NCBI GenBank assembly: GCA_021325675.1
Contig: JAJTCM010000004.1
Location: 128,794-192,793 of the forward strand
Direction: 5' to 3'
Source: Crocinitomicaceae bacterium
GTDB taxonomy: Bacteria; Bacteroidota; Bacteroidia; Flavobacteriales_D; Crocinitomicaceae
DNA: 64,000 nt
This document shows, piece after piece, positions 1 to 64,000 of the stretch; positions within the stretch are counted from its first letter, which is position 1; the number at the start of each line of letters is the position of its first letter. The position numbers were made by a program, and so were the translations under genes. The notes under the pieces were generated by a model. That model did no database searches, had not been told where the DNA came from, and saw only the letters and a program-made list of their open reading frames with translations.

Positions 1-660
1 TAATTGGGTTTTCTTCTTAAGAAGAATAGATGAAATTTTGATTTTATAATCAGGTGTGATTGTTAATAATCCATTTTCAAAAGCTTTATCATGCAATGCG
101 TTTATTGCAATTCCATTTTGAGGGTTTAATCTATTTTTTTCGTCAATGCTCCACGGTTTAATATGACCAGCAACTAACACTTCAGGTTGTTGAATTCCAG
201 TAATACAGCAAGTGTTATTGTATGAAGCTAAGATTGATTGTCTAAAGAACGCTTGATTAACTCGCACTTTAATCATTTGTTCTCGGGTTTTGCCTTCTTT
301 AAACAATTCCATTTCTGGAATATTATTTAATCTCTCTATTGTTACATTCTTTGTTTCTGCTAACAATTTTTCACTTTCAAAAGCTAAAATTTCTAGATTA
401 TTGTAAAACTCACTCCAAATAGATTTATCTAAATTACTAGCATTTGTAGCACCTTTTATTCCTCTGGCATGTAAACTGGGATCCATACTTGCAAAATTTA
501 CAAGTTTGAAAGCTACCGAACCTACAGTTCTATTAATCAAACTTGCGAGTTCAATTACTTCCGGGTTTCGCTGATGAAGTTTTCCAAAAGGAAGCTTCCA
601 GTATAAATTAATTACAAGAATTAATTCTTCTCGAGTCCACAATTTTTGACCTTCCTTCAT
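1..660 (-). CDS. HNH endonuclease, restriction-type (3' end beyond the window)
   Basis: An open frame reads leftward from an ATG at 660 and runs off the window edge after 220 codons, so the C-terminus is missing. Residues 151-200 hold an HNH nuclease core: a CCITG zinc-finger-like start (Cys151/152), the AGHIKPW segment with His166, then NRLNPQNG and NALHDKAF with His190. The first ~90 residues look like a helical DNA-binding region (a segment with RTVGSVAFKLVNFAS). Proteins of this design are usually annotated as putative restriction endonucleases; that role is inferred from the family. The start lies 5 bases after the stop of the zinc-ribbon gene at 666-824, so both are probably cotranscribed. 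Base composition is clearly AT-richer than the rest of the window, which suggests recent transfer. Confidence 0.8.
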   Translation of the reverse strand, partial: MKEGQKLWTREELILVINLYWKLPFGKLHQRNPEVIELASLINRTVGSVAFKLVNFASMDPSLHARGIKGATNASNLDKSIWSEFYNNLEILAFESEKLLAETKNVTIERLNNIPEMELFKEGKTREQMIKVRVNQAFFRQSILASYNNTCCITGIQQPEVLVAGHIKPWSIDEKNRLNPQNGIAINALHDKAFENGLLTITPDYKIKISSILLKKKTQL

Positions 661-665
661 AATCC

Positions 666-824
666 CTAAAATTCCTCAATGAAAAAACTAAAATCGCAAC
701 ATGGACATTCATGATATTGCTTATGTTTTTCATCCATGAACTCTTTAACGATTTCGGTTCTAGCGCTGCAGATTGGGCAAGTTGTTGGTTGATCAGTAAA
801 TGCGTATACAATTTCAGTTTCCAT
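666..824 (-). CDS. Small zinc-ribbon protein (52 aa)
   Basis: A 52-codon frame starts at the ATG at 824-822 and ends with TAG at 668-666. The protein has two cysteine pairs, CPIC (Cys16, Cys19) and CPCC (Cys40, Cys43), spaced as in a zinc ribbon, and a conserved-looking aromatic C-terminus ending FFIEEF. A different frame in the same stretch is open but has no such pattern and is a shadow. It sits directly upstream of the HNH endonuclease gene on the same strand and shares its AT-rich composition, so the two probably moved together. Function is unknown; a nucleic-acid-binding or regulatory accessory role is only an inference. Confidence 0.65.
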   Translation of the reverse strand: METEIVYAFTDQPTTCPICSARTEIVKEFMDEKHKQYHECPCCDFSFFIEEF

Positions 825-863
825 AAATTTCAATTTCTATTGTGAATAATGTGGTTTCTTAAT

Positions 864-1301
864 TCAATTATAAATCCTCAAGCCCGTCGCGCCGTCCCAC
901 CAGGTTTGATATTGGCGCAGGCCGAATTCGGAGCCGGACATCGGGCTGCCATCAAAGAGGGAGAATTTTGCGCCGGTGCAGGAATCGTTTAATTGCAGGA
1001 AATTGTCGGGATCAGTTACCAGCGGAAGGTTGCAGTTGCCGTCATCGGCGGGGGAGTGTCGGTCGAAGGCTACAAATTCGTCGTATGATTTGCGGTAAAC
1101 TACAATTCCTTTAGATCCGCCATTGACGTAAGCCCAGCCGCCGACAGCTTCAAGGCTTGAATAACTAGGCAGGTTGATATAAATCGTAATGTCAAAAGGG
1201 ATGCTTGGCACCGGGTGATTTTTGTTTTTTTTGCACGAAATCACAGCAATTGCCAAAAAAAAGAACAATATTTGCAAGGATAGCTTTCGGAAATTAAACA
1301 T
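864..1301 (-). CDS. Lipoprotein with a Rieske-like fold lacking cluster ligands
   Basis: The ATG at 1301 begins a lipoprotein signal peptide ending in the lipobox AVISC (Cys about residue 23), followed by a lysine-rich stretch. A TTG two codons earlier is possible but less likely. The mature part of about 120 residues has the outline of a Rieske domain (a segment FDRHSPADD, then SLFDGSPMSG and a final beta strand), but the normal pairs Cys-X-His and Cys-X2-His are not present, so an iron-sulfur cluster is unlikely. Lipoproteins of this kind are found in Bacteroidota; the function is unknown. A perfect TATCTTTG box lies 3 bases upstream of the ATG on the minus strand. Confidence 0.65.
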   Translation of the reverse strand: MFNFRKLSLQILFFFLAIAVISCKKNKNHPVPSIPFDITIYINLPSYSSLEAVGGWAYVNGGSKGIVVYRKSYDEFVAFDRHSPADDGNCNLPLVTDPDNFLQLNDSCTGAKFSLFDGSPMSGSEFGLRQYQTWWDGATGLRIYN

Positions 1302-1304
1302 ATA

Positions 1305-1336
1305 CAAAGATAATGAAAATCAGACTCATCCTCCAA
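1305..1336 (-). promoter_or_regulatory. Bacteroidota-type promoter, possibly leaderless
   Basis: On the minus strand TATCTTTG (1312-1305) matches TAnnTTTG exactly, with TTG at 1336-1334 and a 21-base spacer. The box ends 3 bases before the ATG of the Rieske-like lipoprotein gene and overlaps the region next to the ATG of the plus-strand gene at 1313. Confidence 0.5.
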
Positions 1337-1621
1337 CTAACGCTCGTATTGGGTTTTCTATTGTTTAGCCCGGCCGTTTTCGGGCAGAAAAACCCGACTT
1401 CCGTTGAAGAAGCAGAAAAAGCCATTGCCAAAAAACGCAAAAAAGAAGGGAAAGCTGCTGCCAAAGCCAAAAAAGCGGCTGAAAAAGAGCACTGGGCGCG
1501 CCAATCCCCTGAAGCCAGGAAAAGCATCAAGCGGAACAAAAAGAAGAACAAAAAAATTCAGCGCACAGTGAAGAAAAACCAGCGCAAGCAGAAGAATTAT
1601 ACGAAGCAGACTTTCGAATAA
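1313..1621 (+). CDS. Secreted lysine-rich small protein
   Basis: The 102-residue product begins with a clear signal peptide of about 24 residues ending at VFGQ. The mature part is extremely basic, with repeated KKRKKEGKAAAKAKKAAEK-like and KRNKKKNKKIQ segments and no cysteines. It is predicted to be exported and probably largely helical or disordered. The start codon is divergent from, and only 11 bases away from, the start of the lipoprotein gene at 1301. Its stop is followed without any gap by the GTG start of the DNA glycosylase gene, which suggests cotranslation. The family is not recognised; binding to nucleic acid or anionic polysaccharide is a guess from charge. Confidence 0.65.
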   Translation: MKIRLILQLTLVLGFLLFSPAVFGQKNPTSVEEAEKAIAKKRKKEGKAAAKAKKAAEKEHWARQSPEARKSIKRNKKKNKKIQRTVKKNQRKQKNYTKQTFE

Positions 1622-2506
1622 GTGAACCCTGTATTTCAAATCAAGCTTCCTGAGCTGTTCAGTTTCAGTCATTGTCTGTGGTATCTCGACAGGAACCTGG
1701 ACGATTGTACCCACGAAGTTTTGGATGGAAAAGTGCGCAAGCTGATCGGTTTAGATGGCTCGAAATTGCTGCTTGAGATAAGCGCTCCGGAAGATTTTTT
1801 GCTGGTAGAAGTGCTTTCAGGGAAAGTGGAGGATCCTGATAGCTTAGTCGCGTATGTTACGGATTGGTTTGACCTCGACCGGGATTTAAAGCCGTTTTAT
1901 AAATTGATCGCCGAAGATCCGGATTTACACCCGCTTTTGAAGCTGGAGGGATTACGCCTGATAGGAATTCCCGATTTTTTCGAAGCAATTTCCTGGGGGA
2001 TCATTGGTCAGCAGATCAATCTTTCCTTTGCATACAAGATGAAACGCCGCCTGACGGAACACTACGGGGAGAGCCTGGAATATGAAAACAAGCGCTATTT
2101 TATGTTTCCAGGTCCTGAAATCGTACAGCAAATTCCTGTTGAAGATTTGAAAGCCTTCCAGTTTTCGGGGCGAAAAGCCGAATACCTGATTGGAATTGCA
2201 GCGCTTTTGGCTTCAGGTGAGCTTTCGAAAGAGAAAATAAATGCATTGCAGTCCGAAGAGCTGATGCTCCAAAAATTAATTTCCATCCGCGGAGTTGGCG
2301 AGTGGACAGCAAATTATACCTTGTTAAAAGGCTTGAAAACACCCAACAACATTCCTTACGGAGACACAGGTTTGGACACGGCGCTCCTCAAATTGAAAGG
2401 AATCGAAAGAAAACAGAACAGGAAAGCGGTCGATGCTTTTTTTGAACGCTTTGCGGGATGGAAGTCCTACCTTGTGTTTTATCTCTGGCAAAGCCTGCGC
2501 AGCTAA
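1622..2506 (+). CDS. DNA-3-methyladenine glycosylase II (AlkA-like)
   Basis: This 294-residue protein is a HhH-GPD superfamily base-excision glycosylase of the AlkA type, which removes alkylated purines from DNA. The helix-hairpin-helix is at about 221-235 (SIRGVGEWTANY) and the catalytic aspartate is Asp248 in the GDTGL segment. The segment ISWGIIGQQINL (about 123-134) is the usual start of the glycosylase fold. The N-terminal ~100 residues match the AlkA-type beta domain in size. The start is GTG, directly abutting the stop of the lysine-rich gene. The 3' end overlaps the convergent heme A synthase gene by 4 bases. Confidence 0.88.
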   Translation: MNPVFQIKLPELFSFSHCLWYLDRNLDDCTHEVLDGKVRKLIGLDGSKLLLEISAPEDFLLVEVLSGKVEDPDSLVAYVTDWFDLDRDLKPFYKLIAEDPDLHPLLKLEGLRLIGIPDFFEAISWGIIGQQINLSFAYKMKRRLTEHYGESLEYENKRYFMFPGPEIVQQIPVEDLKAFQFSGRKAEYLIGIAALLASGELSKEKINALQSEELMLQKLISIRGVGEWTANYTLLKGLKTPNNIPYGDTGLDTALLKLKGIERKQNRKAVDAFFERFAGWKSYLVFYLWQSLRS

Positions 2507-3525
2507 GCTTTTCTCATTCTTAAAATCGTATAATACAGCACGCCTAAAATTACGCAGGCGAAGAGCAAATGCGCTGTCTGGACCAGTCCCGGCATGTCGG
2601 CGTAAGCTAACAGAACACCTGAAACCAGCTCGATGGCCAGCAATACAAACGAAGCGTAAACGAGCCTGTATTGTTTGTCTTTGTAATTCATCCAGGCGAG
2701 GATCACCAGGAAACCGAGTACCAGCCATGAAAAGCTGCGGTGAATGAAATAAGGAATTCCAAGCTTATCCGTCCAGCTTTCACGGCCAAAACCTTGTATT
2801 GTCAGCTCGTCAATTGCTTCCCGGACCTGCGTTCCCAAAAACATCTGTACGAATGTAATCAGGAAGCTGAGCCAGATAATCCATTTCATGGCCGGCTTGA
2901 TTTCCAGGGAAGAGTTTTCACGGATTGCCGGCTCGCCAAAACGGTATTTAACGTCATAAATCAGCTGGATCTGGATCAGGATGATAAGCAGCGCCAGGAG
3001 CATGTGGACTGTAATCGTCCACGGAACAAGGTTGGTTGCCACTACAATGGAGCCAAACCAGCCCTGGATAATAATGATGATGAGGTTGGCTGTGCTTAAC
3101 ACGAGTAAACGGCGTTTGCGGTATTTAAACCATGAAATGAAAAAGATGAACATGACGCCAAAGCCAGCCAGGACACCGAAAACACGGTTCATATATTCCG
3201 TCCAGGTTTTGCGTGCGTTGAAATCCTGTTCGATCAGCAAAGATTTATCTTCCCGCAGTTGTTTCGCTTCTTCTGCAAAGCCTATTTTTTCAAGAAATCC
3301 GGCAAAGCGCACGATTTTTTTGGCGCGTTTCTCCGAATAAATATCCTTGTAATTCTCCGGCAGGTAAGCGTCTGTCGTTGGCGGCACCCATTGCCCGAAG
3401 CAGCGCGGCCAGTCCGGACAGCCCATTCCGCTCCCGGTGATGCGCACAAAGCTCCCGGCAATCACGACGAGGTAAATAAAAACTAGGGTTATCCAATTGA
3501 GACGGAGAAAGCGTTTACCGGGCAT
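2503..3525 (-). CDS. ctaA: Heme A synthase (COX15/CtaA family)
   Basis: The 340-residue integral membrane protein converts heme O to heme A for cytochrome oxidase. Family features seen: an N-terminal transmembrane helix followed by RITGSGMGCPDWPRCFG, with the conserved cysteine pair, and heme-ligand histidines in helices at about 174 (ITVHMLLALL), 262 (IPYFIHRSFSW) and 319 (VQTAHLLFAC). About eight transmembrane helices are visible. The gene stands alone, convergent with the glycosylase gene and downstream of the inverted-repeat element at 3552-3680. Confidence 0.9.
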   Translation of the reverse strand: MPGKRFLRLNWITLVFIYLVVIAGSFVRITGSGMGCPDWPRCFGQWVPPTTDAYLPENYKDIYSEKRAKKIVRFAGFLEKIGFAEEAKQLREDKSLLIEQDFNARKTWTEYMNRVFGVLAGFGVMFIFFISWFKYRKRRLLVLSTANLIIIIIQGWFGSIVVATNLVPWTITVHMLLALLIILIQIQLIYDVKYRFGEPAIRENSSLEIKPAMKWIIWLSFLITFVQMFLGTQVREAIDELTIQGFGRESWTDKLGIPYFIHRSFSWLVLGFLVILAWMNYKDKQYRLVYASFVLLAIELVSGVLLAYADMPGLVQTAHLLFACVILGVLYYTILRMRKA

Positions 3526-3551
3526 AATTTTCGTTTTTGCAAAAGTAATTA

Positions 3552-3680
3552 TTTGGATCGCAAAGTTTACAAAGGATACGCTGAGACTGCAAAGAAAAAT
3601 TAAGAATTACCTTTGCCTCCTTAGCACAACTTCACCCTTTGCGTCTTCTGCGTTAACTTAGCGTGCCTTTGCGATCCAAA
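3552..3680. repeat. Dispersed inverted-repeat element, GATCGCAAAG family, copy A
   Basis: TTTGGATCGCAAAG (3552-3565) is a perfect inverted copy of CTTTGCGATCCAAA (3667-3680), enclosing about 100 bases with further CTTTGCG/CGCAAAG-like pieces. It fills the gap between two minus-strand genes and ends one base from the TAG stop of the lipoprotein gene at 3682. Related copies lie at 20054, 24922 and 33948. Confidence 0.75.
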
Positions 3681-3681
3681 A

Positions 3682-4332
3682 CTAAAGCGCTATCGGCACA
3701 AGCTCGCCTTTGTCGTTGCGTGCAAACCACTCCGCTTTTTTGCGGGGCTGCTGGATCACGACGTATTTCCATTTTTTAAGCTTTTTAAGTTTCCCCTGCG
3801 GTCCGTCGAAATAGCTGAGGTAGTTTTCCGGGGTGATTTTCAGATCGGATTCCACAAAATATAAATGCTTGTCCTCCACGAGGAAAAGCGTCGCGCGTTT
3901 TGAAAAAGCAGCCGGCATTCCGACCTGTACCGATTTGCATTTCGGGCCGTAGCAATCAATCCAGTTGTAGAACGTGTTAAACGTTTTTAATGAGTCCTTA
4001 AATTCCCAATGGAAAAATACAAGTGAATCTTTATCTGTCCGGTAATACCATTTTTCGGTATTCTTCGCACCAAAGCGGTCTGAAAACAAAACGCTGTCAA
4101 GGGGAAAAATCAATTTCCTGTCAAATCCGACGGAATCAATTAAATTTTGCGATAATGGACTAATTGAATCGAAATAGAATACTTCTTTTTCAACTGTTCC
4201 CGGAAGACTGTCGTTGTTGCCGTATTTCTCCGAATCGGAAGTCAGGTCATCAAAAGAAACGGTTTCCTCCGGTTTCGGATTGCAGGCAGAGAGCAGGATC
4301 AACCCCAGGAAAAAGAAAGCCGTTTTTTTCAT
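3682..4332 (-). CDS. Lipoprotein of unknown function
   Basis: The 216-residue product begins with a lipoprotein signal, MKKTAFFFLGLILLSAC, with the lipobox cysteine at 17. The mature protein is acidic at first (a run with DDLTSDSEKYGNND) and then mixed, with an isolated cysteine pair at DCYGPKC. No known domain is recognised. Its ATG overlaps the TGA stop of the threonine aldolase gene (4 bases), so translation is probably coupled. It would be anchored in the outer or inner membrane facing the periplasm. Confidence 0.7.
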   Translation of the reverse strand: MKKTAFFFLGLILLSACNPKPEETVSFDDLTSDSEKYGNNDSLPGTVEKEVFYFDSISPLSQNLIDSVGFDRKLIFPLDSVLFSDRFGAKNTEKWYYRTDKDSLVFFHWEFKDSLKTFNTFYNWIDCYGPKCKSVQVGMPAAFSKRATLFLVEDKHLYFVESDLKITPENYLSYFDGPQGKLKKLKKWKYVVIQQPRKKAEWFARNDKGELVPIAL

Positions 4333-5354
4333 GCGATGCTTTTCAGAATATCAATTCCCTGTTCAATGTCCGATGCAGTCAAATCGAGATGGGTCACAAA
4401 ACGGATCATCCCAGGCCCGAAGGCAACGCATTTTAAGCCTTTTTCGCCGAGCTTCTGAATAATCGGATCTCTTTGCGAAGCGTCGTTCAGGATCGCAACA
4501 ACAATATTCGTTTGCACCGGGATCACTTCCCTGACCCAGGCCAGTTCGGTTAAGGTGTTTTCGATCATTTTGGCGTGGCGGTGATCGTCCTTCAGGCGTT
4601 CCACGTTATTCTCCAAAGCATAAATCCCGGCAGCTGCCAAAAATCCCGCCTGGCGCATTCCTCCGCCCATGACTTTGCGCACGCGCCTTGCCCGCCTGAT
4701 GAAATCGTTTGTACCAAGGAGCAGCGATCCAACCGGGGCGCCTAATCCTTTTGACAGGCAAATTGAAATCGAATCGAATTGTTCAGCATACGTTTTATAA
4801 TCAATGCCGTTTGTCATGAGTGCATTAAAAACCCGGGCGCCGTCAAGATGAAGCGGAAGCTTATGTTGGGTACAGATAGCTTTGATCCGCCTGATTTCCT
4901 CAAACTCATACACTGAGCCACCGCCGCGGTTGAAAGTATCTTCCAGGCTCACGAGCTGTGTTTCCGGGAAATGTACATCTTCCGGGTTGTTGATCCATTC
5001 GCTGACAGTTTCTGCGGTAATTCTTCCGCGGTCGCCGTTCACCAGCCGTACCGATGCACCGGAGTTTTTAGCGATCCCGCCGCCTTCGTATTTATAAATG
5101 TGGCTGTCTTCATGGCAAATCACTTCGCCGCCGGGCTTCACATGTACGTTGATCGCGATCTGGTTGGTTTGCGTTCCGGAGGAGCAAAACAGGGCGGCTT
5201 CCTTTCCGAAAAGTCCGGCTGCCATCACCTGCAAACGGTTAACAGTGGGGTCTTCCTGGAAAACATCGTCCCCAACCGGCGCTGAAAACATAGCTTCCAG
5301 CATGGCAGGTGTTGGTTTAGTTACCGTATCGCTTCGGAAATCAATTGACATCAT
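4329..5354 (-). CDS. ltaE: Low-specificity L-threonine aldolase
   Basis: A PLP enzyme of fold type I that splits L-threonine or L-allo-threonine to glycine and acetaldehyde. The start is the ATG at 5354 (or the adjacent ATG at 5351): from there the protein begins with the family sequence IDFRSDTVTKPTPAM, whereas the longer open frame adds unrelated residues. The PLP lysine is in SICLSKGLGAPVG, and HLDGARVFNA supplies the aspartate that contacts the pyridine nitrogen. Length (about 341 aa) is normal. It overlaps the downstream lipoprotein gene by 4 bases. A TAnnTTTG box lies at 5380-5373. Confidence 0.9.
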   Translation of the reverse strand: MMSIDFRSDTVTKPTPAMLEAMFSAPVGDDVFQEDPTVNRLQVMAAGLFGKEAALFCSSGTQTNQIAINVHVKPGGEVICHEDSHIYKYEGGGIAKNSGASVRLVNGDRGRITAETVSEWINNPEDVHFPETQLVSLEDTFNRGGGSVYEFEEIRRIKAICTQHKLPLHLDGARVFNALMTNGIDYKTYAEQFDSISICLSKGLGAPVGSLLLGTNDFIRRARRVRKVMGGGMRQAGFLAAAGIYALENNVERLKDDHRHAKMIENTLTELAWVREVIPVQTNIVVAILNDASQRDPIIQKLGEKGLKCVAFGPGMIRFVTHLDLTASDIEQGIDILKSIA

Positions 5355-5372
5355 TTTGCAAAAATTGTGTAA

Positions 5373-5380
5373 CAAAAATA
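5373..5380 (-). promoter_or_regulatory. -7 box of the ltaE promoter
   Basis: TATTTTTG on the minus strand matches TAnnTTTG exactly, about 19 bases upstream of the ltaE ATG. No well-spaced TTG box was found. Confidence 0.4.
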
Positions 5381-5420
5381 ACGAGAATTTTTCTGTAATT
5401 TGAGTCAAAATAGGAATCAA

Positions 5421-5684
5421 ATGAAAAATCCTGCTTTACTACTACTGACCGGGATCCTGGCCTTAATCTTTATTTCCTCCTGCATTATAGAAAAACGCAG
5501 GGTAAACAAGGGTTACTTTGTGCAATGGAGCTGGGGCAAAAAAAACAGTTCGTTTCCTGCCCCAAGCGAAAAAAGTCATCATTTAACGGATGAAGCGACC
5601 TTAGAAATCTATGAATCACTGGTTTCCATTCAACAGGAAGGCGCTGATGCCGAAGCTCAAACTTTTCCGATGGAAATCAATTGA
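5421..5684 (+). CDS. Small lipoprotein with KRxVNKGYFVQW motif
   Basis: From the ATG at 5421 the 87-residue product has a lipoprotein signal peptide (lipobox ISSC) followed at once by IIEKRRVNKGYFVQWSW. The same segment follows the lipobox of the next gene (CTIQKRTVNKGYFVQWHW), so the two are tandem paralogues. The rest is a short acidic tail without domain similarity. An upstream in-frame start at 5400 is less likely because it would put charged residues before the signal peptide. The function is unknown. Confidence 0.65.
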   Translation: MKNPALLLLTGILALIFISSCIIEKRRVNKGYFVQWSWGKKNSSFPAPSEKSHHLTDEATLEIYESLVSIQQEGADAEAQTFPMEIN

Positions 5685-5752
5685 AATCATATTCAAAATC
5701 TTTTAACAAAAAGAGCCGGAATTTTATTAATTTCGGCTAAAATATGTACCGT

Positions 5753-6325
5753 ATGAAAAAAGCCAGCTTACTACTTATGGGCATTCTTGCCTTTCTGTTT
5801 ATTTCTTCCTGCACCATTCAAAAACGTACGGTCAACAAAGGCTATTTTGTGCAATGGCATTGGAATAACAAAATTAAATCAACGCCCGTGGAAGAGGATC
5901 GCGTCGTCTCTCCTGAACCCGGAATAGAAGAAACAGCGGAAATTCAGGAAACACCGATATTTTTGGAAGCAGAAAATGTAGAAAGCCCGGGGGAAGAAAT
6001 CCTGGATGCAGTTGCCGTTACGGAAGAAAAAACAGAAGCCGTAACTAATTTTTCCCATAAAATGGCGGACTTTAACGAGGATTTTAAGCTTCAGCGCATG
6101 GTTGTTGGAAAAAAATTGCATGAAATGAAACAGTCCCCGCCACCCATGGATGTGGAGCTGGCAGTCAACATCGGGTTGCTGGTGCTTTTCCTGGCTTTAG
6201 CGATCCTCTTTACCATCTTTGCGCTGAACGCCGCGGCAGGAACCATGCTTTTTGTCTGGTGGGCGCTCGCCGGTCTTTGCTTCATCATTTTCGTGACGCA
6301 GGTCATTGACGTGATTTTGTGGTAA
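5753..6325 (+). CDS. Lipoprotein with KRxVNKGYFVQW motif and C-terminal membrane helices
   Basis: The ATG at 5753 (three codons after another at 5744) opens a lipoprotein signal with lipobox ISSC, then TIQKRTVNKGYFVQWHW, almost identical to the neighbouring paralogue. A variable acidic middle (about 45-130) leads to two hydrophobic helices near the C-terminus (about 138-160 and 165-190), so the protein would be held in a membrane at both ends. Function is unknown. A small hairpin (5713-5738, stem AGCCG/CGGCT) lies just upstream. Confidence 0.65.
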   Translation: MKKASLLLMGILAFLFISSCTIQKRTVNKGYFVQWHWNNKIKSTPVEEDRVVSPEPGIEETAEIQETPIFLEAENVESPGEEILDAVAVTEEKTEAVTNFSHKMADFNEDFKLQRMVVGKKLHEMKQSPPPMDVELAVNIGLLVLFLALAILFTIFALNAAAGTMLFVWWALAGLCFIIFVTQVIDVILW

Positions 6326-6356
6326 TATTTGATAATTCGAAGATTAGGGAATAACT

Positions 6357-6495
6357 GCCACGAATTCACGAATTAATAATTCATTGTCAATATTACAGGT
6401 TTAAACATTTCACAAATCTAAAAATTCACAAAATGAATTTGATTCGGCTAATTATTCTTTTCAACCCAGTCAAATAAAATTCGTGAATTCGTGGC
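6357..6495. repeat. Inverted-repeat element, GCCACGAATTCACGAATT ends
   Basis: GCCACGAATTCACGAATT (6357-6374) and its exact reverse complement (6478-6495) flank a 103-base AT-rich core. The element fills the gap between the lipoprotein gene and mtnD. The right end is partly inside an upstream extension of the mtnD frame, which argues against that longer start. Confidence 0.75.
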
Positions 6496-6556
6496 TGAAA
6501 TATATCCAGTCGGTCCCTATTTTTTTAAAACATTACCTGTTTTTAAGTACAAAAAT

Positions 6557-6587
6557 TTGCCCGACGGCCGATATATGCGTAATTTTG
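6557..6587 (+). promoter_or_regulatory. mtnD-mtnC promoter
   Basis: TTG at 6557-6559, a 20-base spacer, and TAATTTTG at 6580-6587 match the Bacteroidota housekeeping promoter. Transcription would begin near 6593, about 13 bases before the mtnD ATG. Confidence 0.65.
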
Positions 6588-6605
6588 CAGCCTAAAGCGT
6601 TTAAC

Positions 6606-7139
6606 ATGGCAATTTTATCCATTCCGGACGAAGGTGCTCGTATCAGCGAGCCTAAACAGATCAGGGAATTCCTCAATGCGAGGGGCATTTTCTTTGATCA
6701 GTGGCACTGTGACGTTGTATTTGACGACACTGCCACGCAGGAAGAAATTATCGAGGCTTACCGGAAAGATTTACAGCCTTTCATGGAAAAGGGCGGTTAC
6801 CTGACGGCAGATGTCATCTCGATCAATAAGCTGACGGAGAACTACGATGCTATCCGGGCAAAATTTCTCGCAGAGCATACGCATTCGGAAGATGAGATTC
6901 GTTTTTTCGTGGACGGTAAAGGCTTGTTCTGGTTTCACCTGGAAGGCCAGCCGGTATTCAACCTCCTGTGTGAGCAGGGCGATTTGATTTCCGTTCCCGA
7001 AGGCACGAAACACTGGTTTGATGCCGGTGAAAAGGATCCTTTTGTGAAAGCTATCCGCATTTTCATTGATATGAGCGGCTGGGTTCCACATTATACTGGC
7101 ACGGAAATTGAAAAACGCTATTCAGATTTTGAAATTTGA
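6606..7139 (+). CDS. mtnD: Acireductone dioxygenase (methionine salvage)
   Basis: A 177-residue cupin enzyme that oxidises acireductone to the 2-oxo acid precursor of methionine (or to a CO-releasing shunt product, depending on the metal). The metal ligands are visible: His91, His93 and Glu97 in EHTHSEDEIRFF and His136 in EGTKHWFD. The start at 6606 is chosen because it begins the family-like MAILSIPDEG, has a good promoter just upstream, and the longer frame would translate the repeat element. The mtnC gene follows after 51 bases. Confidence 0.92.
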   Translation: MAILSIPDEGARISEPKQIREFLNARGIFFDQWHCDVVFDDTATQEEIIEAYRKDLQPFMEKGGYLTADVISINKLTENYDAIRAKFLAEHTHSEDEIRFFVDGKGLFWFHLEGQPVFNLLCEQGDLISVPEGTKHWFDAGEKDPFVKAIRIFIDMSGWVPHYTGTEIEKRYSDFEI

Positions 7140-7190
7140 ATTTAGAACGTGAAATTTCAGGAGCGCTTAAACGTTTATTAAAAAAATAGA

Positions 7191-7880
7191 ATGTCCCATC
7201 CCGTAAAATATATTTTAACCGACATTGAAGGCACCACTACCTCTGTTTCCTTTGTTTACGATGTGCTTTTCCCTTATTTCCGGGAAAACATCGAAAAACT
7301 GAGGGAAATGAAGCTCAGCCCCGATGTGTTTGAAGCTTTTGAACAAACGATTGAATTATCCCTGGAGCTTGACGGAGAATGCATTAGTCATACGGACGAA
7401 ATCCTGGCAAAGCTGCTGCAGTGGAGCCATCAGGACAAAAAAATCACTCCTCTGAAGACTTTGCAGGGTGTTTTGTGGAAAGAAGGATATGTTTCCGGCC
7501 AAATCAAAGGGCATGTTTACGAAGACGTTCCGGCAGCATTGGCAGCATGGAAAGCACGTCATATCCAGCTGGGTGTTTTTTCTTCCGGTTCAGTGCAGGC
7601 GCAGAAATTGATTTTCGGCTATTCCGAACAAGGCGATTTAACTCCGCACTTTTCCAATTATTTCGACACAACGACCGGCGGCAAGCGTGAAGTGGAAACC
7701 TACCGCAAAATCAGCGCTGAAATTGACGTAAAACCCGAAAACATCCTGTTTTTATCAGATATCCGCGAAGAGCTCGAAGCAGCAAAAGAAGCGGGTTACC
7801 AAACAGTACAGCTGCTGCGCGAAGGCACAGAGCCTAGCTGGGACGTAACAGCCACGGATTTCAGCAAAATTTCGGTTTAA
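7191..7880 (+). CDS. mtnC: Enolase-phosphatase E1 / acireductone synthase
   Basis: A 229-residue HAD-superfamily enzyme that enolises and dephosphorylates 2,3-diketo-5-methylthiopentyl-1-phosphate to acireductone, the substrate of MtnD encoded just upstream. Motif I is DIEGTTT (Asp11, Glu13); motif II is VFSSGS at about 128; motif IV is LFLSDIREE at about 187. Length is normal. The 3' end overlaps the convergent CAP-domain gene by 4 bases. Confidence 0.92.
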   Translation: MSHPVKYILTDIEGTTTSVSFVYDVLFPYFRENIEKLREMKLSPDVFEAFEQTIELSLELDGECISHTDEILAKLLQWSHQDKKITPLKTLQGVLWKEGYVSGQIKGHVYEDVPAALAAWKARHIQLGVFSSGSVQAQKLIFGYSEQGDLTPHFSNYFDTTTGGKREVETYRKISAEIDVKPENILFLSDIREELEAAKEAGYQTVQLLREGTEPSWDVTATDFSKISV

Positions 7881-8986
7881 AATGCCGTAAAATTCTGGGT
7901 CCAGACATCTTCGATCAATCCGGCCTTTGGAATGTAGTTCACCCCGACATGCGTCCATGACCTGTCAAGCAGCGTTCTTCGATGGCCGCGCCCGGTAATT
8001 CCCTCATCAATCAACAATTCGATCACCCTGCCGCGCACCGTTTCTTCACCTCCGCCAATGTTTTCTCCGGATGTTTCGATCCCGCTGCAGGCAGCTTTCA
8101 TGCGCTCGTGCGGGCCTTTTCCGTCGGAGCCGTCGTGAGCAATAAAACCTTTGGCTTTCATATCCGCCCCGTGCTTCTTGGCGGCTTTTGAAACGCATTC
8201 CGAAGGTTGGAGCGGGGTTAATGGTTTCATCGCTTTCAATTCGGCCAGCAATTCTTTCAGCGCCACTTCTTCATCGGGCTTCAAACCTCCTTCTGCAGCG
8301 CTTCGTTCACTAAGACGCAGCGCAACAATGGCCGCATATTCTTTGGGGTAGCAGCGCACAAAATTGATTTCCTGCACCATCTGTTTTTCGTAAGCTGTGA
8401 GATAAGTCACGTTCTTCGCGGTGTTCAGTTGCGTAAAATCTACCTTGGAAGTATCCGGTTTTTCTGTTGAAGTGAATGTTTGCCGCAACTTCTGAATGTC
8501 ACAGGAAGTGCCATAAATAAAACGCATTTCAGCTGTTTCGCCGCTGATTTTAGCATCAATTCCCATTTTAACCTGTGAAGGGTCGAAAATATTCGTTCCT
8601 TCTTCTTCCAGGATTTCGAAAAAAAGCTCTCGTATTTCTTCCTTGTTATTGAAGTCTTCGATGTCAAGCTGGGCTTGTGCGCCGCTCATTCCACAAATCC
8701 CGTCAAAATCGGCTTCGGTGTAGCGCCCGCCAAGCAAACGCGTCATATTAGCCGTTAGTTTCTGGTCAAACGTGAAAGCAGGCAATTTCTTTTGCGATTT
8801 CAGGGCTTCCTTAAATTCCGGGTAATCTTCCAGGTAGGAATTGTATTTCACAGCAAATGCCTGCGGGGTTTGGCGCAGCTCATTGACGAGTGCAAAATAG
8901 TCACTGACGAGCTTTTGTTCCCGGGATTGGGAAAACCCCATAAAGGCGAAGCAAGCGCAAAAAATGGATAAAAAATACCGTTTCAT
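7877..8986 (-). CDS. Secreted protein with two CAP-like domains
   Basis: The 369-residue protein has a signal peptide (cleavage after GFSQ). The C-terminal half (about 205-369) is a CAP/SCP-PR1 domain: CVSKAAKKHGADM and AHDGSDGKGPHERM, the GENIGGG loop, and GRGHRRTLLD followed by WTHVGVNY. The N-terminal half begins LVNELRQTPQAFAVKY, which mirrors the opening of the second domain (EINFVRCYPKEYAAIV), and probably is a degenerate CAP domain without the histidine motifs. The role of bacterial CAP proteins is mostly unknown. A short inverted repeat, CATCCGG/CCGGATG (8989-8995 and 9004-9010), lies 3 bases before the start. Confidence 0.8.
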   Translation of the reverse strand: MKRYFLSIFCACFAFMGFSQSREQKLVSDYFALVNELRQTPQAFAVKYNSYLEDYPEFKEALKSQKKLPAFTFDQKLTANMTRLLGGRYTEADFDGICGMSGAQAQLDIEDFNNKEEIRELFFEILEEEGTNIFDPSQVKMGIDAKISGETAEMRFIYGTSCDIQKLRQTFTSTEKPDTSKVDFTQLNTAKNVTYLTAYEKQMVQEINFVRCYPKEYAAIVALRLSERSAAEGGLKPDEEVALKELLAELKAMKPLTPLQPSECVSKAAKKHGADMKAKGFIAHDGSDGKGPHERMKAACSGIETSGENIGGGEETVRGRVIELLIDEGITGRGHRRTLLDRSWTHVGVNYIPKAGLIEDVWTQNFTAF

Positions 8987-8988
8987 AA

Positions 8989-9010
8989 CATCCGGGTTTG
9001 GGTCCGGATG
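8989..9010. repeat. Short perfect inverted repeat before the CAP-domain gene
   Basis: CATCCGG and CCGGATG are separated by 8 bases and lie 3 bases upstream of the ATG at 8986. It could be an operator or a 5' hairpin of the mRNA. Confidence 0.4.
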
Positions 9011-9054
9011 TAAAAATACGTTTTAAAAAAAGAAGCCCGTATAAGCTAAATAGC

Positions 9055-10362
9055 TTATTTCTTGCGAAAAAATATGCGGATTGGAATTCCTGTAAAATTA
9101 TACTGCTCGCGGATCCGGTTTTCGAGAAAACGCTTGTAAGCATCCGGAACATACTGCGGCAGGTTGCAGAAAAAGGCAAAAGCCGGTGCGTGTGTCGGTA
9201 ACTGCGTGACGTATTTGATCTTTACATATTTTCCTTTTACCGATGGCGGCGGAGTTGCATCCATAATCGGCAGCAAAAATTCATTCAGCTCAGAAGTCGG
9301 TATTTTTTTGATCCGGTTTTCATGTACTTCCATGGCTGTTTCCAGTGCCTTGTGAATCCGCTGCTTCGTGATCGTGGAAGTAAAAATAATCGGAACGTCG
9401 TTGAAAGGGGAGAGCTGCTGACGGAGCTTTTCTTCCATTTCCAGGCTTGTTTTATGATCTTTTTCAACTAAATCCCACTTATTCACGAGTACGACAACAC
9501 CTTTGCTGTTTTTCTCTATGATGTAAAAAATATTGAGGTCCTGTTTCTGGATGCCTTCCGTTGCGTCGATCATGAAGATACACACATCAGAGCTTTCGAT
9601 CGTGCGCACAGAGCGTAAAACGGAATAATATTCGATATCTTCGGTTACTTTCGCTTTTTTACGGATTCCCGCAGTGTCGATCAGTAAAAAGTCGAACCCA
9701 AAAGCCTTGTAGCGTGTATTCACGGCATCGCGTGTTGTTCCGGATATGTCGGTGACAATATTGCGGTTTTCGCCCGTCAGCGCGTTAATTAAGGAAGATT
9801 TGCCCACGTTTGGTTTCCCGACAACAGAAATGCGCGGCAATTCCTCTTGCTCCTCCATGTCAACGCTTTTGTCAAAGTTCTTCACGATGTCGTCCAGCAA
9901 GTCACCCGTTCCCGAGCCGTTCGTTGCCGAAAGGTCATAAACCTCGCCCAGGCCGAAAGACCAGAACTCAGACGACCAGCCGAAACGGTCAGCGCTATCC
10001 ACTTTGTTGGCGCAGATAAATACTTTTTTCTTCGATTTGCGCAGCAAGGCAGCCACAGTTTCGTCCAGGTCTACAATCCCGGTAGTAACGTCAACCATGA
10101 AAACGATCGCGTCAGCTTCCGAAATGGCGATTTCCACCTGCTTGCGGATTTCACCTTCAAAAATATCGTCGGAACCATGAACGTAGCCCCCGGTATCAAT
10201 GACTGAAAACTGGATGCCGTTCCATTCCCCGCGGCCATAAATACGATCGCGCGTTACGCCGCTGATTTCCTTCACAATGGCCGTGCGCGACTCAGTAAGG
10301 CGGTTAAACAATGTTGATTTTCCTACGTTGGGCCTGCCAACTATTGCGATGATGTTGCTCAT
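9055..10362 (-). CDS. der: Ribosome biogenesis GTPase Der (EngA)
   Basis: A 435-residue protein with two consecutive Era-like GTPase domains and a C-terminal KH-like domain, needed for assembly of the 50S subunit. First domain: [13 protein letters not shown] and NKVD; second domain: [13 protein letters not shown] and NKWD. The ATG at 10362 begins [12 protein letters not shown]; the longer frame to 10425 only translates the ATGATGAATG repeat and is rejected. The era gene lies upstream on the same strand with an inverted-repeat element between them. Confidence 0.95.
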
Positions 10363-10370
10363 TTTTATTA

Positions 10371-10432
10371 ATGATGAATGATGAGTGTTAAATGTTGAAT
10401 GATAAGCTAATTCAACACTCATCATTCATCAT
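10371..10432. repeat. Inverted repeat of the ATTCAACACTCATCATTC family
   Basis: ATGATGAATGATGAGTGTT (10371-10389) and its exact reverse complement (10414-10432) form a 19-bp hairpin with a 24-base loop; similar words continue to 10440. It fills the era-der gap. Related pieces occur at 14195-14220 and 14598-14633. Confidence 0.75.
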
Positions 10433-10443
10433 TCAACATTCTT

Positions 10444-11319
10444 TTAATATCCGTATTTCTTTAATTTTAAGTCACTGGCGCGCCAGTCTTTGTCTACTTT
10501 CACGAAGGTTTCGAGGAAGATCTGCTTACCGACAAATTTTTCGATGTCCTTGCGGGCTTCCCGTCCGATGCGTTTCAGCATTTCACCGCCTTTCCCAATG
10601 ATAATTCCTTTTTGTGAATCACGCTCCACGATGATATTCGCCCGGATGCGAATGATTTCAGGCTCTTCCTCGTATGTATCTACTTCCACCTGGCAGGAGT
10701 AAGGAACTTCCTTGTCGCAGTGCAAAAAGATTTTTTCACGGATCATTTCGGAGATGAAAAAGCGAACGGGCCTGTCTGAAAGATCGTCTTTATCAAAGTA
10801 AGGCGGGCTTTCAGGAAGCAGCTCCATGATGCGGTTCCACACATTGTCATGGTTGAAGCCGTGGAGCGCCGAAATTGCGAAAATTTCTGCCTGCGGGATT
10901 TTTTCTTTCCAGAATTCAATGCGTTTGGCAGCCTGTTCCTGGGTTCCGAGATCGATCTTGTTGATAATCACGAGAATCGGAATTTTGAGCTTCAGGATGC
11001 GCTGCAGCGTTTCCTTGTGGTTCATGTCACTTTCGTAAATGTCCGTGATAAACAGCAGTATGTCAGCATCGTGCAGGGACGTTTCCACGTAGCTCATCAT
11101 GGCTTCGTGTAGCTTGTAGGCCGCGTTTACAACACCCGGCGTATCCGAAAATACGATCTGGTAATCATCGCCGTTCACAATGCCGTTGATGCGGTGACGC
11201 GTAGTTTGTGCCTTGGAAGTCACGATTGAGAGCTTTTCTCCCATCATACGGTTCATCAGCGTTGACTTGCCGACGTTCGGGCTACCTACAATATTTACAA
11301 AACCGGCTTTGTGGGACAT
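10444..11319 (-). CDS. era: GTPase Era
   Basis: A 291-residue GTPase involved in 16S rRNA maturation and 30S assembly. G1 is GSPNVGKST, G2 lies in TTRHRINGI, G3 is DTPGVV, G4 is NKID, and the C-terminal KH domain carries KGIIIGKGGEMLKRIG at about 239-254. Length is normal. It lies upstream of der on the same strand. A well-spaced promoter precedes it (11339-11370). Confidence 0.95.
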   Translation of the reverse strand: MSHKAGFVNIVGSPNVGKSTLMNRMMGEKLSIVTSKAQTTRHRINGIVNGDDYQIVFSDTPGVVNAAYKLHEAMMSYVETSLHDADILLFITDIYESDMNHKETLQRILKLKIPILVIINKIDLGTQEQAAKRIEFWKEKIPQAEIFAISALHGFNHDNVWNRIMELLPESPPYFDKDDLSDRPVRFFISEMIREKIFLHCDKEVPYSCQVEVDTYEEEPEIIRIRANIIVERDSQKGIIIGKGGEMLKRIGREARKDIEKFVGKQIFLETFVKVDKDWRASDLKLKKYGY

Positions 11320-11338
11320 AAAACGAAAATTAAGGCTA

Positions 11339-11370
11339 CAAAGGTACTACATTTCTACCGTGGAAGCAAA
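11339..11370 (-). promoter_or_regulatory. era promoter
   Basis: On the minus strand TTTG (11370-11367), a 20-base spacer and TACCTTTG (11346-11339) fit the Bacteroidota consensus; the start site would be about 14 bases before the era ATG at 11319. Confidence 0.55.
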
Positions 11371-11381
11371 TCTTATTTTCT

Positions 11382-11460
11382 CGCTGACTTACGCAGATCT
11401 TGCCGAAATAATTGAACCATATAATCTCCGCCATCGGCGCACGAATCTGCGTAATCAGCG
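11382..11460. repeat. Inverted-repeat element, CGCTGATTACGCAGAT family
   Basis: CGCTGACTTACGCAGAT (11382-11398) faces ATCTGCGTAATCAGCG (11445-11460), an inverted match with one extra base on the left. A weaker outer pair (TACTACATTTCTA near 11345 and TAGAAGTAGT near 11468) encloses the era promoter. It fills the gap between nadE and era. Confidence 0.6.
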
Positions 11461-11480
11461 GAATAAATAGAAGTAGTAAA

Positions 11481-12257
11481 CTAGTCGAAGAAAGATTCAG
11501 GGATTTCGCATACCGGGATGGGCTGCATTTTGTGCTGATTTGCCCGGTTGAGCTCGTGGTAAAGCGCTAAAACTTCACGCTGTCGTTCGCTGAGTGTATT
11601 TTCGTCGCCCCGGAAATCCATTGCCCATTCGAGCTCGGGGTAGGAAGCACCGATCTGGTCTTCATCGCTGCGGCCATCCTCCCACAAACCGTCCGTTGGC
11701 TTGGCAACCTGGATGGAGGATACAATTCCTAAGTGCGCTGCCAGTGCAAAAACCTGGGTTTTGGTCAAATCGGCAATCGGGCTGATGTCAACGCCGCCAT
11801 CGCCGTATTTGGTGTAGAAACCGATCCCAAAGTCTTCAATTTTGTTACCCGTTCCGGTAACCAGCAAATTATTGGATTGCCCGAGCGCATACAGCGTTGT
11901 CATACGGAGGCGAGCGCGGGTGTTTGCCATGGCGAGCCGGTTATTCACCGTTTCAGGCGGATAAATGCGCTCCAGGCTTTCAAAGCTTTCTGTAAGGTCG
12001 ATTTTCAGGGAAGACACGTTGGGGAAACGTGCCTTTAAATTTTCAATGTGCTCATTTCCGCGGTCAAACTCCGCTTTAGTTTGGCGGATCGGCATGTTGA
12101 GCAATAATACTTTCTTGCCTGTTTGGGCGCAAAGCGTGGATGTTACGGCCGAATCAATTCCGCCGGAGATACCCACAATAAAACCAGAAAGCCCGGCTTT
12201 TCCGCAATATGCATCAAGCCAGGCTACAATATGGTTATTTATTTTTTCTAAGTTCAA
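11481..12257 (-). CDS. nadE: NH3-dependent NAD(+) synthetase
   Basis: A 258-residue adenylating amidotransferase that makes NAD from nicotinate adenine dinucleotide with ammonia. The ATP pyrophosphatase loop GISGGIDSAVTSTL is at about 28-41, and GTGNKIEDFGIGF and YGDGGVDISPI are family segments. There is no glutaminase domain, so ammonia must be free or come from a partner. The ATG lies one base after the stop of the barrel protein gene (12259), which implies coupled translation. In other flavobacteria nadE neighbours gldB, which is nearby here too. Confidence 0.93.
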   Translation of the reverse strand: MNLEKINNHIVAWLDAYCGKAGLSGFIVGISGGIDSAVTSTLCAQTGKKVLLLNMPIRQTKAEFDRGNEHIENLKARFPNVSSLKIDLTESFESLERIYPPETVNNRLAMANTRARLRMTTLYALGQSNNLLVTGTGNKIEDFGIGFYTKYGDGGVDISPIADLTKTQVFALAAHLGIVSSIQVAKPTDGLWEDGRSDEDQIGASYPELEWAMDFRGDENTLSERQREVLALYHELNRANQHKMQPIPVCEIPESFFD

Positions 12258-12258
12258 G

Positions 12259-13095
12259 TTAGAAGAATAAAGTGAGTTTTAACAGCAACTGACCTTGTTT
12301 TGCAGCTGGAGCCGTCCATTTGTAATCGTCCAGAGTTACGTCTTTTCCGGCATCGATCAGCGTGTAGCTGCGTTTTTTGTCGTCACCTGTTAAACGCTCT
12401 CCGGCATGGATTTGTGTTAATCCAAAGAAATAACCGATTTCAGTTGCGAGCATAGTTGTTCCGGAGAAGTTCCACATCAGACCACCGGCAACACCAAAGT
12501 TGATTTTCAGGAATTTCACATCATCCTGGAGGACCATCGTTTGCTCAACTTCTGAAGATTTTGTTCCGCTGAGGGAGTCACCCGCAAAGTTGTACCCTTT
12601 GTCAATGATATCTCCGCCTACTTTCATGGAGATCCTTGATCCGAATTTACCATAATACTGCATGTTACCGAAAGGTTTTGTCTTTAAAGTAACAAACACT
12701 GGTATAGTCAGGTAATTGGCTTTGTATTTTCTTTCGGAAAGCATAAATAAGCTTTGCTGGGAAGTAGCGCTGGTATCCAAAAATTCCTTTTTAGTGATCT
12801 CATTGTCGAGGTAGTAGTAGAAAACAGAATCCTTCGGGGTGTAGCTGAACGACTCAAAATCGAACTCCAGGCCACTCGTGATAGTCAGCGTTGAGTTGAT
12901 GTTGTAGTTGAAGTTCAGTCCCATGATGAAATCTGAACCTGCTTTGGAACGTTCCAGTAAAGTGGAAGTTTTATTCATATTCAAGCCGGCGCCCAGAGCA
13001 ATACCGAACTGCATTTTTTTATCAAATGCTTCCTGCGCAAGAGCAGTAGAGGTGAAAAAACCCAAGCCAATCAAAGAGTAAATAATTTTTTTCAT
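12259..13095 (-). CDS. Outer-membrane beta-barrel protein (porin-like)
   Basis: A 278-residue protein with a signal peptide (cleavage after ALAQ) and alternating beta strands typical of small Bacteroidota barrels, ending with an aromatic-terminated strand (LLLKLTLFF). Segments such as FGIALGAGLNMNK, MGLNFNYNINSTLTITSGLEF and FGVAGGLMWNFSG look like membrane strands with turns. The exact family cannot be fixed by eye. It is cotranscribed with nadE, one base apart, and divergent from gldB. Confidence 0.7.
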   Translation of the reverse strand: MKKIIYSLIGLGFFTSTALAQEAFDKKMQFGIALGAGLNMNKTSTLLERSKAGSDFIMGLNFNYNINSTLTITSGLEFDFESFSYTPKDSVFYYYLDNEITKKEFLDTSATSQQSLFMLSERKYKANYLTIPVFVTLKTKPFGNMQYYGKFGSRISMKVGGDIIDKGYNFAGDSLSGTKSSEVEQTMVLQDDVKFLKINFGVAGGLMWNFSGTTMLATEIGYFFGLTQIHAGERLTGDDKKRSYTLIDAGKDVTLDDYKWTAPAAKQGQLLLKLTLFF

Positions 13096-13155
13096 GTTCG
13101 CTGTTTTTGTGTTATTAATTTATAGAAAGTCATATCAGGTTTTTGTCAGATTGAC

Positions 13156-13196
13156 TACTTTTGACTACAAAAATAAAAATTTTTATGAATTTCAAA
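13156..13196. promoter_or_regulatory. Divergent promoters for gldB and the barrel-nadE operon
   Basis: Plus strand: TACTTTTG (13156-13163) matches the -7 consensus about 21 bases before the gldB ATG. Minus strand: TATTTTTG (13175-13168) with TTTG (13196-13193) and a 17-base spacer serves the barrel gene. The two overlap, and the minus-strand -33 box is inside the first codons of gldB. Confidence 0.5.
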
Positions 13197-14192
13197 CATT
13201 TTTTTTACCTGCTTGCCCCGCTTGTGCTTTTTTCCTGTTCAGGCGATCCTTTGAACGTTAGTGTGGAGGAAAAAGACCTTGGAATTCGATTTGTAAACCT
13301 CGATTCAATCTTTGTTTCTAGTAGTGAACAAGGCCTTAAAGCCGCTGTTGACAAGCAAAAACTGATGCCGGGACAGGTACTGGATTACGAGCTCGGACAT
13401 TGTCTGCAGGTGGGGATGCTCAGCGATTCAGGCACGGCTCAGCGCATCAAAAAGTTCGTAAACGACCCGTATATCAGCCGTGTTGAGAAGCGGATTGAAG
13501 AGAAATTTGCAACTATTTCACAGATACATACAAAAATCAGGGACGGTTTCCTTCATCTCAACCATCATTTTCCAAAAGGCAAAATCCCGCGGAATGTCGT
13601 ATTCATGAATTCGCTTTTTGCCAGCAATGTATTTTGCACTGAAAACGAGATTGGTATTGGCATGGAACGCTACCTCGGGCCTAAAACCGATGTGGTACAG
13701 GAATTGCCGTCTCAGGAGTTTTTTGAGTGGATCAAGGAAGGAATGCGGATCGAATACCTGGAACGCGATGTGCTCACAGCCTGGATCATGACGCATTACG
13801 TGAAGGAAAGCAAGCAGAATATTGCTGATGCGCTTATCACATGGGGAAAAATCATTTACCTGACGGAAGCTGCTTTCCCGGATGAGGAAAAACACCTGGT
13901 GATGCGTTATTCGAAAGAAGATTACGAGTGGGCGCTGAAAAATGAATACGCCTTGTGGAAATACCTCGTGGATGAAAAATTACTGTTTTCTGAAAATGAG
14001 CGCGATATGGCGAACCTGGTAAATGATGCACCGTTTACAATCGGCTTGCCGGAAAAAGGCCCCGATCGTCTCGGGCAATTCCTGGGCTGGCAGATGATCC
14101 ACGATTACATGGAAAAACATCCTGAAACAAGCCTGGAAAAGCTGCTCAAAATCCCTTATAACACAATTTTACAGGAATACGAAGTTGAGTAA
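13185..14192 (+). CDS. gldB: Gliding motility lipoprotein GldB
   Basis: The 335-residue product fits GldB in length and layout: a lipoprotein signal with Cys18 in the lipobox LFSC, followed by segments such as DLGIRFVNLDSIF, the conserved-looking FPKGKIPRNVVFMNSLFAS and GIGMERYLGP, and the C-terminal GRFLGWQMIHDYM-like stretch (here LGQFLGWQMIHDYM). GldB is required for gliding and chitin use in Flavobacterium; its biochemical role is not settled. The ATG at 13185 is chosen over a TTG at 13161 because it begins the signal peptide. gldC lies downstream but on the opposite strand. Confidence 0.85.
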   Translation: MNFKHFFYLLAPLVLFSCSGDPLNVSVEEKDLGIRFVNLDSIFVSSSEQGLKAAVDKQKLMPGQVLDYELGHCLQVGMLSDSGTAQRIKKFVNDPYISRVEKRIEEKFATISQIHTKIRDGFLHLNHHFPKGKIPRNVVFMNSLFASNVFCTENEIGIGMERYLGPKTDVVQELPSQEFFEWIKEGMRIEYLERDVLTAWIMTHYVKESKQNIADALITWGKIIYLTEAAFPDEEKHLVMRYSKEDYEWALKNEYALWKYLVDEKLLFSENERDMANLVNDAPFTIGLPEKGPDRLGQFLGWQMIHDYMEKHPETSLEKLLKIPYNTILQEYEVE

Positions 14193-14194
14193 TA

Positions 14195-14220
14195 ATTCAA
14201 CACTCAACTTTCATCATTAA
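14195..14220. repeat. Fragment of the ATTCAACACTCATCATTC repeat family
   Basis: The words ATTCAACACTCAACTTTCAT occur in the 33-base gap between the convergent gldB and gldC genes, matching the family at 10371 and 14598 but without its own inverted partner. Confidence 0.45.
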
Positions 14221-14225
14221 ATTAA

Positions 14226-14570
14226 TTATTCCGGAAGGATCTTCATCTTATCTGCAAAGTGATAGCAATAATCGCGTAAATCTTCAGTGATCAGCGTTTC
14301 GCCGGTAGCGCGCTCAAAAGTATCCGCCATGGTCAGCAGGCTCTGGTGAAAAAATTGCTTCATTTCTTCAACGGACATATCATCCGTCCACAAGTCGATT
14401 TTCAGGGTGTTTTTTTGCTTGGGGTCCCAAACGGAAAGCAGGATGGCTTTCGCTTCTTCATTTTCAATCTTGCCGTCTGTAGCGCTCCACAGCATGCGCA
14501 TCGGAACGTTATTCTCGTTTACACCAACATTGATTTTAATCTCTGACGTTTTGACAATTTTTTTATCCAT
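14226..14570 (-). CDS. gldC: Gliding motility protein GldC
   Basis: A 114-residue cytoplasmic protein without signal peptide. It matches GldC in length and in its start (SEIKINVGVNENNVPMRMLWSA) and in the helix MKQFFHQSLLTMADTFERAT. GldC assists gliding in Flavobacterium, where its gene follows gldB in the same direction. Here it is convergent with gldB, separated by 33 bases, so it must have its own promoter or be read from the region near 14570-14657. The function at the molecular level is unknown. Confidence 0.85.
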   Translation of the reverse strand: MDKKIVKTSEIKINVGVNENNVPMRMLWSATDGKIENEEAKAILLSVWDPKQKNTLKIDLWTDDMSVEEMKQFFHQSLLTMADTFERATGETLITEDLRDYCYHFADKMKILPE

Positions 14571-14597
14571 GGCACAAAAATAATGAATTATGAATAA

Positions 14598-14633
14598 TGA
14601 ATGTTGAATTCATCACTCAATATTCAACATTCA
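14598..14633. repeat. Inverted repeat of the ATTCAACACTCATCATTC family
   Basis: TGAATGTTGAAT (14598-14609) and ATTCAACATTCA (14622-14633) form a perfect 12-bp inverted repeat; imperfect pairing continues on both sides to about 14582 and 14652. It fills the gap between gldC and the peptidase gene. Confidence 0.6.
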
Positions 14634-14657
14634 TCACGCAACATTATCATTCAAAAA

Positions 14658-16775
14658 TCACTTCATCAAAGTCATCTCATCCACCAAATGTTTGGCGTCA
14701 GAATAAATATCCATGACCCAAAGCACGTAGCGAATGTCGACCACAACATTGCGGCAGCGGCTGGCATCAAATAAATAATCCGACATGGTGCTTTCCCAGG
14801 TGCGGTCGAAGTTCAGTCCCATCAGGTAGCCATTTTCGTCCAGCACCGGTGATCCGGAGTTTCCACCTGTCGTGTGGTTCGATCCTGTGAAGCAAACCCA
14901 CAATTCGCCGTCCTGGCCGTAGTTTCCGTATTTTTTCTCCCGGTGAAGGTCCAGCATCCGTGGCAGCAATTCGAAATCGGCGTGGCCTGTGTTGTATTTC
15001 TGGATAATTCCGTCCAAAGTCGTGTGCTCGGTGTACATCATTCCGTCCGTCGGCGCGGAGCCTTCGAGCTTTCCGTAAGTTAAACGGAGCGTGCTGTTGG
15101 CATCGGCCCAATGTTTGGCATCCGGGAACATTTCGTATTTACCTGCTACGTAAGTTTTCAGCAGGGAAGTCATTTTGCTGTTGAATTCACGGAATTTCGG
15201 AACGGTGTTTTTTACAAAATCATCATTGATATTCACGTAAAAGCTGTAGCCCGGGTCTTTCATGATTTTACTCAGCGATTTGGCTGAAAGCTTGTCTAAA
15301 AAAGCCATGTAACGTGCTTTGTTGGTCAAAACCGACTTCCCGTAAATTTTGTCAGCATCTCCCGGAACCAAAAGCGCTTTATCAAGCTGCGTCTGCTTGT
15401 GGTATTCATTGGTCAGCAGGCGGAAAATCTCCCGGTCAACGTTTTCATCGTAGTCTTTAAAGAAGCTTTCCGCGTTTTTTTTCAGCTGCTCAATTTGCTG
15501 TTTAACCTCATTTTTATCTTCCCATTCCGGGTAGTTTTTGATGATCTCGTCCATGGCACGGGCCATATCAAACATTTCCGGGCCAACGTACAAATATTCA
15601 ATCGCCATCTGGTATTGGAAATCATATTTGCTGTCGCTGTTGATCAAATCATTCATTTGGTGGATCACGTTGCCGTATTTTTCCTGGTAAGCTGAGCTTT
15701 TATTTACTCTTTCCATGTATTCGGCTTCGTAAACCAATTTTTTATCTACCGCCTGCAGCTCTTTGAGACCGCCAACCTGGCCGATCCATTTTTTGTAGGC
15801 GTTGGCAATGCTTGCTTGTTTCGCAGAATATTTGATGCGCACTTCGTCTGAGTTGCGCATTGCTTCGTCAATAACTGAAAGTGAAAGCTCACGCATTTTA
15901 ATCCGCGCCGGGCGTTCTTTTTCAACTATATATTTCAGCTGGCCCGAAACGAGGTGCTGTTCCGTTTGTCCCGGAAAACCGTAAACCATCGTAAAATCGC
16001 CCTGCTTCCTGTTTTTGAAAGAGATCGGCAGGAAATGGATCGGTGTATAAGGAACATTATCTTTGGAGTAAGCCGCAGGTTTGTTGTCTTTCCCGGCGTA
16101 AATCCGGAATACGGAAAAATCACCGGTGTGGCGCGGCCAAACCCAGTTGTCTGTATCGCCGCCGAATTTCCCGATTGAGTTTGGAGGTGTACCCACAAGG
16201 CGTACGTCTGAAAATACTTCTTTTACGATGATGTAGTAATTATTCCCGTAATTGAACGCTTTGATTTCTGCCTCGTAGTGGTTTCCTGCTTTAGCGTCGC
16301 CCACAAGTTTTTCTATATTTTTCTTCATCTGGGCGCTGCGTGCCGCTGCATCATCCGTTGCAGAAACGCCGAACAGCACGGAAGCCGTAACATCGTCGAT
16401 CCGTACCATGCGGGAAGCTGTTAATCCCGGGTTCGCCAGCTCTTCGTCCTTCGTTTTGGCCCAAAAACCGTATTTCAGGTAATCCTTTTCGAGGGAAGAA
16501 TGCGACTGCACCTGCGAATAGCCGCAATGGTGATTGGTGAGCAGCAATCCTTGTTTGGAAACGAGCTCAGCCGTACATCCGCCGCCGAAATGAATGATCG
16601 CGTCCTTGATGCTGGAATTGTTCACACTGTAGATCTGCTCTGCGGTCAGTTTCATGCCTTTGGCCTGCATGTCCGATTCGAAAGCGGAAAGCAGGGAAGG
16701 AATAAGCATCCCTTCTTCAGCGAGGGAAACCAGCAGGATGAGGTTGAAGGCAAAGCCTAAGAGAATTTTTTTCAT
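14658..16775 (-). CDS. S46 family dipeptidyl peptidase, DPP11-like
   Basis: A 705-residue exported serine exopeptidase (family S46) that removes dipeptides from oligopeptides in the periplasm. The histidine of the triad is in LLTNHHCGY (about 85) and the serine is in TTGGNSGSPVLDENG (about 650). The segment after it reads GLNFDRTWES; an arginine here is typical of DPP11, which prefers Asp or Glu at P1, whereas DPP7 has glycine. The ATG at 16775 is chosen as it starts the signal peptide MKKILLGFAFNLILLV. A TATCTTTG box is at 16830-16823. Confidence 0.92.
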   Translation of the reverse strand: MKKILLGFAFNLILLVSLAEEGMLIPSLLSAFESDMQAKGMKLTAEQIYSVNNSSIKDAIIHFGGGCTAELVSKQGLLLTNHHCGYSQVQSHSSLEKDYLKYGFWAKTKDEELANPGLTASRMVRIDDVTASVLFGVSATDDAAARSAQMKKNIEKLVGDAKAGNHYEAEIKAFNYGNNYYIIVKEVFSDVRLVGTPPNSIGKFGGDTDNWVWPRHTGDFSVFRIYAGKDNKPAAYSKDNVPYTPIHFLPISFKNRKQGDFTMVYGFPGQTEQHLVSGQLKYIVEKERPARIKMRELSLSVIDEAMRNSDEVRIKYSAKQASIANAYKKWIGQVGGLKELQAVDKKLVYEAEYMERVNKSSAYQEKYGNVIHQMNDLINSDSKYDFQYQMAIEYLYVGPEMFDMARAMDEIIKNYPEWEDKNEVKQQIEQLKKNAESFFKDYDENVDREIFRLLTNEYHKQTQLDKALLVPGDADKIYGKSVLTNKARYMAFLDKLSAKSLSKIMKDPGYSFYVNINDDFVKNTVPKFREFNSKMTSLLKTYVAGKYEMFPDAKHWADANSTLRLTYGKLEGSAPTDGMMYTEHTTLDGIIQKYNTGHADFELLPRMLDLHREKKYGNYGQDGELWVCFTGSNHTTGGNSGSPVLDENGYLMGLNFDRTWESTMSDYLFDASRCRNVVVDIRYVLWVMDIYSDAKHLVDEMTLMK

Positions 16776-17080
16776 AATTAAATGGTTCAAACCGGGGATT
16801 TATCAGCCCGGAATTTGCACGCCAAAGATATAAAAATTGAAGGGTTTTTGCGGAGCTTTATACACGAATTACGACCACTCATGGAAAAATTGCTGTTTAC
16901 CGGCTTGTTTCGTCAGCTCTTATTGTTTTCAAACGGCGCGACCAAGCTGCTGGTTATAAGCGTTAAAATTCATTTTCGGCCGGCTTCGTGCTTTTTGCAC
17001 GGGCACCACAAACTGTCAATCCGGCTTATTCAGAAGAAAATTTTCAACTTTCAGATTAAAATTATCCTTATTTTTGCAAG
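16776..17080. promoter_or_regulatory. Divergent intergenic region of 305 bases
   Basis: No convincing gene is present; the open frame across it has no domain, signal peptide or plausible composition. On the minus strand TATCTTTG (16830-16823) would start the peptidase mRNA about 40 bases before its ATG. On the plus strand TATTTTTG (17069-17076) ends 4 bases before the GTG of the next gene. The rest is without visible structure. Confidence 0.5.
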
Positions 17081-17731
17081 GTGAAATTTATTGAGCTTGC
17101 CTTTCGGCTTGGGGTGGTTTTTGCCATTTTCGGCTTCATTTGGGGGATTTTCCAGGTTATCCTGGGGATTTTTCGCGGAGGCCGTCAAAAATCCATTATG
17201 GAAGAATATTCGTTCAAGTTTGTACAGTATTTTTTCCTGGTGGATGTTACTTTTTTATTTTGCATCAAAAAAGGCGGTGAAAACCAGCTGCTGCTGAATG
17301 AGCTTGTTTTCTCGGGCTTCATTTTACTGCTTTATTTTTTAGGAAAGCTCCAAAACAAACAGCAGCGGATTTCATTTTTCCAGATTTCCGGTACACGTAT
17401 TCCTAACTTCAAGCCGGTATTTAACCTCGGCGCCGAAATTGCAGCCATCGTATTTGCCGTAGCGCTTTTTACCTTTTTTATTTTCATGCCGGTTTATGCC
17501 AATAACCCGCTCAGCAATTGGTTTTATCAGAGTATCCTCGATATAGAAGACACTTTCTTTTTTGGCTTTATTTTCAAAATCATTGGGTTTTTTGTCCTGG
17601 TGGGAATTTTGATGAAGCTCCTGAACGGCTTGTCTTTCCTGATCAGCGGAAAACCGATTGCTTCCGTTCGCGGGCCTAAGTCCGACCGTTCCCGAAAAGA
17701 TGATTTTGACGATTACGAAGAAATAAACTGA
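17081..17731 (+). CDS. Integral membrane protein of unknown function
   Basis: A 216-residue protein with about four or five hydrophobic helices (near 7-30, 48-62, 74-90, 118-140 and 155-185) and a charged C-terminal tail ([14 protein letters not shown]). It is not recognised. The start is a GTG just 4 bases after a perfect TAnnTTTG box, suggesting a leaderless message. pyrF follows after 2 bases, so this is the first gene of a four-gene operon with pyrF, a membrane hydroxylase and mtnB. Confidence 0.65.
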
Positions 17732-17733
17732 AA

Positions 17734-18555
17734 ATGACAAGAGCTGAGCTAATCCTGCAAATCCAAAACAAAAAATCGTTTCTCTGCGTTGGGCTTGATC
17801 CTGATATGGGTAAAATTCCGCAGCATTTGCTTGAAACGGAAGACCCGGTTTTTGAGTTCAACAAGGCGATTATCGATGCTACCAAAGATTTTTGCGTGGC
17901 CTACAAGCCGAACATCGCTTTTTACGAATGCCTGGGGACTAAAGGCTGGGACTCGCTTGAGAAAACGCTCAATTACATTCCGAAGGATATTTTCACCATT
18001 GCTGATGCCAAGCGCGGCGATATCGGGAATACGTCCACTTATTACGCCAAAACCTTTTTTGAATACCTGCAATTTGATTCCATAACGATTGCGCCGTACA
18101 TGGGCGAGGACAGCGTTTCACCGTTCCTGGCTTTTGAAGGAAAGTGGGCGATTGTGCTGGGGCTTACCTCCAACAAAGGCGCGTTGGATTTCCAGATGCT
18201 TCGCGACGGGGAAGGGCGGGAGCTTTTCACGCAGGTGATCCGGAAAACCCAAAATTGGGGAACGCCCGAAAACCTGATGTTCGTTGTCGGGGCAACCCGT
18301 TCCGAAGATATAGCAGCCGTTCGGAACCTCGCGCCGGATTCCTTTTTTCTCGTTCCCGGTGTGGGCGCGCAGGGAGGAAGCCTGGAAGACGTTGTTCGTT
18401 ATGGCTGGAACAAAGACTGCGGCTTGCTTGTTAATTCATCACGCGGGATCATTTACGCTTCCGGCGGAGAAGATTTCGCTGCAGCTGCACAAACCGAAGC
18501 CCGTAAGATCCAGCAGGAGATGGAGCTAGTTTTAACCGCAAAAAAATTCATTTAG
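17734..18555 (+). CDS. pyrF: Orotidine 5'-phosphate decarboxylase (type 2)
   Basis: A 273-residue enzyme for the last step of UMP synthesis. The length and motif [15 protein letters not shown] (catalytic Lys93 with Asp91 and Asp96) identify the longer PyrF subfamily. Also seen are CVGLDPD near the start and VPGVGAQGG, which binds phosphate. It lies 2 bases after the membrane protein gene and 3 bases before the hydroxylase gene. Confidence 0.94.
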
Positions 18556-18558
18556 ACC

Positions 18559-19461
18559 ATGGTACAGGAGTTTGAAAAAGCTTTTTTTCTTTGGATCACC
18601 CCTCTCTACATTATACTGATTTCCGCGGAGATCGTTATTTCCAATTCGGATTATTGGCGTCGTAAACAGAACTATTCTGTAAGCGATACCCTGACGAATG
18701 TTTACCTGATGCTCGGCAATATGGGAATTGATGTCCTGATGCGCGGGGTCAGTATTTTCTGTCTATTTTATGCTTACAATGTCCGTGTATTCGATTTCAG
18801 CTTTTCGCCGGTTTTATACTGGGTAAGCCTATTCCTGTTTGAAGACCTGATTTTTTACTGGATTCACCGTTCCGAGCATATGATCCGCCTGTTTTGGGCT
18901 GTGCACGTTACCCATCATTCCTCTCAAAAATTCAATTTGACCACAGGTTTCCGTTCTTCGGTTTTCCAGCCGGTTTACCGGTTTTTGTGGTTCCTGCCCT
19001 TAGCTTTCCTCGGTTACAAACCTTTTGACCTGTTTATCATTTTTTCTATTACACAGACTTACGGAATCTTGCTGCACACGAATTTTGTGGGTAAGCTCGG
19101 TTTCCTGGAAAAAATCCTGGTTACTCCTTCACATCACCGGGTGCATCACGCTTCCAATGTCGAATACCTGGATAAAAATATGGGCATGTGCCTGATTATC
19201 TGGGATAAGTTTTTCGGGACTTTCCAGGCAGAAAAAGAAGAAGTGCGCACGGAATACGGCTTGTATCAGAAAAGCGTATCTCCCAATCCGAAAGAGACTA
19301 TTTTCCACGAGTTCCAGGCAATTATCCGGGATTTGAAACGGCCGCTTCCTTTGGGGCTAAAGCTCAAATACCTGTTCAACCCGCCGGGATGGAGCCACGA
19401 CGGAAGTACACAAACGAGCGAGGAGCTCCGTAATTTATCCAAACATCCAACGCATGAATAA
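18559..19461 (+). CDS. Sterol desaturase / fatty acid hydroxylase family membrane protein
   Basis: A 300-residue membrane enzyme of the di-iron hydroxylase superfamily. Histidine boxes: HRSEH (about 108), HVTHHSS (about 115-121) and HHRVHHASN (about 194-202), with an extra histidine at LLHTNF. Four or so transmembrane helices surround them. The substrate cannot be told from sequence; lipid or carotenoid hydroxylation is the usual role of the family. It overlaps the mtnB start by 8 bases. Confidence 0.85.
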   Translation: MVQEFEKAFFLWITPLYIILISAEIVISNSDYWRRKQNYSVSDTLTNVYLMLGNMGIDVLMRGVSIFCLFYAYNVRVFDFSFSPVLYWVSLFLFEDLIFYWIHRSEHMIRLFWAVHVTHHSSQKFNLTTGFRSSVFQPVYRFLWFLPLAFLGYKPFDLFIIFSITQTYGILLHTNFVGKLGFLEKILVTPSHHRVHHASNVEYLDKNMGMCLIIWDKFFGTFQAEKEEVRTEYGLYQKSVSPNPKETIFHEFQAIIRDLKRPLPLGLKLKYLFNPPGWSHDGSTQTSEELRNLSKHPTHE

Positions 19462-20047
19462 ACTGAAACAAGATCTTGCCCAAACGATCCGGAATTACCA
19501 TGCCAAGGGCTGGTCGCCGGCCACATCGACGAATTATTCGTTTAAAGATGCGGGTGAGATTTACGTTTCCCGCTCCGGGATTGATAAATCGGCTTTCAGT
19601 GAGGATGATTTTATGATCGTAAACCCGGATGGGACCCCAACGGAAGCTTACCGCGAAATCAAGCCGTCAGCAGAAACATTGATTCATTGTGTGCTATACG
19701 ATCTTTTTCCTCAAACGGGTGTTATTCTCCATGCGCATTCGGTTTATTCCGTTCTGAATTCCCAGAAATACGATGACGAGCTGATATTTGAAGGATACGA
19801 AATCCAGAAAGGTTTTAAAGGACAACACACGCACCTGGCCCAGGTTTCCATCCCTGTTTTGGAAAATACGCAGGATATGGAAGAGTTTGCCCGCTGGATG
19901 CGAGCCGCCCAAGACCGTTTTTCGCATCACTGCTTCATTATTCGCAACCACGGAACATATGCCTGGGGCGAAACCCTTTTTGAAGCTAAGCGCCACCTGG
20001 AAACCTTAGAATATTTATTGGAGGTGAACTGGCGCCTGAACCATTGA
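19454..20047 (+). CDS. mtnB: Methylthioribulose-1-phosphate dehydratase
   Basis: A 197-residue class II aldolase-fold enzyme of methionine salvage; its product is converted by MtnC and MtnD, encoded 12 kb away. The metal site is HAHSVYSV (about 93-95) and the later histidine in IIRNHGTYAWG. The N-terminal ATSTNYS segment replaces the usual ATxGNxS and is typical of MtnB. It overlaps the hydroxylase gene by 8 bases and ends the operon that starts at 17081. Confidence 0.9.
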   Translation: MNKLKQDLAQTIRNYHAKGWSPATSTNYSFKDAGEIYVSRSGIDKSAFSEDDFMIVNPDGTPTEAYREIKPSAETLIHCVLYDLFPQTGVILHAHSVYSVLNSQKYDDELIFEGYEIQKGFKGQHTHLAQVSIPVLENTQDMEEFARWMRAAQDRFSHHCFIIRNHGTYAWGETLFEAKRHLETLEYLLEVNWRLNH

Positions 20048-20053
20048 GTTTGG

Positions 20054-20216
20054 GGATCGCAAAGAGCGCTAAGTACATACAAGAGCGCCGGGTTGAGGTT
20101 TGAAAAGGGCGCAAATACTTGTCTTAAAGTTTACATTGAATCATTCTAAACTTTGTTTTCTTTGCTTCACTTCACTTAAACTTAATTATCTGCCTTTACT
20201 TATAGCTTTGCGTTCC
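20054..20216. repeat. Dispersed inverted-repeat element, GATCGCAAAG family, copy B
   Basis: GGATCGCAAAG (20054-20064) faces CTTTGCGTTCC (20206-20216), an inverted match with one difference. It fills the gap between mtnB and the convergent gene at 20235. The core contains further AAAGTTTACATTGAA-like words seen also in other copies. Confidence 0.65.
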
Positions 20217-20234
20217 AGAAAAATACATTATTCG

Positions 20235-20831
20235 TTATTCCCGGAAGAAAAACAGCAGGAATTCGTCCAGCAAGGCACTGTTTTCCATGTCGTAAAAGCG
20301 TGAATATCCACCATCAATGATAATTTTTCCCGCACCGAATTTCCCGGTAAGAATGATTGGGTTGTCATGCGACCAGGCTTCCACCTGCAAGCGGTAATCC
20401 ATCGGGAAGGAAACGGTCGTGTACCCGGAAAGGTATTTTTTGCAGTCACAGGCCCTGAAATTGGAATTCGGGTCCATCAGCAGGCTGTCCGTATTGAAAT
20501 TACCGTAAAACTGCTGGTTAAACATACTTTTTAAAACCTGGTTGCTTTCCGAATCGAAAGGCTCATTTTCGGCGCCGAGGTATAATTTTCCGCCTTCATT
20601 GACAAAATCGATGAGCTCTTTTTCTGCTTCCGGGCCAATCGTGCTGTTCGCGGTTGAAAAAATAAAAACCGCGTCAAATTGCTTCAGGCTATCTGCTTTC
20701 AATTGTTCCTTATACGTGAAGCGGACAGGCTCCAGGCTTGTTTTCAGCTCCAGGTTTTTGCCCAATACGAGAATATCCTGACCGAAACAGTCAAACGCAA
20801 GCAAAAAAACAGCTGTGAAAATCATTTTCAT
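20235..20831 (-). CDS. Secreted protein with a ThuA/glutamine-amidotransferase-like fold
   Basis: A 198-residue protein with a signal peptide (cleavage after CFGQ). The pattern FDAVFIFSTAN, then EKELIDFVNEGGKLYLGAENEPF and the late GKFGAGKIIIDGGYSRF resembles the class I amidotransferase-like fold of DUF4350 and ThuA-type proteins, with no nucleophilic cysteine at the elbow. An internal CDCK pair may form a disulfide. The fold is inferred; the function is unknown. Confidence 0.6.
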   Translation of the reverse strand: MKMIFTAVFLLAFDCFGQDILVLGKNLELKTSLEPVRFTYKEQLKADSLKQFDAVFIFSTANSTIGPEAEKELIDFVNEGGKLYLGAENEPFDSESNQVLKSMFNQQFYGNFNTDSLLMDPNSNFRACDCKKYLSGYTTVSFPMDYRLQVEAWSHDNPIILTGKFGAGKIIIDGGYSRFYDMENSALLDEFLLFFFRE

Positions 20832-20916
20832 GCCCTGTTATACAACGGGGATTTGCTTTGGTTCAATGGGCGAAATTCAAATCTTCGAATCTGCGAAGCA
20901 GAGAATCTTCAAATCC

Positions 20917-21240
20917 CTAATATTTCTGTACCCGGTAAGTCTTGAAAATGCCTTTGATTTCGAGGATCAGCAGGTAAAATCCCGGTTCTTCATCGATAAG
21001 CGAGATCACCTGTGTATTGCTTTTGCTTTCCTGGACCTTTTGTCCGCTCATATTGAACAGCTGATATGATGTCACATCCTCCCCATTGCGTACCAGCAGG
21101 ATTTCACTCGTAGGGTTTGGGATCACTTTCACAGCGTTGAAAACCTCGTCGTAAGCGGGGATACTGTCACTTTCGCTGATTTCCTGGCCGAATGCTGCTG
21201 TTGTTAAGGTCAGGCCCAGGGCGGCAATTATTGTTCTCAT
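20917..21240 (-). CDS. Mini-protein: signal peptide plus T9SS C-terminal sorting domain
   Basis: A 107-residue product. Residues 1-18 are a signal peptide (AAFGQ). From about 38 the rest is a type A T9SS sorting domain: VKVIPNPTSEILLVRNG, then YQLFNMSGQKVQES and GFYLLILEIKG, with the final RVQKY. Between them is only a linker of about 20 residues, so there is no cargo domain. It could be a secreted peptide carrier, a relic of a larger cargo protein, or a decoy for the machinery. There is no visible 5' fragment of a larger protein in the adjacent sequence. Confidence 0.8.
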   Translation of the reverse strand: MRTIIAALGLTLTTAAFGQEISESDSIPAYDEVFNAVKVIPNPTSEILLVRNGEDVTSYQLFNMSGQKVQESKSNTQVISLIDEEPGFYLLILEIKGIFKTYRVQKY

Positions 21241-21292
21241 GGCTTTTTTAGCTATAACCGCACAATTTTACATTCGTTACACGAAATAATTT

Positions 21293-21300
21293 TAAATTTG
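21293..21300 (+). promoter_or_regulatory. -7 box upstream of the alkyltransferase-like gene
   Basis: TAAATTTG matches TAnnTTTG and lies 23 bases before the ATG at 21324. No TTG box at the right distance was seen. Confidence 0.45.
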
Positions 21301-21323
21301 AGAAAGATAAATCTGCTGCAAAA

Positions 21324-21677
21324 ATGGCTACGATCAAACTGAGTGAAAAAAACAAAGACTTTTTTGAAAATGTATATGCTGTAGTTCGCGAAATACCGGA
21401 GGGACGCGTAACAAGCTATGGTGCAATTGCAGCTTTTCTGGGGGCAAAACGTTCGAGCAGAATGGTAGGCTGGGCGATGCACGGAGCTGGTTCCATGCCT
21501 GAGGTCCCTGCTCACCGGGTCGTTAACCGTAACGGCTACCTGACAGGAAAAGGCCATTTTAACGACCCGGATGAGATGGAGCTGAAACTGAAAGCCGAGG
21601 GCATTCAGGTAACAGATGATCGAGTAGTAGATTTTAATGTTGTATTCTGGGATCCGGCTACAGCGTTAAGCTTATAA
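21324..21677 (+). CDS. Alkyltransferase-like protein (ATL), MGMT fold without catalytic Cys
   Basis: A 117-residue protein of the MGMT C-terminal domain type. The helix-turn-helix and arginine finger region (VTSYGAIAAFLGAKRSSRMVGWAM) is intact, but the active-site PCHRV is VPAHRVVNRNG, with Ala63 in place of the cysteine. Such proteins bind O6-alkylguanine without repairing it and direct the lesion to nucleotide excision repair. The role is known for the family; here it is inferred. It is convergent with a small lipoprotein gene, 6 bases apart. Confidence 0.88.
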   Translation: MATIKLSEKNKDFFENVYAVVREIPEGRVTSYGAIAAFLGAKRSSRMVGWAMHGAGSMPEVPAHRVVNRNGYLTGKGHFNDPDEMELKLKAEGIQVTDDRVVDFNVVFWDPATALSL

Positions 21678-21683
21678 CTTTTC

Positions 21684-21935
21684 CTAGTTTCTCCATAGTT
21701 CTTTCAAAAACAGCTCTTCGTTTCCTGAAATTGCCGCCTGGATCCTGATCTCTTTTTCAAGATCGCTCAACGCTGCCTTTAAGCCAGGGTTTTTGGATTC
21801 AGTCAGAATGTTCTGGATTTCAGTATGTTTTTTCTTTAATTCAATCGCTTTTGCCATGCGCTCGGAATATTCCGACTGGCATGATTGCAAACCTAACCCG
21901 ATGAAAATTGCTGTTATAAAGACTAAACTTTTCAT
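21684..21935 (-). CDS. Small lipoprotein of unknown function
   Basis: From the ATG at 21935 the 83-residue product has a lipoprotein signal (MKSLVFITAIFIGLGLQSC). The mature part is helical and charged (RMAKAIELKKKHTEIQNIL and similar heptads). An open frame extends upstream to 22025 but adds residues before the signal. The family is not recognised. Confidence 0.6.
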   Translation of the reverse strand: MKSLVFITAIFIGLGLQSCQSEYSERMAKAIELKKKHTEIQNILTESKNPGLKAALSDLEKEIRIQAAISGNEELFLKELWRN

Positions 21936-22105
21936 ATTACAAAGTAACGACAGGAAAGCCCCCCGGGCAAATTTTTTGTTTTTTATAAACACGTGTTTGT
22001 TCATCCATTTGCCATAAATCTTCAAGAGACGACTGCCAGATATAAAAAGGCTTGAAAAATTGTAAAGTTCTTGTAATCTTATTTACGGCTTCGCGAAGTT
22101 TATTT

Positions 22106-22906
22106 TCAGTCGATTAACTCCAGGTCAATTTGATAAGCCGTATGCTTTCGGAGGTTCAGGACGTTCATTCCGTCGAGGATCAGATATTGTCCTTTGATTC
22201 CTGTCAGCGTACCTTCGATGAGTTTGTCTTTATCAAAGCTCATACTTTTAACCTTGGAGGGATATTCGCCCACAGGATAATTGAAATGAATGATCGTGTC
22301 ATCTTCAGAGAAATACTGGATGATATCCGCCGGGAGAACTTCTTCCAGCGCCCATTTGGCTTCCACTAAATCAATGCTGTCATCAATTTCATTACGGAGC
22401 ATACGCTGCCAGTTGGTTTTATCCTTAAAATGGTTTTTGAGCTCTACTTCAAGCATGCCCGCAAGGTAACGGTTAGAAACTTCGGCAATGATAATCGCGG
22501 AGCTTGCTCCCTGGTCAATCCAGCGGGCGGGCATTTGGGTATGGCGGGTTACACCGACTTTGACTGAATCTGATGCAGCAAGGTAAACGACGTGAGGCTG
22601 GTTGTGGTTGCTCAATTCCCATTCGATGTCACGGCCTTCATTCAGGTGTGCACGGCAAAGCTCCGGACGGATGATGCATTCCGATGATTCGGGTGAATTC
22701 TGGAAGCAGGAGAAGCAAAATCCCTGGTTGAAGGAAGATTTTGTTTTTTTCCCGCAGCAGACACATATAATTTCGCCGCTAAAGTTCAGTCGTATTTTTC
22801 TACCGATCAGCTCGTTCATGATTATCGTTTCGCCCAGCTCCAGTTCATATTGAACCGGGTCGAGGTGGGTTACACGCATTTTCCGGAGTAGTCCGCTGTA
22901 TTTCAT
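22106..22906 (-). CDS. DUF2797 family zinc-binding protein
   Basis: A 266-residue protein that matches the DUF2797 layout: an N-terminal part starting MKYSGLLRKM, a four-cysteine zinc site (CVCC and CFSC, about 48-73), and a central segment VVYLAASDSVKVGVTRHTQ with a look of the GIY-YIG fold. The function is unknown; a nucleic-acid role is only a guess. It follows the ABC-F gene after 12 bases on the same strand, so the two are probably cotranscribed. Confidence 0.75.
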   Translation of the reverse strand: MKYSGLLRKMRVTHLDPVQYELELGETIIMNELIGRKIRLNFSGEIICVCCGKKTKSSFNQGFCFSCFQNSPESSECIIRPELCRAHLNEGRDIEWELSNHNQPHVVYLAASDSVKVGVTRHTQMPARWIDQGASSAIIIAEVSNRYLAGMLEVELKNHFKDKTNWQRMLRNEIDDSIDLVEAKWALEEVLPADIIQYFSEDDTIIHFNYPVGEYPSKVKSMSFDKDKLIEGTLTGIKGQYLILDGMNVLNLRKHTAYQIDLELID

Positions 22907-22918
22907 GCTTCTATTTGC

Positions 22919-24898
22919 TTAATTCTGTCCTATTTCTTCCAGGTCCTCCATGGCCTGTTCCCAGCAATGCATTGTGAAATCAAGCTTGCCTTTCATTTCC
23001 TGGTATTGGTTGAGCAAATTCGTGGATTTTTGTTTATCGGAATAATCAATATCCACCAGCGCCTCGTCAAGCTTTTTCAATTCGCTTTCGTATTGGCCGA
23101 TCTGCTCTTCGTATTTTTTAATGTTGTTCTGAAGGCTGTTTTTTTTGCGCTTCAATTCCCTGGTTTCTTCGTAAGAAAGCTTTTCTGCCGGCGCTTCGGT
23201 TACACCAGGTGTTTCTTTGTTTTCCGGTTTATTTTTACCTTTTGGGCTTTCTGTACCGTTCTTTTCAGTTTGTGACTTGCTTTCTGAAGAAGTACCCATT
23301 TTCATTTGCAGGTATTCCTTCACGTCGTAATGGAGAATCTTCAGGGTTTGGTTCTGGATATCCCAGATCCTGTTTGTGAGACCGTCGAGGAACTCCCGGT
23401 CGTGGGAAACAACAATAAACGTTCCTTCATATTGCAGCAAAGCGCGTTTCAAAACCTCTTTACTTTGAATATCCAGGTGGTTCGTCGGCTCATCGAGGAT
23501 CAGGAAGTTGCTGGGACTTAAAAGAAGCTGGCACAAAGCCAGGCGCGTCCGTTCCCCTCCCGAAAGAACAGCCACTTTTTTGTCGACGTCTTCACCGCCA
23601 AAAAGAAAAGCGCCAAGGATGCTGCGCAGGTCCCGGCGGGCATCACCGACAGCAATAGCGTCAACCGTATCATAAATGCTTTTGCTGGTGTCCAGGCTCT
23701 CGGCCTGGTCCTGGGCAAAATAGCTGATCACGACATTGTGGCCGTATTCGACGCGTCCTTCGCCTTCCAGTGTACTCATGATCCGCTTCAGCAAAGTTGA
23801 TTTACCGACTCCGTTTGGTCCGAGCAAGGCAATTTTTTCACCGCGGCCTACTGTAATGTTGATATCCTTGAATATGGTTTTATCTGCAAACTTTTTACCC
23901 ACCTGGTCGAGCTCCAGGACCCATTTTCCAGGCTGGTTACTCAAAGGAAAAGAGATTTTCATCTTTGCCAGGCTGGTTTTCTCTACTTCAATGCGCTCCG
24001 TTTTGTCAAGCTTCTTGATGAGGGACTGGGCGAAAGCGGCCTTATTTTTTTTGGCCCTGAACTTATCGATCAGTTCCTGGGTATGTTTGATGTCTTTATC
24101 CTGCTGTTTTTTCGCTTGTTCGAGGCGTTCGGTCTCTTCTTCCTTCTTGATTTTGTAAACCGAGTAGGGGTAAGGATAATCCTGGAGCTTGCCCATACTG
24201 ATTTCGAGTGTTCGCTTCGTGACATTATCAAGGAACAAACGGTCGTGGGAAATGACGATCACTGCACCTTCAAAACGCTGTAGATAAGATTCGAGCCAGG
24301 CAATGGAAATAATATCCAGGTGGTTTGTGGGCTCATCCAGCAGGATCACCTCCGGTTGGTTGACGAGGATTTTGGCAAGCTCTGCCCGCATTTTCCATCC
24401 GCCCGAAAAAGAGTTTAAGCTTTTGTTGATTTCTTCTGCATCAAAGCCCAGTCCGCTGAGCACCGTCATGATCTTTTCTTCCCATTGGAAACCTTCCATA
24501 AAGCTGAAAAGGTCGTTTTTTTCGTTCAGCTCATCCAGTAAGGCGAGATAGGAAGGACTTTCATAATCCGTTCGCTTCACGAGCTCGTGGTTGATAGAGT
24601 CTATGCGTTCACGGAGTATGTTGAGTGTTACATTGGAATAAAACAGGTAATCGAAGACAGATTGCTGCGTATCAATTTTGATGTCCTGCGTCAGGAAACC
24701 GATGTGAGTATCTTTTTGTTTGTGGATTTTTCCATCAGTTGGCTTATCCATTCCGGCGATCAGTTTCAGCAAAGTCGACTTACCGGCGCCGTTTTTCCCG
24801 GCCAGACCGATTTTGTCCCCCTTGTTGATCTGGAAGCTGATGTCTTTGAATAAATACCCCTGTGGCAGGAAAACGCCTACCTGCTCTAAGTTAACCAT
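22919..24898 (-). CDS. ABC-F ATPase (Uup/EttA type)
   Basis: A 659-residue cytoplasmic ATPase with two nucleotide-binding domains and no membrane segment. Walker A: GKNGAGKST (about 34) and GPNGVGKST (about 358); signatures SGGWKMRAELAKIL and SGGERTRLALCQLL; Walker B LLDEPTNHLD and LDEPTNHLD. A charged interdomain linker follows the first domain. The C-terminal ~100 residues form a coiled coil as in Uup. ABC-F proteins act on ribosomes; which member this is cannot be told. The promoter is unusual: see 24903-24933. Confidence 0.92.
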   Translation of the reverse strand: MVNLEQVGVFLPQGYLFKDISFQINKGDKIGLAGKNGAGKSTLLKLIAGMDKPTDGKIHKQKDTHIGFLTQDIKIDTQQSVFDYLFYSNVTLNILRERIDSINHELVKRTDYESPSYLALLDELNEKNDLFSFMEGFQWEEKIMTVLSGLGFDAEEINKSLNSFSGGWKMRAELAKILVNQPEVILLDEPTNHLDIISIAWLESYLQRFEGAVIVISHDRLFLDNVTKRTLEISMGKLQDYPYPYSVYKIKKEEETERLEQAKKQQDKDIKHTQELIDKFRAKKNKAAFAQSLIKKLDKTERIEVEKTSLAKMKISFPLSNQPGKWVLELDQVGKKFADKTIFKDINITVGRGEKIALLGPNGVGKSTLLKRIMSTLEGEGRVEYGHNVVISYFAQDQAESLDTSKSIYDTVDAIAVGDARRDLRSILGAFLFGGEDVDKKVAVLSGGERTRLALCQLLLSPSNFLILDEPTNHLDIQSKEVLKRALLQYEGTFIVVSHDREFLDGLTNRIWDIQNQTLKILHYDVKEYLQMKMGTSSESKSQTEKNGTESPKGKNKPENKETPGVTEAPAEKLSYEETRELKRKKNSLQNNIKKYEEQIGQYESELKKLDEALVDIDYSDKQKSTNLLNQYQEMKGKLDFTMHCWEQAMEDLEEIGQN

Positions 24899-24902
24899 AT
24901 TG

Positions 24903-24933
24903 CAAAATTACGTAAATTGTATTGGAACGCAAA
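24903..24933 (-). promoter_or_regulatory. ABC-F promoter with a repeat-derived -33 box
   Basis: On the minus strand TTTG (24933-24930), a 19-base spacer and TAATTTTG (24910-24903) match the consensus exactly. The last base of the -7 box is only 4 bases before the ATG at 24898, so the message may be leaderless. The TTTG is the CAAAG end of the adjacent repeat element. Confidence 0.6.
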
Positions 24934-25010
24934 GTTTTCAAAAGTTTACGCCAAGCCCGCAAGAAATACTTTGCGTTTTTTTGCATTAACTCTGTGTTCT
25001 TTGCGATACT
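24922..25010. repeat. Dispersed inverted-repeat element, GATCGCAAAG family, copy C
   Basis: TTGGAACGCAAAG (24922-24934) faces CTTTGCGATAC (24999-25009) with partial inverted matching, and the core has ACTTTGCGTTTTTTTGC. It lies between the ABC-F gene start and the gldN terminator. It is a shorter copy of the same family as 3552-3680. Confidence 0.55.
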
Positions 25011-25012
25011 GA

Positions 25013-25048
25013 TAAAAACAAAAAACCGCCACATTGCTGCGACGGTTT
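25013..25048 (-). terminator. Intrinsic terminator after gldN
   Basis: On the minus strand a stem AAACCG/CGGTTT (25048-25043 and 25028-25023) with inner pairs is followed by TTTTTGTTTTT. It closes the gldKLMN block. Confidence 0.65.
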
Positions 25049-25068
25049 CCTGTTATGTGCTATTTTTC

Positions 25069-26100
25069 TTAGAAATGCCAAACGTCGTGTTCGATGTTAC
25101 GGATTTCTTCAGTAATCTTATTGGATTCCATCAAGGCATCAACCCCGTTTTTGTAAGAGTCGATCTTACGCTCAAAAACGTTGCTTTCACGGTAAATGTA
25201 GCTGGAGAAGATCCGTTTCCAGAACAGATCGTCGAAGCTCATCCATTGTGCGTCGTTTTTGGAATTGTACGTAAAATAGTTGTTGAATACGAAACGGCAG
25301 TGTGGGAAGTATAACCAGAATAACTCTTTGTATTTACCACCTTCTTTGGTTTTTTCGTAAATCACCGGGCAAATCCCCAGGATACGAACGTCCATCACGG
25401 AACGCTCTTTGTCAAAGAACCAGTCTTCTTTCAATTCGTAAGCAACGATATCCTTGGAAAGGATCTTTTCATAGATTTTTTCCTCTACCGGCTCAGGACG
25501 CATCTCATCACCTGTGATCGGGTCATAAGCTACGGAGTCTTCACCGTTGACACCTTTTACCGGAACGAGACGTGCTTCAACGAATACGGAGATGTACTCG
25601 TCCACTTTGTTACGGTAAAGAGAATCTGTAAAGTAGTTTTTACCAACTCCCGGGCGGATTGGATATTTGAACTGGTCACCGTCCAACGTTCCGTTCTGAA
25701 ATAAATCATACGGGTTGTAAGGGGAGAACATGATCAAATCACCGTTCATAATGTGATGTTTCATCACCGTGTACAAACTCCAGCGGGAGGTGTTACGCAC
25801 CCATTCCTCATTTTGATCGTCGATCTTTTGGTAAGTATCGAACGGAAAATAAAGCGGGTGGTTAATTTTTTCGCGTAAATCAATGGTACGCCAAACACGT
25901 TTACTCCAGATTACATCCGCTTCTCTTACAAATTCATAAGGAATCAAGCGTTTTGTCGGAACGTGTTCTTTAATGTAGACCCCGTCAATGATGTTCTCAG
26001 ATGGAACGTTGATAGGCCCTCCATTAATTTCCGGTCCTTGCTGGGCAGCCACCGTACCGGCAGATGCGAAAACCAACAGACTAACAATTAACTTTTTCAT
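25069..26100 (-). CDS. gldN: Type IX secretion/gliding protein GldN
   Basis: A 343-residue periplasmic protein with a signal peptide from the ATG at 26100 (MKKLIVSLLVFASAGTVAAQ); the longer frame to 26160 is rejected because it adds residues before the signal. Family segments include IKEHVPTKRLIPYEFVREADV, SKRVWRTIDLREKINHP and the late WMSFDDLFWKRIF. GldN (PorN) forms the periplasmic ring with GldK. It follows gldM after 119 bases, with a hairpin between. Confidence 0.93.
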   Translation of the reverse strand: MKKLIVSLLVFASAGTVAAQQGPEINGGPINVPSENIIDGVYIKEHVPTKRLIPYEFVREADVIWSKRVWRTIDLREKINHPLYFPFDTYQKIDDQNEEWVRNTSRWSLYTVMKHHIMNGDLIMFSPYNPYDLFQNGTLDGDQFKYPIRPGVGKNYFTDSLYRNKVDEYISVFVEARLVPVKGVNGEDSVAYDPITGDEMRPEPVEEKIYEKILSKDIVAYELKEDWFFDKERSVMDVRILGICPVIYEKTKEGGKYKELFWLYFPHCRFVFNNYFTYNSKNDAQWMSFDDLFWKRIFSSYIYRESNVFERKIDSYKNGVDALMESNKITEEIRNIEHDVWHF

Positions 26101-26186
26101 TTCACTTATTTTTAAATTTTTGCAAGAAATAACCGGATCACTTATTTCAAACGTTTTCAACTCAAATTCTCTACACTATTTGTAAA

Positions 26187-26210
26187 ACCGGGCTACCGAA
26201 GCAACCCGGT
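26187..26210 (-). terminator. Hairpin between gldM and gldN, possible attenuator
   Basis: A stem ACCGGG/CCCGGT with a 12-base loop lies 10 bases after the gldM stop and 87 bases before gldN. On the minus strand it is followed by TTTTAC, a weak U-run, so part of the transcripts may stop or be processed here. Confidence 0.4.
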
Positions 26211-26219
26211 CTTTTTACT

Positions 26220-27956
26220 TTATATTTTAAATGTCGATGACGATGTCCTGTTGTTTGCACCTGTACCGGAGTAAACGCAGGAGAAAGACACCATGGAGCC
26301 TGGCTTGGCCTGGCTGATAAACATCATTGCTTCCTGAGTGAGCTGGTCACCTGATCCGGATACCGGTCTTGGCGCACCTGTGATACTCATGATCCACTTC
26401 GTTACTTTAAAGGAAGCTTTCAATGGAATACCCTCGTCAAATTTAGCATACAATGTTTTAGCTGTTTTGCTGGTTACTTTGTCACCGTCAGCAGCTTGTC
26501 CCCAGAAGATTTTCGCACCTGGCATAGGCTTCACATCGAATGTGTAAGAACCTAAGCTTACCGTTTTCTTGGATACAGGGTTGTAACCGGAAATGGTAAT
26601 AGTTGCTGTTTTTCCTCCGCCCGGAGTACCAATGTACTGCTTGCCGGATTTAGTCAATGTTACGTTTGAACCGGACAGCTTAGTTTCAGGGTAACCGGAA
26701 GCTACACCTTCAACAACGTTTTTGTAACCACGGTACAGAACGAGCATTTCCGGGAGGGAAACAGTTCCTTCTGGCTTCATGATCTTGATCGTTTTGCTGT
26801 AGTTCATCGTTTTCGGAACCCCGGATTTGTTCAGGATTGTAATCGAACCTGTCAATTCCATATCGGAGTTACCGGAAGCTTTCAGCGTTACGTAACCTTT
26901 ACCGTCTTTTGTTTCTTTCAATGAACCCTGGTTAGGCTTCACGATCGGCTGCTTGTCTGAGTCATACGCCGCCATCAATACTTCCAGTGTGATTTCGTCA
27001 CCGCTGTTAGCAATATCCGGACCGTAAGCCAAAGGCATGATCTTGTTGAAAGAGTACTCACCACCACCAACACGGGAGCGGATGAGGGAAACTGCGTCAG
27101 CACGTGCAGTCAGGATTTCTTTCTGCAATGAAGACAAAGAGGCAAGCGCCGCTACGGAAGGAGAGTGGTCAAAAGTACGTCCAATCCAGTGTACGTCTTT
27201 GATTTCACCTTCGTGCATGTCGCCACGCTCTTGTTTCGTCAGGGAAGAGTAAATTTTCTTCAAAGCTTCCTGGTCATCCGGAGCTACATCTTTCATGGCT
27301 TTATCCAACTGTGTGTTGATGTCCTTGAAATCTTTGTACTTAGTGATGTTCGGATCCTTGAATTTGTACTTTTTCTCTGGTGTGGAAGAAGACTCAGCGA
27401 TCAGCTCAGTCAAATCCTTACGGTACTTCATGTAACCGTCCCAAAGCTCTTTTCCTTTTCCTTTCGGTTCTTTGATATCATCAGCAATACCCATAACGAG
27501 CATCGGCTCATCATATTTATCTTTACCATCCACTTTCATCAGGTTCATACGAGCCGGTCTGAGTGGTTCTTTGGTGCTGTAAGGGATTTTGATCAAAAAT
27601 TCTTCACCTGTTTGTTCAACGTTCTCACCACAAGTTTTCAAAATCTCGATTTTCAGATCATCGATGAATTTTACTTGCTTAGCAGTCATATCGTCAATCT
27701 TCTTAACGTATTCCATTAATTTGATTGCTTTTTTCTGAACATCCGGTGTGGATTTATCTTCAGCAACTTCCTTAAGGTCGAGCTTTTTCTCTTCACCCCG
27801 GCCATATTCGTTGATGTTGGAAATCTGAATGTTTTCCTCAATTGCAACGAAAGCGTCCAGAATGGCTTTTGATACGTTAAGCGCAAGAAGAGCGGTAAGT
27901 ACAAGGTACATCATACCGATCATCTTCTGTCTGGGGGTTTCTTTTCCTCCTGCCAT
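26220..27956 (-). CDS. gldM: Type IX secretion/gliding protein GldM
   Basis: A 578-residue inner-membrane protein with a short cytoplasmic start (MAGGKETPRQKMIGMMYLV), one transmembrane helix (about 13-33) and a long periplasmic part that spans to the GldKN ring. GldM works with GldL as the proton-driven motor. It is about 60 residues longer than the Flavobacterium and Porphyromonas proteins I know (about 515), the extra length being somewhere in the first periplasmic domains. Neighbours are gldL upstream and gldN downstream. Confidence 0.94.
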   Translation of the reverse strand: MAGGKETPRQKMIGMMYLVLTALLALNVSKAILDAFVAIEENIQISNINEYGRGEEKKLDLKEVAEDKSTPDVQKKAIKLMEYVKKIDDMTAKQVKFIDDLKIEILKTCGENVEQTGEEFLIKIPYSTKEPLRPARMNLMKVDGKDKYDEPMLVMGIADDIKEPKGKGKELWDGYMKYRKDLTELIAESSSTPEKKYKFKDPNITKYKDFKDINTQLDKAMKDVAPDDQEALKKIYSSLTKQERGDMHEGEIKDVHWIGRTFDHSPSVAALASLSSLQKEILTARADAVSLIRSRVGGGEYSFNKIMPLAYGPDIANSGDEITLEVLMAAYDSDKQPIVKPNQGSLKETKDGKGYVTLKASGNSDMELTGSITILNKSGVPKTMNYSKTIKIMKPEGTVSLPEMLVLYRGYKNVVEGVASGYPETKLSGSNVTLTKSGKQYIGTPGGGKTATITISGYNPVSKKTVSLGSYTFDVKPMPGAKIFWGQAADGDKVTSKTAKTLYAKFDEGIPLKASFKVTKWIMSITGAPRPVSGSGDQLTQEAMMFISQAKPGSMVSFSCVYSGTGANNRTSSSTFKI

Positions 27957-28010
27957 GATTAATTAATTTTTCCTGGTTTATAACTGTTTAATTATTCAAT
28001 CAAGCGCTTA

Positions 28011-28826
28011 TTAGTCTCTCGAAACTGTCATTGCTTTTAACATGTTGCCGTAAACCGTGTTCAAATCTGTCAGGTTACGGGACAACATTGCCATATTTTC
28101 TTTGTAAAGTCTTGTATCTTCTGCGGAATCAGAAAGGTTCTGCATCATTTCAGTTACCTGCGACTGGAATTTCTCAGTAGCTTCCAAATGAGCGGAAGAA
28201 CCTTTCAATTGCAGTTCGTATACGTTGTTCAACGCAGCGAGGTTTTTAGAAACTTTTTGCATTTGCTCACCGAATGATTCGCCTTCACCTGCAGTTGAAG
28301 TCATACCTGAGATAGATACAGATGCTCTTTCGTAAGCTTCAGACAAAGCTGAAACACGGTCTGATGCAGCTTGTAAGCTGGAAACATAAGAATCTGTTGC
28401 AGCTGCAGCAGTACTTACTTCTTTCAATTGAGCAGCATTGTCTCCCAACGCTCTCATTCCATCACCCAGTCTTTCTAATAATTGACCGTCAATTTTCGCC
28501 TCTTCCAACATTTTGTCGAGTTGGTCAGTAATTCCTGAACCACCATGACGGTTGCTTTTTGAGGAAGCAATTGCATCGTGATCGAGGTCGTCGCTATGTC
28601 CTAATCCTAATTCAGGGTATACCAACTCCCAGTTCGGATCTTCGTGGATCGGTTCGAACGAGGAGAAGATAAAGATCAACGCCTCAGTACTTAAACCGAT
28701 AATCAACATCATCGATGCTCCTGGCCAGTGCTGAATCTTAAATAACGCACCAACAATTACGATTGCAGCTCCGAAACCGTACAGTTTCGACATAAACAAT
28801 TTCCATCCTTTACTTCCTGGTTTCAT
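28011..28826 (-). CDS. gldL: Type IX secretion/gliding motor protein GldL
   Basis: A 271-residue protein with two transmembrane helices near the N-terminus (about 14-32 and 38-55) separated by the LFKIQHWPGASM segment, and a long cytoplasmic coiled-coil-like tail. Glu49 in the second helix (STEALIF) is in the position of the conserved acidic residue thought to carry protons. GldL and GldM form the motor that powers T9SS and gliding. It lies between gldK and gldM. Confidence 0.94.
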   Translation of the reverse strand: MKPGSKGWKLFMSKLYGFGAAIVIVGALFKIQHWPGASMMLIIGLSTEALIFIFSSFEPIHEDPNWELVYPELGLGHSDDLDHDAIASSKSNRHGGSGITDQLDKMLEEAKIDGQLLERLGDGMRALGDNAAQLKEVSTAAAATDSYVSSLQAASDRVSALSEAYERASVSISGMTSTAGEGESFGEQMQKVSKNLAALNNVYELQLKGSSAHLEATEKFQSQVTEMMQNLSDSAEDTRLYKENMAMLSRNLTDLNTVYGNMLKAMTVSRD

Positions 28827-28885
28827 AGTTTTTCTGTTTTTTTAAGTTTTAAACTAATTTATTATTTTGATTTGTTTGTTGATTC

Positions 28886-30439
28886 TTAGCGAAGTTGAAT
28901 ATCGCTTTGAATTTCCTCGCTTCCTTCTTTCGCAAAGTTTTTACCTCCGCGGCCGATGTGCGTCATAACATTCCGGTAACCGATGTATGACTTAGCAGTA
29001 TCCTGGTACTCGTATGAACGAGTTGATGTCTGTAAATAATAACCGATGTCCTTCCAGGAACCTCCGCGCAGTACTTTACGCTTCATTGAAGGTGGATCCC
29101 AGTCCATCGCATCATATCTGTAATCTGTATTCAGATCATGAGAAAATTCGTACATTGATTCGTCGTAAGCAGTTTCACACCACTCGGCAACGTTTCCGGC
29201 CATACAGTAAAGACCCCAGCCGTTCGGGTTGTAAGAGTAAGCTTTCACTGTGTGGAAACCACCGTCTTCGAAGTATCTTCCGCGCATTGGCTTGAAGTTT
29301 CCTAAGAAGCAGCCTGCTTCGTTACGAATGTAAGGTCCTCCCCAAGGGTAAGCTGACTGAGCGAGATCGCCGCGTGCTGCTCTTTCCCATTCTGCTTCTG
29401 TAGGCAAACGGAAATCGTTCACATACAGGTCTCCCATTGCTTGCAGCCAGGAGTTCAGTAATTGGGTCCTCCAGATGCTGAATGCTTTCGCCTGTACCCA
29501 GGTAACACCAACAACAGGGTAGTTGTCGTAGCCCGGATGCCAGAAGTACATATTCGTCATCGGATCGTGGAACGAGTAAGTAAAGTCACGCACCCAGCAT
29601 AAAGTATCCGGATAAACGTTGATTTCCTCGTCAATGATGAAACGCTGTCTGTTTTCGTGACCGCGAATGGCGTTGTTCTGTCCTTTTTTGTTGAAACGGC
29701 CCATATCGAGATCCTGGCCCTGCGGCTCTTCCGTAAACGGATGCGTTGGGGTGTTCAGGTCACGGTGCTGGGGAACAACTTCGTTACCCTGGTTGTCATA
29801 ACCATTAGGAACGATGTCAATACGTCCTCTTCTTGCCGCTTCACGCAGGTCGATCCAGAAATATTTGTAGTTGAGCTTACGCGTATCGATTTCCCTTCTT
29901 TTGTAGAAGCGCTCCGGCTGTGTATAGTACATGTCGGCGAGCAAGGGCATCACCTCCTCGTTGTCCTGGTCTGAGTAGCTAAACTCACGGTCCCAGTTCA
30001 ATGCGAAAAGGTTACGGTTACCCGGCCTGTCGGAAGGATCAAAGTCAACAAAAGCCAGCTGGCCTTCATCGAAGTAGTGATCTTCGTAATTGATGTACTC
30101 CATCGCAGCATCGTCTTCCTGCAAGCCCAGATAGATTTTTTCACGTGCAATTGAGTCACGCACCCAGTAAACAAACTGGCGGTACTCGTTGTTCGTGATT
30201 TCCGTCTGGTCCATATAGAAAGCCTGGACTGAAACAGTTTTAGAACGGGTCTGATGCAAGAAAGGAACATCTTGATCATTTTCTCCCATGGCATACGATC
30301 CCGAAGGGATATAGACCATTCCCAAAGGAATTTCCGGTTGGTAAAGGGGCCTCCCCATTACTCCGGTCAGGTGTCCGGATCTTGATTGACAAGAAGCAAT
30401 CAATAAACCAATAAGACCTACAAACAATAGTTTTTTCAT
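28886..30439 (-). CDS. gldK: Type IX secretion/gliding lipoprotein GldK
   Basis: A 517-residue lipoprotein (lipobox IASC, Cys17) with a formylglycine-generating-enzyme-like domain (about 40-490): GMVYIPSGSYAMGENDQDVP at the start, YPVVGVTWVQAKAF in the middle and RGGSWKDIGYYLQTS near the end. GldK (PorK) forms the periplasmic ring with GldN under the outer membrane. The gene begins the gldKLMN run and follows a PorP/SprF gene after 109 bases. Confidence 0.95.
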   Translation of the reverse strand: MKKLLFVGLIGLLIASCQSRSGHLTGVMGRPLYQPEIPLGMVYIPSGSYAMGENDQDVPFLHQTRSKTVSVQAFYMDQTEITNNEYRQFVYWVRDSIAREKIYLGLQEDDAAMEYINYEDHYFDEGQLAFVDFDPSDRPGNRNLFALNWDREFSYSDQDNEEVMPLLADMYYTQPERFYKRREIDTRKLNYKYFWIDLREAARRGRIDIVPNGYDNQGNEVVPQHRDLNTPTHPFTEEPQGQDLDMGRFNKKGQNNAIRGHENRQRFIIDEEINVYPDTLCWVRDFTYSFHDPMTNMYFWHPGYDNYPVVGVTWVQAKAFSIWRTQLLNSWLQAMGDLYVNDFRLPTEAEWERAARGDLAQSAYPWGGPYIRNEAGCFLGNFKPMRGRYFEDGGFHTVKAYSYNPNGWGLYCMAGNVAEWCETAYDESMYEFSHDLNTDYRYDAMDWDPPSMKRKVLRGGSWKDIGYYLQTSTRSYEYQDTAKSYIGYRNVMTHIGRGGKNFAKEGSEEIQSDIQLR

Positions 30440-30548
30440 TCTACCTTAATTTTACTTTCCGGATACCAATTTTAACATGCTACAGGATCAATTTCTTGAT
30501 ATAACGGAATTCTGCTTTGAATAGTTACAATTATTTAACAAATAAATT

Positions 30549-31508
30549 TTATAACCATCTCGGGTGTTTTGCTTTTTGCACCGGTGGCGGTGGAATTTGT
30601 TTAATGTAACGCAACACGATCTCGTGTGAGCCTTTAGAGATGTCTCTCAGCTTGTTCAGGGTCATGTCGTAGGAGTATCCTACAGTTAACGGACCTTGAA
30701 CATAACCGACCATCAGGCCCGCACCGTCGCTTACACGGTAGGTGATACCTCCGTATACCTGCGTGTTGTTGGTTGCATTGAGCGTATGTAAGTATCTTGC
30801 GTTGATTTCTGCGGAGTATTTAACCATATCGGTACGGCCAAGCATCTGGAAATCGAGGCTTTTGCCTTCACCGAATATGTCAAACATAGTGTAACCACCC
30901 ATGAGGAACATGTGTCTCGCGTTCGAGTAGTTCACGTTTTTGATTTCTGCCTGGGTAATGTGTGTTGCAGAGAAACCGATGTAATATGGTCTCATTGCAT
31001 TTTTATTTCCTCTCCAGAATAAACCGAAGTTCAGGTCCATGGCGCCTCCCGATGTTGCAATCGGTAAAAGCTTGTCGTCCAGTGTTGTAGGTGGAACCCA
31101 TTGCGGATCGAAGCCAATGTTCACTAAACCAAGGCCAATACCTGCACCGAGGATACCCTGGTGCTCGCCTCCAACCTGAAGGGGAATATGTAAGCTATAG
31201 TTTAACAAGAGGTTATTTTGTTTCATCTCACCGATCGCATCGTGGTAGAAAGAAAGGCCTGCGCCACCTGTAAACACACGGTCAAGGTTGCCCTCGAGGT
31301 TGAATAAAAGTGAGTTAGGAGCCCCGTTTACCTTGTCCCATTGGTTACGGTAGATCATTGTCGCCCCGATACCAGCGTCCAAACCGGTTGAGCCCGGGTT
31401 GATGGACATCTTATCGTAGATAAAGTGCGTTAATAATTTCTCCTGTTGGGCCACTGCACTAGCAGCGAGAAGCATAAAAGTTGAAATAGTAAATATACTT
31501 TTTTTCAT
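30549..31508 (-). CDS. PorP/SprF family type IX secretion membrane protein
   Basis: A 319-residue outer-membrane protein with a signal peptide (SAVAQ). The start of the mature protein, LLTHFIYDKMSINPGSTG, and the stretch MIYRNQWDKVNGAPNSLLFN identify the PorP/SprF family, which anchors or exports T9SS substrates such as SprB-type adhesins. Its place directly upstream of gldK is the usual one. The C-terminus is short and basic (PPPPVQKAKHPRWL). The 224-base region upstream (31509-31732) has no gene and no clear TAnnTTTG box. Confidence 0.93.
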   Translation of the reverse strand: MKKSIFTISTFMLLAASAVAQQEKLLTHFIYDKMSINPGSTGLDAGIGATMIYRNQWDKVNGAPNSLLFNLEGNLDRVFTGGAGLSFYHDAIGEMKQNNLLLNYSLHIPLQVGGEHQGILGAGIGLGLVNIGFDPQWVPPTTLDDKLLPIATSGGAMDLNFGLFWRGNKNAMRPYYIGFSATHITQAEIKNVNYSNARHMFLMGGYTMFDIFGEGKSLDFQMLGRTDMVKYSAEINARYLHTLNATNNTQVYGGITYRVSDGAGLMVGYVQGPLTVGYSYDMTLNKLRDISKGSHEIVLRYIKQIPPPPVQKAKHPRWL

Positions 31509-31732
31509 AAGCTGAAATTATATTTCATTTTTGTGGTAAACCGGTTTTACGGAGCTATAATTTTAAAGTTTCAACTAGACTTTAATTTTTGAGCGAGCAA
31601 AACCAAATCCCCCTGGTTTACATATAGTTAGCCACGCAGAAAATTTAAAAAATCCCTGCAATTGGGCACTAAGATACGATAAAATCTTAATAAAATACGA
31701 TTTCGGGAATTTTTTTTAGATTTTTCGCCCGC

Positions 31733-32887
31733 TCAGACTAATTTCTGATAGGTTTTCCACCACAGGTTCGGCATCTCGTTTTGCATGGCCGCCTGGTAAT
31801 CTTCAAAATTGCATGGTACGAGGTGGTGACGCTCATATTTGACGCCGTTTTTAGAAGGAAACGGGACTTCCATCCACCAGCGGTTCGACTTCGGGCTTTT
31901 GTAAAATACAAGATCGTTGTCGTAGCCCTCGAGGTGCACATTGAATTTGGTGTATTCGCGCTTGGTCCCGATCGGGAAATCCCCTTTGCGCTGGGCAAAG
32001 CCGTCAATGAAATACCATATTATTTCAGCGATCAGCGTGTTGTTTTTAAGGTTGCGGTCGTTGGGCTGCACATTGAAAATTCCGAATACAGCTAATTTGT
32101 CGCTGATTCCGGCGTATTTAGCAACCTGGCAAACCTGGTTGGCATAAAAACCGTTAGGCATTCCCGCTTCATTTTCGTAATCGGAGAAACGGATCGAGTT
32201 GAGGTCAAGACTGAGGATGTCAGAATTGCGGAGCAGGGGCTCGGCCACTTTGAAATCAGCGTTGAATTCCCCCAGGCGGCACACGTCGAAATAGAGCTTC
32301 TCGAAGAGGTCCATTTCCGATTTTTTGACATAAGGCGCCTGGATCCCAATGGTGCTTACATTGAACAGGTAACACGGGCGGTGCATCATAATCTGGCTGA
32401 TGTAGCCGTTTGAAGCAATCGTTTCTTCCGGATCACCGAGGTCGAAGGCGTAATCAACATTGGTGAGGTTGACCATTTGCTCGAGGTGCTGGTAAGCCTG
32501 GTAAAGGGCGAAGGTCAGGTCCTGTGTTCCGCCTAAAACAACCGGTAGAATGTTGTTTTTGACGAGCTCGGCAACCACCTGGCTCAGCGCAAAATACGTA
32601 TCTTTTATTTCGTTCCCCGGCATGATCGTACCCAGGTCATAGATATTGAAGTTCCATCCTTCACCTGTGTTCAAGGCGGCAAAGGCGTCAAAGTAAGCAC
32701 TTTCACCTGCATTTTTGGCCGGTCCGCTCCCGTTCCTGTATTCGGGGCAAGAGATCAGCGCAATGCTGTTCTTTTCCAGCTCGGGGAAAAAGCCTTCCGT
32801 ATGAGCAATGATTTTATGGCTCAAACGTTCTTCGACGATCGCTCCCTGGTAATCCCGGGCTTTAAAATAGATGGAAATGTCTTTCAT
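31733..32887 (-). CDS. Arginase-fold (formimidoylglutamase-like) protein with degraded metal site
   Basis: A 384-residue protein of the ureohydrolase superfamily by layout, but the metal-binding motifs are altered. The first motif GGxH is GGTQD (119-123); the DAHxD motif region reads FDLGDPEE (149-155); the SxDxDxxDP motif reads SLDLNSIRFSD (226-236), with Asn and Arg where Asp is expected. Catalysis by a dimanganese centre is therefore doubtful. In the databases such proteins are often named formimidoylglutamase. It is the first gene before porP/sprF-gldKLMN on the same strand, separated by 224 bases. Confidence 0.75.
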   Translation of the reverse strand: MKDISIYFKARDYQGAIVEERLSHKIIAHTEGFFPELEKNSIALISCPEYRNGSGPAKNAGESAYFDAFAALNTGEGWNFNIYDLGTIMPGNEIKDTYFALSQVVAELVKNNILPVVLGGTQDLTFALYQAYQHLEQMVNLTNVDYAFDLGDPEETIASNGYISQIMMHRPCYLFNVSTIGIQAPYVKKSEMDLFEKLYFDVCRLGEFNADFKVAEPLLRNSDILSLDLNSIRFSDYENEAGMPNGFYANQVCQVAKYAGISDKLAVFGIFNVQPNDRNLKNNTLIAEIIWYFIDGFAQRKGDFPIGTKREYTKFNVHLEGYDNDLVFYKSPKSNRWWMEVPFPSKNGVKYERHHLVPCNFEDYQAAMQNEMPNLWWKTYQKLV

Positions 32888-32905
32888 GGATACACAATAT
32901 CATTT

Positions 32906-32913
32906 CAAAATTA
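32906..32913 (-). promoter_or_regulatory. -7 box of the arginase-like gene
   Basis: TAATTTTG on the minus strand, 18 bases before the ATG at 32887, matches TAnnTTTG; no TTG box was found at the right spacing. Confidence 0.45.
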
Positions 32914-33024
32914 CGGAGAAATGAAACTGCACACACGTTAAGTCCGGGAACTTTTCAAACGCTGAAAGTTTATAACATCTCCCGGGGAAAGCAATCGTCC
33001 GCAGGCATTTTATTTTTTTGTATG

Positions 33025-33032
33025 TATTTTTG
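33025..33032 (+). promoter_or_regulatory. -7 box of the RmlD-like gene
   Basis: TATTTTTG matches TAnnTTTG, 17 bases before the first ATG at 33050. Confidence 0.45.
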
Positions 33033-33049
33033 GTGCCAAATGGTATGAG

Positions 33050-33943
33050 ATGATGAAGATTCTGATCACGGGCTCAAACGGGCTTTTAGGGCAAAAACTG
33101 GTAAAGCACTGCATAGAGAAAGGGATTGTTTTCCTAGCGACTTCAAAAGGGGAAAACCGGAACCCGAACTGCCCGGAAACCAATTATTTCCCGATGGATA
33201 TCTGCAATAAGCTGGAGATAAACCAGGTGTTCCTTGCTTTTTACCCAACGCACGTTATTCATACTGCGGCGATCACCAATGTGGATTACTGCGAACAGCA
33301 TCCCGGGGAGTGTGAAGAAGTGAATGTGCTGGCGACCCATTATTTGTTTGATGCGTCACAGCGTCATTTTGCCCATTTCTGCCTGCTTTCCACGGATTTT
33401 GTTTTTGATGGAACAAAAGGAAATTATAAGGAGACAGATGTTGTTAATCCATTGAGCCTGTACGCAGAATCCAAAGTAAAGGCGGAAAAATTGCTGCTGG
33501 ATTCGGATTATGCGAAATGGAGCATCGCACGTACGATTATCGTATTCGGACAAGCAGCGAATATGTCGCGCAGCAACCTCGTGCTGTGGGTATACGATTC
33601 TTTAAAAAACAACAAGGAAATCAACGTGGTGACAGACCAGATCCGGACCCCGACCTGGGCAGACGATTTGGCGCTGGGCTGCCTTTTAATTGCTGAGCAA
33701 GACAAAACGGGAATTTTCCACCTTTCGGGCAAGGACTGTGTTTCGATGTATGATTTTGCAATTCTTGTAGCCGATTTTTTCAAGCTGGATAAAAGCCTGA
33801 TTAAACCTACAACTTCCGATACACTCAATCAACCCGCCAAACGCCCGCCGGTAACAGGATTTGATATCAGTAAGGCAAAGAATGAGCTGGGTTATGATCC
33901 GATCAGTTTGAAGGAAGCGCTGGGGCTGTTTAAGCTGGATTAA
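33050..33943 (+). CDS. RmlD-like NAD(P)-dependent sugar reductase (SDR family)
   Basis: A 297-residue extended short-chain dehydrogenase. The cofactor loop is GSNGLLGQ (about 8-15) and the catalytic pair is in YAESKVKAE (about 142-150). The closest known relatives are dTDP-4-dehydrorhamnose reductases and related sugar reductases, but it is not part of a visible rhamnose operon. Two ATG codons in a row (33050 and 33053) make the exact start uncertain by one codon. The gene stands alone, divergent from the arginase-like gene. Confidence 0.78.
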   Translation: MMKILITGSNGLLGQKLVKHCIEKGIVFLATSKGENRNPNCPETNYFPMDICNKLEINQVFLAFYPTHVIHTAAITNVDYCEQHPGECEEVNVLATHYLFDASQRHFAHFCLLSTDFVFDGTKGNYKETDVVNPLSLYAESKVKAEKLLLDSDYAKWSIARTIIVFGQAANMSRSNLVLWVYDSLKNNKEINVVTDQIRTPTWADDLALGCLLIAEQDKTGIFHLSGKDCVSMYDFAILVADFFKLDKSLIKPTTSDTLNQPAKRPPVTGFDISKAKNELGYDPISLKEALGLFKLD

Positions 33944-33947
33944 TTTT

Positions 33948-34089
33948 GATCGCAAAGCACAGCAAAGTACTCGCTAAGTATACCAAAGGTTTTAAGTTAA
34001 GTTCACAAGGATTGTCTACTTTTCTTTATAAACTTCGCGTTCCAAAAAATCTTAGTGTAACTCCGTGTCTTCGTGACTTTGTGGCGAAT
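33948..34089. repeat. Dispersed inverted-repeat element, GATCGCAAAG family, copy D
   Basis: GATCGCAAAG (33948-33957) faces CTTCGCGTTCC (34033-34043) with partial inverted matching; a further segment with CTCCGTGTCTTCGTGACTTT and GTGGCGAAT runs on to 34089 and overlaps the last codons of the permease gene at 34052. It lies between convergent genes. Confidence 0.6.
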
Positions 34090-35548
34090 CCTTTTTCCGA
34101 AAGAACAGGAAATAGACCGGAAACCCGCTCAAAATCAGTACAATGCTCCAGATCGTGTCTTCGAAAGTGAAAACCGCCAGGCTGATACAGATGGATACGG
34201 CGAAAATCAGGTACAAGGCCGGTACAACCGGGTAAGCAAACGCTTTGTATGGCCTAGGCTGATCAGGATGTGTTTTCCGCAGTTTGAAGAGACCTGCAAT
34301 CGTCACGATGTAAAAAATCATCGAGCCGAAGGTGGCAAACTTGATCAGGATCCCGTATGAACCCGAAAAACAAAGCATGATTGCCCAGATTCCCTGCAGC
34401 CACATGGCCCAGGCCGGAACACCGAAACGGTTCAGCTTGCTGGCATTTTTGAAAAACAGGCCGTCTTTAGACATCGCATAAAACAAGCGAGAGCCCGCCA
34501 TAATCAAACCGTTGTTACAGCCAAAAGTTGAAATCATAATTAAGGCGGCCATCAGGAGGTTGGCAACATTTCCAAAAAGCATATATGCGGCCGAAGTCCC
34601 GACGCGGTCGGAGCTGGCAAACTGGATCCCGGTGGATTTTACAGCTTCGTGGGTATACACAAAATTTTCAGCGCCCGGACTTCCTGTTAAAGGAAGCAAT
34701 CCGAGGTAAGCAACATTTGCCAGGATGTATAAAATTGTTACGATAAATGTTCCCAAAAACAAGGATCTCGGCAGGTTGCGCTCCGGGTTGCGAATGTCGC
34801 CCGCAATGAAAGTCACATTGTTCCAGGCATCGGAGGAGAAAAGTGAATTGATAATGGTGGTCGAAATAGCGATCAGCAAGGCAACCGGAACTAAGGTTTC
34901 GGTCCAGGAAACAGAGCCGTCAGCTGCCAGGTGGGTTTTGGATGCAGACCACATATTTGTAAAGTTCTGGTCAAAATAGCCTGTTTTTACACCGACAATA
35001 ATTCCGGCCACAATCAAAATCGTGAGTGCGATGAGCTTGGAGCTTGTGAAAACCGCCTGAACGATTTTACCGTACTGGATCCCGCGGGCATTCAAAACTG
35101 TCAGTAAGAGGATTACGCCCACGCCGACAAAGTTTGCGCCATTGATATTGACGCCGCCATAGCTAAAAATGGTTTCGTCCACTAAAACAGGAAAAAACAC
35201 CCCGGCGAATTTTCCGAAAGCAACCCCTACAGCTGCGATTACACCGGTTTGGATCACCATAAAAACGGTCCATCCGTAGAGAAAAGAGGGGAGGCGTCCC
35301 CAGGCTTCCCTGATATAAACGAATTGTCCGCCGGCTTTTGGGAACATAGCAGCGAGCTCACCATAGCTTAGTGCGCCAAATAAGGTAATAACCCCTGTAA
35401 TCAGCCAGGTAACAAGCAGCCAGCCGGAGCTTCCGAGGTCGCGCGCCATAGCTGAAGAAACGATAAAGATCCCTGATCCGATCATGCTGCCGGCAACGAG
35501 AAAAGTGGCATCCAGCAGGCCCAGCGTTTTTTTGATGTCTTTTTCCAT
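34052..35548 (-). CDS. APC family amino acid permease
   Basis: A 498-residue membrane transporter with about 12 helices. The start at 35548 gives MEKDIKKTLGLLDATFLVAG; the longer frame is rejected. The first helix has GSMIGSGIFIVSS, the substrate-backbone motif of the APC superfamily, and the second region PKAGGQFVYIREAWG is also typical. The substrate is probably an amino acid but cannot be named. The last codons, DSPQSHEDTELH, and the stop are encoded by repeat element copy D, so the C-terminus is probably not original. The gene is downstream of another permease gene, separated by a terminator. Confidence 0.85.
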   Translation of the reverse strand: MEKDIKKTLGLLDATFLVAGSMIGSGIFIVSSAMARDLGSSGWLLVTWLITGVITLFGALSYGELAAMFPKAGGQFVYIREAWGRLPSFLYGWTVFMVIQTGVIAAVGVAFGKFAGVFFPVLVDETIFSYGGVNINGANFVGVGVILLLTVLNARGIQYGKIVQAVFTSSKLIALTILIVAGIIVGVKTGYFDQNFTNMWSASKTHLAADGSVSWTETLVPVALLIAISTTIINSLFSSDAWNNVTFIAGDIRNPERNLPRSLFLGTFIVTILYILANVAYLGLLPLTGSPGAENFVYTHEAVKSTGIQFASSDRVGTSAAYMLFGNVANLLMAALIMISTFGCNNGLIMAGSRLFYAMSKDGLFFKNASKLNRFGVPAWAMWLQGIWAIMLCFSGSYGILIKFATFGSMIFYIVTIAGLFKLRKTHPDQPRPYKAFAYPVVPALYLIFAVSICISLAVFTFEDTIWSIVLILSGFPVYFLFFRKKDSPQSHEDTELH

Positions 35549-35555
35549 AGTTATG

Positions 35556-35591
35556 AAAAGAAAAAAGTCCTGTCTCAAATGAAACAGGACT
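35556..35591 (-). terminator. Intrinsic terminator between the two permease genes
   Basis: On the minus strand AGTCCTGT pairs with ACAGGACT (35591-35584 and 35573-35566), loop of 10 bases, followed by TTTTTTCTTTT. It closes the permease gene at 35610. Confidence 0.8.
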
Positions 35592-35609
35592 GTTAATATG
35601 GTGCGTGTT

Positions 35610-37139
35610 TTATTCTTCGGTGAGGTTTTCCGAGACGTTGTTTATAGCGTCATGGCCTTTCAGCGATTGTTCGAAATTGTATTCGCTCACTTTGCTGTGT
35701 TTTCTGCTGTAGAGAAAGTAAACCGCTACGCCCAGTGCTGTCCAGCACAAAAATGCAACCCAGGTCTCAGGCTTAACAAAGAACATCAGTCCGACGTTGA
35801 AGAGAGTTCCCAGGACGGAAACAACCGGCAGGAAAGGCGTCTTGAAAGGTCTCGGAAGATCCGGCTGTTTGATCCTTAAAATCAGAACGGCAACGGAGAT
35901 CATAGAGAAAGCGAGCAATGTTCCCATACTGCACATTTCAGCAACTTTATCAATTGGTGTAAATGAAGCTACAACCGAGATGATCAAGCCAACGATCAGG
36001 GTGCTTCTGTAAGGTGTTTTGAACTTTTTGTGAACAACTCCGAATACCTTGAAAGGCAGCAAGCCATCTTTCGCCATTCCGAGGAATACACGCGTTTGGC
36101 CCAGCATCATCACCAGCATAACGGAGGTCAGACCGGCAACAGCGGCGATGGTAATCAGGATCGTTGCCCACGGCATTCCGATTCCTTCAAAGGCAGAGGC
36201 AACAGGCGCTTTGATGTCCAGGTTTTCGTAGTTAACCATTCCTGTTAATACGAGGGAAACGGCAATGTATAAAACGGTACAGATAATCAAAGATGCGATG
36301 ATTGCAAAAGGAACGTCTTTTTTCGGGTTGATGGCCTCGCCGGATTGTGTCGAAACAGCATCAAAACCAATGTAGGCAAAGAATACGATACTGGCCGCAG
36401 TCAATACACCGCCAAAGCCCCAGCCGTAGTGGGAAACCCCGTCAACAACTTTTGTGTCCGGAACAAATGGTGTCCAGTTTCCTGTATCGATAAAGAAGAA
36501 ACCTACGAAAATTACGAAAAGAACCACCGCCAGTTTTAAGATCACAATCAGGTTATTTGTTTTAGCAGCTTCTTTGATCCCTTTTACTAAGATCGAAGTT
36601 ACAACCCATGTGATCAGGAAAGCAGGTAAATTAAAGGCGAAAGAAGGTGCCGCCATTCCTGCATCATGAGCTTTCTGGGCAGCTGTAACCGGGTCGTTCA
36701 TGAGCCATAGCGGCGGATGGATCCCGCATTGGTGCAGCAGCTTTTCAAAGTATCCGCTCCAGGCAACGGCAACGGTTGTTGCCCCCATCATGTATTCCAG
36801 GATCAGGTTCCACCCGATAATCCAGGCGAAAACTTCACCCATCGTTCCGTAAGAATAGGCGTATGCAGAACCCTCAACAGGTAAAACGGAAGCAAATTCC
36901 GCATAGCACAGGGAAGCGAAGAGACATCCGACACCGGCAATGGCAAAAGCAATCGCAAGTGCAGGACCAGCGTGGTTATGGGCAGCAATTCCAGTTAAAG
37001 TGAAAATACCACCACCAATGATCGCACCGATTCCAAGCGAGGTTAACCCCCATTTGCCTAAAACGCGTTTCAGCTCATTTTTTTTCATGTCTGCCTCAAA
37101 GGCACTCATCGGCTTAACCCGCCACATATTTTTTGCCAT
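35610..37139 (-). CDS. APC family permease, cationic amino acid transporter-like
   Basis: A 509-residue transporter with 12-14 helices. The N-terminal ELKRVLGKWGLTSLGIGAI leads into GAIIGGGIFTLTGIAA, and the segments EGSAYAYSYGTMGEVFAWIIG and FFAYIGFDAVSTQSGEAINP are typical of the CAT/YfnA-like group of the APC superfamily. The substrate is inferred to be an amino acid. It is followed by an intrinsic terminator. No good promoter was found upstream. Confidence 0.88.
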   Translation of the reverse strand: MAKNMWRVKPMSAFEADMKKNELKRVLGKWGLTSLGIGAIIGGGIFTLTGIAAHNHAGPALAIAFAIAGVGCLFASLCYAEFASVLPVEGSAYAYSYGTMGEVFAWIIGWNLILEYMMGATTVAVAWSGYFEKLLHQCGIHPPLWLMNDPVTAAQKAHDAGMAAPSFAFNLPAFLITWVVTSILVKGIKEAAKTNNLIVILKLAVVLFVIFVGFFFIDTGNWTPFVPDTKVVDGVSHYGWGFGGVLTAASIVFFAYIGFDAVSTQSGEAINPKKDVPFAIIASLIICTVLYIAVSLVLTGMVNYENLDIKAPVASAFEGIGMPWATILITIAAVAGLTSVMLVMMLGQTRVFLGMAKDGLLPFKVFGVVHKKFKTPYRSTLIVGLIISVVASFTPIDKVAEMCSMGTLLAFSMISVAVLILRIKQPDLPRPFKTPFLPVVSVLGTLFNVGLMFFVKPETWVAFLCWTALGVAVYFLYSRKHSKVSEYNFEQSLKGHDAINNVSENLTEE

Positions 37140-37386
37140 TACACTAATTTTATGTTTTTCGGCGTAAATATAGTTATTTTGTCATTCGCGGCTAATTCTT
37201 GCGAAATAAAATTTGCAGACGGTTGTAAACCAGGTCCGGGCGGAAAAGTTAGGAGAGTATTTAACCGGGTGCAGCAAAACCTATGTGTTTATGCGGTGAA
37301 AAAACACCAGTCAATTTTTAGGCGGAAGAAAACTTGTGCGGAAAAATAAGTTTTGTAAATTTATCCCGGATTTAACCTCACTGTTC

Positions 37387-38244
37387 ATGGAAAACCCACT
37401 GGAATTTTCGAAGCGCTCGCGCCGTGCCACCCTGATTTTTGTTTCGTGTTTTTTACTGATCGTCCTTGTGCCGCGGATAATCGGGTTGTTCAGCCCGCCC
37501 CGCAAGCTCAGCTTCACGCAAACGGATTTTGAAAAGAAAGAGCTGAAGCGCCGGAGCTATAAAACGTACCGCAGCGATTACAATTATCAGCGAAAAAAAG
37601 GATTTCAAACCCCGCCGGCGAAATTCGACCCCAATCAATACGCGCCTTCCGACTGGATGAACCTGGGACTAAGCCAGAAACAGGCCGATTTGATTATTCG
37701 TTTTGGTAAACGGGGTTTCTATTCGCATGAAGACCTCCGCAAAGTTTTTGTAATTTCCGATCGCTTTTTTGAGGTGATCAGGGATTCGCTGGTTTACCCG
37801 TCCCGACCGGAAAGAGTAACGGTGAAGGACGAAGATGTTAAGTACGAGCGGATCGTCGAGATCAATACGGCGTCGCAAGAAGAGCTGATGGGGCTTCCGG
37901 GGATCGGGGAATTTTTCGCCAAGAACATTATCAAGATGCGCAATGCTCTCGGCGGATTTGTGAATAAGCAGCAATTACTGGAAGTTTGGAAATTTGACCA
38001 GGAGAAGCTCGCAATGATCGAAGGGAAGATCGAAGTGAATTCCCAAAACCTGCGGCAGTTTGATTTAAATACGGTAACAGCCCCGGAATTGAAAACCCAT
38101 CCTTATTTTACCTGGAGTGTTGCCAATTCAATTGTAAAAATGCGCGTTCAATTAGGCGGTTACCAAAAAATTGAAGATATTCGCAGATCGGTTTTGATAG
38201 ATGATGCCCTGTTTCAGAAAATCAAGCCGTATTTAACACTTTAA
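37387..38244 (+). CDS. Membrane-anchored ComEA-like protein with three HhH repeats
   Basis: From the ATG at 37387 the 285-residue protein has one membrane helix (about 16-34) with a basic cytoplasmic start and a periplasmic tail. Three ComEA-type repeats follow: FDPNQYAPSDWMNLGLS (about 78), VEINTASQEELMGLPGIGEF (about 155) and FDLNTVTAPELKTHP (about 225). The middle one has the intact HhH hairpin GLPGIG. DNA binding during uptake is the known role of ComEA; here it is an inference. apt begins 3 bases after it. Confidence 0.8.
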   Translation: MENPLEFSKRSRRATLIFVSCFLLIVLVPRIIGLFSPPRKLSFTQTDFEKKELKRRSYKTYRSDYNYQRKKGFQTPPAKFDPNQYAPSDWMNLGLSQKQADLIIRFGKRGFYSHEDLRKVFVISDRFFEVIRDSLVYPSRPERVTVKDEDVKYERIVEINTASQEELMGLPGIGEFFAKNIIKMRNALGGFVNKQQLLEVWKFDQEKLAMIEGKIEVNSQNLRQFDLNTVTAPELKTHPYFTWSVANSIVKMRVQLGGYQKIEDIRRSVLIDDALFQKIKPYLTL

Positions 38245-38247
38245 ATT

Positions 38248-38775
38248 ATGATTGAACAAGCTATAAAAAATGTGATCCGGGACGTGCCTGATTTCCCGAA
38301 GGAAGGGATTATTTTTAAGGATATCACCCCGATTATGATGGACCCTGCTTTGTCGCAGCAAATCATCGATCATCTCGTTACTATATATAAGGACAAAAAA
38401 ATCGATAAAGTGGCCGGGATCGAAAGCCGTGGTTTCCTCTTCGGCTACCCGCTGGCAATCCGTTTGGGCGTTCCATTTATCCTGATCCGGAAAAAAGGAA
38501 AGCTGCCGTATAAAAAAACGTCGTATGATTACACGCTTGAGTATGGTGTTTCAACGATTGAAATGCATACGGATGCCGTAACGGAAGGCGACCGCGTATT
38601 GATCCATGATGATCTGCTGGCAACAGGTGGTTCGGCGGAAGCCGCTGCTGAATTGATCCGTCAGTGCGGTGGTGAGGTTGCGGCCTTTAACTTTTTGGTT
38701 AACCTGGAGTTCCTGAATGGCACGCAAAAGCTGGAAAAATATACAAATGATATAGAATCGCTTGTGAAATATTAA
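38248..38775 (+). CDS. apt: Adenine phosphoribosyltransferase
   Basis: A 175-residue salvage enzyme converting adenine and PRPP to AMP. The PRPP loop VLIHDDLLATGGSAEAA is at about 115-131, and the family segments DFPKEGIIFKDITP and GIESRGFLFG are present. Length is normal. It is coupled to the ComEA-like gene, 3 bases apart. Confidence 0.95.
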   Translation: MIEQAIKNVIRDVPDFPKEGIIFKDITPIMMDPALSQQIIDHLVTIYKDKKIDKVAGIESRGFLFGYPLAIRLGVPFILIRKKGKLPYKKTSYDYTLEYGVSTIEMHTDAVTEGDRVLIHDDLLATGGSAEAAAELIRQCGGEVAAFNFLVNLEFLNGTQKLEKYTNDIESLVKY

Positions 38776-38801
38776 ATTTTCGCAAGAAAATCGTGCAATT
38801 A

Positions 38802-38832
38802 TTTGGATTTTAAAAATAATGCCGTACATTTG
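38802..38832 (+). promoter_or_regulatory. rpsU promoter
   Basis: TTTG (38802-38805), a 19-base spacer and TACATTTG (38825-38832) match the consensus perfectly. Transcription would begin near 38838, about 28 bases before the rpsU ATG. Confidence 0.75.
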
Positions 38833-38865
38833 CAACCCGAAATCGAATTTAATTTAAACAAAGAT

Positions 38866-39057
38866 ATGTTAATAGTTCCAGTAAAAGAAGGCGAAAACAT
38901 CGAAAGAGCCCTCAAGAAGTACAAGAAGAAATTTGACAAAACAAATGTCATGAAAGAATTGAGATCACGTAAGGAATTCGTTAAGCCTTCCATTACTGAT
39001 CGCCAGCAGAAAATTCGCGCGGTTTACCGTGAGAAAATGAATTCTCAGGAGCAATAG
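38866..39057 (+). CDS. rpsU: 30S ribosomal protein S21
   Basis: A 63-residue protein beginning MLIVPVKEGENIERALKKY with the usual basic middle (RSRKEFVKPSITDRQQK). The longer frame from 38803 crosses the promoter and is rejected. Bacteroidota S21 is known to take part in sequestering the anti-Shine-Dalgarno end of 16S rRNA, which fits with the lack of Shine-Dalgarno sites here. The terminator for this gene follows at 39095. Confidence 0.93.
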   Translation: MLIVPVKEGENIERALKKYKKKFDKTNVMKELRSRKEFVKPSITDRQQKIRAVYREKMNSQEQ

Positions 39058-39094
39058 TATTTCTGTTTCGGAACTTTTTTTGAAATAATACGTT

Positions 39095-39119
39095 AAGGAG
39101 TCTGATGACTCCTTTTTTT
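39095..39119 (+). terminator. rpsU terminator enclosing the xerC start codon
   Basis: AAGGAGTC (39095-39102) pairs with GACTCCTT (39107-39114), loop TGAT, followed by a T-run to 39119. The ATG at 39105 of xerC is partly in the loop. Confidence 0.8.
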
Positions 39120-39998
39120 GTGCCCGATAATTTCCAGGTGTACCTTCAGACAGAACGAAGGTATTCACAGCATACGGTCGATGCTTACCTGCTCGACGTG
39201 CGCCAGTTTATGGAGTTTGCGGGCATTAATACGGAAGAAGGCCTGAAGGAAGTGGACTACCAGCTGATCCGCTCCTGGATCGTGCATTTGCATGAAGCGA
39301 ATTACGACAATAAGTCCATCAACCGCAAGCTGGCTACTTTACGCACTTTTTTCAAGTTCCAGCTCAAAAGCGGAAAAATTGAGAAGAACCCGGCGGTCAA
39401 AGTAACCGGCCCGAAGCAGCAGAAAAAACTACCGGCCTTTGCCAAACAATCCGATTTGGAACCGGAAAGCCTTGATGTTTTGTTTACGGATGACTTCGGG
39501 GGGGTGCGCGACCGGCTCATGCTGGAGATGTTTTACCAAACCGGGATCCGTCTCAGTGAGCTGATCAACCTGACGGAAGAAAACGTTGGTCCTGCGGCAA
39601 TTAAGGTGCTCGGGAAGCGGAATAAAGAGCGCCTGATCCCAATTTCAGAAAATTTAACAAAATTGATAAATCAGTTTAAGTTGTTGAAAAACAGCAACTT
39701 GTTCAAAAACAAGGAATTATTCTGTTTAAACAACGGGAAGAAAGTCTATCCAAAATTTGTTTATGGCAAAATAAATTACTACCTTAGCTTGGCGACAAGT
39801 TTAGATGTGAAGAGTCCCCATGTTTTGAGGCATACCTTTGCAACGCACATGTTAAATAACGGTGCCGGTTTGGAAACACTAAAAGACATATTAGGTCATA
39901 GCAGCCTGGCGGCAACCCAGGTCTACACGCACAACTCGTTTGCTCAGTTAACCCATATTTATTCATCCGCCCATCCGCGTGGGCACAAAAATCAATAG
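39105..39998 (+). CDS. xerC: Tyrosine recombinase XerC/XerD
   Basis: A 297-residue recombinase for chromosome dimer resolution at dif. The N-terminal core-binding (SAM-like) domain covers about 6-100. The catalytic residues are Arg149 (TGIRLSEL), Lys171 (LGKRNKERL), His239 and Arg242 (SPHVLRHTF), His265 (LGHSS) and Tyr274 (TQVYTHNS). The ATG at 39105 is inside the rpsU terminator hairpin; a GTG at 39120 is an alternative that would start just after the T-run. hpf follows after 2 bases. Confidence 0.9.
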   Translation: MTPFFVPDNFQVYLQTERRYSQHTVDAYLLDVRQFMEFAGINTEEGLKEVDYQLIRSWIVHLHEANYDNKSINRKLATLRTFFKFQLKSGKIEKNPAVKVTGPKQQKKLPAFAKQSDLEPESLDVLFTDDFGGVRDRLMLEMFYQTGIRLSELINLTEENVGPAAIKVLGKRNKERLIPISENLTKLINQFKLLKNSNLFKNKELFCLNNGKKVYPKFVYGKINYYLSLATSLDVKSPHVLRHTFATHMLNNGAGLETLKDILGHSSLAATQVYTHNSFAQLTHIYSSAHPRGHKNQ

Positions 39999-40000
39999 TC

Positions 40001-40288
40001 ATGGAAATCAAAGTTCATTCAGTGCATTTTTCTGCAGACAGAAAATTGGTCGATTACGTTAACGACAAGGTTAATAAATTAGATCTGTTTTTTGATAATA
40101 TTGTTGCAGGGGAGGTTTTTCTTCGCTTGGATAAGACGAGCGAAAAGGAGAATAAAATTAGTGAGGTGAAACTCTTGGTTCCGGGAAAGGAGTTGTTTGC
40201 AAAAAAACAATGTAAGACTTTTGAAGAAGCAGTGGCTTTATCCGTTGAGGCTCTCAGAAAACAAGTAGAAAAACAAAAAAAGTCATAA
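40001..40288 (+). CDS. hpf: Ribosome hibernation promoting factor (short HPF/RaiA)
   Basis: A 95-residue protein with the HPF/S30AE fold: MEIKVHSVHFSADRKLVDYVNDKV at the start and KTFEEAVALSVEALRKQVEKQ near the end. It has only the N-terminal domain, so it is the short type. It binds the 30S subunit and inactivates ribosomes in stationary phase. It lies 2 bases after xerC and is followed by a strong terminator. Confidence 0.9.
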   Translation: MEIKVHSVHFSADRKLVDYVNDKVNKLDLFFDNIVAGEVFLRLDKTSEKENKISEVKLLVPGKELFAKKQCKTFEEAVALSVEALRKQVEKQKKS

Positions 40289-40315
40289 AAATTTAACTAA
40301 CTAAATAAGTGATTT

Positions 40316-40349
40316 ATAAGGAGTAATTAAATTGCTCCTTATTTTTTTT
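40316..40349 (+). terminator. Intrinsic terminator after hpf
   Basis: ATAAGGAG (40316-40323) pairs with CTCCTTAT (40335-40342), loop of 11 bases, followed by a run of T. Confidence 0.85.
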
Positions 40350-40369
40350 GTTTTTTTTTCAAAAAAGAC

Positions 40370-40399
40370 TTGGTGATAAATAATTTATTCCTACATTTG
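40370..40399 (+). promoter_or_regulatory. Promoter of the tRNA-tuf operon
   Basis: TTG (40370-40372), a 19-base spacer and TACATTTG (40392-40399) match the consensus. The start site would be near 40406. Confidence 0.7.
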
Positions 40400-40418
40400 C
40401 AATCCCAAACGGGAAAAT

Positions 40419-40450
40419 TTTGGCGCAATTTGGCGCAAACGTTCTTTAAA
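40419..40450 (+). promoter_or_regulatory. Leader with tandem TTTGGCGCAA and a boxA-like word
   Basis: TTTGGCGCAA occurs twice without a gap (40419-40428 and 40429-40438), followed by GTTCTTTAAA (40441-40450), which resembles boxA of rRNA leaders. It lies between the promoter and the first tRNA. An antitermination role is inferred. Confidence 0.4.
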
Positions 40451-40464
40451 TAATAATTCAATGT

Positions 40465-40538
40465 GCCGGTGTAGCTCAGTTGGCTAGAGCAGCTGATTTG
40501 TAATCAGCAGGTCGGGGGTTCGAGTCCCTCCACCGGCT
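40465..40538 (+). tRNA. tRNA-Thr (TGT)
   Basis: A 74-base cloverleaf. Acceptor GCCGGTG/CACCGGC, anticodon loop with TGT, T arm GGGGGTTCGAGTCCCTC. CCA is not encoded. Confidence 0.95.
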
Positions 40539-40550
40539 CAAAAAAATTCT

Positions 40551-40632
40551 GGGGGTGTCGCATAGTGGCTATTGCAGCAGACTGTAAATCTGTCACCGAG
40601 AGGTATCGTTGGTTCGAGTCCATCCACCCCCA
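40551..40632 (+). tRNA. tRNA-Tyr (GTA)
   Basis: An 82-base class II tRNA with a long variable arm. Acceptor GGGGGTG/CACCCCC, anticodon GTA in ACTGTAAAT. CCA is not encoded. Confidence 0.95.
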
Positions 40633-40654
40633 CTTCACATTGAACATAATATAA

Positions 40655-40727
40655 GCGGGAGTAGCTCAGTTGGTAGAGCGTCAGCCTTCCAAGCTGAGGG
40701 TCGCGAGTTCGAGTCTCGTCTCCCGCT
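40655..40727 (+). tRNA. tRNA-Gly (TCC)
   Basis: A 73-base cloverleaf. Acceptor GCGGGAG with CTCCCGC-type 3' strand, anticodon TCC in CCTTCCAAG. Confidence 0.95.
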
Positions 40728-40746
40728 CTATTATTTAAAGAGCTTT

Positions 40747-40818
40747 GCCGGTGTAGCTCAGGGGTAGAGCGCTTCCTTGGTAAGGAAGAGGTCACGAGTT
40801 CAAATCTCGTCATTGGCT
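40747..40818 (+). tRNA. tRNA-Thr (GGT)
   Basis: A 72-base cloverleaf with anticodon GGT in CTTGGTAAG. The acceptor GCCGGTG pairs with CATTGGC through two adjacent G-T pairs, a minor oddity. Confidence 0.93.
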
Positions 40819-40827
40819 CATACGGTT

Positions 40828-40855
40828 TTTCATCCAATCTAATGGGTGAAATTTT
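40828..40855 (+). terminator. Hairpin between tRNA-Thr and tuf, possible attenuator
   Basis: TTTCATCC (40828-40835) pairs with GGGTGAAA (40844-40851), one G-T pair, loop of 8, followed by TTTT. It lies 50 bases before the tuf ATG. Confidence 0.4.
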
Positions 40856-40905
40856 GTATATATTAAAGTTGGCAATTTATTAATAACTAAGTAACAAATA
40901 AAAAA

Positions 40906-42093
<1,188 letters not shown>

Positions 42094-42120
42094 TTTTAGC
42101 GAACAAATAAATAACTACGA

Positions 42121-42146
42121 AAAGGGGAGCTTTGCCTCCCCTTTTT
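42121..42146 (+). terminator. Intrinsic terminator between tuf and tRNA-Trp
   Basis: AAAGGGGAG (42121-42129) pairs with CTCCCCTTT (42136-42144), loop of 6, with T to 42146. tRNA-Trp begins 3 bases later, so downstream genes need read-through or an unseen promoter. Confidence 0.75.
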
Positions 42147-42148
42147 AT

Positions 42149-42221
42149 GCGGGTGTAGCTCAGCTGGTAGAGTAGTGGTCTCCAAAACCATTGGTCGTGA
42201 GTTCGAATCTTACCGCCCGCG
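42149..42221 (+). tRNA. tRNA-Trp (CCA)
   Basis: A 73-base cloverleaf with acceptor GCGGGTG/CGCCCGC and anticodon CCA in TCTCCAAAA. secE starts 17 bases after its end. Confidence 0.94.
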
Positions 42222-42237
42222 CAAAACAGAAGATAAC

Positions 42238-42465
42238 GTGTCAAAATTTAAAAACTATTTCAGCGAAACAATTACCGAAATGGTACATAATGTTTCCTGG
42301 CCGACCTGGAAGGAATTGCAGAGCAACACCATTATTGTGGTGATTGCTACTGTCATTTTTACCGCATTGATTTTTGTAATGGATTTTCTTTTCGGAATTT
42401 CAGCTGCAGATGACAAGTCTTTTTGGAAAGGCGCATTAGGTTTCATTTACCACATGTTTAAATAA
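42238..42465 (+). CDS. secE: Preprotein translocase subunit SecE
   Basis: A 75-residue protein with a single transmembrane helix (about 33-52) preceded by the SecE signature VHNVSWPTWKELQSNT. The start is GTG at 42238; the open frame further upstream runs through tRNA-Trp and is rejected. SecE stabilises SecY in the translocon. nusG follows after 5 bases. Confidence 0.92.
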   Translation: MSKFKNYFSETITEMVHNVSWPTWKELQSNTIIVVIATVIFTALIFVMDFLFGISAADDKSFWKGALGFIYHMFK

Positions 42466-42470
42466 GGAAA

Positions 42471-43022
42471 ATGGCAGAGATTAAGAAGAGATGGTATGTT
42501 GTCCGTGCTGTGAGCGGAAAAGAGAAGAAGGTGAAGGAATACCTCGAGCTGGAAATCTCCCGTCACAAGTTAGATGATTTCGTTTCCCAGGTTTTGATCC
42601 CAACGGAGAAGGTTTTCCAGATCCGCAACGGGAAAAAGATCAGCAAGGAGAAATCTTACCTTCCGGGCTATGTTCTTATTGAAGCTGCCCTGGTAGGTGA
42701 AGTACCGCACGTAATCAAAGGTGTTCCCAATGTAATCGGTTTCCTCGGCGCTGAAAAAGGCGGTGAGCCCGTTCCGATGCGTTTGGCTGAAGTAAACCGG
42801 ATCTTAGGTAAAGTGGACGAGCTCCTCGAAACCGAAGAAGAAATGAAAATTCCTTTTGTTGTAGGCGAACCGGTGAAAGTAATCGACGGTCCGTTCAACA
42901 ACTTCAGCGGTGTGATCGATGAGATCAACGAAGACAAGAAAAAACTGAAAGTGATGGTGAAGATCTTCGGAAGGAAAAACCTTTTGGAGCTGAGCTACAT
43001 GCAGGTTGAAAAGGAAATTTAA
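42471..43022 (+). CDS. nusG: Transcription termination/antitermination protein NusG
   Basis: A 183-residue protein with the NGN domain (WYVVRAVSGKEKKVKEYLE, then KSYLPGYVLIEA) and a C-terminal KOW domain (VGEPVKVIDGPFNNFSGVI). It binds RNA polymerase and couples transcription with translation. It lies between secE and rplK as in most bacteria. Confidence 0.96.
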   Translation: MAEIKKRWYVVRAVSGKEKKVKEYLELEISRHKLDDFVSQVLIPTEKVFQIRNGKKISKEKSYLPGYVLIEAALVGEVPHVIKGVPNVIGFLGAEKGGEPVPMRLAEVNRILGKVDELLETEEEMKIPFVVGEPVKVIDGPFNNFSGVIDEINEDKKKLKVMVKIFGRKNLLELSYMQVEKEI

Positions 43023-43042
43023 GTTTGTATTAACCCGTAGGA

Positions 43043-43079
43043 GTGAGGTTACTGATTAAAGCTTCCCTTTAATACTCAC
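43043..43079 (+). promoter_or_regulatory. Hairpin leader before rplK
   Basis: GTGAG (43043-43047) pairs with CTCAC (43075-43079) around an inner stem ATTAAAG/CTTTAAT (43055-43061 and 43067-43073). It lies in the nusG-rplK gap, 26 bases before rplK. It may be the autoregulatory site of the L11-L1 operon, but the consensus was not checked. Confidence 0.4.
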
Positions 43080-43104
43080 GTTGGACTACATAAATTATAA
43101 ATAA

Positions 43105-43551
43105 ATGGCTAAAGAAGTAGCAGCATTGATCAAATTACAGATCAAAGGTGGCGCAGCTAACCCAGCCCCTCCGGTTGGTCCCGCACTTGGTGCAAAAGGG
43201 GTCAACATCATGGAGTTCTGCAAGCAGTATAACGCTCGTACGCAGGATAAGCCAGGGAAAGTGTTGCCATGCGTAATCACTGTGTACAGTGACAAATCGT
43301 TTGATTTTGTTATCAAAACGCCTCCGGCAGCGATCCAGATCATGGATTCAGCTAAGATTAAGAAGGGTTCTTCAACTCCGAACAAATCCAAAGTTGGAAC
43401 TATGACATGGGATCAGGTTCGCACAATCGCAGAAGACAAAATGCCTGACATGAACTGTTTTACAGTTGATTCAGCAATGTCTATGGTTGCAGGAACGGCA
43501 AGAAGTATGGGTGTAACTGTCAAAGGTGGTGATGCACCGAAGACTAAATAA
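43105..43551 (+). CDS. rplK: 50S ribosomal protein L11
   Basis: A 148-residue protein with the L11 proline-rich start ([20 protein letters not shown]) and a C-terminal rRNA-binding domain ending in the [10 protein letters not shown] segment. It forms the GTPase-associated centre with the L10/L12 stalk. First of four ribosomal genes; rplA follows after 10 bases. Confidence 0.97.
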
Positions 43552-43561
43552 TTGTTGAAAC

Positions 43562-44257
43562 ATGGGAAGAGTATCTAAAAAGAGAAAAGAAGTTTTGGCC
43601 AAATATGATTTGACTAAAACTTACACCTTGGTTGAAGCATGTGATTTAGTTAAGAACATCACGACCACGAAGTTCGACGCTTCTGTTGATATCAGCGTAA
43701 GACTGGGGGTTGACCCCCGTAAGGCTAACCAGATGGTACGCGGTACTGTTGCCTTACCTCACGGAACCGGTAAAGATATGAAAGTATTGGTACTTTGTAC
43801 ACCGGATAAAGAAGCTGAGGCAAAAGCGGCAGGAGCTGATCATGTTGGTTTGGACGATTACATTGAAAAAATCAAAGGAGGATGGACAGATATTGATGTG
43901 ATCATCACCATGCCATCCGTTATGGGGAAAGTTGGTGCGTTAGGTAGAGTATTAGGCCCGCGTGGTTTGATGCCTAACCCGAAAACAGGAACTGTAACCA
44001 TGGAAGTGGGTAAAGCTGTTGAAGAAGTGAAAGCTGGTAAAATTGACTTTAAAGTAGACAAGTACGGAAATATCCATACTGCTATCGGTAAGGCAAGTTT
44101 CGAAGGCGGCAAATTGAAGGAAAATGCATTTGAATTGGTAAATGCGTTGAACAAATTGAAGCCGGCTGCAGCTAAAGGAACTTACATCAAGAGCATTTTC
44201 ATCAGTTCTACTATGAGTCCTAGTATCCAAATTGATGCTAAATCTGTGGTAGCTTAA
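43562..44257 (+). CDS. rplA: 50S ribosomal protein L1
   Basis: A 231-residue L1 stalk protein. It has [20 protein letters not shown] and the signature segment [17 protein letters not shown]1 often represses its own operon by binding the mRNA. rplJ follows after 12 bases, so there is no separate L10 leader here. Confidence 0.97.
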
Positions 44258-44269
44258 AAACTTAGTATT

Positions 44270-44791
44270 ATGACAAAAGAACAAAAAGCTAAATACATAG
44301 ATGAACTAGCAGCAGAATTATCGCAGGCAGGTGTTTTTTACCTGGCGGATACTTCTGAGTTGACTGTAGAGACAATCAACCAATTGCGCAGAAGATGTTT
44401 TCAGTCAAACATTCGTTTGAAAGTAGTGAAAAACACGCTTTTGCAAAAAGCAATGGAAAGCATTGACGGTAAAGACTACAGTGAATTATCAGGTGTATTG
44501 TCCGGTCCAACATCAATCATGTTTGCAGAAGTAGGTAATTTACCTGCTAGAATCATTAAAGACTTCCGTAAGAAAAGCGATAAGCCGTTACTGAAGGGAG
44601 CATTTATTGATGAAGCAATTTTCATCGGCGACAGCCAGTTAGACGCTTTGGTTTCCTTGAAAAGCAAAGAAGAATTACTCGGCGAAATCGTTGGATTGCT
44701 TCAAAGCCCAGCCAAAAATGTTATTTCTGCCCTTAAAGGTCAGGGAGGCAAGATTGCTGGCATCTTAAAAACGCTCGAAGAAAGAGCATAA
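44270..44791 (+). CDS. rplJ: 50S ribosomal protein L10
   Basis: A 173-residue protein that anchors L7/L12 dimers to the ribosome. N-terminal YLADTSELTVETINQLRR, then RLKVVKNTLLQKAME, and the C-terminal helical binding site for L12. Normal length and usual place between rplA and rplL. Confidence 0.96.
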   Translation: MTKEQKAKYIDELAAELSQAGVFYLADTSELTVETINQLRRRCFQSNIRLKVVKNTLLQKAMESIDGKDYSELSGVLSGPTSIMFAEVGNLPARIIKDFRKKSDKPLLKGAFIDEAIFIGDSQLDALVSLKSKEELLGEIVGLLQSPAKNVISALKGQGGKIAGILKTLEERA

Positions 44792-44824
44792 TTAATTATT
44801 GTATAACATTTTAAAATAAATAAA

Positions 44825-45202
44825 ATGGCTGATTTAAAGCAAATTGCGGAAACGCTGGTTAACTTAACTGTTAAAGAAGTAAATGAACTTGCAACTATCC
44901 TGAAGGATGAGTACGGAATCGAACCTGCTGCTGCAGCTGCTGTTATGGTAGCTGGTGGAGGTGGTGGCGAAGCTGCTGCTGCAGAAGAGAAAACTGCATT
45001 CGACGTAGTATTGAAATCAGGTGGTGCTAACAAACTGGCAGTTGTTAAACTCGTTAAAGAGTTGACAGGTAACGGTTTGAAAGAATCTAAAGATTTAGTT
45101 GACGGTGCTCCTGCAACTTTGAAAGAAGGAGTTTCTAAAGACGAAGCTGAAGGTCTCAAAAAATCTCTGGAAGAAGCTGGAGCAGAAGTTGAGATTAAGT
45201 AA
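44825..45202 (+). CDS. rplL: 50S ribosomal protein L7/L12
   Basis: A 125-residue stalk protein: helical dimerisation domain, an Ala/Gly-rich hinge ([19 protein letters not shown]) and the factor-binding C-terminal domain with [19 protein letters not shown]. It recruits translation GTPases. A long hairpin separates it from rpoB. Confidence 0.97.
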
Positions 45203-45217
45203 TTTATTACATTTAAT

Positions 45218-45259
45218 ACAGGTAAAGGTGTCCGTCAATTGACGGATGCCTATTCCTGT
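45218..45259 (+). terminator. Long hairpin between rplL and rpoB (attenuator or processing site)
   Basis: ACAGG/CCTGT at the base, AGG/CCT in the middle and a perfect TCCGTC-AATT-GACGGA at the tip form an interrupted stem over 42 bases. It is followed by TTTATTTGC rather than a full T-run, so partial termination or RNase processing is likely, as known for this gap in E. coli. Confidence 0.5.
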
Positions 45260-45313
45260 TTATTTGCATTAAGTGCATAAAAGTCCTTTTTAATAAAATT
45301 AATTCTTTTAGCC

Positions 45314-48300
45314 TTGGCAACAACAAGCAATTTATCGACAAGAGTCAATTTTGCATCAAGCAAAAATGTTTTTGAATACCCGGATTTCCTGGATATTCAG
45401 TTAAAATCCTTCCAGGAGTTCTTCCAGTTGGAAACAACCCCGGAGAACAGAGATAGCGAAGGATTATTTAAAGTATTTTCAGAAAACTTCCCGATTACAG
45501 ATACCCGTAATCAATTCGTACTGGAGTTTTTGGATTACTTCATCGATCCCCCAAGATATACAATTGATGAGTGTATCGAACGCGGATTAACTTACAGTGT
45601 GCCATTAAAGGCCAAGCTTAAATTGTATTGTACCGACCCTGAACACGAGGATTTCGAAACCATCGTTCAGGATGTATACTTAGGTACAATCCCTTATATG
45701 ACTCCAAAAGGATCATTCGTAATCAACGGCGCTGAACGTGTAATCGTTTCCCAGCTTCACCGTTCACCGGGTGTATTCTTTGGTCAGAGTCGCCATGCCA
45801 ACGGAACAAAATTATATTCTGCCCGTGTCATTCCTTTCAAAGGGTCCTGGATCGAGTTCGCAACAGACATCAACAATGTTATGTACGCTTACATCGACCG
45901 GAAAAAGAAATTGCCTGTAACAACTTTGTTCCGCGCAATCGGTTATGAAACGGATAAGGATATTCTCGAAATATTTGGACTTGCTGACGAAGAAAAAGCT
46001 ACCAAAGCGAACCTGAAAAAGCTCGTAGGTAGAAAATTAGCTGCAAGGGTATTGAAAACATGGATCGAAGACTTCGTAGATGAAGATACAGGAGAAGTTG
46101 TATCCATCGAGCGAAACGAAGTTCTCCTCGACCGTGAAACAGTGATTGAAGACGAGCACATTGACCTGATCGTGGATTCAGGCGTGAAAACAGTTATCCT
46201 GCACAAAGATGACGTAAACACGGCGGATTACACCATCATTTACAACACGCTCCAGAAAGATACATCCAACTCGGAAAAAGAAGCGGTAGAGCACATTTAC
46301 CGTCAGCTGCGTAACGCTGAGCCGCCTGATTATGAAACGGCGAAAAGCGTATTCGAAAAACTGTTCTTCTCCGATACACGTTATGACTTAGGTGAAGTAG
46401 GCCGTTTCCGTCTGAACAAGAAATTGGTTCTCGACGACAGCGAAGATTCCCGCGTCCTGACGAAAAACGACATTATCTGCATCATCAAGTATTTGATCGA
46501 ATTGATCAACTCCAAAGCAGATGTAGATGATATTGACCACTTATCCAACCGTCGTGTCAGAACGGTAGGTGAGCAGCTTTACGCACAATTCGGCGTTGGT
46601 CTTGCCCGTATGGCGAGAACGATCCGTGAGCGTATGAACGTACGTGATAACGAAGTCTTCACACCGATCGACCTGATCAACGCGAAAACTTTGTCTTCCG
46701 TAATCAACTCTTTCTTTGGTACCAACCAGCTTTCCCAGTTTATGGACCAGACGAACCCGCTTTCCGAGGTAACTCACAAGCGTCGTCTCTCCGCACTCGG
46801 GCCAGGCGGTCTTTCCCGTGAAAGAGCAGGATTTGAGGTACGTGACGTTCACTACACACACTACGGACGTTTATGTACGATCGAAACACCGGAGGGTCCG
46901 AACATTGGTTTGATCTCTTCCCTGTGTGTATTTGCGAAAGTGAATAAATTAGGTTTCATCGAAACACCATACCGCGAAGTATCAGCAGGAAAAGTTGACT
47001 TGAACAAAGAGCCGATTTACCTGACAGCTGAAGAGGAAGATCAGAAAATGATCGCCCAGGCGAATGCGAAAGTGGATGACAAAGGAAACTTCAAGACGGA
47101 ACTGGTGAAAGCCAGGAACGAAGGTGATTTCCCGGTTGTTGACCCGAAAGATTTGAACCTGATGGACGTTGGTGCGAACCAGATCGCTTCCATTGCGGCT
47201 TCTTCCATTCCATTCCTCGAGCATGATGATGCCAACCGTGCCCTGATGGGATCCAACATGCAGCGCCAGGCAGTTCCGTTGTTGAAACCGAGCTCGCCGA
47301 TCGTTGGTACAGGTATTGAAAGACTCGTGGCAAGAGATTCCCGCGTGTTGATCAATGCTGAAGGCCCGGGTGCAGTTGAGTACGTTGATGCAAACGAAAT
47401 CGTAATCCGTTACGACTGGGATGCTGATGACAAGCTCGTAAGCTTCGACAGCGAAGTGAAAACTTACACGCTGACTAAATTTAAGAAAACTAACCAGAGT
47501 ACAACCATCAACCTCAAGCCGATCGTTAAGAAAGGTGACCGCGTTGAAAAAGGACAGGTACTTTGTGAAGGATATGCTACACAGCAGGGCGAGCTTGCCC
47601 TCGGACAGAACCTCAAAGTGGCGTTCATGCCATGGAAAGGGTACAACTTCGAGGATGCAATCGTAATTTCTGAGAAAGTGGTGCGTGACGATATCTTTAC
47701 GTCCATCCACATCGATGAGTACGCTCTTGAAGTGCGCGACACAAAACGTGGTATGGAGGAGTTAACATCCGATATCCCGAACGTGAGCGAAGAAGCTACC
47801 CGCGACCTCGACGAGAACGGTTTGATCCGTATCGGTGCTGAGATCAAGGAGGGCGATATCTTAATCGGTAAGATCACTCCGAAAGGGGAAACTGATCCTT
47901 CACCGGAAGAGAAGCTTTTACGTGCAATCTTTGGAGACAAGGCTGGTGACGTGAAGGATGCTTCCCTGAAAGCAGGACCATCTTTACGTGGTGTCGTAAT
48001 CGACAAAAAGCTGTTTTCCCGCTCGGTAAAAGACCGTAAATCCAAGGCGCAGGATAAACCAATCCTCGAATCACTGGATGCGGACTTCGAAAAGGATTTC
48101 GCTACATTGAAAGAAAAGCTGGTTGACAAGTTGTTGCAAATCCTGGGCGAAAGCAAATCGGCCGGAGTTTACAATAACTTTAAGGAAGAAATCATCAAAA
48201 AAGGTACGAAGTTCACACAGAAAAACCTTTTCGCGATCGATTATTCCATTGTGAACCCTTCAAGCTGGACTTCAGAAGCAAAAACAAATTCCCTGATCGG

Positions 48301-49126
48301 CCGTTTGATCCATAACTTCAACATTAAGGCAAACGATCTTTTAGGAACTTATAAGCGTAAAAAATTCCATATTTCCGTAGGGGATGAACTGCCTGCAGGA
48401 ATTATGAAAATGGCGAAAGTTTATGTTGCTAAAAAACGTAAGCTGAAAGTAGGGGATAAGATGGCAGGACGCCACGGAAACAAGGGTATCGTTGCGAACA
48501 TCGTTCGCCAGGAAGATATGCCGTTCCTCGAGGACGGAACTCCGGTAGATATCGTATTGAACCCGCTGGGTGTACCTTCCCGTATGAACCTTGGCCAGAT
48601 TTATGAAACTGTATTGGGCTGGGCCGGCGAGAAGCTGGGTGTTAAATTTGCAACACCAATCTTCGACGGGGCTACTCCACAGGAAATCGATGAATGGACT
48701 GCAAAAGCCGGTGTACCGACTTCAGGTAAAACTTACCTGTATGACGGTGGAACAGGTGACCGCTTCCACCAGACAGCAACAGTAGGTATCATTTACATGC
48801 TGAAACTGTCCCACATGGTGGATGACAAAATGCACGCCCGTTCAATCGGACCATACTCCCTCATTACGCAGCAGCCACTTGGTGGTAAAGCGCAGTTCGG
48901 GGGCCAGCGTTTCGGTGAGATGGAGGTTTGGGCACTCGAAGCATTCGGTGCTGCCAACATCCTGCAGGAAATCCTGACTGTGAAGTCGGATGACGTGATG
49001 GGCCGTGCCAAAGCTTACGAGGCAATCGTGAAAGGTGACAATATTCCTGAACCGGGAATTCCTGAATCCTTCAACGTATTGTTGCACGAATTAAGAGGAT
49101 TAGGGTTGAATATCTCAATGGATTAA
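45314..49126 (+). CDS. rpoB: DNA-directed RNA polymerase subunit beta
   Basis: A 1270-residue core polymerase subunit. The start is TTG at 45314, giving [20 protein letters not shown], which fits the N-terminus of related proteins; no ATG is near. Family segments: [20 protein letters not shown] with the rifampicin region, [18 protein letters not shown], and [16 protein letters not shown] at the end. Several lineage-specific stretches are present as usual in Bacteroidota. rpoC follows after 49 bases. Confidence 0.97.
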
Positions 49127-49175
49127 TTCCGCTTTAACACGGAATAGTTGTTGAATTTTAATACAAGCAAGTAAA

Positions 49176-52100
49176 ATGGCTTACAGAAAAGAAACACCAA
49201 AAAAACAAAGCAGCTTCAACAAAATCACAATTTCACTGGCTTCGCCTGAGATTATTCTCGAGCAGTCCAGTGGTGAAGTGCTGAAGCCTGAAACGATAAA
49301 CTATCGTACATACAAACCTGAAAGAGATGGTCTGTTTTGCGAGCGTATTTTCGGACCGGTAAAAGATTATGAGTGCCATTGCGGTAAATACAAGCGTATC
49401 CGTTACAAAGGGATTGTTTGTGACCGTTGTGGTGTGGAGGTTACTGAGAAAAAAGTACGCCGTGAGCGCATGGGGCATATCTCTCTGGTAGTTCCTGTTG
49501 CGCATATCTGGTATTTCCGTTCGCTGCCAAATAAAATCGGTTACCTCTTAGGTTTGCCGACGAAAAAGCTCGACCAGATTATTTATTACGAAAGATACGT
49601 TGTTATCCAGTCCGGGATCGCCAATAATGTTGACGGTTCCCCGTTGAACTATTTGGATTTCCTTACGGAAGAAGAATACATGGATATCATCGATACTTTA
49701 CCGAAAGAAAACCAATATTTAGAGGATACGGATCCGAACAAGTTCATCGCGAAAATGGGGGCGGAATCGCTCTACGATTTGTTGAAGCGTTTGAACCTCG
49801 ACGAGATCTCCTACGATTTGCGCCACAAAGCAAATCACGAAACATCCGTTCAGCGTAAAAACGAAGCGTTGAAGCGTTTGCAGGTAGTGGAAGCTATGCG
49901 CGAATCGCAGACACGCATCGATAACCGTCCGGAATGGATGATCGTTCGTGTTGTTCCGGTTATCCCGCCTGAATTGCGTCCGCTCGTTCCATTGGATGGC
50001 GGCCGTTTCGCAACTTCCGATTTGAACGACCTTTACCGTCGTGTGATCATCCGTAACAACCGTTTGAAGCGTTTGATCGAAATCAAAGCACCGGAAGTGA
50101 TCCTGCGTAACGAAAAGCGTATGCTCCAGGAAGCCGTGGATTCCCTCTTCGATAACTCACGGAAATCAAGTGCGGTTAAAACAGACGCCAACCGTCCGTT
50201 GAAATCCCTCTCCGATTCCCTGAAAGGTAAGCAAGGACGTTTCCGTCAAAACTTACTCGGTAAGCGTGTGGATTACTCCGCGCGTTCCGTAATCGTCGTT
50301 GGACCGGATTTGAAACTGCATGAGTGCGGTTTGCCGAAAGATATGGCGGCTGAGCTCTACAAACCGTTCATTATCCGCAAGATGATCGAGCGTGGTATCG
50401 TGAAGACCGTTAAATCCGCGAAGAAAATCGTTGACCGCAAAGAGCCGGTTGTCTGGGATATTCTCGAAAGCGTACTGAAAGGCCACCCGGTGTTATTAAA
50501 CCGTGCCCCTACGCTTCACCGTTTAGGGATCCAGGCATTCCAGCCAAAGCTGATCGAAGGAAAAGCAATTCGTTTGCACCCATTGGTAACAACGGCATTC
50601 AACGCCGATTTCGATGGTGACCAGATGGCGGTACACTTACCGCTTGGTAACGCAGCAATTTTAGAGGCACAGTTGTTAATGCTGGCTTCACACAATATTC
50701 TGAACCCTGCCAACGGGGCGCCGATTGCGGTACCTTCCCAGGATATGGTTCTCGGTTTGTATTACATCACCAAAGGAAGAAGATCTACCGAAGAGCGTAA
50801 AGTTTTAGGTGAAGACGGTATTTTCTACTCCCCGGAGGAAGTAATCATTGCCCACAACGAAGGCCGTTTGGACCTGCACGCACACATTAAGGTGAAAACT
50901 TACGATCTGAACGAAGAAGGAGTTCCTGCTTTACAGATGGTTGAAACTACCTGCGGACGTGTATTGTTCAATGAAAGGTCTCCGCGTGAGGTAGGTTTCA
51001 TCAACGATGTACTGACCAAAAAAGCATTGCGTGACATTATCGGTAACGTATTGAAAATCTGTGGTACGGCACGTACTGCCCAGTTCCTCGATGATATCAA
51101 GGAATTAGGTTACCACATGGCCTTTAAAGGTGGATTGTCCTTTAACCTGGACGATATCATCATCCCGAAAGAGAAAGAGGTATTGGTAAACAAAGCCGAA
51201 GCAGAGGTGAAAGACGTAATGATGAACTACAACATGGGTCTCATCACCAATAACGAGCGTTACAACCAGATCATTGACATCTGGACGCATACCAACTCCC
51301 GCCTGACGCACACGCTGATGGAGCAGTTGAAAAATGACAACCAGGGATTCAACTCCATCTACATGATGTTTGACTCCGGTGCGCGTGGTTCCAAAGAGCA
51401 GATCCGTCAGCTTTCAGGAATGCGTGGATTGATGGCGAAACCGCAAAAATCCGGTGCTACTAGCCAGGAGATTATCGAGAACCCGATCCTTTCCAACTTT
51501 AAGGAAGGCCTTTCGATCCTCGAGTACTTTATCTCTACGCACGGTGCACGTAAAGGTTTGGCGGATACGGCCCTGAAAACAGCGGATGCGGGTTACCTGA
51601 CACGTCGTCTTGTAGACGTTTCCCAGGATGTTATCATCAATTCTCCGGATTGCGGTACATTACGCGGATTGGTTGCTACTTCATTGAAGAAAAACGACGA
51701 AATCGTTGAACCATTATATGATCGTATCTTAGGCAGGACTTCAGTTCATGATATCTACCACCCGGATACGGACAAACTGATCGTACACGCAGGTGAGCTG
51801 ATCTCAGAAACTGTAGCAGATGCTATTGAAAAAGGAGGAATTGACGAAGTAGAAATCCGTTCCGTACTGACTTGTGAGATGAGAAGAGGTGTTTGCTCGA
51901 AGTGTTACGGACGTAACCTGTCAACACACCGCCTTGCCCAGGAAGGTGATGCAGTAGGAGTTATTGCAGCGCAGTCCATCGGAGAGCCGGGTACACAGCT
52001 GACCCTCCGTACGTTCCACGTCGGTGGTACCGCTTCAGGTTCTTCTGATGACTCAGATTTGAAAGCTAAATCAAACGGTTTGCTCGAAATCGAGGAATTG

Positions 52101-53459
52101 CGTACAATCAACCTGAAAACAACAGACGGTGTTTCTGAAATCGTTGTAGGACGTTCTGCCGAGCTTAAAATTACCGACGAGAAATCCGGTATTACGCTCA
52201 TGACGGCGAACATTCCTTACGGTGCGATCATGATTGCCAAAAACAACACCAAAGTTAAAAAAGGTGATGTGATCTGTAAATGGGACCCGTATAACGCGGT
52301 TATCGTTTCAGAAGTAAAAGGTAAAGTGATATTCGACAGCATTATTGAAGGTATTACCTTCCGTGAAGAAGTCGATGAGCAAACAGGATTTACCGAAAAA
52401 GTAATTACCGAATCAAGGGATAAGAAGAAAAACCCTGCGATCCATATTATCGACCCGAAAACCAAAGAAGTGCTCCGCGAGTACAGCTTACCGGTTGACG
52501 CCCACATTTCCGTGAACGAAGGCGAAACAGTTGAAGCGGGTGTTATCCTTGTGAAAATCCCACGTGTATCCGGAAGGACAGGGGATATCACCGGAGGTCT
52601 TCCGCGTGTAACTGAGCTTTTTGAAGCACGTAACCCGTCCAACCCGGCGGTTGTTTCCGAAATCGACGGTATTGCTGAATTCGGTAAGATCAAGCGTGGT
52701 AACCGTGAGATCCAGATCACTTCCAAATCAGGCGAAGTGCGTAAATACCTGGTTCCGCTTTCCAAGCACATCCTCGTACAGGAAAATGACTTTGTTCGTG
52801 CCGGTAAACCGTTATCTGACGGTGCAGTTACGCCAAATGATATCCTGAACATTGAAGGACCAACAAAAGTACAGGAATACATTGTAAACGAAATCCAGGA
52901 GGTTTACCGTTTACAGGGTGTAAAAATCAACGACAAACACTTCGAAGTTATCGTTCGTCAGATGATGCTCAAGGTAGAAATCGTCGATCCGGGAGATACG
53001 AAGTTCCTCGAAGGGCAGTCTGTTCATAAGGCTGACTTCATGGAAGAAAACGACTCTATCTACGGTATGATGGTGGTTGAAGATTCAGGTGACGCAGAAA
53101 TCATTCGTCCGGGGCAGATTATTTCTTCCCGTAAATTACGCGATGAGAATGCCCAGCTGAAGCGTGCCGACAAGCAGCTTATTGTTGCCCGTGAAGCACG
53201 TCCTGCAACATCTACACCATTGCTCCAGGGTATCACGAGGGCTTCCCTCCAGACACAATCGTTCATTTCGGCGGCTTCCTTCCAGGAAACAACGAAAGTA
53301 CTGAACGAAGCAGCAATCTCCGGTAAGGAAGACCACCTGCTCGGTCTGAAGGAAAACGTAATCGTCGGACATTTGATCCCGGCGGGTACAGGAACCCGAA
53401 GATTCCAGAAAATGGTTGTTGCTTCCAAAGAAGCATTAGAAGAATTAACAGTAAACTAA
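49176..53459 (+). CDS. rpoC: DNA-directed RNA polymerase subunit beta'
   Basis: A 1427-residue catalytic subunit. The N-terminal zinc site is [20 protein letters not shown] (about 68-87), the magnesium-binding motif is [12 protein letters not shown] near residue 475, and the second zinc site has [14 protein letters not shown] near 905. The sequence is complete and followed by a strong terminator at 53465. Confidence 0.97.
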
Positions 53460-53464
53460 TAACT

Positions 53465-53497
53465 AAAGGGTCCGTCACTAGTCGGACCCTTTTTTTT
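53465..53497 (+). terminator. Intrinsic terminator after rpoC
   Basis: AAAGGGTCCG (53465-53474) pairs with CGGACCCTTT (53483-53492), loop of 8, followed by a run of T. It ends the secE-rpoC block. Confidence 0.9.
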
Positions 53498-53505
53498 GAT
53501 AGATT

Positions 53506-53814
53506 ATGGAAAATAAAGAAAATCAAATCAATATCGAATTGAAGGAAGAAGTAGCTTCCGGAATTTATTCCAACCTGGCGATCATTACCCATTCCAATGC
53601 GGAATTTGTATGTGACTTCGTACAGCTGCTACCTGGCTTACCGAAAGCCCAGGTAAAATCCAGGATCATCATGACACCTGTGAATGCCAAGCGCCTGATG
53701 CGTGCCCTGATCGAAAACGTTCAGAAATACGAGCAGCATGTTGGCGTGATCAACGAGAGTGAAATCCCGGGCACACCGCCGATGAACTTTGGTACGCCGA
53801 CAACGCAGGCCTAG
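53506..53814 (+). CDS. DUF3467 domain protein
   Basis: A 102-residue cytoplasmic protein with the DUF3467 layout: NIELKEEVASGIYSNLAIIT, then HSNAEFVCDFVQLLPGLPKA and SRIIMTPVNAKRLMRALIEN. The function is unknown. The gene starts 9 bases after the rpoC terminator, with little space for a promoter, so it may depend on read-through. Its position behind rpoC is common in Bacteroidota. Confidence 0.82.
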   Translation: MENKENQINIELKEEVASGIYSNLAIITHSNAEFVCDFVQLLPGLPKAQVKSRIIMTPVNAKRLMRALIENVQKYEQHVGVINESEIPGTPPMNFGTPTTQA

Positions 53815-53829
53815 AAAGAGAATTATAAG

Positions 53830-53852
53830 CCGGGCCTGATTCTTAAGCCCGG
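53830..53852 (+). terminator. Weak hairpin after the DUF3467 gene
   Basis: CCGGGC (53830-53835) pairs with GCCCGG (53847-53852), loop of 11; the T-run behind it is poor. Confidence 0.35.
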
Positions 53853-53927
53853 TTCAGATTTATATTTCGCAAAGTTTTTTATTTCAAGTTTTATTCTTAA
53901 TATTGTGCTTTGTATAAAACAAAATCT

Positions 53928-54353
53928 ATGAAAAAAATATTTTTTCTTGTGCTTGTCATTTCCTTTGTGGTTGCGGCTTGCGGGAAATATACCACACCGC
54001 GTAAAGTAAACAGGATGATCGTTGACGGCAGCTGGAACATAACCGAATTTATAGACAACGGAAACTCTATCCAGGCGAAATATTCAGAAGTATCCATGAC
54101 CTTTACCGAAGGCGGGGACCTGATAACATCGAGTGAGCACGCAGTAAACGGCAGCTGGGAAGTAGGGAATGCACGTACCCCGGCGATCCTGTATATCAAT
54201 TTTCCGAGTGAAGTAGACAGCATGCACGTTCTTGCCGATGACTGGGTTGTTTACAAATTGACAAGGGAAGAATGTATCCTTAAGCGCAATATGGGCGAAA
54301 CCTTTGATTACGACGGTTCAAAAGAAGGTTTAACTTTAAGAAAAAAACAATAG
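53928..54353 (+). CDS. Lipoprotein, lipocalin-like
   Basis: From the ATG at 53928 the 141-residue product has a lipoprotein signal (lipobox VAAC). The mature part, with VDGSWNITEFIDNGN, VSMTFTEGGDLITSS and NGSWEVGNARTPAILYI, has the repeated beta-strand pattern of lipocalin-like Bacteroidota proteins. The function is unknown. The coiled-coil gene starts 6 bases after it. Confidence 0.7.
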   Translation: MKKIFFLVLVISFVVAACGKYTTPRKVNRMIVDGSWNITEFIDNGNSIQAKYSEVSMTFTEGGDLITSSEHAVNGSWEVGNARTPAILYINFPSEVDSMHVLADDWVVYKLTREECILKRNMGETFDYDGSKEGLTLRKKQ

Positions 54354-54359
54354 TAATCC

Positions 54360-54683
54360 ATGACGGAAAAAATTTCACATATAATCGGGCAGCTCGAAAC
54401 GAAATTTTTTGCACTGAAGCAGCAGCTGGATGCTGAAACAAGCCGTAACGGGCAATTGTCAACAGAGCTGGAAAGCCTGAAGGCAGATAAAGGTTCACTG
54501 GCCGGGCAAATCGCCGGACTTGAATCTGAGATAATTAAATTGAAAGAAGAAAACAAAGAACTACAGGAACAAAACCAACAACAGGATCCAATCCTTGTTT
54601 CTACGGGCGACAAGGACATGGAAATTGATTTTTTAGTGAGGGAAATTGATCAATGCATTAGTCAGATAAAGAACAATTTATGA
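54360..54683 (+). CDS. Coiled-coil protein paired with ZapA
   Basis: A 107-residue protein that is almost entirely a coiled coil (heptads over about 5-75, with many Leu, Glu, Lys and Gln), ending in a short helical tail [20 protein letters not shown]. Its stop overlaps the zapA start by 4 bases. A ZapB-like bridging protein of the division ring is the natural inference, but no sequence family is recognised. Confidence 0.7.
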   Translation: MTEKISHIIGQLETKFFALKQQLDAETSRNGQLSTELESLKADKGSLAGQIAGLESEIIKLKEENKELQEQNQQQDPILVSTGDKDMEIDFLVREIDQCISQIKNNL

Positions 54684-54958
54684 GCAAGATATCGTTGAAA
54701 ATAGTAGTTGCCGGCCGTACTTACCCGCTTACCGTAAATGAAGGTGAGCAGGCTAAAGTTATGAAGGCCGCCGACGACATCAACAAGTCGATCAAGTTGT
54801 TACAAGACAATTATGCAGTTAAAGATATGCAGGATTTACTGGCAATGACAGCGTTACAGCTGGCTACCAAATCCACATCCGGTGTTCAGAAAGGTCATGA
54901 AGACTATTCTGATATCGAGGATTCATTGGAAAGTTTATTGAATAAGATTAGTCAATAA
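54680..54958 (+). CDS. zapA: Cell division protein ZapA
   Basis: A 92-residue protein with the ZapA start [20 protein letters not shown] followed by a helix ([19 protein letters not shown]) and a C-terminal coiled coil. It promotes FtsZ bundling at midcell. It overlaps the coiled-coil gene by 4 bases, and rny lies downstream after a terminator. Confidence 0.85.
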
Positions 54959-54992
54959 AACAAAAACAAACGAATCGTCATACTATCATTTT

Positions 54993-55028
54993 ACCCACTT
55001 TGACATCCCTGGTGTTGAGTGGGTTTTT
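54993..55028 (+). terminator. Intrinsic terminator between zapA and rny
   Basis: ACCCACT (54993-54999) pairs with AGTGGGT (55018-55024), with T to 55028. A longer rny frame that would start at 55000 runs through it and is rejected. Confidence 0.7.
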
Positions 55029-55053
55029 ATTTATACATAAAATAAATTTTTAT

Positions 55054-56586
55054 ATGGAATTATTAATAGGGAGTTTAATTGGGATTTTTGCAGGAGGAGC
55101 AGTGGCTTTCGTCATTCAGAATGTGATCCTCAAAAACAAAAAACAACAGATTTTAAAAGAAGCAGAGCTTGAAGGGGAAAACATCAAAAAAGACAAATTA
55201 TTACAAGCCAAAGAGAAGTTCCTGAAATTAAAAGAAGAGCACGAAGAAAATGTAAAGGAGCGTGAAAAGCGCCTGCAGTCAGGTGAAGATAAATTCAAGG
55301 CACGTGAGAAAACACTTTCCCAGAAAATGGAGGAAGTTACCCGCAAGGAACGTGATTTTGAAAAACAGCAGAATGACCTGGACCACAAAGTAGCCGCAAT
55401 TGAGGTGAAAAACCAGGAGCTTGAAAAAATCCAGCAAAAACGTGTTGCCGAGCTTTCCCGCATCAGCGGCCTGTCAGTTGACGAAGCCAAAAATATGATG
55501 ATGGAAGCCCTCGTGGACGAAGCCCGTACAGGCGCCATGGCACATATCAAAGAAATTACCGAAGAAGCGAAGCTCAACGCCAACAAAGAAGCACGTAAGA
55601 TCGTTGTTCAGACAATCCAGCGCGTAGCTACCGAGCAGGCCGTTGAAAATGCGGTTTCCGTATTCAACATCGAATCCGATGAAGTAAAAGGACGGATCAT
55701 TGGCCGTGAAGGACGTAACATCCGCGCGATCGAAGCCGCTACAGGCGTTGAGATCATTGTGGACGATACACCGGAAGCGATTATCCTTTCCTGCTTCGAC
55801 CCGGTTCGCCGTGAAATTGCCCGTTTGTCCCTGCACCAGCTTGTGACCGACGGACGGATCCACCCGGCGCGTATCGAGGAAGTGGTTGCCAAAACCAAAA
55901 AATCCCTCGAAGAAGAAATTGCCGAAACCGGCCGCAGAACATGTATCGATTTGGGAATCCACGGATTGCACCCTGAGCTGATGCGCATGGTCGGCCGTAT
56001 GAAATACCGTTCGTCTTACGGACAAAACTTATTGCAGCACTCCCGTGAAGTAGCTAACATGTGTGCAATCATGGCTACCGAGCTTGGTCTCAATGTGAAA
56101 TTAGCGAAACGCGCCGGCTTACTCCACGATATCGGTAAAGTTCCTGACGAAGAGCCGGAATTGCCGCATGCTATCCTGGGGATGAAGCTCGCAGAAAAGT
56201 TCGGTGAAAAACCGGACGTTTGCAATGCGATCGGTGCCCACCACGATGAAATAGAAATGACAACGCTGATCTCGCCAATCGTTCAGGTATGTGATGCCAT
56301 TTCAGGCGCCCGTCCGGGAGCACGCCGCGAAATCGTTGAGTCTTACATCAAGCGGATCAAGGAACTCGAAAACTTAGCACTGTCCTACGAAGGCGTTTCC
56401 AATGCCTATGCTATCCAGGCTGGCCGTGAACTGCGCGTTTTGGTGGAAGCTGAAAAAGTAACCGACCTGAAAGCAGACGAATTATCCTTTACCATTTCCC
56501 AGCGTATTCAAACTGAAATGACATACCCGGGACAAGTAAAAGTTACCGTGATCCGTGAAAAGAGATCGGTGAATTACGCGAAGTAA
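55054..56586 (+). CDS. rny: Ribonuclease Y
   Basis: A 510-residue membrane-anchored endoribonuclease that starts mRNA decay. One N-terminal helix ([20 protein letters not shown]), a long coiled coil (about 30-155), a KH domain ([17 protein letters not shown] near 208) and an HD domain ([10 protein letters not shown] near 325 and [10 protein letters not shown]). The ATG at 55054 starts the membrane helix. Length is normal. Confidence 0.95.
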
Positions 56587-56596
56587 AAAATATACA

Positions 56597-56638
56597 TAAA
56601 TTTGACTCAGTACGCTTCACCCCTCCAGGTGGGGCGTA
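56597..56638 (+). promoter_or_regulatory. -7 box and 5' hairpin before the polysaccharide cluster
   Basis: TAAATTTG (56597-56604) matches TAnnTTTG. A hairpin with TACGC and CCCC on the left and GGGGCGTA on the right (56611-56638) would form the very 5' end of that transcript. It might instead serve as a terminator of rny. Confidence 0.4.
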
Positions 56639-56678
56639 TTGCATGAAATAGAAGTGAAATTTTAACGAACCGGTCAGT

Positions 56679-58091
56679 ATGATGATACAAAAAACGGCAG
56701 ATCAGCTTTACAATTCCAAACTAAGCCGCTTTTTGCTATTAGCCTGGTTGCTGACCCTCCCTTTTGGAGCCTGGCTCCTTCCGCTTTCGCTGGGGAGCTT
56801 TACCATTTATCCCCATTTTATCCTGACTTTGCTCATCAGTGCCCTGAGCCTGGTGACCTTTCGCCGCTGGGAGCTCTTCAACTGGATCTATTTCGGTTTT
56901 TGCTGCCTGTGGTTTGGTGTTGCGTTATTGGTGGCGCGGCAAACGGGCTTCGGTTCGTTCACCGTATTCGATTTGCGTTCCCTGCTGATGCAAACAGGCT
57001 TTTTCCTGGTGCTGACAAATGCATATTACCTTTTTCCCCCGGATCAGCTCCGGGTTTACCTGGCCAAAGGCTTTCACTGGTATTTCGGCTTGCTGCTTGC
57101 TGTTGGTTTATTCGAATGTTTTACGGGAATTCACATTCAGGGCACATTTACGGACAAATTACTTGACCTCGAAGTCGGGAACATATTTTACATGCCGGTT
57201 TTCATTTATGACAATCCTAACGATTACCTGTGTTACTGCTTGTTTTTCTATGTGCTCTGCACAGCTTTGAGCGCTGAATATTATGCGAAGCGCCCGGGCC
57301 TGAAAACCGGTCTTTTACTGCTGATCTACTTTTTCGCCTTTTTGGGAGATGGAAATTTTGCGAAGCTCCTCATCTTTCTCCTGCTGGGTTGTGAATTGTT
57401 CCCGCTGCTGAAAAAAGCGTTCAAACACGTCAGGGCAAAATCTGTGATCTTTTTTGGAACGGGCTTAGTTTTGCTGGCTATAGTTTTTGCCCGGGCAAGC
57501 TGGTTCACAGGGCCGAAATTCGGGGATAGCTACAAATACCGTCTCAACGGGATGAAAGTCCTGGAAAAAGAAGGCGATGCTTACAAGCTGACCGAAGCTA
57601 AAAAGATTTTCAAAGGGGAAGAACGGGAAAAGTTAATGAAAGAGCTTGACCGCCAACAACGGGAAAATCCTGAAAACTCGGTTAATGTAAGAAAAAATTT
57701 AATTCTCAACGGCCTGGCCTTCATCAAAGAAAAACCGCTTCTGGGAATTGGCCCCGGGAATTACCAGGAACGTCATTTACAGCATAAAGCGCCGCATTTT
57801 ACATCAACAGTGACATCAGCGCATAATTTTCCGCTTGAGATCATCAGCCAGTTCGGCATTTTCGGCTGGGTCTATTTTGGTTTTCTGCTGTGGTTTTTTA
57901 TCCGCTTTGTAAAACGTTTTCTCCGGGAGAAGTCTGCTGTTAATTTCAGTTACCTGCTGATTTTCGTGATGCTGCCTTTTCTCTGGATGATGCCTTCCGC
58001 ATATTTGTACCTTGATTTGAACTGGCTGCTCGTGCCAATGCTCTTTATTTTGTATTCTACCCAAAAAACCGGAACGGATGTCAACGAATAA
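56679..58091 (+). CDS. O-antigen ligase/polymerase family membrane protein
   Basis: A 470-residue protein with about 11 hydrophobic helices and a large periplasmic loop (about 275-365). The segment LGIGPGNYQERH near residue 353 and the following SAHNFPLEIISQFGIFG match the Wzy_C/O-antigen ligase family, which joins or polymerises polysaccharide units. Which of the two cannot be told. It overlaps the flippase gene by 14 bases. Confidence 0.82.
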   Translation: MMIQKTADQLYNSKLSRFLLLAWLLTLPFGAWLLPLSLGSFTIYPHFILTLLISALSLVTFRRWELFNWIYFGFCCLWFGVALLVARQTGFGSFTVFDLRSLLMQTGFFLVLTNAYYLFPPDQLRVYLAKGFHWYFGLLLAVGLFECFTGIHIQGTFTDKLLDLEVGNIFYMPVFIYDNPNDYLCYCLFFYVLCTALSAEYYAKRPGLKTGLLLLIYFFAFLGDGNFAKLLIFLLLGCELFPLLKKAFKHVRAKSVIFFGTGLVLLAIVFARASWFTGPKFGDSYKYRLNGMKVLEKEGDAYKLTEAKKIFKGEEREKLMKELDRQQRENPENSVNVRKNLILNGLAFIKEKPLLGIGPGNYQERHLQHKAPHFTSTVTSAHNFPLEIISQFGIFGWVYFGFLLWFFIRFVKRFLREKSAVNFSYLLIFVMLPFLWMMPSAYLYLDLNWLLVPMLFILYSTQKTGTDVNE

Positions 58092-59331
58092 AGGGTACAC
58101 GCGCAATTTCATTACCATGCTTTCGGGGAACACCTTTAGCCAGATGATCCCGTTTTTGCTGGCGCCTTTCCTGGCGCGCTTCATTACACGCGAAGAATTT
58201 GCCGATTTTTCCAATTACATGGCGATTGTAGGCATTTTTGGCATTGTTGCTACCGGAAGGCTGGAAATGGCGATTACGCTTCCCAAGGACCAGGACAAAG
58301 CGCAAAAAATCGTGTATACCGGTCTCGTGATTACACTGCTTCTCACATTTATCAGTGTTTTCCTTTATTTTTTCCGGGGCGACCTCGCAGCATGGTACAA
58401 TAGCATAACGCTGTCGGATTTTATCTGGACGATCCCGCTTTCGGTACTTAGCATTGGTTTGCTGGCAATTAACAGCAATATTTCGCTGCGGCTCAAAAAA
58501 TTCAGGGCGCTTTCCATTGGTAAAGTGACCCAATCGCTTGTAAATAATGGGATGGCGGTATTTTTAGCTTACGTTGGAATGGGCGTTTACGGCCTGATCA
58601 TCAGCTGGCTATTGTCACAATACATTCACGTGATTTTTCTTTACTTTAATTTTTACCGCGAATTCGTTTACCGTTGGTTTGAATCAAACGTGATCAAAGA
58701 AACCCTGGTTGAATACAAGGATTTTCCGCTCGTGAATTCCTTTCACGCCTTCATGGATATTTTTGCCACGCAGTTTGTCTTGTTTTGGGTTATCACGAGC
58801 TATTACGGGAAAATCGAACTGGGCCTGTTCGCCATGATGGTCAAATACGTCAAAGCGCCCATTGTCCTGGTTTCAAGCTCTGTTTCACAACTGTATTTCG
58901 TGGAAGCGGGCAATGCGCTGAATGAACAAAAAAGCCTGGTACCGATTACGCTTAAAACACTGAGGACAAGTACGCTTTTTGCCGTTCCCTTCGCGCTTAT
59001 CCTGTGGTTTTTCGCCCCCTGGATCTTTAAAATTTACCTCGGTAAAGACTGGGAAATGGCCGGTGAATATGCGAAATGCCTCATCCCGATGTTTTTCCTT
59101 TATTTCATCGCTTCACCGATTTCCAGCACACCAATTCTTTTCAACAAACAGAAAAAAGCTTTTGTAATCAGCCTGGTCGGGTATAGTGTAACTTTACTGT
59201 CGATCGTACTGGCGGTTTACCTGGGCTGGAATTTCCTGCAGGCCTTGTGGCTGTATGGCGCCGCATTTGCATTGTACTACCTGTTTTTGCTGCTCTGGTA
59301 CCTGAAATTAATCCAAACAACGAACACATGA
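58078..59331 (+). CDS. Polysaccharide flippase (Wzx-like, MATE/MOP superfamily)
   Basis: A 417-residue membrane protein with about 12 helices. The start GNTFSQMIPFLLAPFLARFI and the following YMAIVGIFGIVATGRLEMAI are typical of the RfbX/Wzx group, which moves lipid-linked sugars across the membrane. It overlaps the upstream gene by 14 bases and the next by 4, so the whole cluster is translated together. Confidence 0.85.
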   Translation: MSTNKGYTRNFITMLSGNTFSQMIPFLLAPFLARFITREEFADFSNYMAIVGIFGIVATGRLEMAITLPKDQDKAQKIVYTGLVITLLLTFISVFLYFFRGDLAAWYNSITLSDFIWTIPLSVLSIGLLAINSNISLRLKKFRALSIGKVTQSLVNNGMAVFLAYVGMGVYGLIISWLLSQYIHVIFLYFNFYREFVYRWFESNVIKETLVEYKDFPLVNSFHAFMDIFATQFVLFWVITSYYGKIELGLFAMMVKYVKAPIVLVSSSVSQLYFVEAGNALNEQKSLVPITLKTLRTSTLFAVPFALILWFFAPWIFKIYLGKDWEMAGEYAKCLIPMFFLYFIASPISSTPILFNKQKKAFVISLVGYSVTLLSIVLAVYLGWNFLQALWLYGAAFALYYLFLLLWYLKLIQTTNT

Positions 59332-60242
59332 GGGTAATTGTAACGGGACTGAAATATTTTTCGGAGCAGCTGGTTCAGGATTTGTCGGAATTTGACCGCA
59401 AGAACAGCTATACGTTTGTTAATACCTACACTTCCTTTTGGGGCAAAATCAAATTTATGCTCCTGCTGCCGTTCACGAAAGTGGTGATTTCTTTCAACGG
59501 CCCGACGGACAAAAGCGGAAGCCTGGACTGGGTGCTGCGGCTTCGTAAAAAACTGCTGATCCAATGGATGGGAACGGATGCACAGCATGCTTTGCAGCGC
59601 CAGGAAAACAAGACGATCAACCGGAAATACATTGATTATGCTTCCGCTCATTTAGTGGACTTTGACCTTTTGAAAGAAGATGTGACGCGTCTCGGCTTAA
59701 CTCCCGAATGGCAGGATTTTAAATCACTCAAAGCGTATGAGCCGGAAAAGTATTACGATGATCTCATGGTTCTGAGCTATGTGCCCGAAACTCGCCAGGC
59801 CTATTACGGAATGCACTGGATTTGTGAGCTTGCCGCTGAAAACCCGGATACGATCTTTACACTCATCGGTTTGCAGGAATGTGAGTTCGAAACCACTCCG
59901 AATATGCGCTTCCTGGGCTGGACGTCCGAGGAAGAAACGATGGAGCTGATGAAAACACACGCGGTTTTTTTACGGCTGACGGAGCATGACGGCTGTTCGC
60001 TTTCCGTTCTCAAAGCTATGAGCATGGGTGCAGAAGTATGCTGGACCTTTCCTTATAAATACACGCACCACACCCCGGGATTAGAAACGCTGAAAGGCAG
60101 GTTTACAGAAGTATGTGAGCTGGTTCAGTCCCGGAACCTGAAGCCGAATGCAGAAATCCGTAACTTTGTCCTGGAGTCTTTTCAAAAAGAAAAAGTGATC
60201 CGGGATTATATCCGAAAAATAGAGGAAATTGCAAAAAAATAA
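59328..60242 (+). CDS. Glycosyltransferase, GT-B fold
   Basis: A 304-residue protein from the ATG at 59328, which overlaps the flippase stop by 4 bases; a frame opening earlier lies within the flippase gene. The C-terminal half has FLGWTSEEETMELMKTHAVF and LRLTEHDGCSLSVLKAMSMG, the donor-binding pattern of family 4-like GT-B enzymes with the glutamate replaced in part. The acceptor and sugar are unknown. Confidence 0.7.
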   Translation: MRVIVTGLKYFSEQLVQDLSEFDRKNSYTFVNTYTSFWGKIKFMLLLPFTKVVISFNGPTDKSGSLDWVLRLRKKLLIQWMGTDAQHALQRQENKTINRKYIDYASAHLVDFDLLKEDVTRLGLTPEWQDFKSLKAYEPEKYYDDLMVLSYVPETRQAYYGMHWICELAAENPDTIFTLIGLQECEFETTPNMRFLGWTSEEETMELMKTHAVFLRLTEHDGCSLSVLKAMSMGAEVCWTFPYKYTHHTPGLETLKGRFTEVCELVQSRNLKPNAEIRNFVLESFQKEKVIRDYIRKIEEIAKK

Positions 60243-61446
60243 ACGCATAGCGCTCATTACAACCTGGTTTCCGCCAAACCAAAGTGTGGCTACGAACCGG
60301 ATGCTGGCTTTTGTGGCTTACCTTGACCAGGCCTACGAAATTGATATTTACGGACTTGCCCCGCAAGACGAAGAAACCCGGTTTGACAGCCGTACCCGCG
60401 TGATCAACTCGGCTTCCGGAGGTTTGCTTCAAAAGCTGAAAAGCAACCAGTCGGACGGGAAAATCAAGCACAAATTTAAAACGCTGGGAAGCATTATCCT
60501 ACGCCGCATCCTGAAAAATCCGCTGGCATCCTGGCAAAAATCCAGCCTTCAAAAGCTGGTAAGGGAACATCAGAAAGCACCGTACGATTGTATCATCAGT
60601 TCCTACGCCCCACAGGAAACTCATCTCCTTGTGATCGCTTTTAAGAAACAATTTCCGGATGTTCCCTGGGTAGCCGACATGCGTGATGAAATGTCTAAAA
60701 ATCCCGGTTTACCAGCCAAATTGCAAAATGAGCTGCGTGCTGTGGAAGTGGAGATTAACCGTTACGCACAGGCAATTACAAGTGTGAGCGCGCCGATTCT
60801 CGATGATTTCAGGAAACTTTGCCCGCAAGTGAGCTTTTTTGAGGAAATCCGTAACGGCTTTAACCATGATTTTCAGCGGAATTTAAGCGAAGAAGAATCA
60901 GGTGAAAAATTTAAGCTGGGCTATTTCGGCACATTTTACGGCGAACGCAAACCGGCTTATCTTTTCGAAGCAATTGAAAAATTGTATAAATCAGGTGAAT
61001 TGCAGGAAATAGAGGTCAATATTTTCGGTGCCCATCAGAATTTTACGGTTCCCGCAGCGCTGAAAAATAAAGTACACCTGTTTCCGCCGTTGAGCTATAA
61101 AGAAGCAATCGAAACTATGGCTAAACAGGATTTAAATATCCAGATCCATCCGCGCAGCAAGCAAAAAGGGGTTTTTACCGGCAAGCTTTTCGACTATATT
61201 TCGGTCCAGAAGCCTGTTTTGGCACTGGTAGACAAAGACGATGTTGCAGCACAGCTGATCCGGGAGTTTGAGTGTGGTTATGTTGCCGAATTCAATGAAA
61301 CGGACGAAATCCTCGCTGCGCTCCGCTCTGCTTACCAGGATTGGAAAAACAAGGCCCCGAGGTATGCGTCAACGGAACACAAGAATTCCCTGCACAGGAG
61401 GCACCAGGTCGAAAAACTCAATCAACTCATTCAACAACTGGTATAA
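60229..61446 (+). CDS. Family 4-like glycosyltransferase
   Basis: A 405-residue GT-B protein. The start is TTG at 60229, overlapping the previous gene by 14 bases; from there KRIALITTWFPPNQSVATNR is a typical opening with the donor loop. The second domain has FKLGYFGTFYGERKPAYLFEA and the segment GVFTGKLFDYISVQKPVLAL. Sugar and linkage are unknown. Confidence 0.78.
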   Translation: MQKNKRIALITTWFPPNQSVATNRMLAFVAYLDQAYEIDIYGLAPQDEETRFDSRTRVINSASGGLLQKLKSNQSDGKIKHKFKTLGSIILRRILKNPLASWQKSSLQKLVREHQKAPYDCIISSYAPQETHLLVIAFKKQFPDVPWVADMRDEMSKNPGLPAKLQNELRAVEVEINRYAQAITSVSAPILDDFRKLCPQVSFFEEIRNGFNHDFQRNLSEEESGEKFKLGYFGTFYGERKPAYLFEAIEKLYKSGELQEIEVNIFGAHQNFTVPAALKNKVHLFPPLSYKEAIETMAKQDLNIQIHPRSKQKGVFTGKLFDYISVQKPVLALVDKDDVAAQLIREFECGYVAEFNETDEILAALRSAYQDWKNKAPRYASTEHKNSLHRRHQVEKLNQLIQQLV

Positions 61447-61495
61447 ATGATAGAAGAAGGGGTATTAAATACAACTTTCCGAAGCATAAAAGTTG

Positions 61496-61503
61496 TATTT
61501 TTG
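61496..61503 (+). promoter_or_regulatory. -7 box within the polysaccharide cluster, possibly leaderless
   Basis: TATTTTTG matches TAnnTTTG and ends 5 bases before the ATG at 61509. The 62-base gap here is the only real break between genes of the cluster. Confidence 0.45.
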
Positions 61504-61508
61504 TGCTG

Positions 61509-62531
61509 ATGAAAACGTTGCAGGTAGGATCGAACTCCATTCATGTATCTTCTTATATACAGGCTCTGTCTGAATTTGAGAGCGATATTTATTTGCTTTC
61601 GGAAGAGATATGTAATTTTAAGGGAGTAAAAACTGCTTTTTTGGTAGATTTCCGGAAATTAAGCCCTGTTTCCATCAAAAAGAACACAAAACTGCTCAAA
61701 AACATCCTGCTGGAGCTGAAGCCTGATATCATTCATATTCACCAGATCAACCGGCTGGCATATTTCACCACCAAAATAGCGCAAAAGCTCAATATTCCCT
61801 GCATTTCTACTGCCTGGGGAAGTGACGTTTTACTGATTCCAAAACAAAATACTTTTTTTCGCCACCTGGTCAAAAAGAGCCTGGAAAGATCTAAAATTGT
61901 AACGGCTGATGCTTTGGTGATGATTGATGAAATGCAGCTTTTGGCGCCTTCGGGTTCTAAATATGTTCATTTGCAATATGGTGTAAACCTCGTTCAGAAG
62001 GCTGAAAAAGAAAACATAATATATTCCAATCGCCTGCACAAAAAATTATACCGGATTGAGCAAATCCTCTATTATTTTGCAGATTTCATTCAAATGTACC
62101 CCGACTGGAAATTAGTGATAGCAGGTGAAGGCCAGGAAACTGCCCGTTTGAAGGAGCTTGCCTCAGACCTCGACCTGAGCTCACAGGTTGAATTTGCAGG
62201 ATGGCTCGGACAGGAAGAAAACTATAAATTCTACGCCAAATCGAAGATTTACGTTTCCATCCCGGAAAGTGACGGTACGTCTGTAAGCGTACTCGAAGCG
62301 ATGTCTGCCGGCTGTCTTCCGGTTGTCTCCGACCTGGCGGTAAGCCATGAGTGGATTGTCAATAAAGTCAACGGGATCATCGAAAGCACAAACATCAATC
62401 CTTTCCTGGAAGCCCTGAATATGGAGCAGTCAGATTTTGAAACCATGAACCTCGGACTGGTGAAAGAAAAAGCAGGAAAAAGAGCCTGTACCCAACAGTT
62501 CATTGAGATTTACAAGGCCAATGTCGGGTAA
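61509..62531 (+). CDS. Family 4 glycosyltransferase
   Basis: A 340-residue GT-B enzyme. The ATG at 61509 begins MKTLQVGSNSIHVSSY; the earlier open frame overlaps the upstream gene and is rejected. The N-terminal domain has DIIHIHQINRLAYFTT and STAWGSDVLL; the C-terminal domain has WKLVIAGEGQETARLKELA and the EX7E-type segment PESDGTSVSVLEAMSAG. It overlaps the next gene by 11 bases. Confidence 0.86.
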   Translation: MKTLQVGSNSIHVSSYIQALSEFESDIYLLSEEICNFKGVKTAFLVDFRKLSPVSIKKNTKLLKNILLELKPDIIHIHQINRLAYFTTKIAQKLNIPCISTAWGSDVLLIPKQNTFFRHLVKKSLERSKIVTADALVMIDEMQLLAPSGSKYVHLQYGVNLVQKAEKENIIYSNRLHKKLYRIEQILYYFADFIQMYPDWKLVIAGEGQETARLKELASDLDLSSQVEFAGWLGQEENYKFYAKSKIYVSIPESDGTSVSVLEAMSAGCLPVVSDLAVSHEWIVNKVNGIIESTNINPFLEALNMEQSDFETMNLGLVKEKAGKRACTQQFIEIYKANVG

Positions 62532-63783
62532 AATCACGGTATATTATTCGGCACTGCCAGGTATTTTTGCCTTCCTGATGCTGGTTTTTCCCAAGCTGAT
62601 AGCTCTCGGGTTTATCTTATTTCTGCCGTATATCGTTTGGGGGGCCATTCAAAAAAGTATCCGTTTTCAGTGGACGTATTTGAGTACGTTCTTCGTGCTG
62701 TTTTACCTGTTGTATGTCATTTACGCGCTCTACACCCGCCATCCGGATTGGGCAGGACGTTATATTGAAAATAAGTTATCCTTCATTATTTTACCGATTT
62801 TACTGGCTTTTCGCCCGAAAGAGAAAGTGAATTACGGACTGTCAATCGGTTTATACTTACTTGGGCTTCTATTTTTGCTTATCCAGGGATATATTGCCTC
62901 CGTCCATGCGTATCTCAACAAAGGGCTGGGATTAAATTCCTTTTTATCCAGCGAATTTTCGGTTGTTCACCATCCCACGTATTTTAGCGCATACCTCCTG
63001 GTGGGTATAGCGTTGTTGATTTACGGGCTGCGAACAGGCCTTCCGTACTTTAAAAAAATGTGGGTTTATCCGTTGGGCGGGATTTTGTTCATCGCTTATT
63101 TTCAGTGCCTGAGCCTGGCCGGAATTTTATTTGGCGTTACGCTGCCCGGAATACTTTTTGTGCGTTTCATTTACCACAGATGGGGGAAAATTGCCGCCGC
63201 TTCATCCGTTGTGCTTGTGAGTGTGCTGATGTATCTCTCTGTTAATTATATTCCACGTATTGAAGGGGAATGGAACGGCGCCATTTGGTATGCGAAGGAA
63301 TACCTGGAGGACCCTCAGGGTTATGTAAAAGCAAATACCTCGCCTGAATCAGGTTCCCAGGAAAGGCTCATCATGTGGACGATCGCCTCACAGGCTTTTT
63401 CAGTTTATCCTTTGGGAGTCGGAACAGGAAATGTAGACGAAGTTTTGGGCACGTTCCTGCGGAAATCCGGGCAGTATAAACTGGCTGCAAAAGAGCTGAA
63501 CCCGCACAACCAGTATTTGCAAACGGCTGTTGAAATTGGGGTTTTGGGATTTTTGGCCCTCCTGGGGATTTTATGCTCAGCGTTTTACTATGGCGTCAGG
63601 TACCGTAACTGGATTGTAGTGATCCTGGCGGCAAACCTCGCTTTCAATATGTTATTTGAATCCATGCTGCAGCGCCAGAGCGGGATTGTTTTTTATACGT
63701 TTTTACTTTTATTTTTTGTATTCATTACTTTAGATCGTAAGCAATTACGTAGTTCTTCAAATTCTGTATCTGAAACCGTTTAG
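62521..63783 (+). CDS. Second O-antigen ligase/polymerase family membrane protein
   Basis: A 420-residue protein from the ATG at 62521 with about 11 helices. The segment VHHPTYFSAYLLVG, the large loop about 240-310 and YPLGVGTGNVDEVL followed by NPHNQYLQTAVEIGVLGF match the Wzy_C family. It is the second such protein in the cluster; one may be the polymerase and the other the ligase. It overlaps the GT gene by 11 bases, and the next gene starts 1 base after its stop. Confidence 0.8.
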   Translation: MSGKITVYYSALPGIFAFLMLVFPKLIALGFILFLPYIVWGAIQKSIRFQWTYLSTFFVLFYLLYVIYALYTRHPDWAGRYIENKLSFIILPILLAFRPKEKVNYGLSIGLYLLGLLFLLIQGYIASVHAYLNKGLGLNSFLSSEFSVVHHPTYFSAYLLVGIALLIYGLRTGLPYFKKMWVYPLGGILFIAYFQCLSLAGILFGVTLPGILFVRFIYHRWGKIAAASSVVLVSVLMYLSVNYIPRIEGEWNGAIWYAKEYLEDPQGYVKANTSPESGSQERLIMWTIASQAFSVYPLGVGTGNVDEVLGTFLRKSGQYKLAAKELNPHNQYLQTAVEIGVLGFLALLGILCSAFYYGVRYRNWIVVILAANLAFNMLFESMLQRQSGIVFYTFLLLFFVFITLDRKQLRSSSNSVSETV

Positions 63784-63784
63784 C

Positions 63785-64000
63785 ATGATAAAGATAAGCG
63801 TCGTTATACCTTGCCGGAATGAGAAAAGCTACATCGAAGAGTGTGTAAGCGCTATTTTGTCTTCCCGCCTGGAAGCCGCTTGTGAATTACAGGTGTATGT
63901 CGTAGACGGAATGAGCGACGACGGTACTCGGGAAGTCATCAATAGCTTGTGCGCCCAGCATGACAATGTACATTTGGTTGACAATACGCTCAAGTTAACG
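63785..64000 (+). CDS. Family 2 glycosyltransferase (start only)
   Basis: The ATG at 63785 opens a frame that runs off the window after 72 codons. It begins IKISVVIPCRNEKSYIEEC and continues VYVVDGMSDDGTREV, the nucleotide-sugar binding start of GT-A family 2 enzymes. It lies 1 base after the Wzy-like gene. Confidence 0.85.
   Translation, partial: MIKISVVIPCRNEKSYIEECVSAILSSRLEAACELQVYVVDGMSDDGTREVINSLCAQHDNVHLVDNTLKLT

Follow-up and report, generated by a model that had tools for sequence, protein, structure and literature searches.

A conserved stand-alone type A sorting-domain protein of the Crocinitomicaceae with a promoter-like element of the gldKLMN kind

The gene at 20917..21240 on the minus strand of the window (the whole 64,000-nucleotide stretch of DNA that was analysed) encodes a 107-residue stand-alone T9SS type A sorting-domain protein, called mini-CTD here, which is kept intact in related genomes and carries a promoter-like element of the kind found before gldKLMN. 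Because of this element a role tied to the machine is favoured, and the preferred reading of the sequences, held tentatively, is that mini-CTD, as a CTD-only protein, may serve the T9SS as an accessory or regulatory ligand, lie in the regulon of the machine and follow a logic like that of PorA. The main rival reading is that of a small secreted product, and the two cannot be told apart by sequence alone. The usual view of a sorting domain is that of an address label, cut off once export is complete. If the preferred reading is true, mini-CTD, a parcel-less label that is single-copy and has a gldKLMN-type promoter-like element, would show that such a tag can do work of its own.

The assignment of the gene (stop codon included) is based on profile matches and orthologues, and its product (MRTII...QKY, 107 residues) is read from a minus-strand frame; the earlier note on this DNA gave no strand. 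That note described a signal peptide, about 20 linker residues and a type A sorting domain, an architecture borne out by the profiles and a structural model, with the signal peptide read by eye. The putative Sec-type signal peptide (residues 1-18, 21187..21240, minus strand), read by eye, ends in AAFG with cleavage before Q19, and Q19 is invariant across 18 aligned orthologues. The linker (residues 19-38, 21127..21186, minus strand) is the sole possible cargo, 20 residues with low model confidence to about residue 30. The type A CTD (residues 39-107, 20920..21126, minus strand) is identified by profile, model and fold matches: residues 39-104 score 33.4 bits with TIGR04183 (cut-off 23) and residues 40-96 score 28 bits with PF18962 (cut-off 27), both over cut-off. 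The one g11 orthologue tested scores 21.5 bits with TIGR04183 (cut-off 23) and 28.8 bits with PF18962 (cut-off 27). From the Q to three residues before the PNP motif there are 20 residues in the window protein and 15-20 in the 19 orthologues measured, and the CTD after the linker has 69-70 residues in all of these proteins. Some linker of this length thus always remains, as would be expected if the linker itself were the true cargo and, once the CTD is cut off, were displayed or released as a short peptide. This is very unlikely, however, as no motif is common between genera, the length varies, and the pre-CTD part changes faster than the CTD in most of the eight close pairs that show changes (but not in G003/G001 and G052/G077, in which the rate is about equal or lower).

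With 18 orthologues as input, AlphaFold2 models mini-CTD at a mean pLDDT of 79.6; confidence is high from residue 31 onwards (block means 82-95) and low in the residues ahead of it (49-53). The strands at residues 38-106 form a predicted seven-stranded Ig-like sandwich as in solved CTDs. Foldseek ranks first the NucA CTD bound in the T9SS translocon (8glk_D, E 6.7e-4), to which VIA-align fits the model with Z 9.4 and an rmsd of 2.0 over 71 aligned residues; the CTDs of RemZ (Z 9.3) and FspA (Z 8.3), likewise solved in the translocon, and PorZ (Z 7.3) also match, while the best unrelated Ig-like fold reaches Z 7.1. Cargo CTDs (NucA, RemZ, FspA, RgpB) have the same profile and fold as mini-CTD, but they are tags on cargo. 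In mini-CTD the sorting domain makes up almost all of the mature protein, and it is under stronger constraint than most cargo CTDs are. An equivalence of K106 with the PorV-contacting Lys1110 of RemZ was considered and dropped, as the chain ranges place residue 1110 fifth from the end and K106 second. When the position of this lysine is matched by counting from the C-terminus only, it is Arg or Lys in ten g1, g15, and g19 proteins and Asn or Ser in nine g11 proteins. As judged from their sequences, the g11 orthologues are drifting from the canonical tag.

Solved DUF3244 (PF11589) proteins of Bacteroides, which are small, secreted, and stand-alone, match the model equally closely (4g5a, Z 9.2; 3d33, Z 9.1; 3sd2, Z 8.8), and the PF11589 profile itself has no match to the window protein at E <= 1. 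The Bacteroides with these proteins are not known to have a T9SS. That stand-alone proteins fit the model as well as true CTDs bears on the rival already named: the folded CTD or the whole mature protein could be a small product useful at the surface or in the medium, with the sorting fold serving as a small Ig-like module, a reading that is possible though somewhat doubtful. Both the DUF3244 proteins and Fjoh_0547 of F. johnsoniae may use the fold in this way. Fjoh_0547 is described in PMC7712824, citing Lauber et al., as a 112-aa CTD protein present in supernatants even of sprA and porV mutants; its release into the medium is thus reported to need neither SprA nor PorV. Known here by that description, it is a small CTD-containing protein near mini-CTD in size; mini-CTD is a variant within these already known small CTD proteins and bears on the unexplained Fjoh_0547. 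In the open-access literature searched, no paper on stand-alone CTD genes was found besides this remark, and the word orphan is applied in PMC12618676 to Type B CTDs without a linked shuttle gene. The drifting g11 branch also favours a secreted product, but such a product alone leaves unexplained the element common to gldKLMN, which is rare before ordinary cargo genes.

Short full-length relatives of mini-CTD were found in a first search of 40 related genomes. A profile of 18 orthologues searched against 240 genomes of the family gives 24 full-length orthologues at 120-149 bits, one per genome at E <= 1e-16 and none with internal stops; they occur in four of the five g1 genomes seen, 14 g11 genomes, five g15 genomes, and one g19 genome. 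The gene is absent from the g1 congener G004 in this search and is therefore dispensable. The next matches to the profile, at 63 bits, are CTDs inside frames of 541-638 aa, and a recent origin from one long cargo family was rejected since no longer protein comes nearer to the profile than this. In eight close pairs dN/dS (Nei-Gojobori) is 0.027-0.062, and dN is zero in a ninth; distant pairs (dN/dS up to 0.88, dS saturated) were left out. These sequences indicate that mini-CTD is under strong purifying selection. That the frame is open by chance is excluded by its 24 orthologues in 240 genomes, by the lack of internal stops, and by the close pairs, whose dN/dS is far less than 1. 

As a control for CTD constraint, orthologous pairs of ordinary cargo proteins were compared over their C-terminal 70 residues. 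Between G018 and G052 mini-CTD has a dN of 0.027, and the 18 cargo CTD pairs have a median of 0.069 (g15 control; 20 pairs fetched, with pair 0 omitted because of the G018 piece and L156/L176 because they are not orthologous). Between G085 and G132 it is 0.024 against a median of 0.068 in 16 cargo CTD pairs (g11 control; 18 pairs, with two dropped for a body identity under 0.6 and one with saturated dS counted as omega 0). The dN of mini-CTD is the third-lowest in both sets, which places it at the conserved end of the cargo range and not outside it; mini-CTD evolves as slowly as the better-conserved CTDs. The earlier note had offered a remnant as one explanation, and a larger cargo protein that decayed is indeed suggested for a different gene of this genome, mini3 (G000 C8:186983), which looks derived from a plastocyanin-CTD protein. 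For mini-CTD, a remnant is highly improbable: the 24 intact orthologues are about the same size, there is no longer relative, the dN/dS of close pairs is low, and the upstream element is conserved. Decayed cargo and loss of the frame were looked for in relatives and neither was seen in any of the 24 orthologues, G004 simply being without the gene; with the strongly purifying selection, this contradicts the remnant.

The neighbourhood of mini-CTD is fixed. In all 24 orthologue loci one and the same alkyltransferase-like gene (ATL, MGMT-like; 21324..21677, plus strand, by PF01035 and synteny) lies divergent to mini-CTD, and beyond it there are usually genes for a small lipoprotein and an epimerase. 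In the window the small putative lipoprotein, with a CQSEY motif, lies at 21684..21935 on the minus strand (start at an internal ATG chosen by eye); it has homologues near the ATL gene, and a Pfam search of its full open reading frame gave no family. The description of the gene as an orphan is thus apt for the missing cargo but not for the genomic setting. A functional link between mini-CTD and ATL was rejected: among the 30 ATL loci viewed (56 matched) mini-CTD is present in six, so ATL does not need mini-CTD. A methylated-DNA-protein-cysteine methyltransferase (Mascot 59) was among the proteins immunoprecipitated with an antibody to PorA (PMC7712824, Table 1), and that the ATL neighbour shares a superfamily with this co-precipitate is probably a coincidence. 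Genes for a bacterial sugar transferase and/or a DegT aminotransferase are near mini-CTD in g11, G001, G002, and G003, but not in G000 (the genome of the window) or g15; such genes adjoin or lie near mini-CTD at L062:670-2459, L095, L096, and L097, and a link to surface glycans through these neighbours is possible.

The same genome has the T9SS itself. A core cluster of five minus-strand genes spans 25069-31508 of the window, a few kb from mini-CTD: a PorP/SprF-family gene (30549-31508), gldK/porK (28886..30439; TIGR03525, 570 bits, cut-off 350), gldL/porL (28011..28826; PF22827, 105 bits), gldM/porM (26220..27956; TIGR03517, 209.5 bits, cut-off 180), and gldN/porN (25069..26160; TIGR03523, 184 bits, cut-off 85.9), the true start of which may lie inside the listed open reading frame. 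A link between mini-CTD and gldKLMN by position was rejected. The cluster is a few kb away in G000 and the gldK start is 4.4 kb from mini-CTD in G002, but elsewhere the cluster is tens of kb from mini-CTD or on another contig, so the proximity is not conserved across genomes.

What mini-CTD and gldK have in common is a promoter-like element. That of mini-CTD, TGTAAC-N17-GTTAT, is at 21254..21281 on the minus strand, and the pattern match before gldK, TGTAAC-N18-GTTAT (or TGTAAC-N17-CGTTAT), is at 30501..30529 on the same strand. The word (T/C)GTAAC is present 41-49 nt before the start of all 24 mini-CTD genes (23 with TGTAAC, one with CGTAAC), although these are not 24 independent events because the promoters are related by descent. 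Any other six-letter word is common to at most 13 of the 24 upstream sequences, and the most-shared word in 200 shuffles of them to at most 12. The six columns of the word are 95-100% conserved, no column from there to the -10 region is above 66%, and a looser box follows 15-16 nt after it. This -10 box varies among the mini-CTD genes (CGTT in six of 24, [AGT]GTTA in six, NATTAT in 11, and ACTTAT in one), and the NATTAT boxes are all in g11, where gldK keeps CGTTA. The pattern TGTAAC-N15-18-GTTAT, which was derived from the mini-CTD sequences, is seen twice in the window (mini-CTD and gldK) against 0.10 expected, while TGTAAC alone is not rare (33 against 23.0 expected). TGTAAC-N16/17-CGTTA precedes gldK in 26 of the 26 readable genomes, including four without mini-CTD (28 genomes were searched; G087 has no match and G147 lacks the 5' end).

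A scoring matrix made from 17 distinct gldK elements only gives the mini-CTD element of the window a score of 15.86. A score of at least 8, a cut-off picked after the scores were known and reached by 2.9% of shuffles, is found for 24/24 mini-CTD genes and, among the ordinary cargo genes of G000, for 2/39 (40 upstream sequences fetched, L309 being cut by a contig end). Among neighbour genes it is found for 3/91, namely 2/24 ATL and 1/13 sugar transferase genes, with none among the 19 lipoprotein, 20 epimerase, 12 DMT, and three DegT genes. With the cut-off at 6 the counts are 24/24 mini-CTD against 4/39 cargo, 3/24 ATL, 2/19 lipoprotein, and 1/13 sugar transferase genes; at 10 they are 13/24 mini-CTD against 2/39 cargo and 2/24 ATL genes. 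Genome-wide, the pattern is in excess over a reversed control in G000 (19 against 9) and shows no excess in G085 (20 against 18); several of the matches fall inside genes, and other sites precede unrelated genes. A primary-sigma promoter was also considered and rejected, as the exact sequence TAnnTTTG is in none of the 24 upstream sequences (1.75 expected from shuffles).

In F. psychrophilum, T9SS genes are described as driven by a sigma-ECF motif with a CGT box (PMC9723704). Set beside the text description of this SM6-type sigma-ECF/T9SS motif, CGTT is present before 6/24 mini-CTD genes and CGTTA before 26/26 gldK genes. The mini-CTD and gldK element differs in sequence from the motif proposed for SigP in P. 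gingivalis, and rSigP is reported not to have bound upstream of porK in that species (PMC4800418). From the element, mini-CTD appears to be co-regulated with gldKLMN by a sigma-ECF factor. An ECF-type sigma factor gene at L274:1591-2163 (plus strand, G000 C8; TIGR02937, 78 bits) has the promoter-like pattern 63 nt upstream of it and is a candidate for the sigma factor of the regulon. The genome also has a PglZ-domain protein that fits PorX, with no promoter-like element found before its gene, and a further pattern site in G000 precedes a TPR/PD40 protein, truncated at the locus end, that has a weak resemblance to PorE (77.9 bits, cut-off 600).

Since the class of element is common to gldKLMN, the core operon that encodes the motor ring, mini-CTD would probably be produced when the machine is produced. 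It would then be exported by Sec, take on its type A sorting-domain fold in the periplasm, and dock at the sites used by cargo tags, the SprA translocon and the PorV shuttle. With no cargo to deliver, it could act on the machine, and its binding or export could report or tune the state of the machine by a logic comparable to that of PorA in P. gingivalis. There is precedent for CTDs that serve the machine in PorU and PorZ, T9SS components that keep their CTD, although these are large proteins with other domains, unlike mini-CTD. The earlier note had suggested a regulator of the sortase; the gldKLMN-type element favours a role tied to the machinery, but nothing points to PorU in particular.

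PorA (PGN_0123) of P. gingivalis is the closest comparison for this accessory or regulatory reading. It is a CTD protein that acts upstream of PorXY-SigP, its loss abolishes SigP, its CTD binds PorV, and it is the proposed upstream input of T9SS regulation (PMC7712824). The proposed logic of mini-CTD is comparable in that PorA is a small CTD protein tied to regulation of the T9SS and not to delivery. PorA, however, has 246 residues and a FimH-like N-terminal domain, in place of which mini-CTD has a linker of about 20 residues, so mini-CTD is not a PorA. As a single domain of 107 residues, mini-CTD would be a candidate for the input that activates T9SS regulation and is easy to test.

FlgM of flagella is an exported anti-sigma factor. 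By analogy, mini-CTD could be a reporter of secretion competence, a cargo-less tag in the sigma-ECF regulon of the machine whose export or retention would signal to the regulon whether or not the T9SS works, but this is rather unlikely. A decoy, or competitor as the earlier note put it, would instead occupy PorV and SprA sites by mass action and so limit the flux of real cargo. The complete type A CTD of mini-CTD would allow this, and at least 142 CTD places over cut-off in its genome use the machine; one gene against that many tags competes only if it is strongly expressed, and competition alone needs no orthologue kept at one locus, so that a decoy is improbable. 

The earlier note also proposed a search for other small stand-alone sorting domains and their conservation, which gives mini2, mini3, and mini4 in G000, in addition to the 24 of 240 genomes with mini-CTD. 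Contig ends aside, the CTD frames under 140 aa that pass the cut-off in the search of G000 are mini-CTD, mini2, and mini3. mini2 (L021:1911-2222, G000 C8:470786-471097, plus strand) has a signal peptide and CTD in 103 aa, with CGTAAC-N16-CGTTAA 49 nt upstream, and no short relative in 39 other genomes. mini3 (L022:1992-2339, minus strand) encodes a stand-alone CTD of 115 aa and is divergently oriented to an ECF sigma gene, with no promoter-like element found before it. Its short orthologue in G002 (L148:1492-1839, minus strand) has the same divergent ECF sigma neighbour. Longer relatives in G000, G001, and G003 contain a plastocyanin-like domain, so a CTD-only gene can arise by cargo loss. The element of mini2 and the sigma neighbour of mini3 in both genomes mean that these genes may share the reporter logic. 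mini4 (L023:1998-2357, G000 C4, minus strand) is a 119-aa CTD-like protein without the PNP motif and with a weak DUF3244 match (20.7 bits, cut-off 25); it is slightly under cut-off in the genome search and scores 23.7 as a protein (cut-off 23), and TGTAAC is 47 nt upstream of it but with no matching -10 box.

Two further observations concern other loci of the genome. The 131-aa protein at L025:1992-2387 (minus strand, G000 C8) has a CTD-like domain (PF18962, 30.1 bits) and is hydrophobic over a stretch at its N-terminus; it is perhaps a membrane-held CTD. L026 (G000 C2 end) and L027 (G000 C6 end) hold almost identical ends of large genes of the T9SS metalloprotease-like type; a frame is broken nearby, and the assembly is likely to have broken within a gene family.
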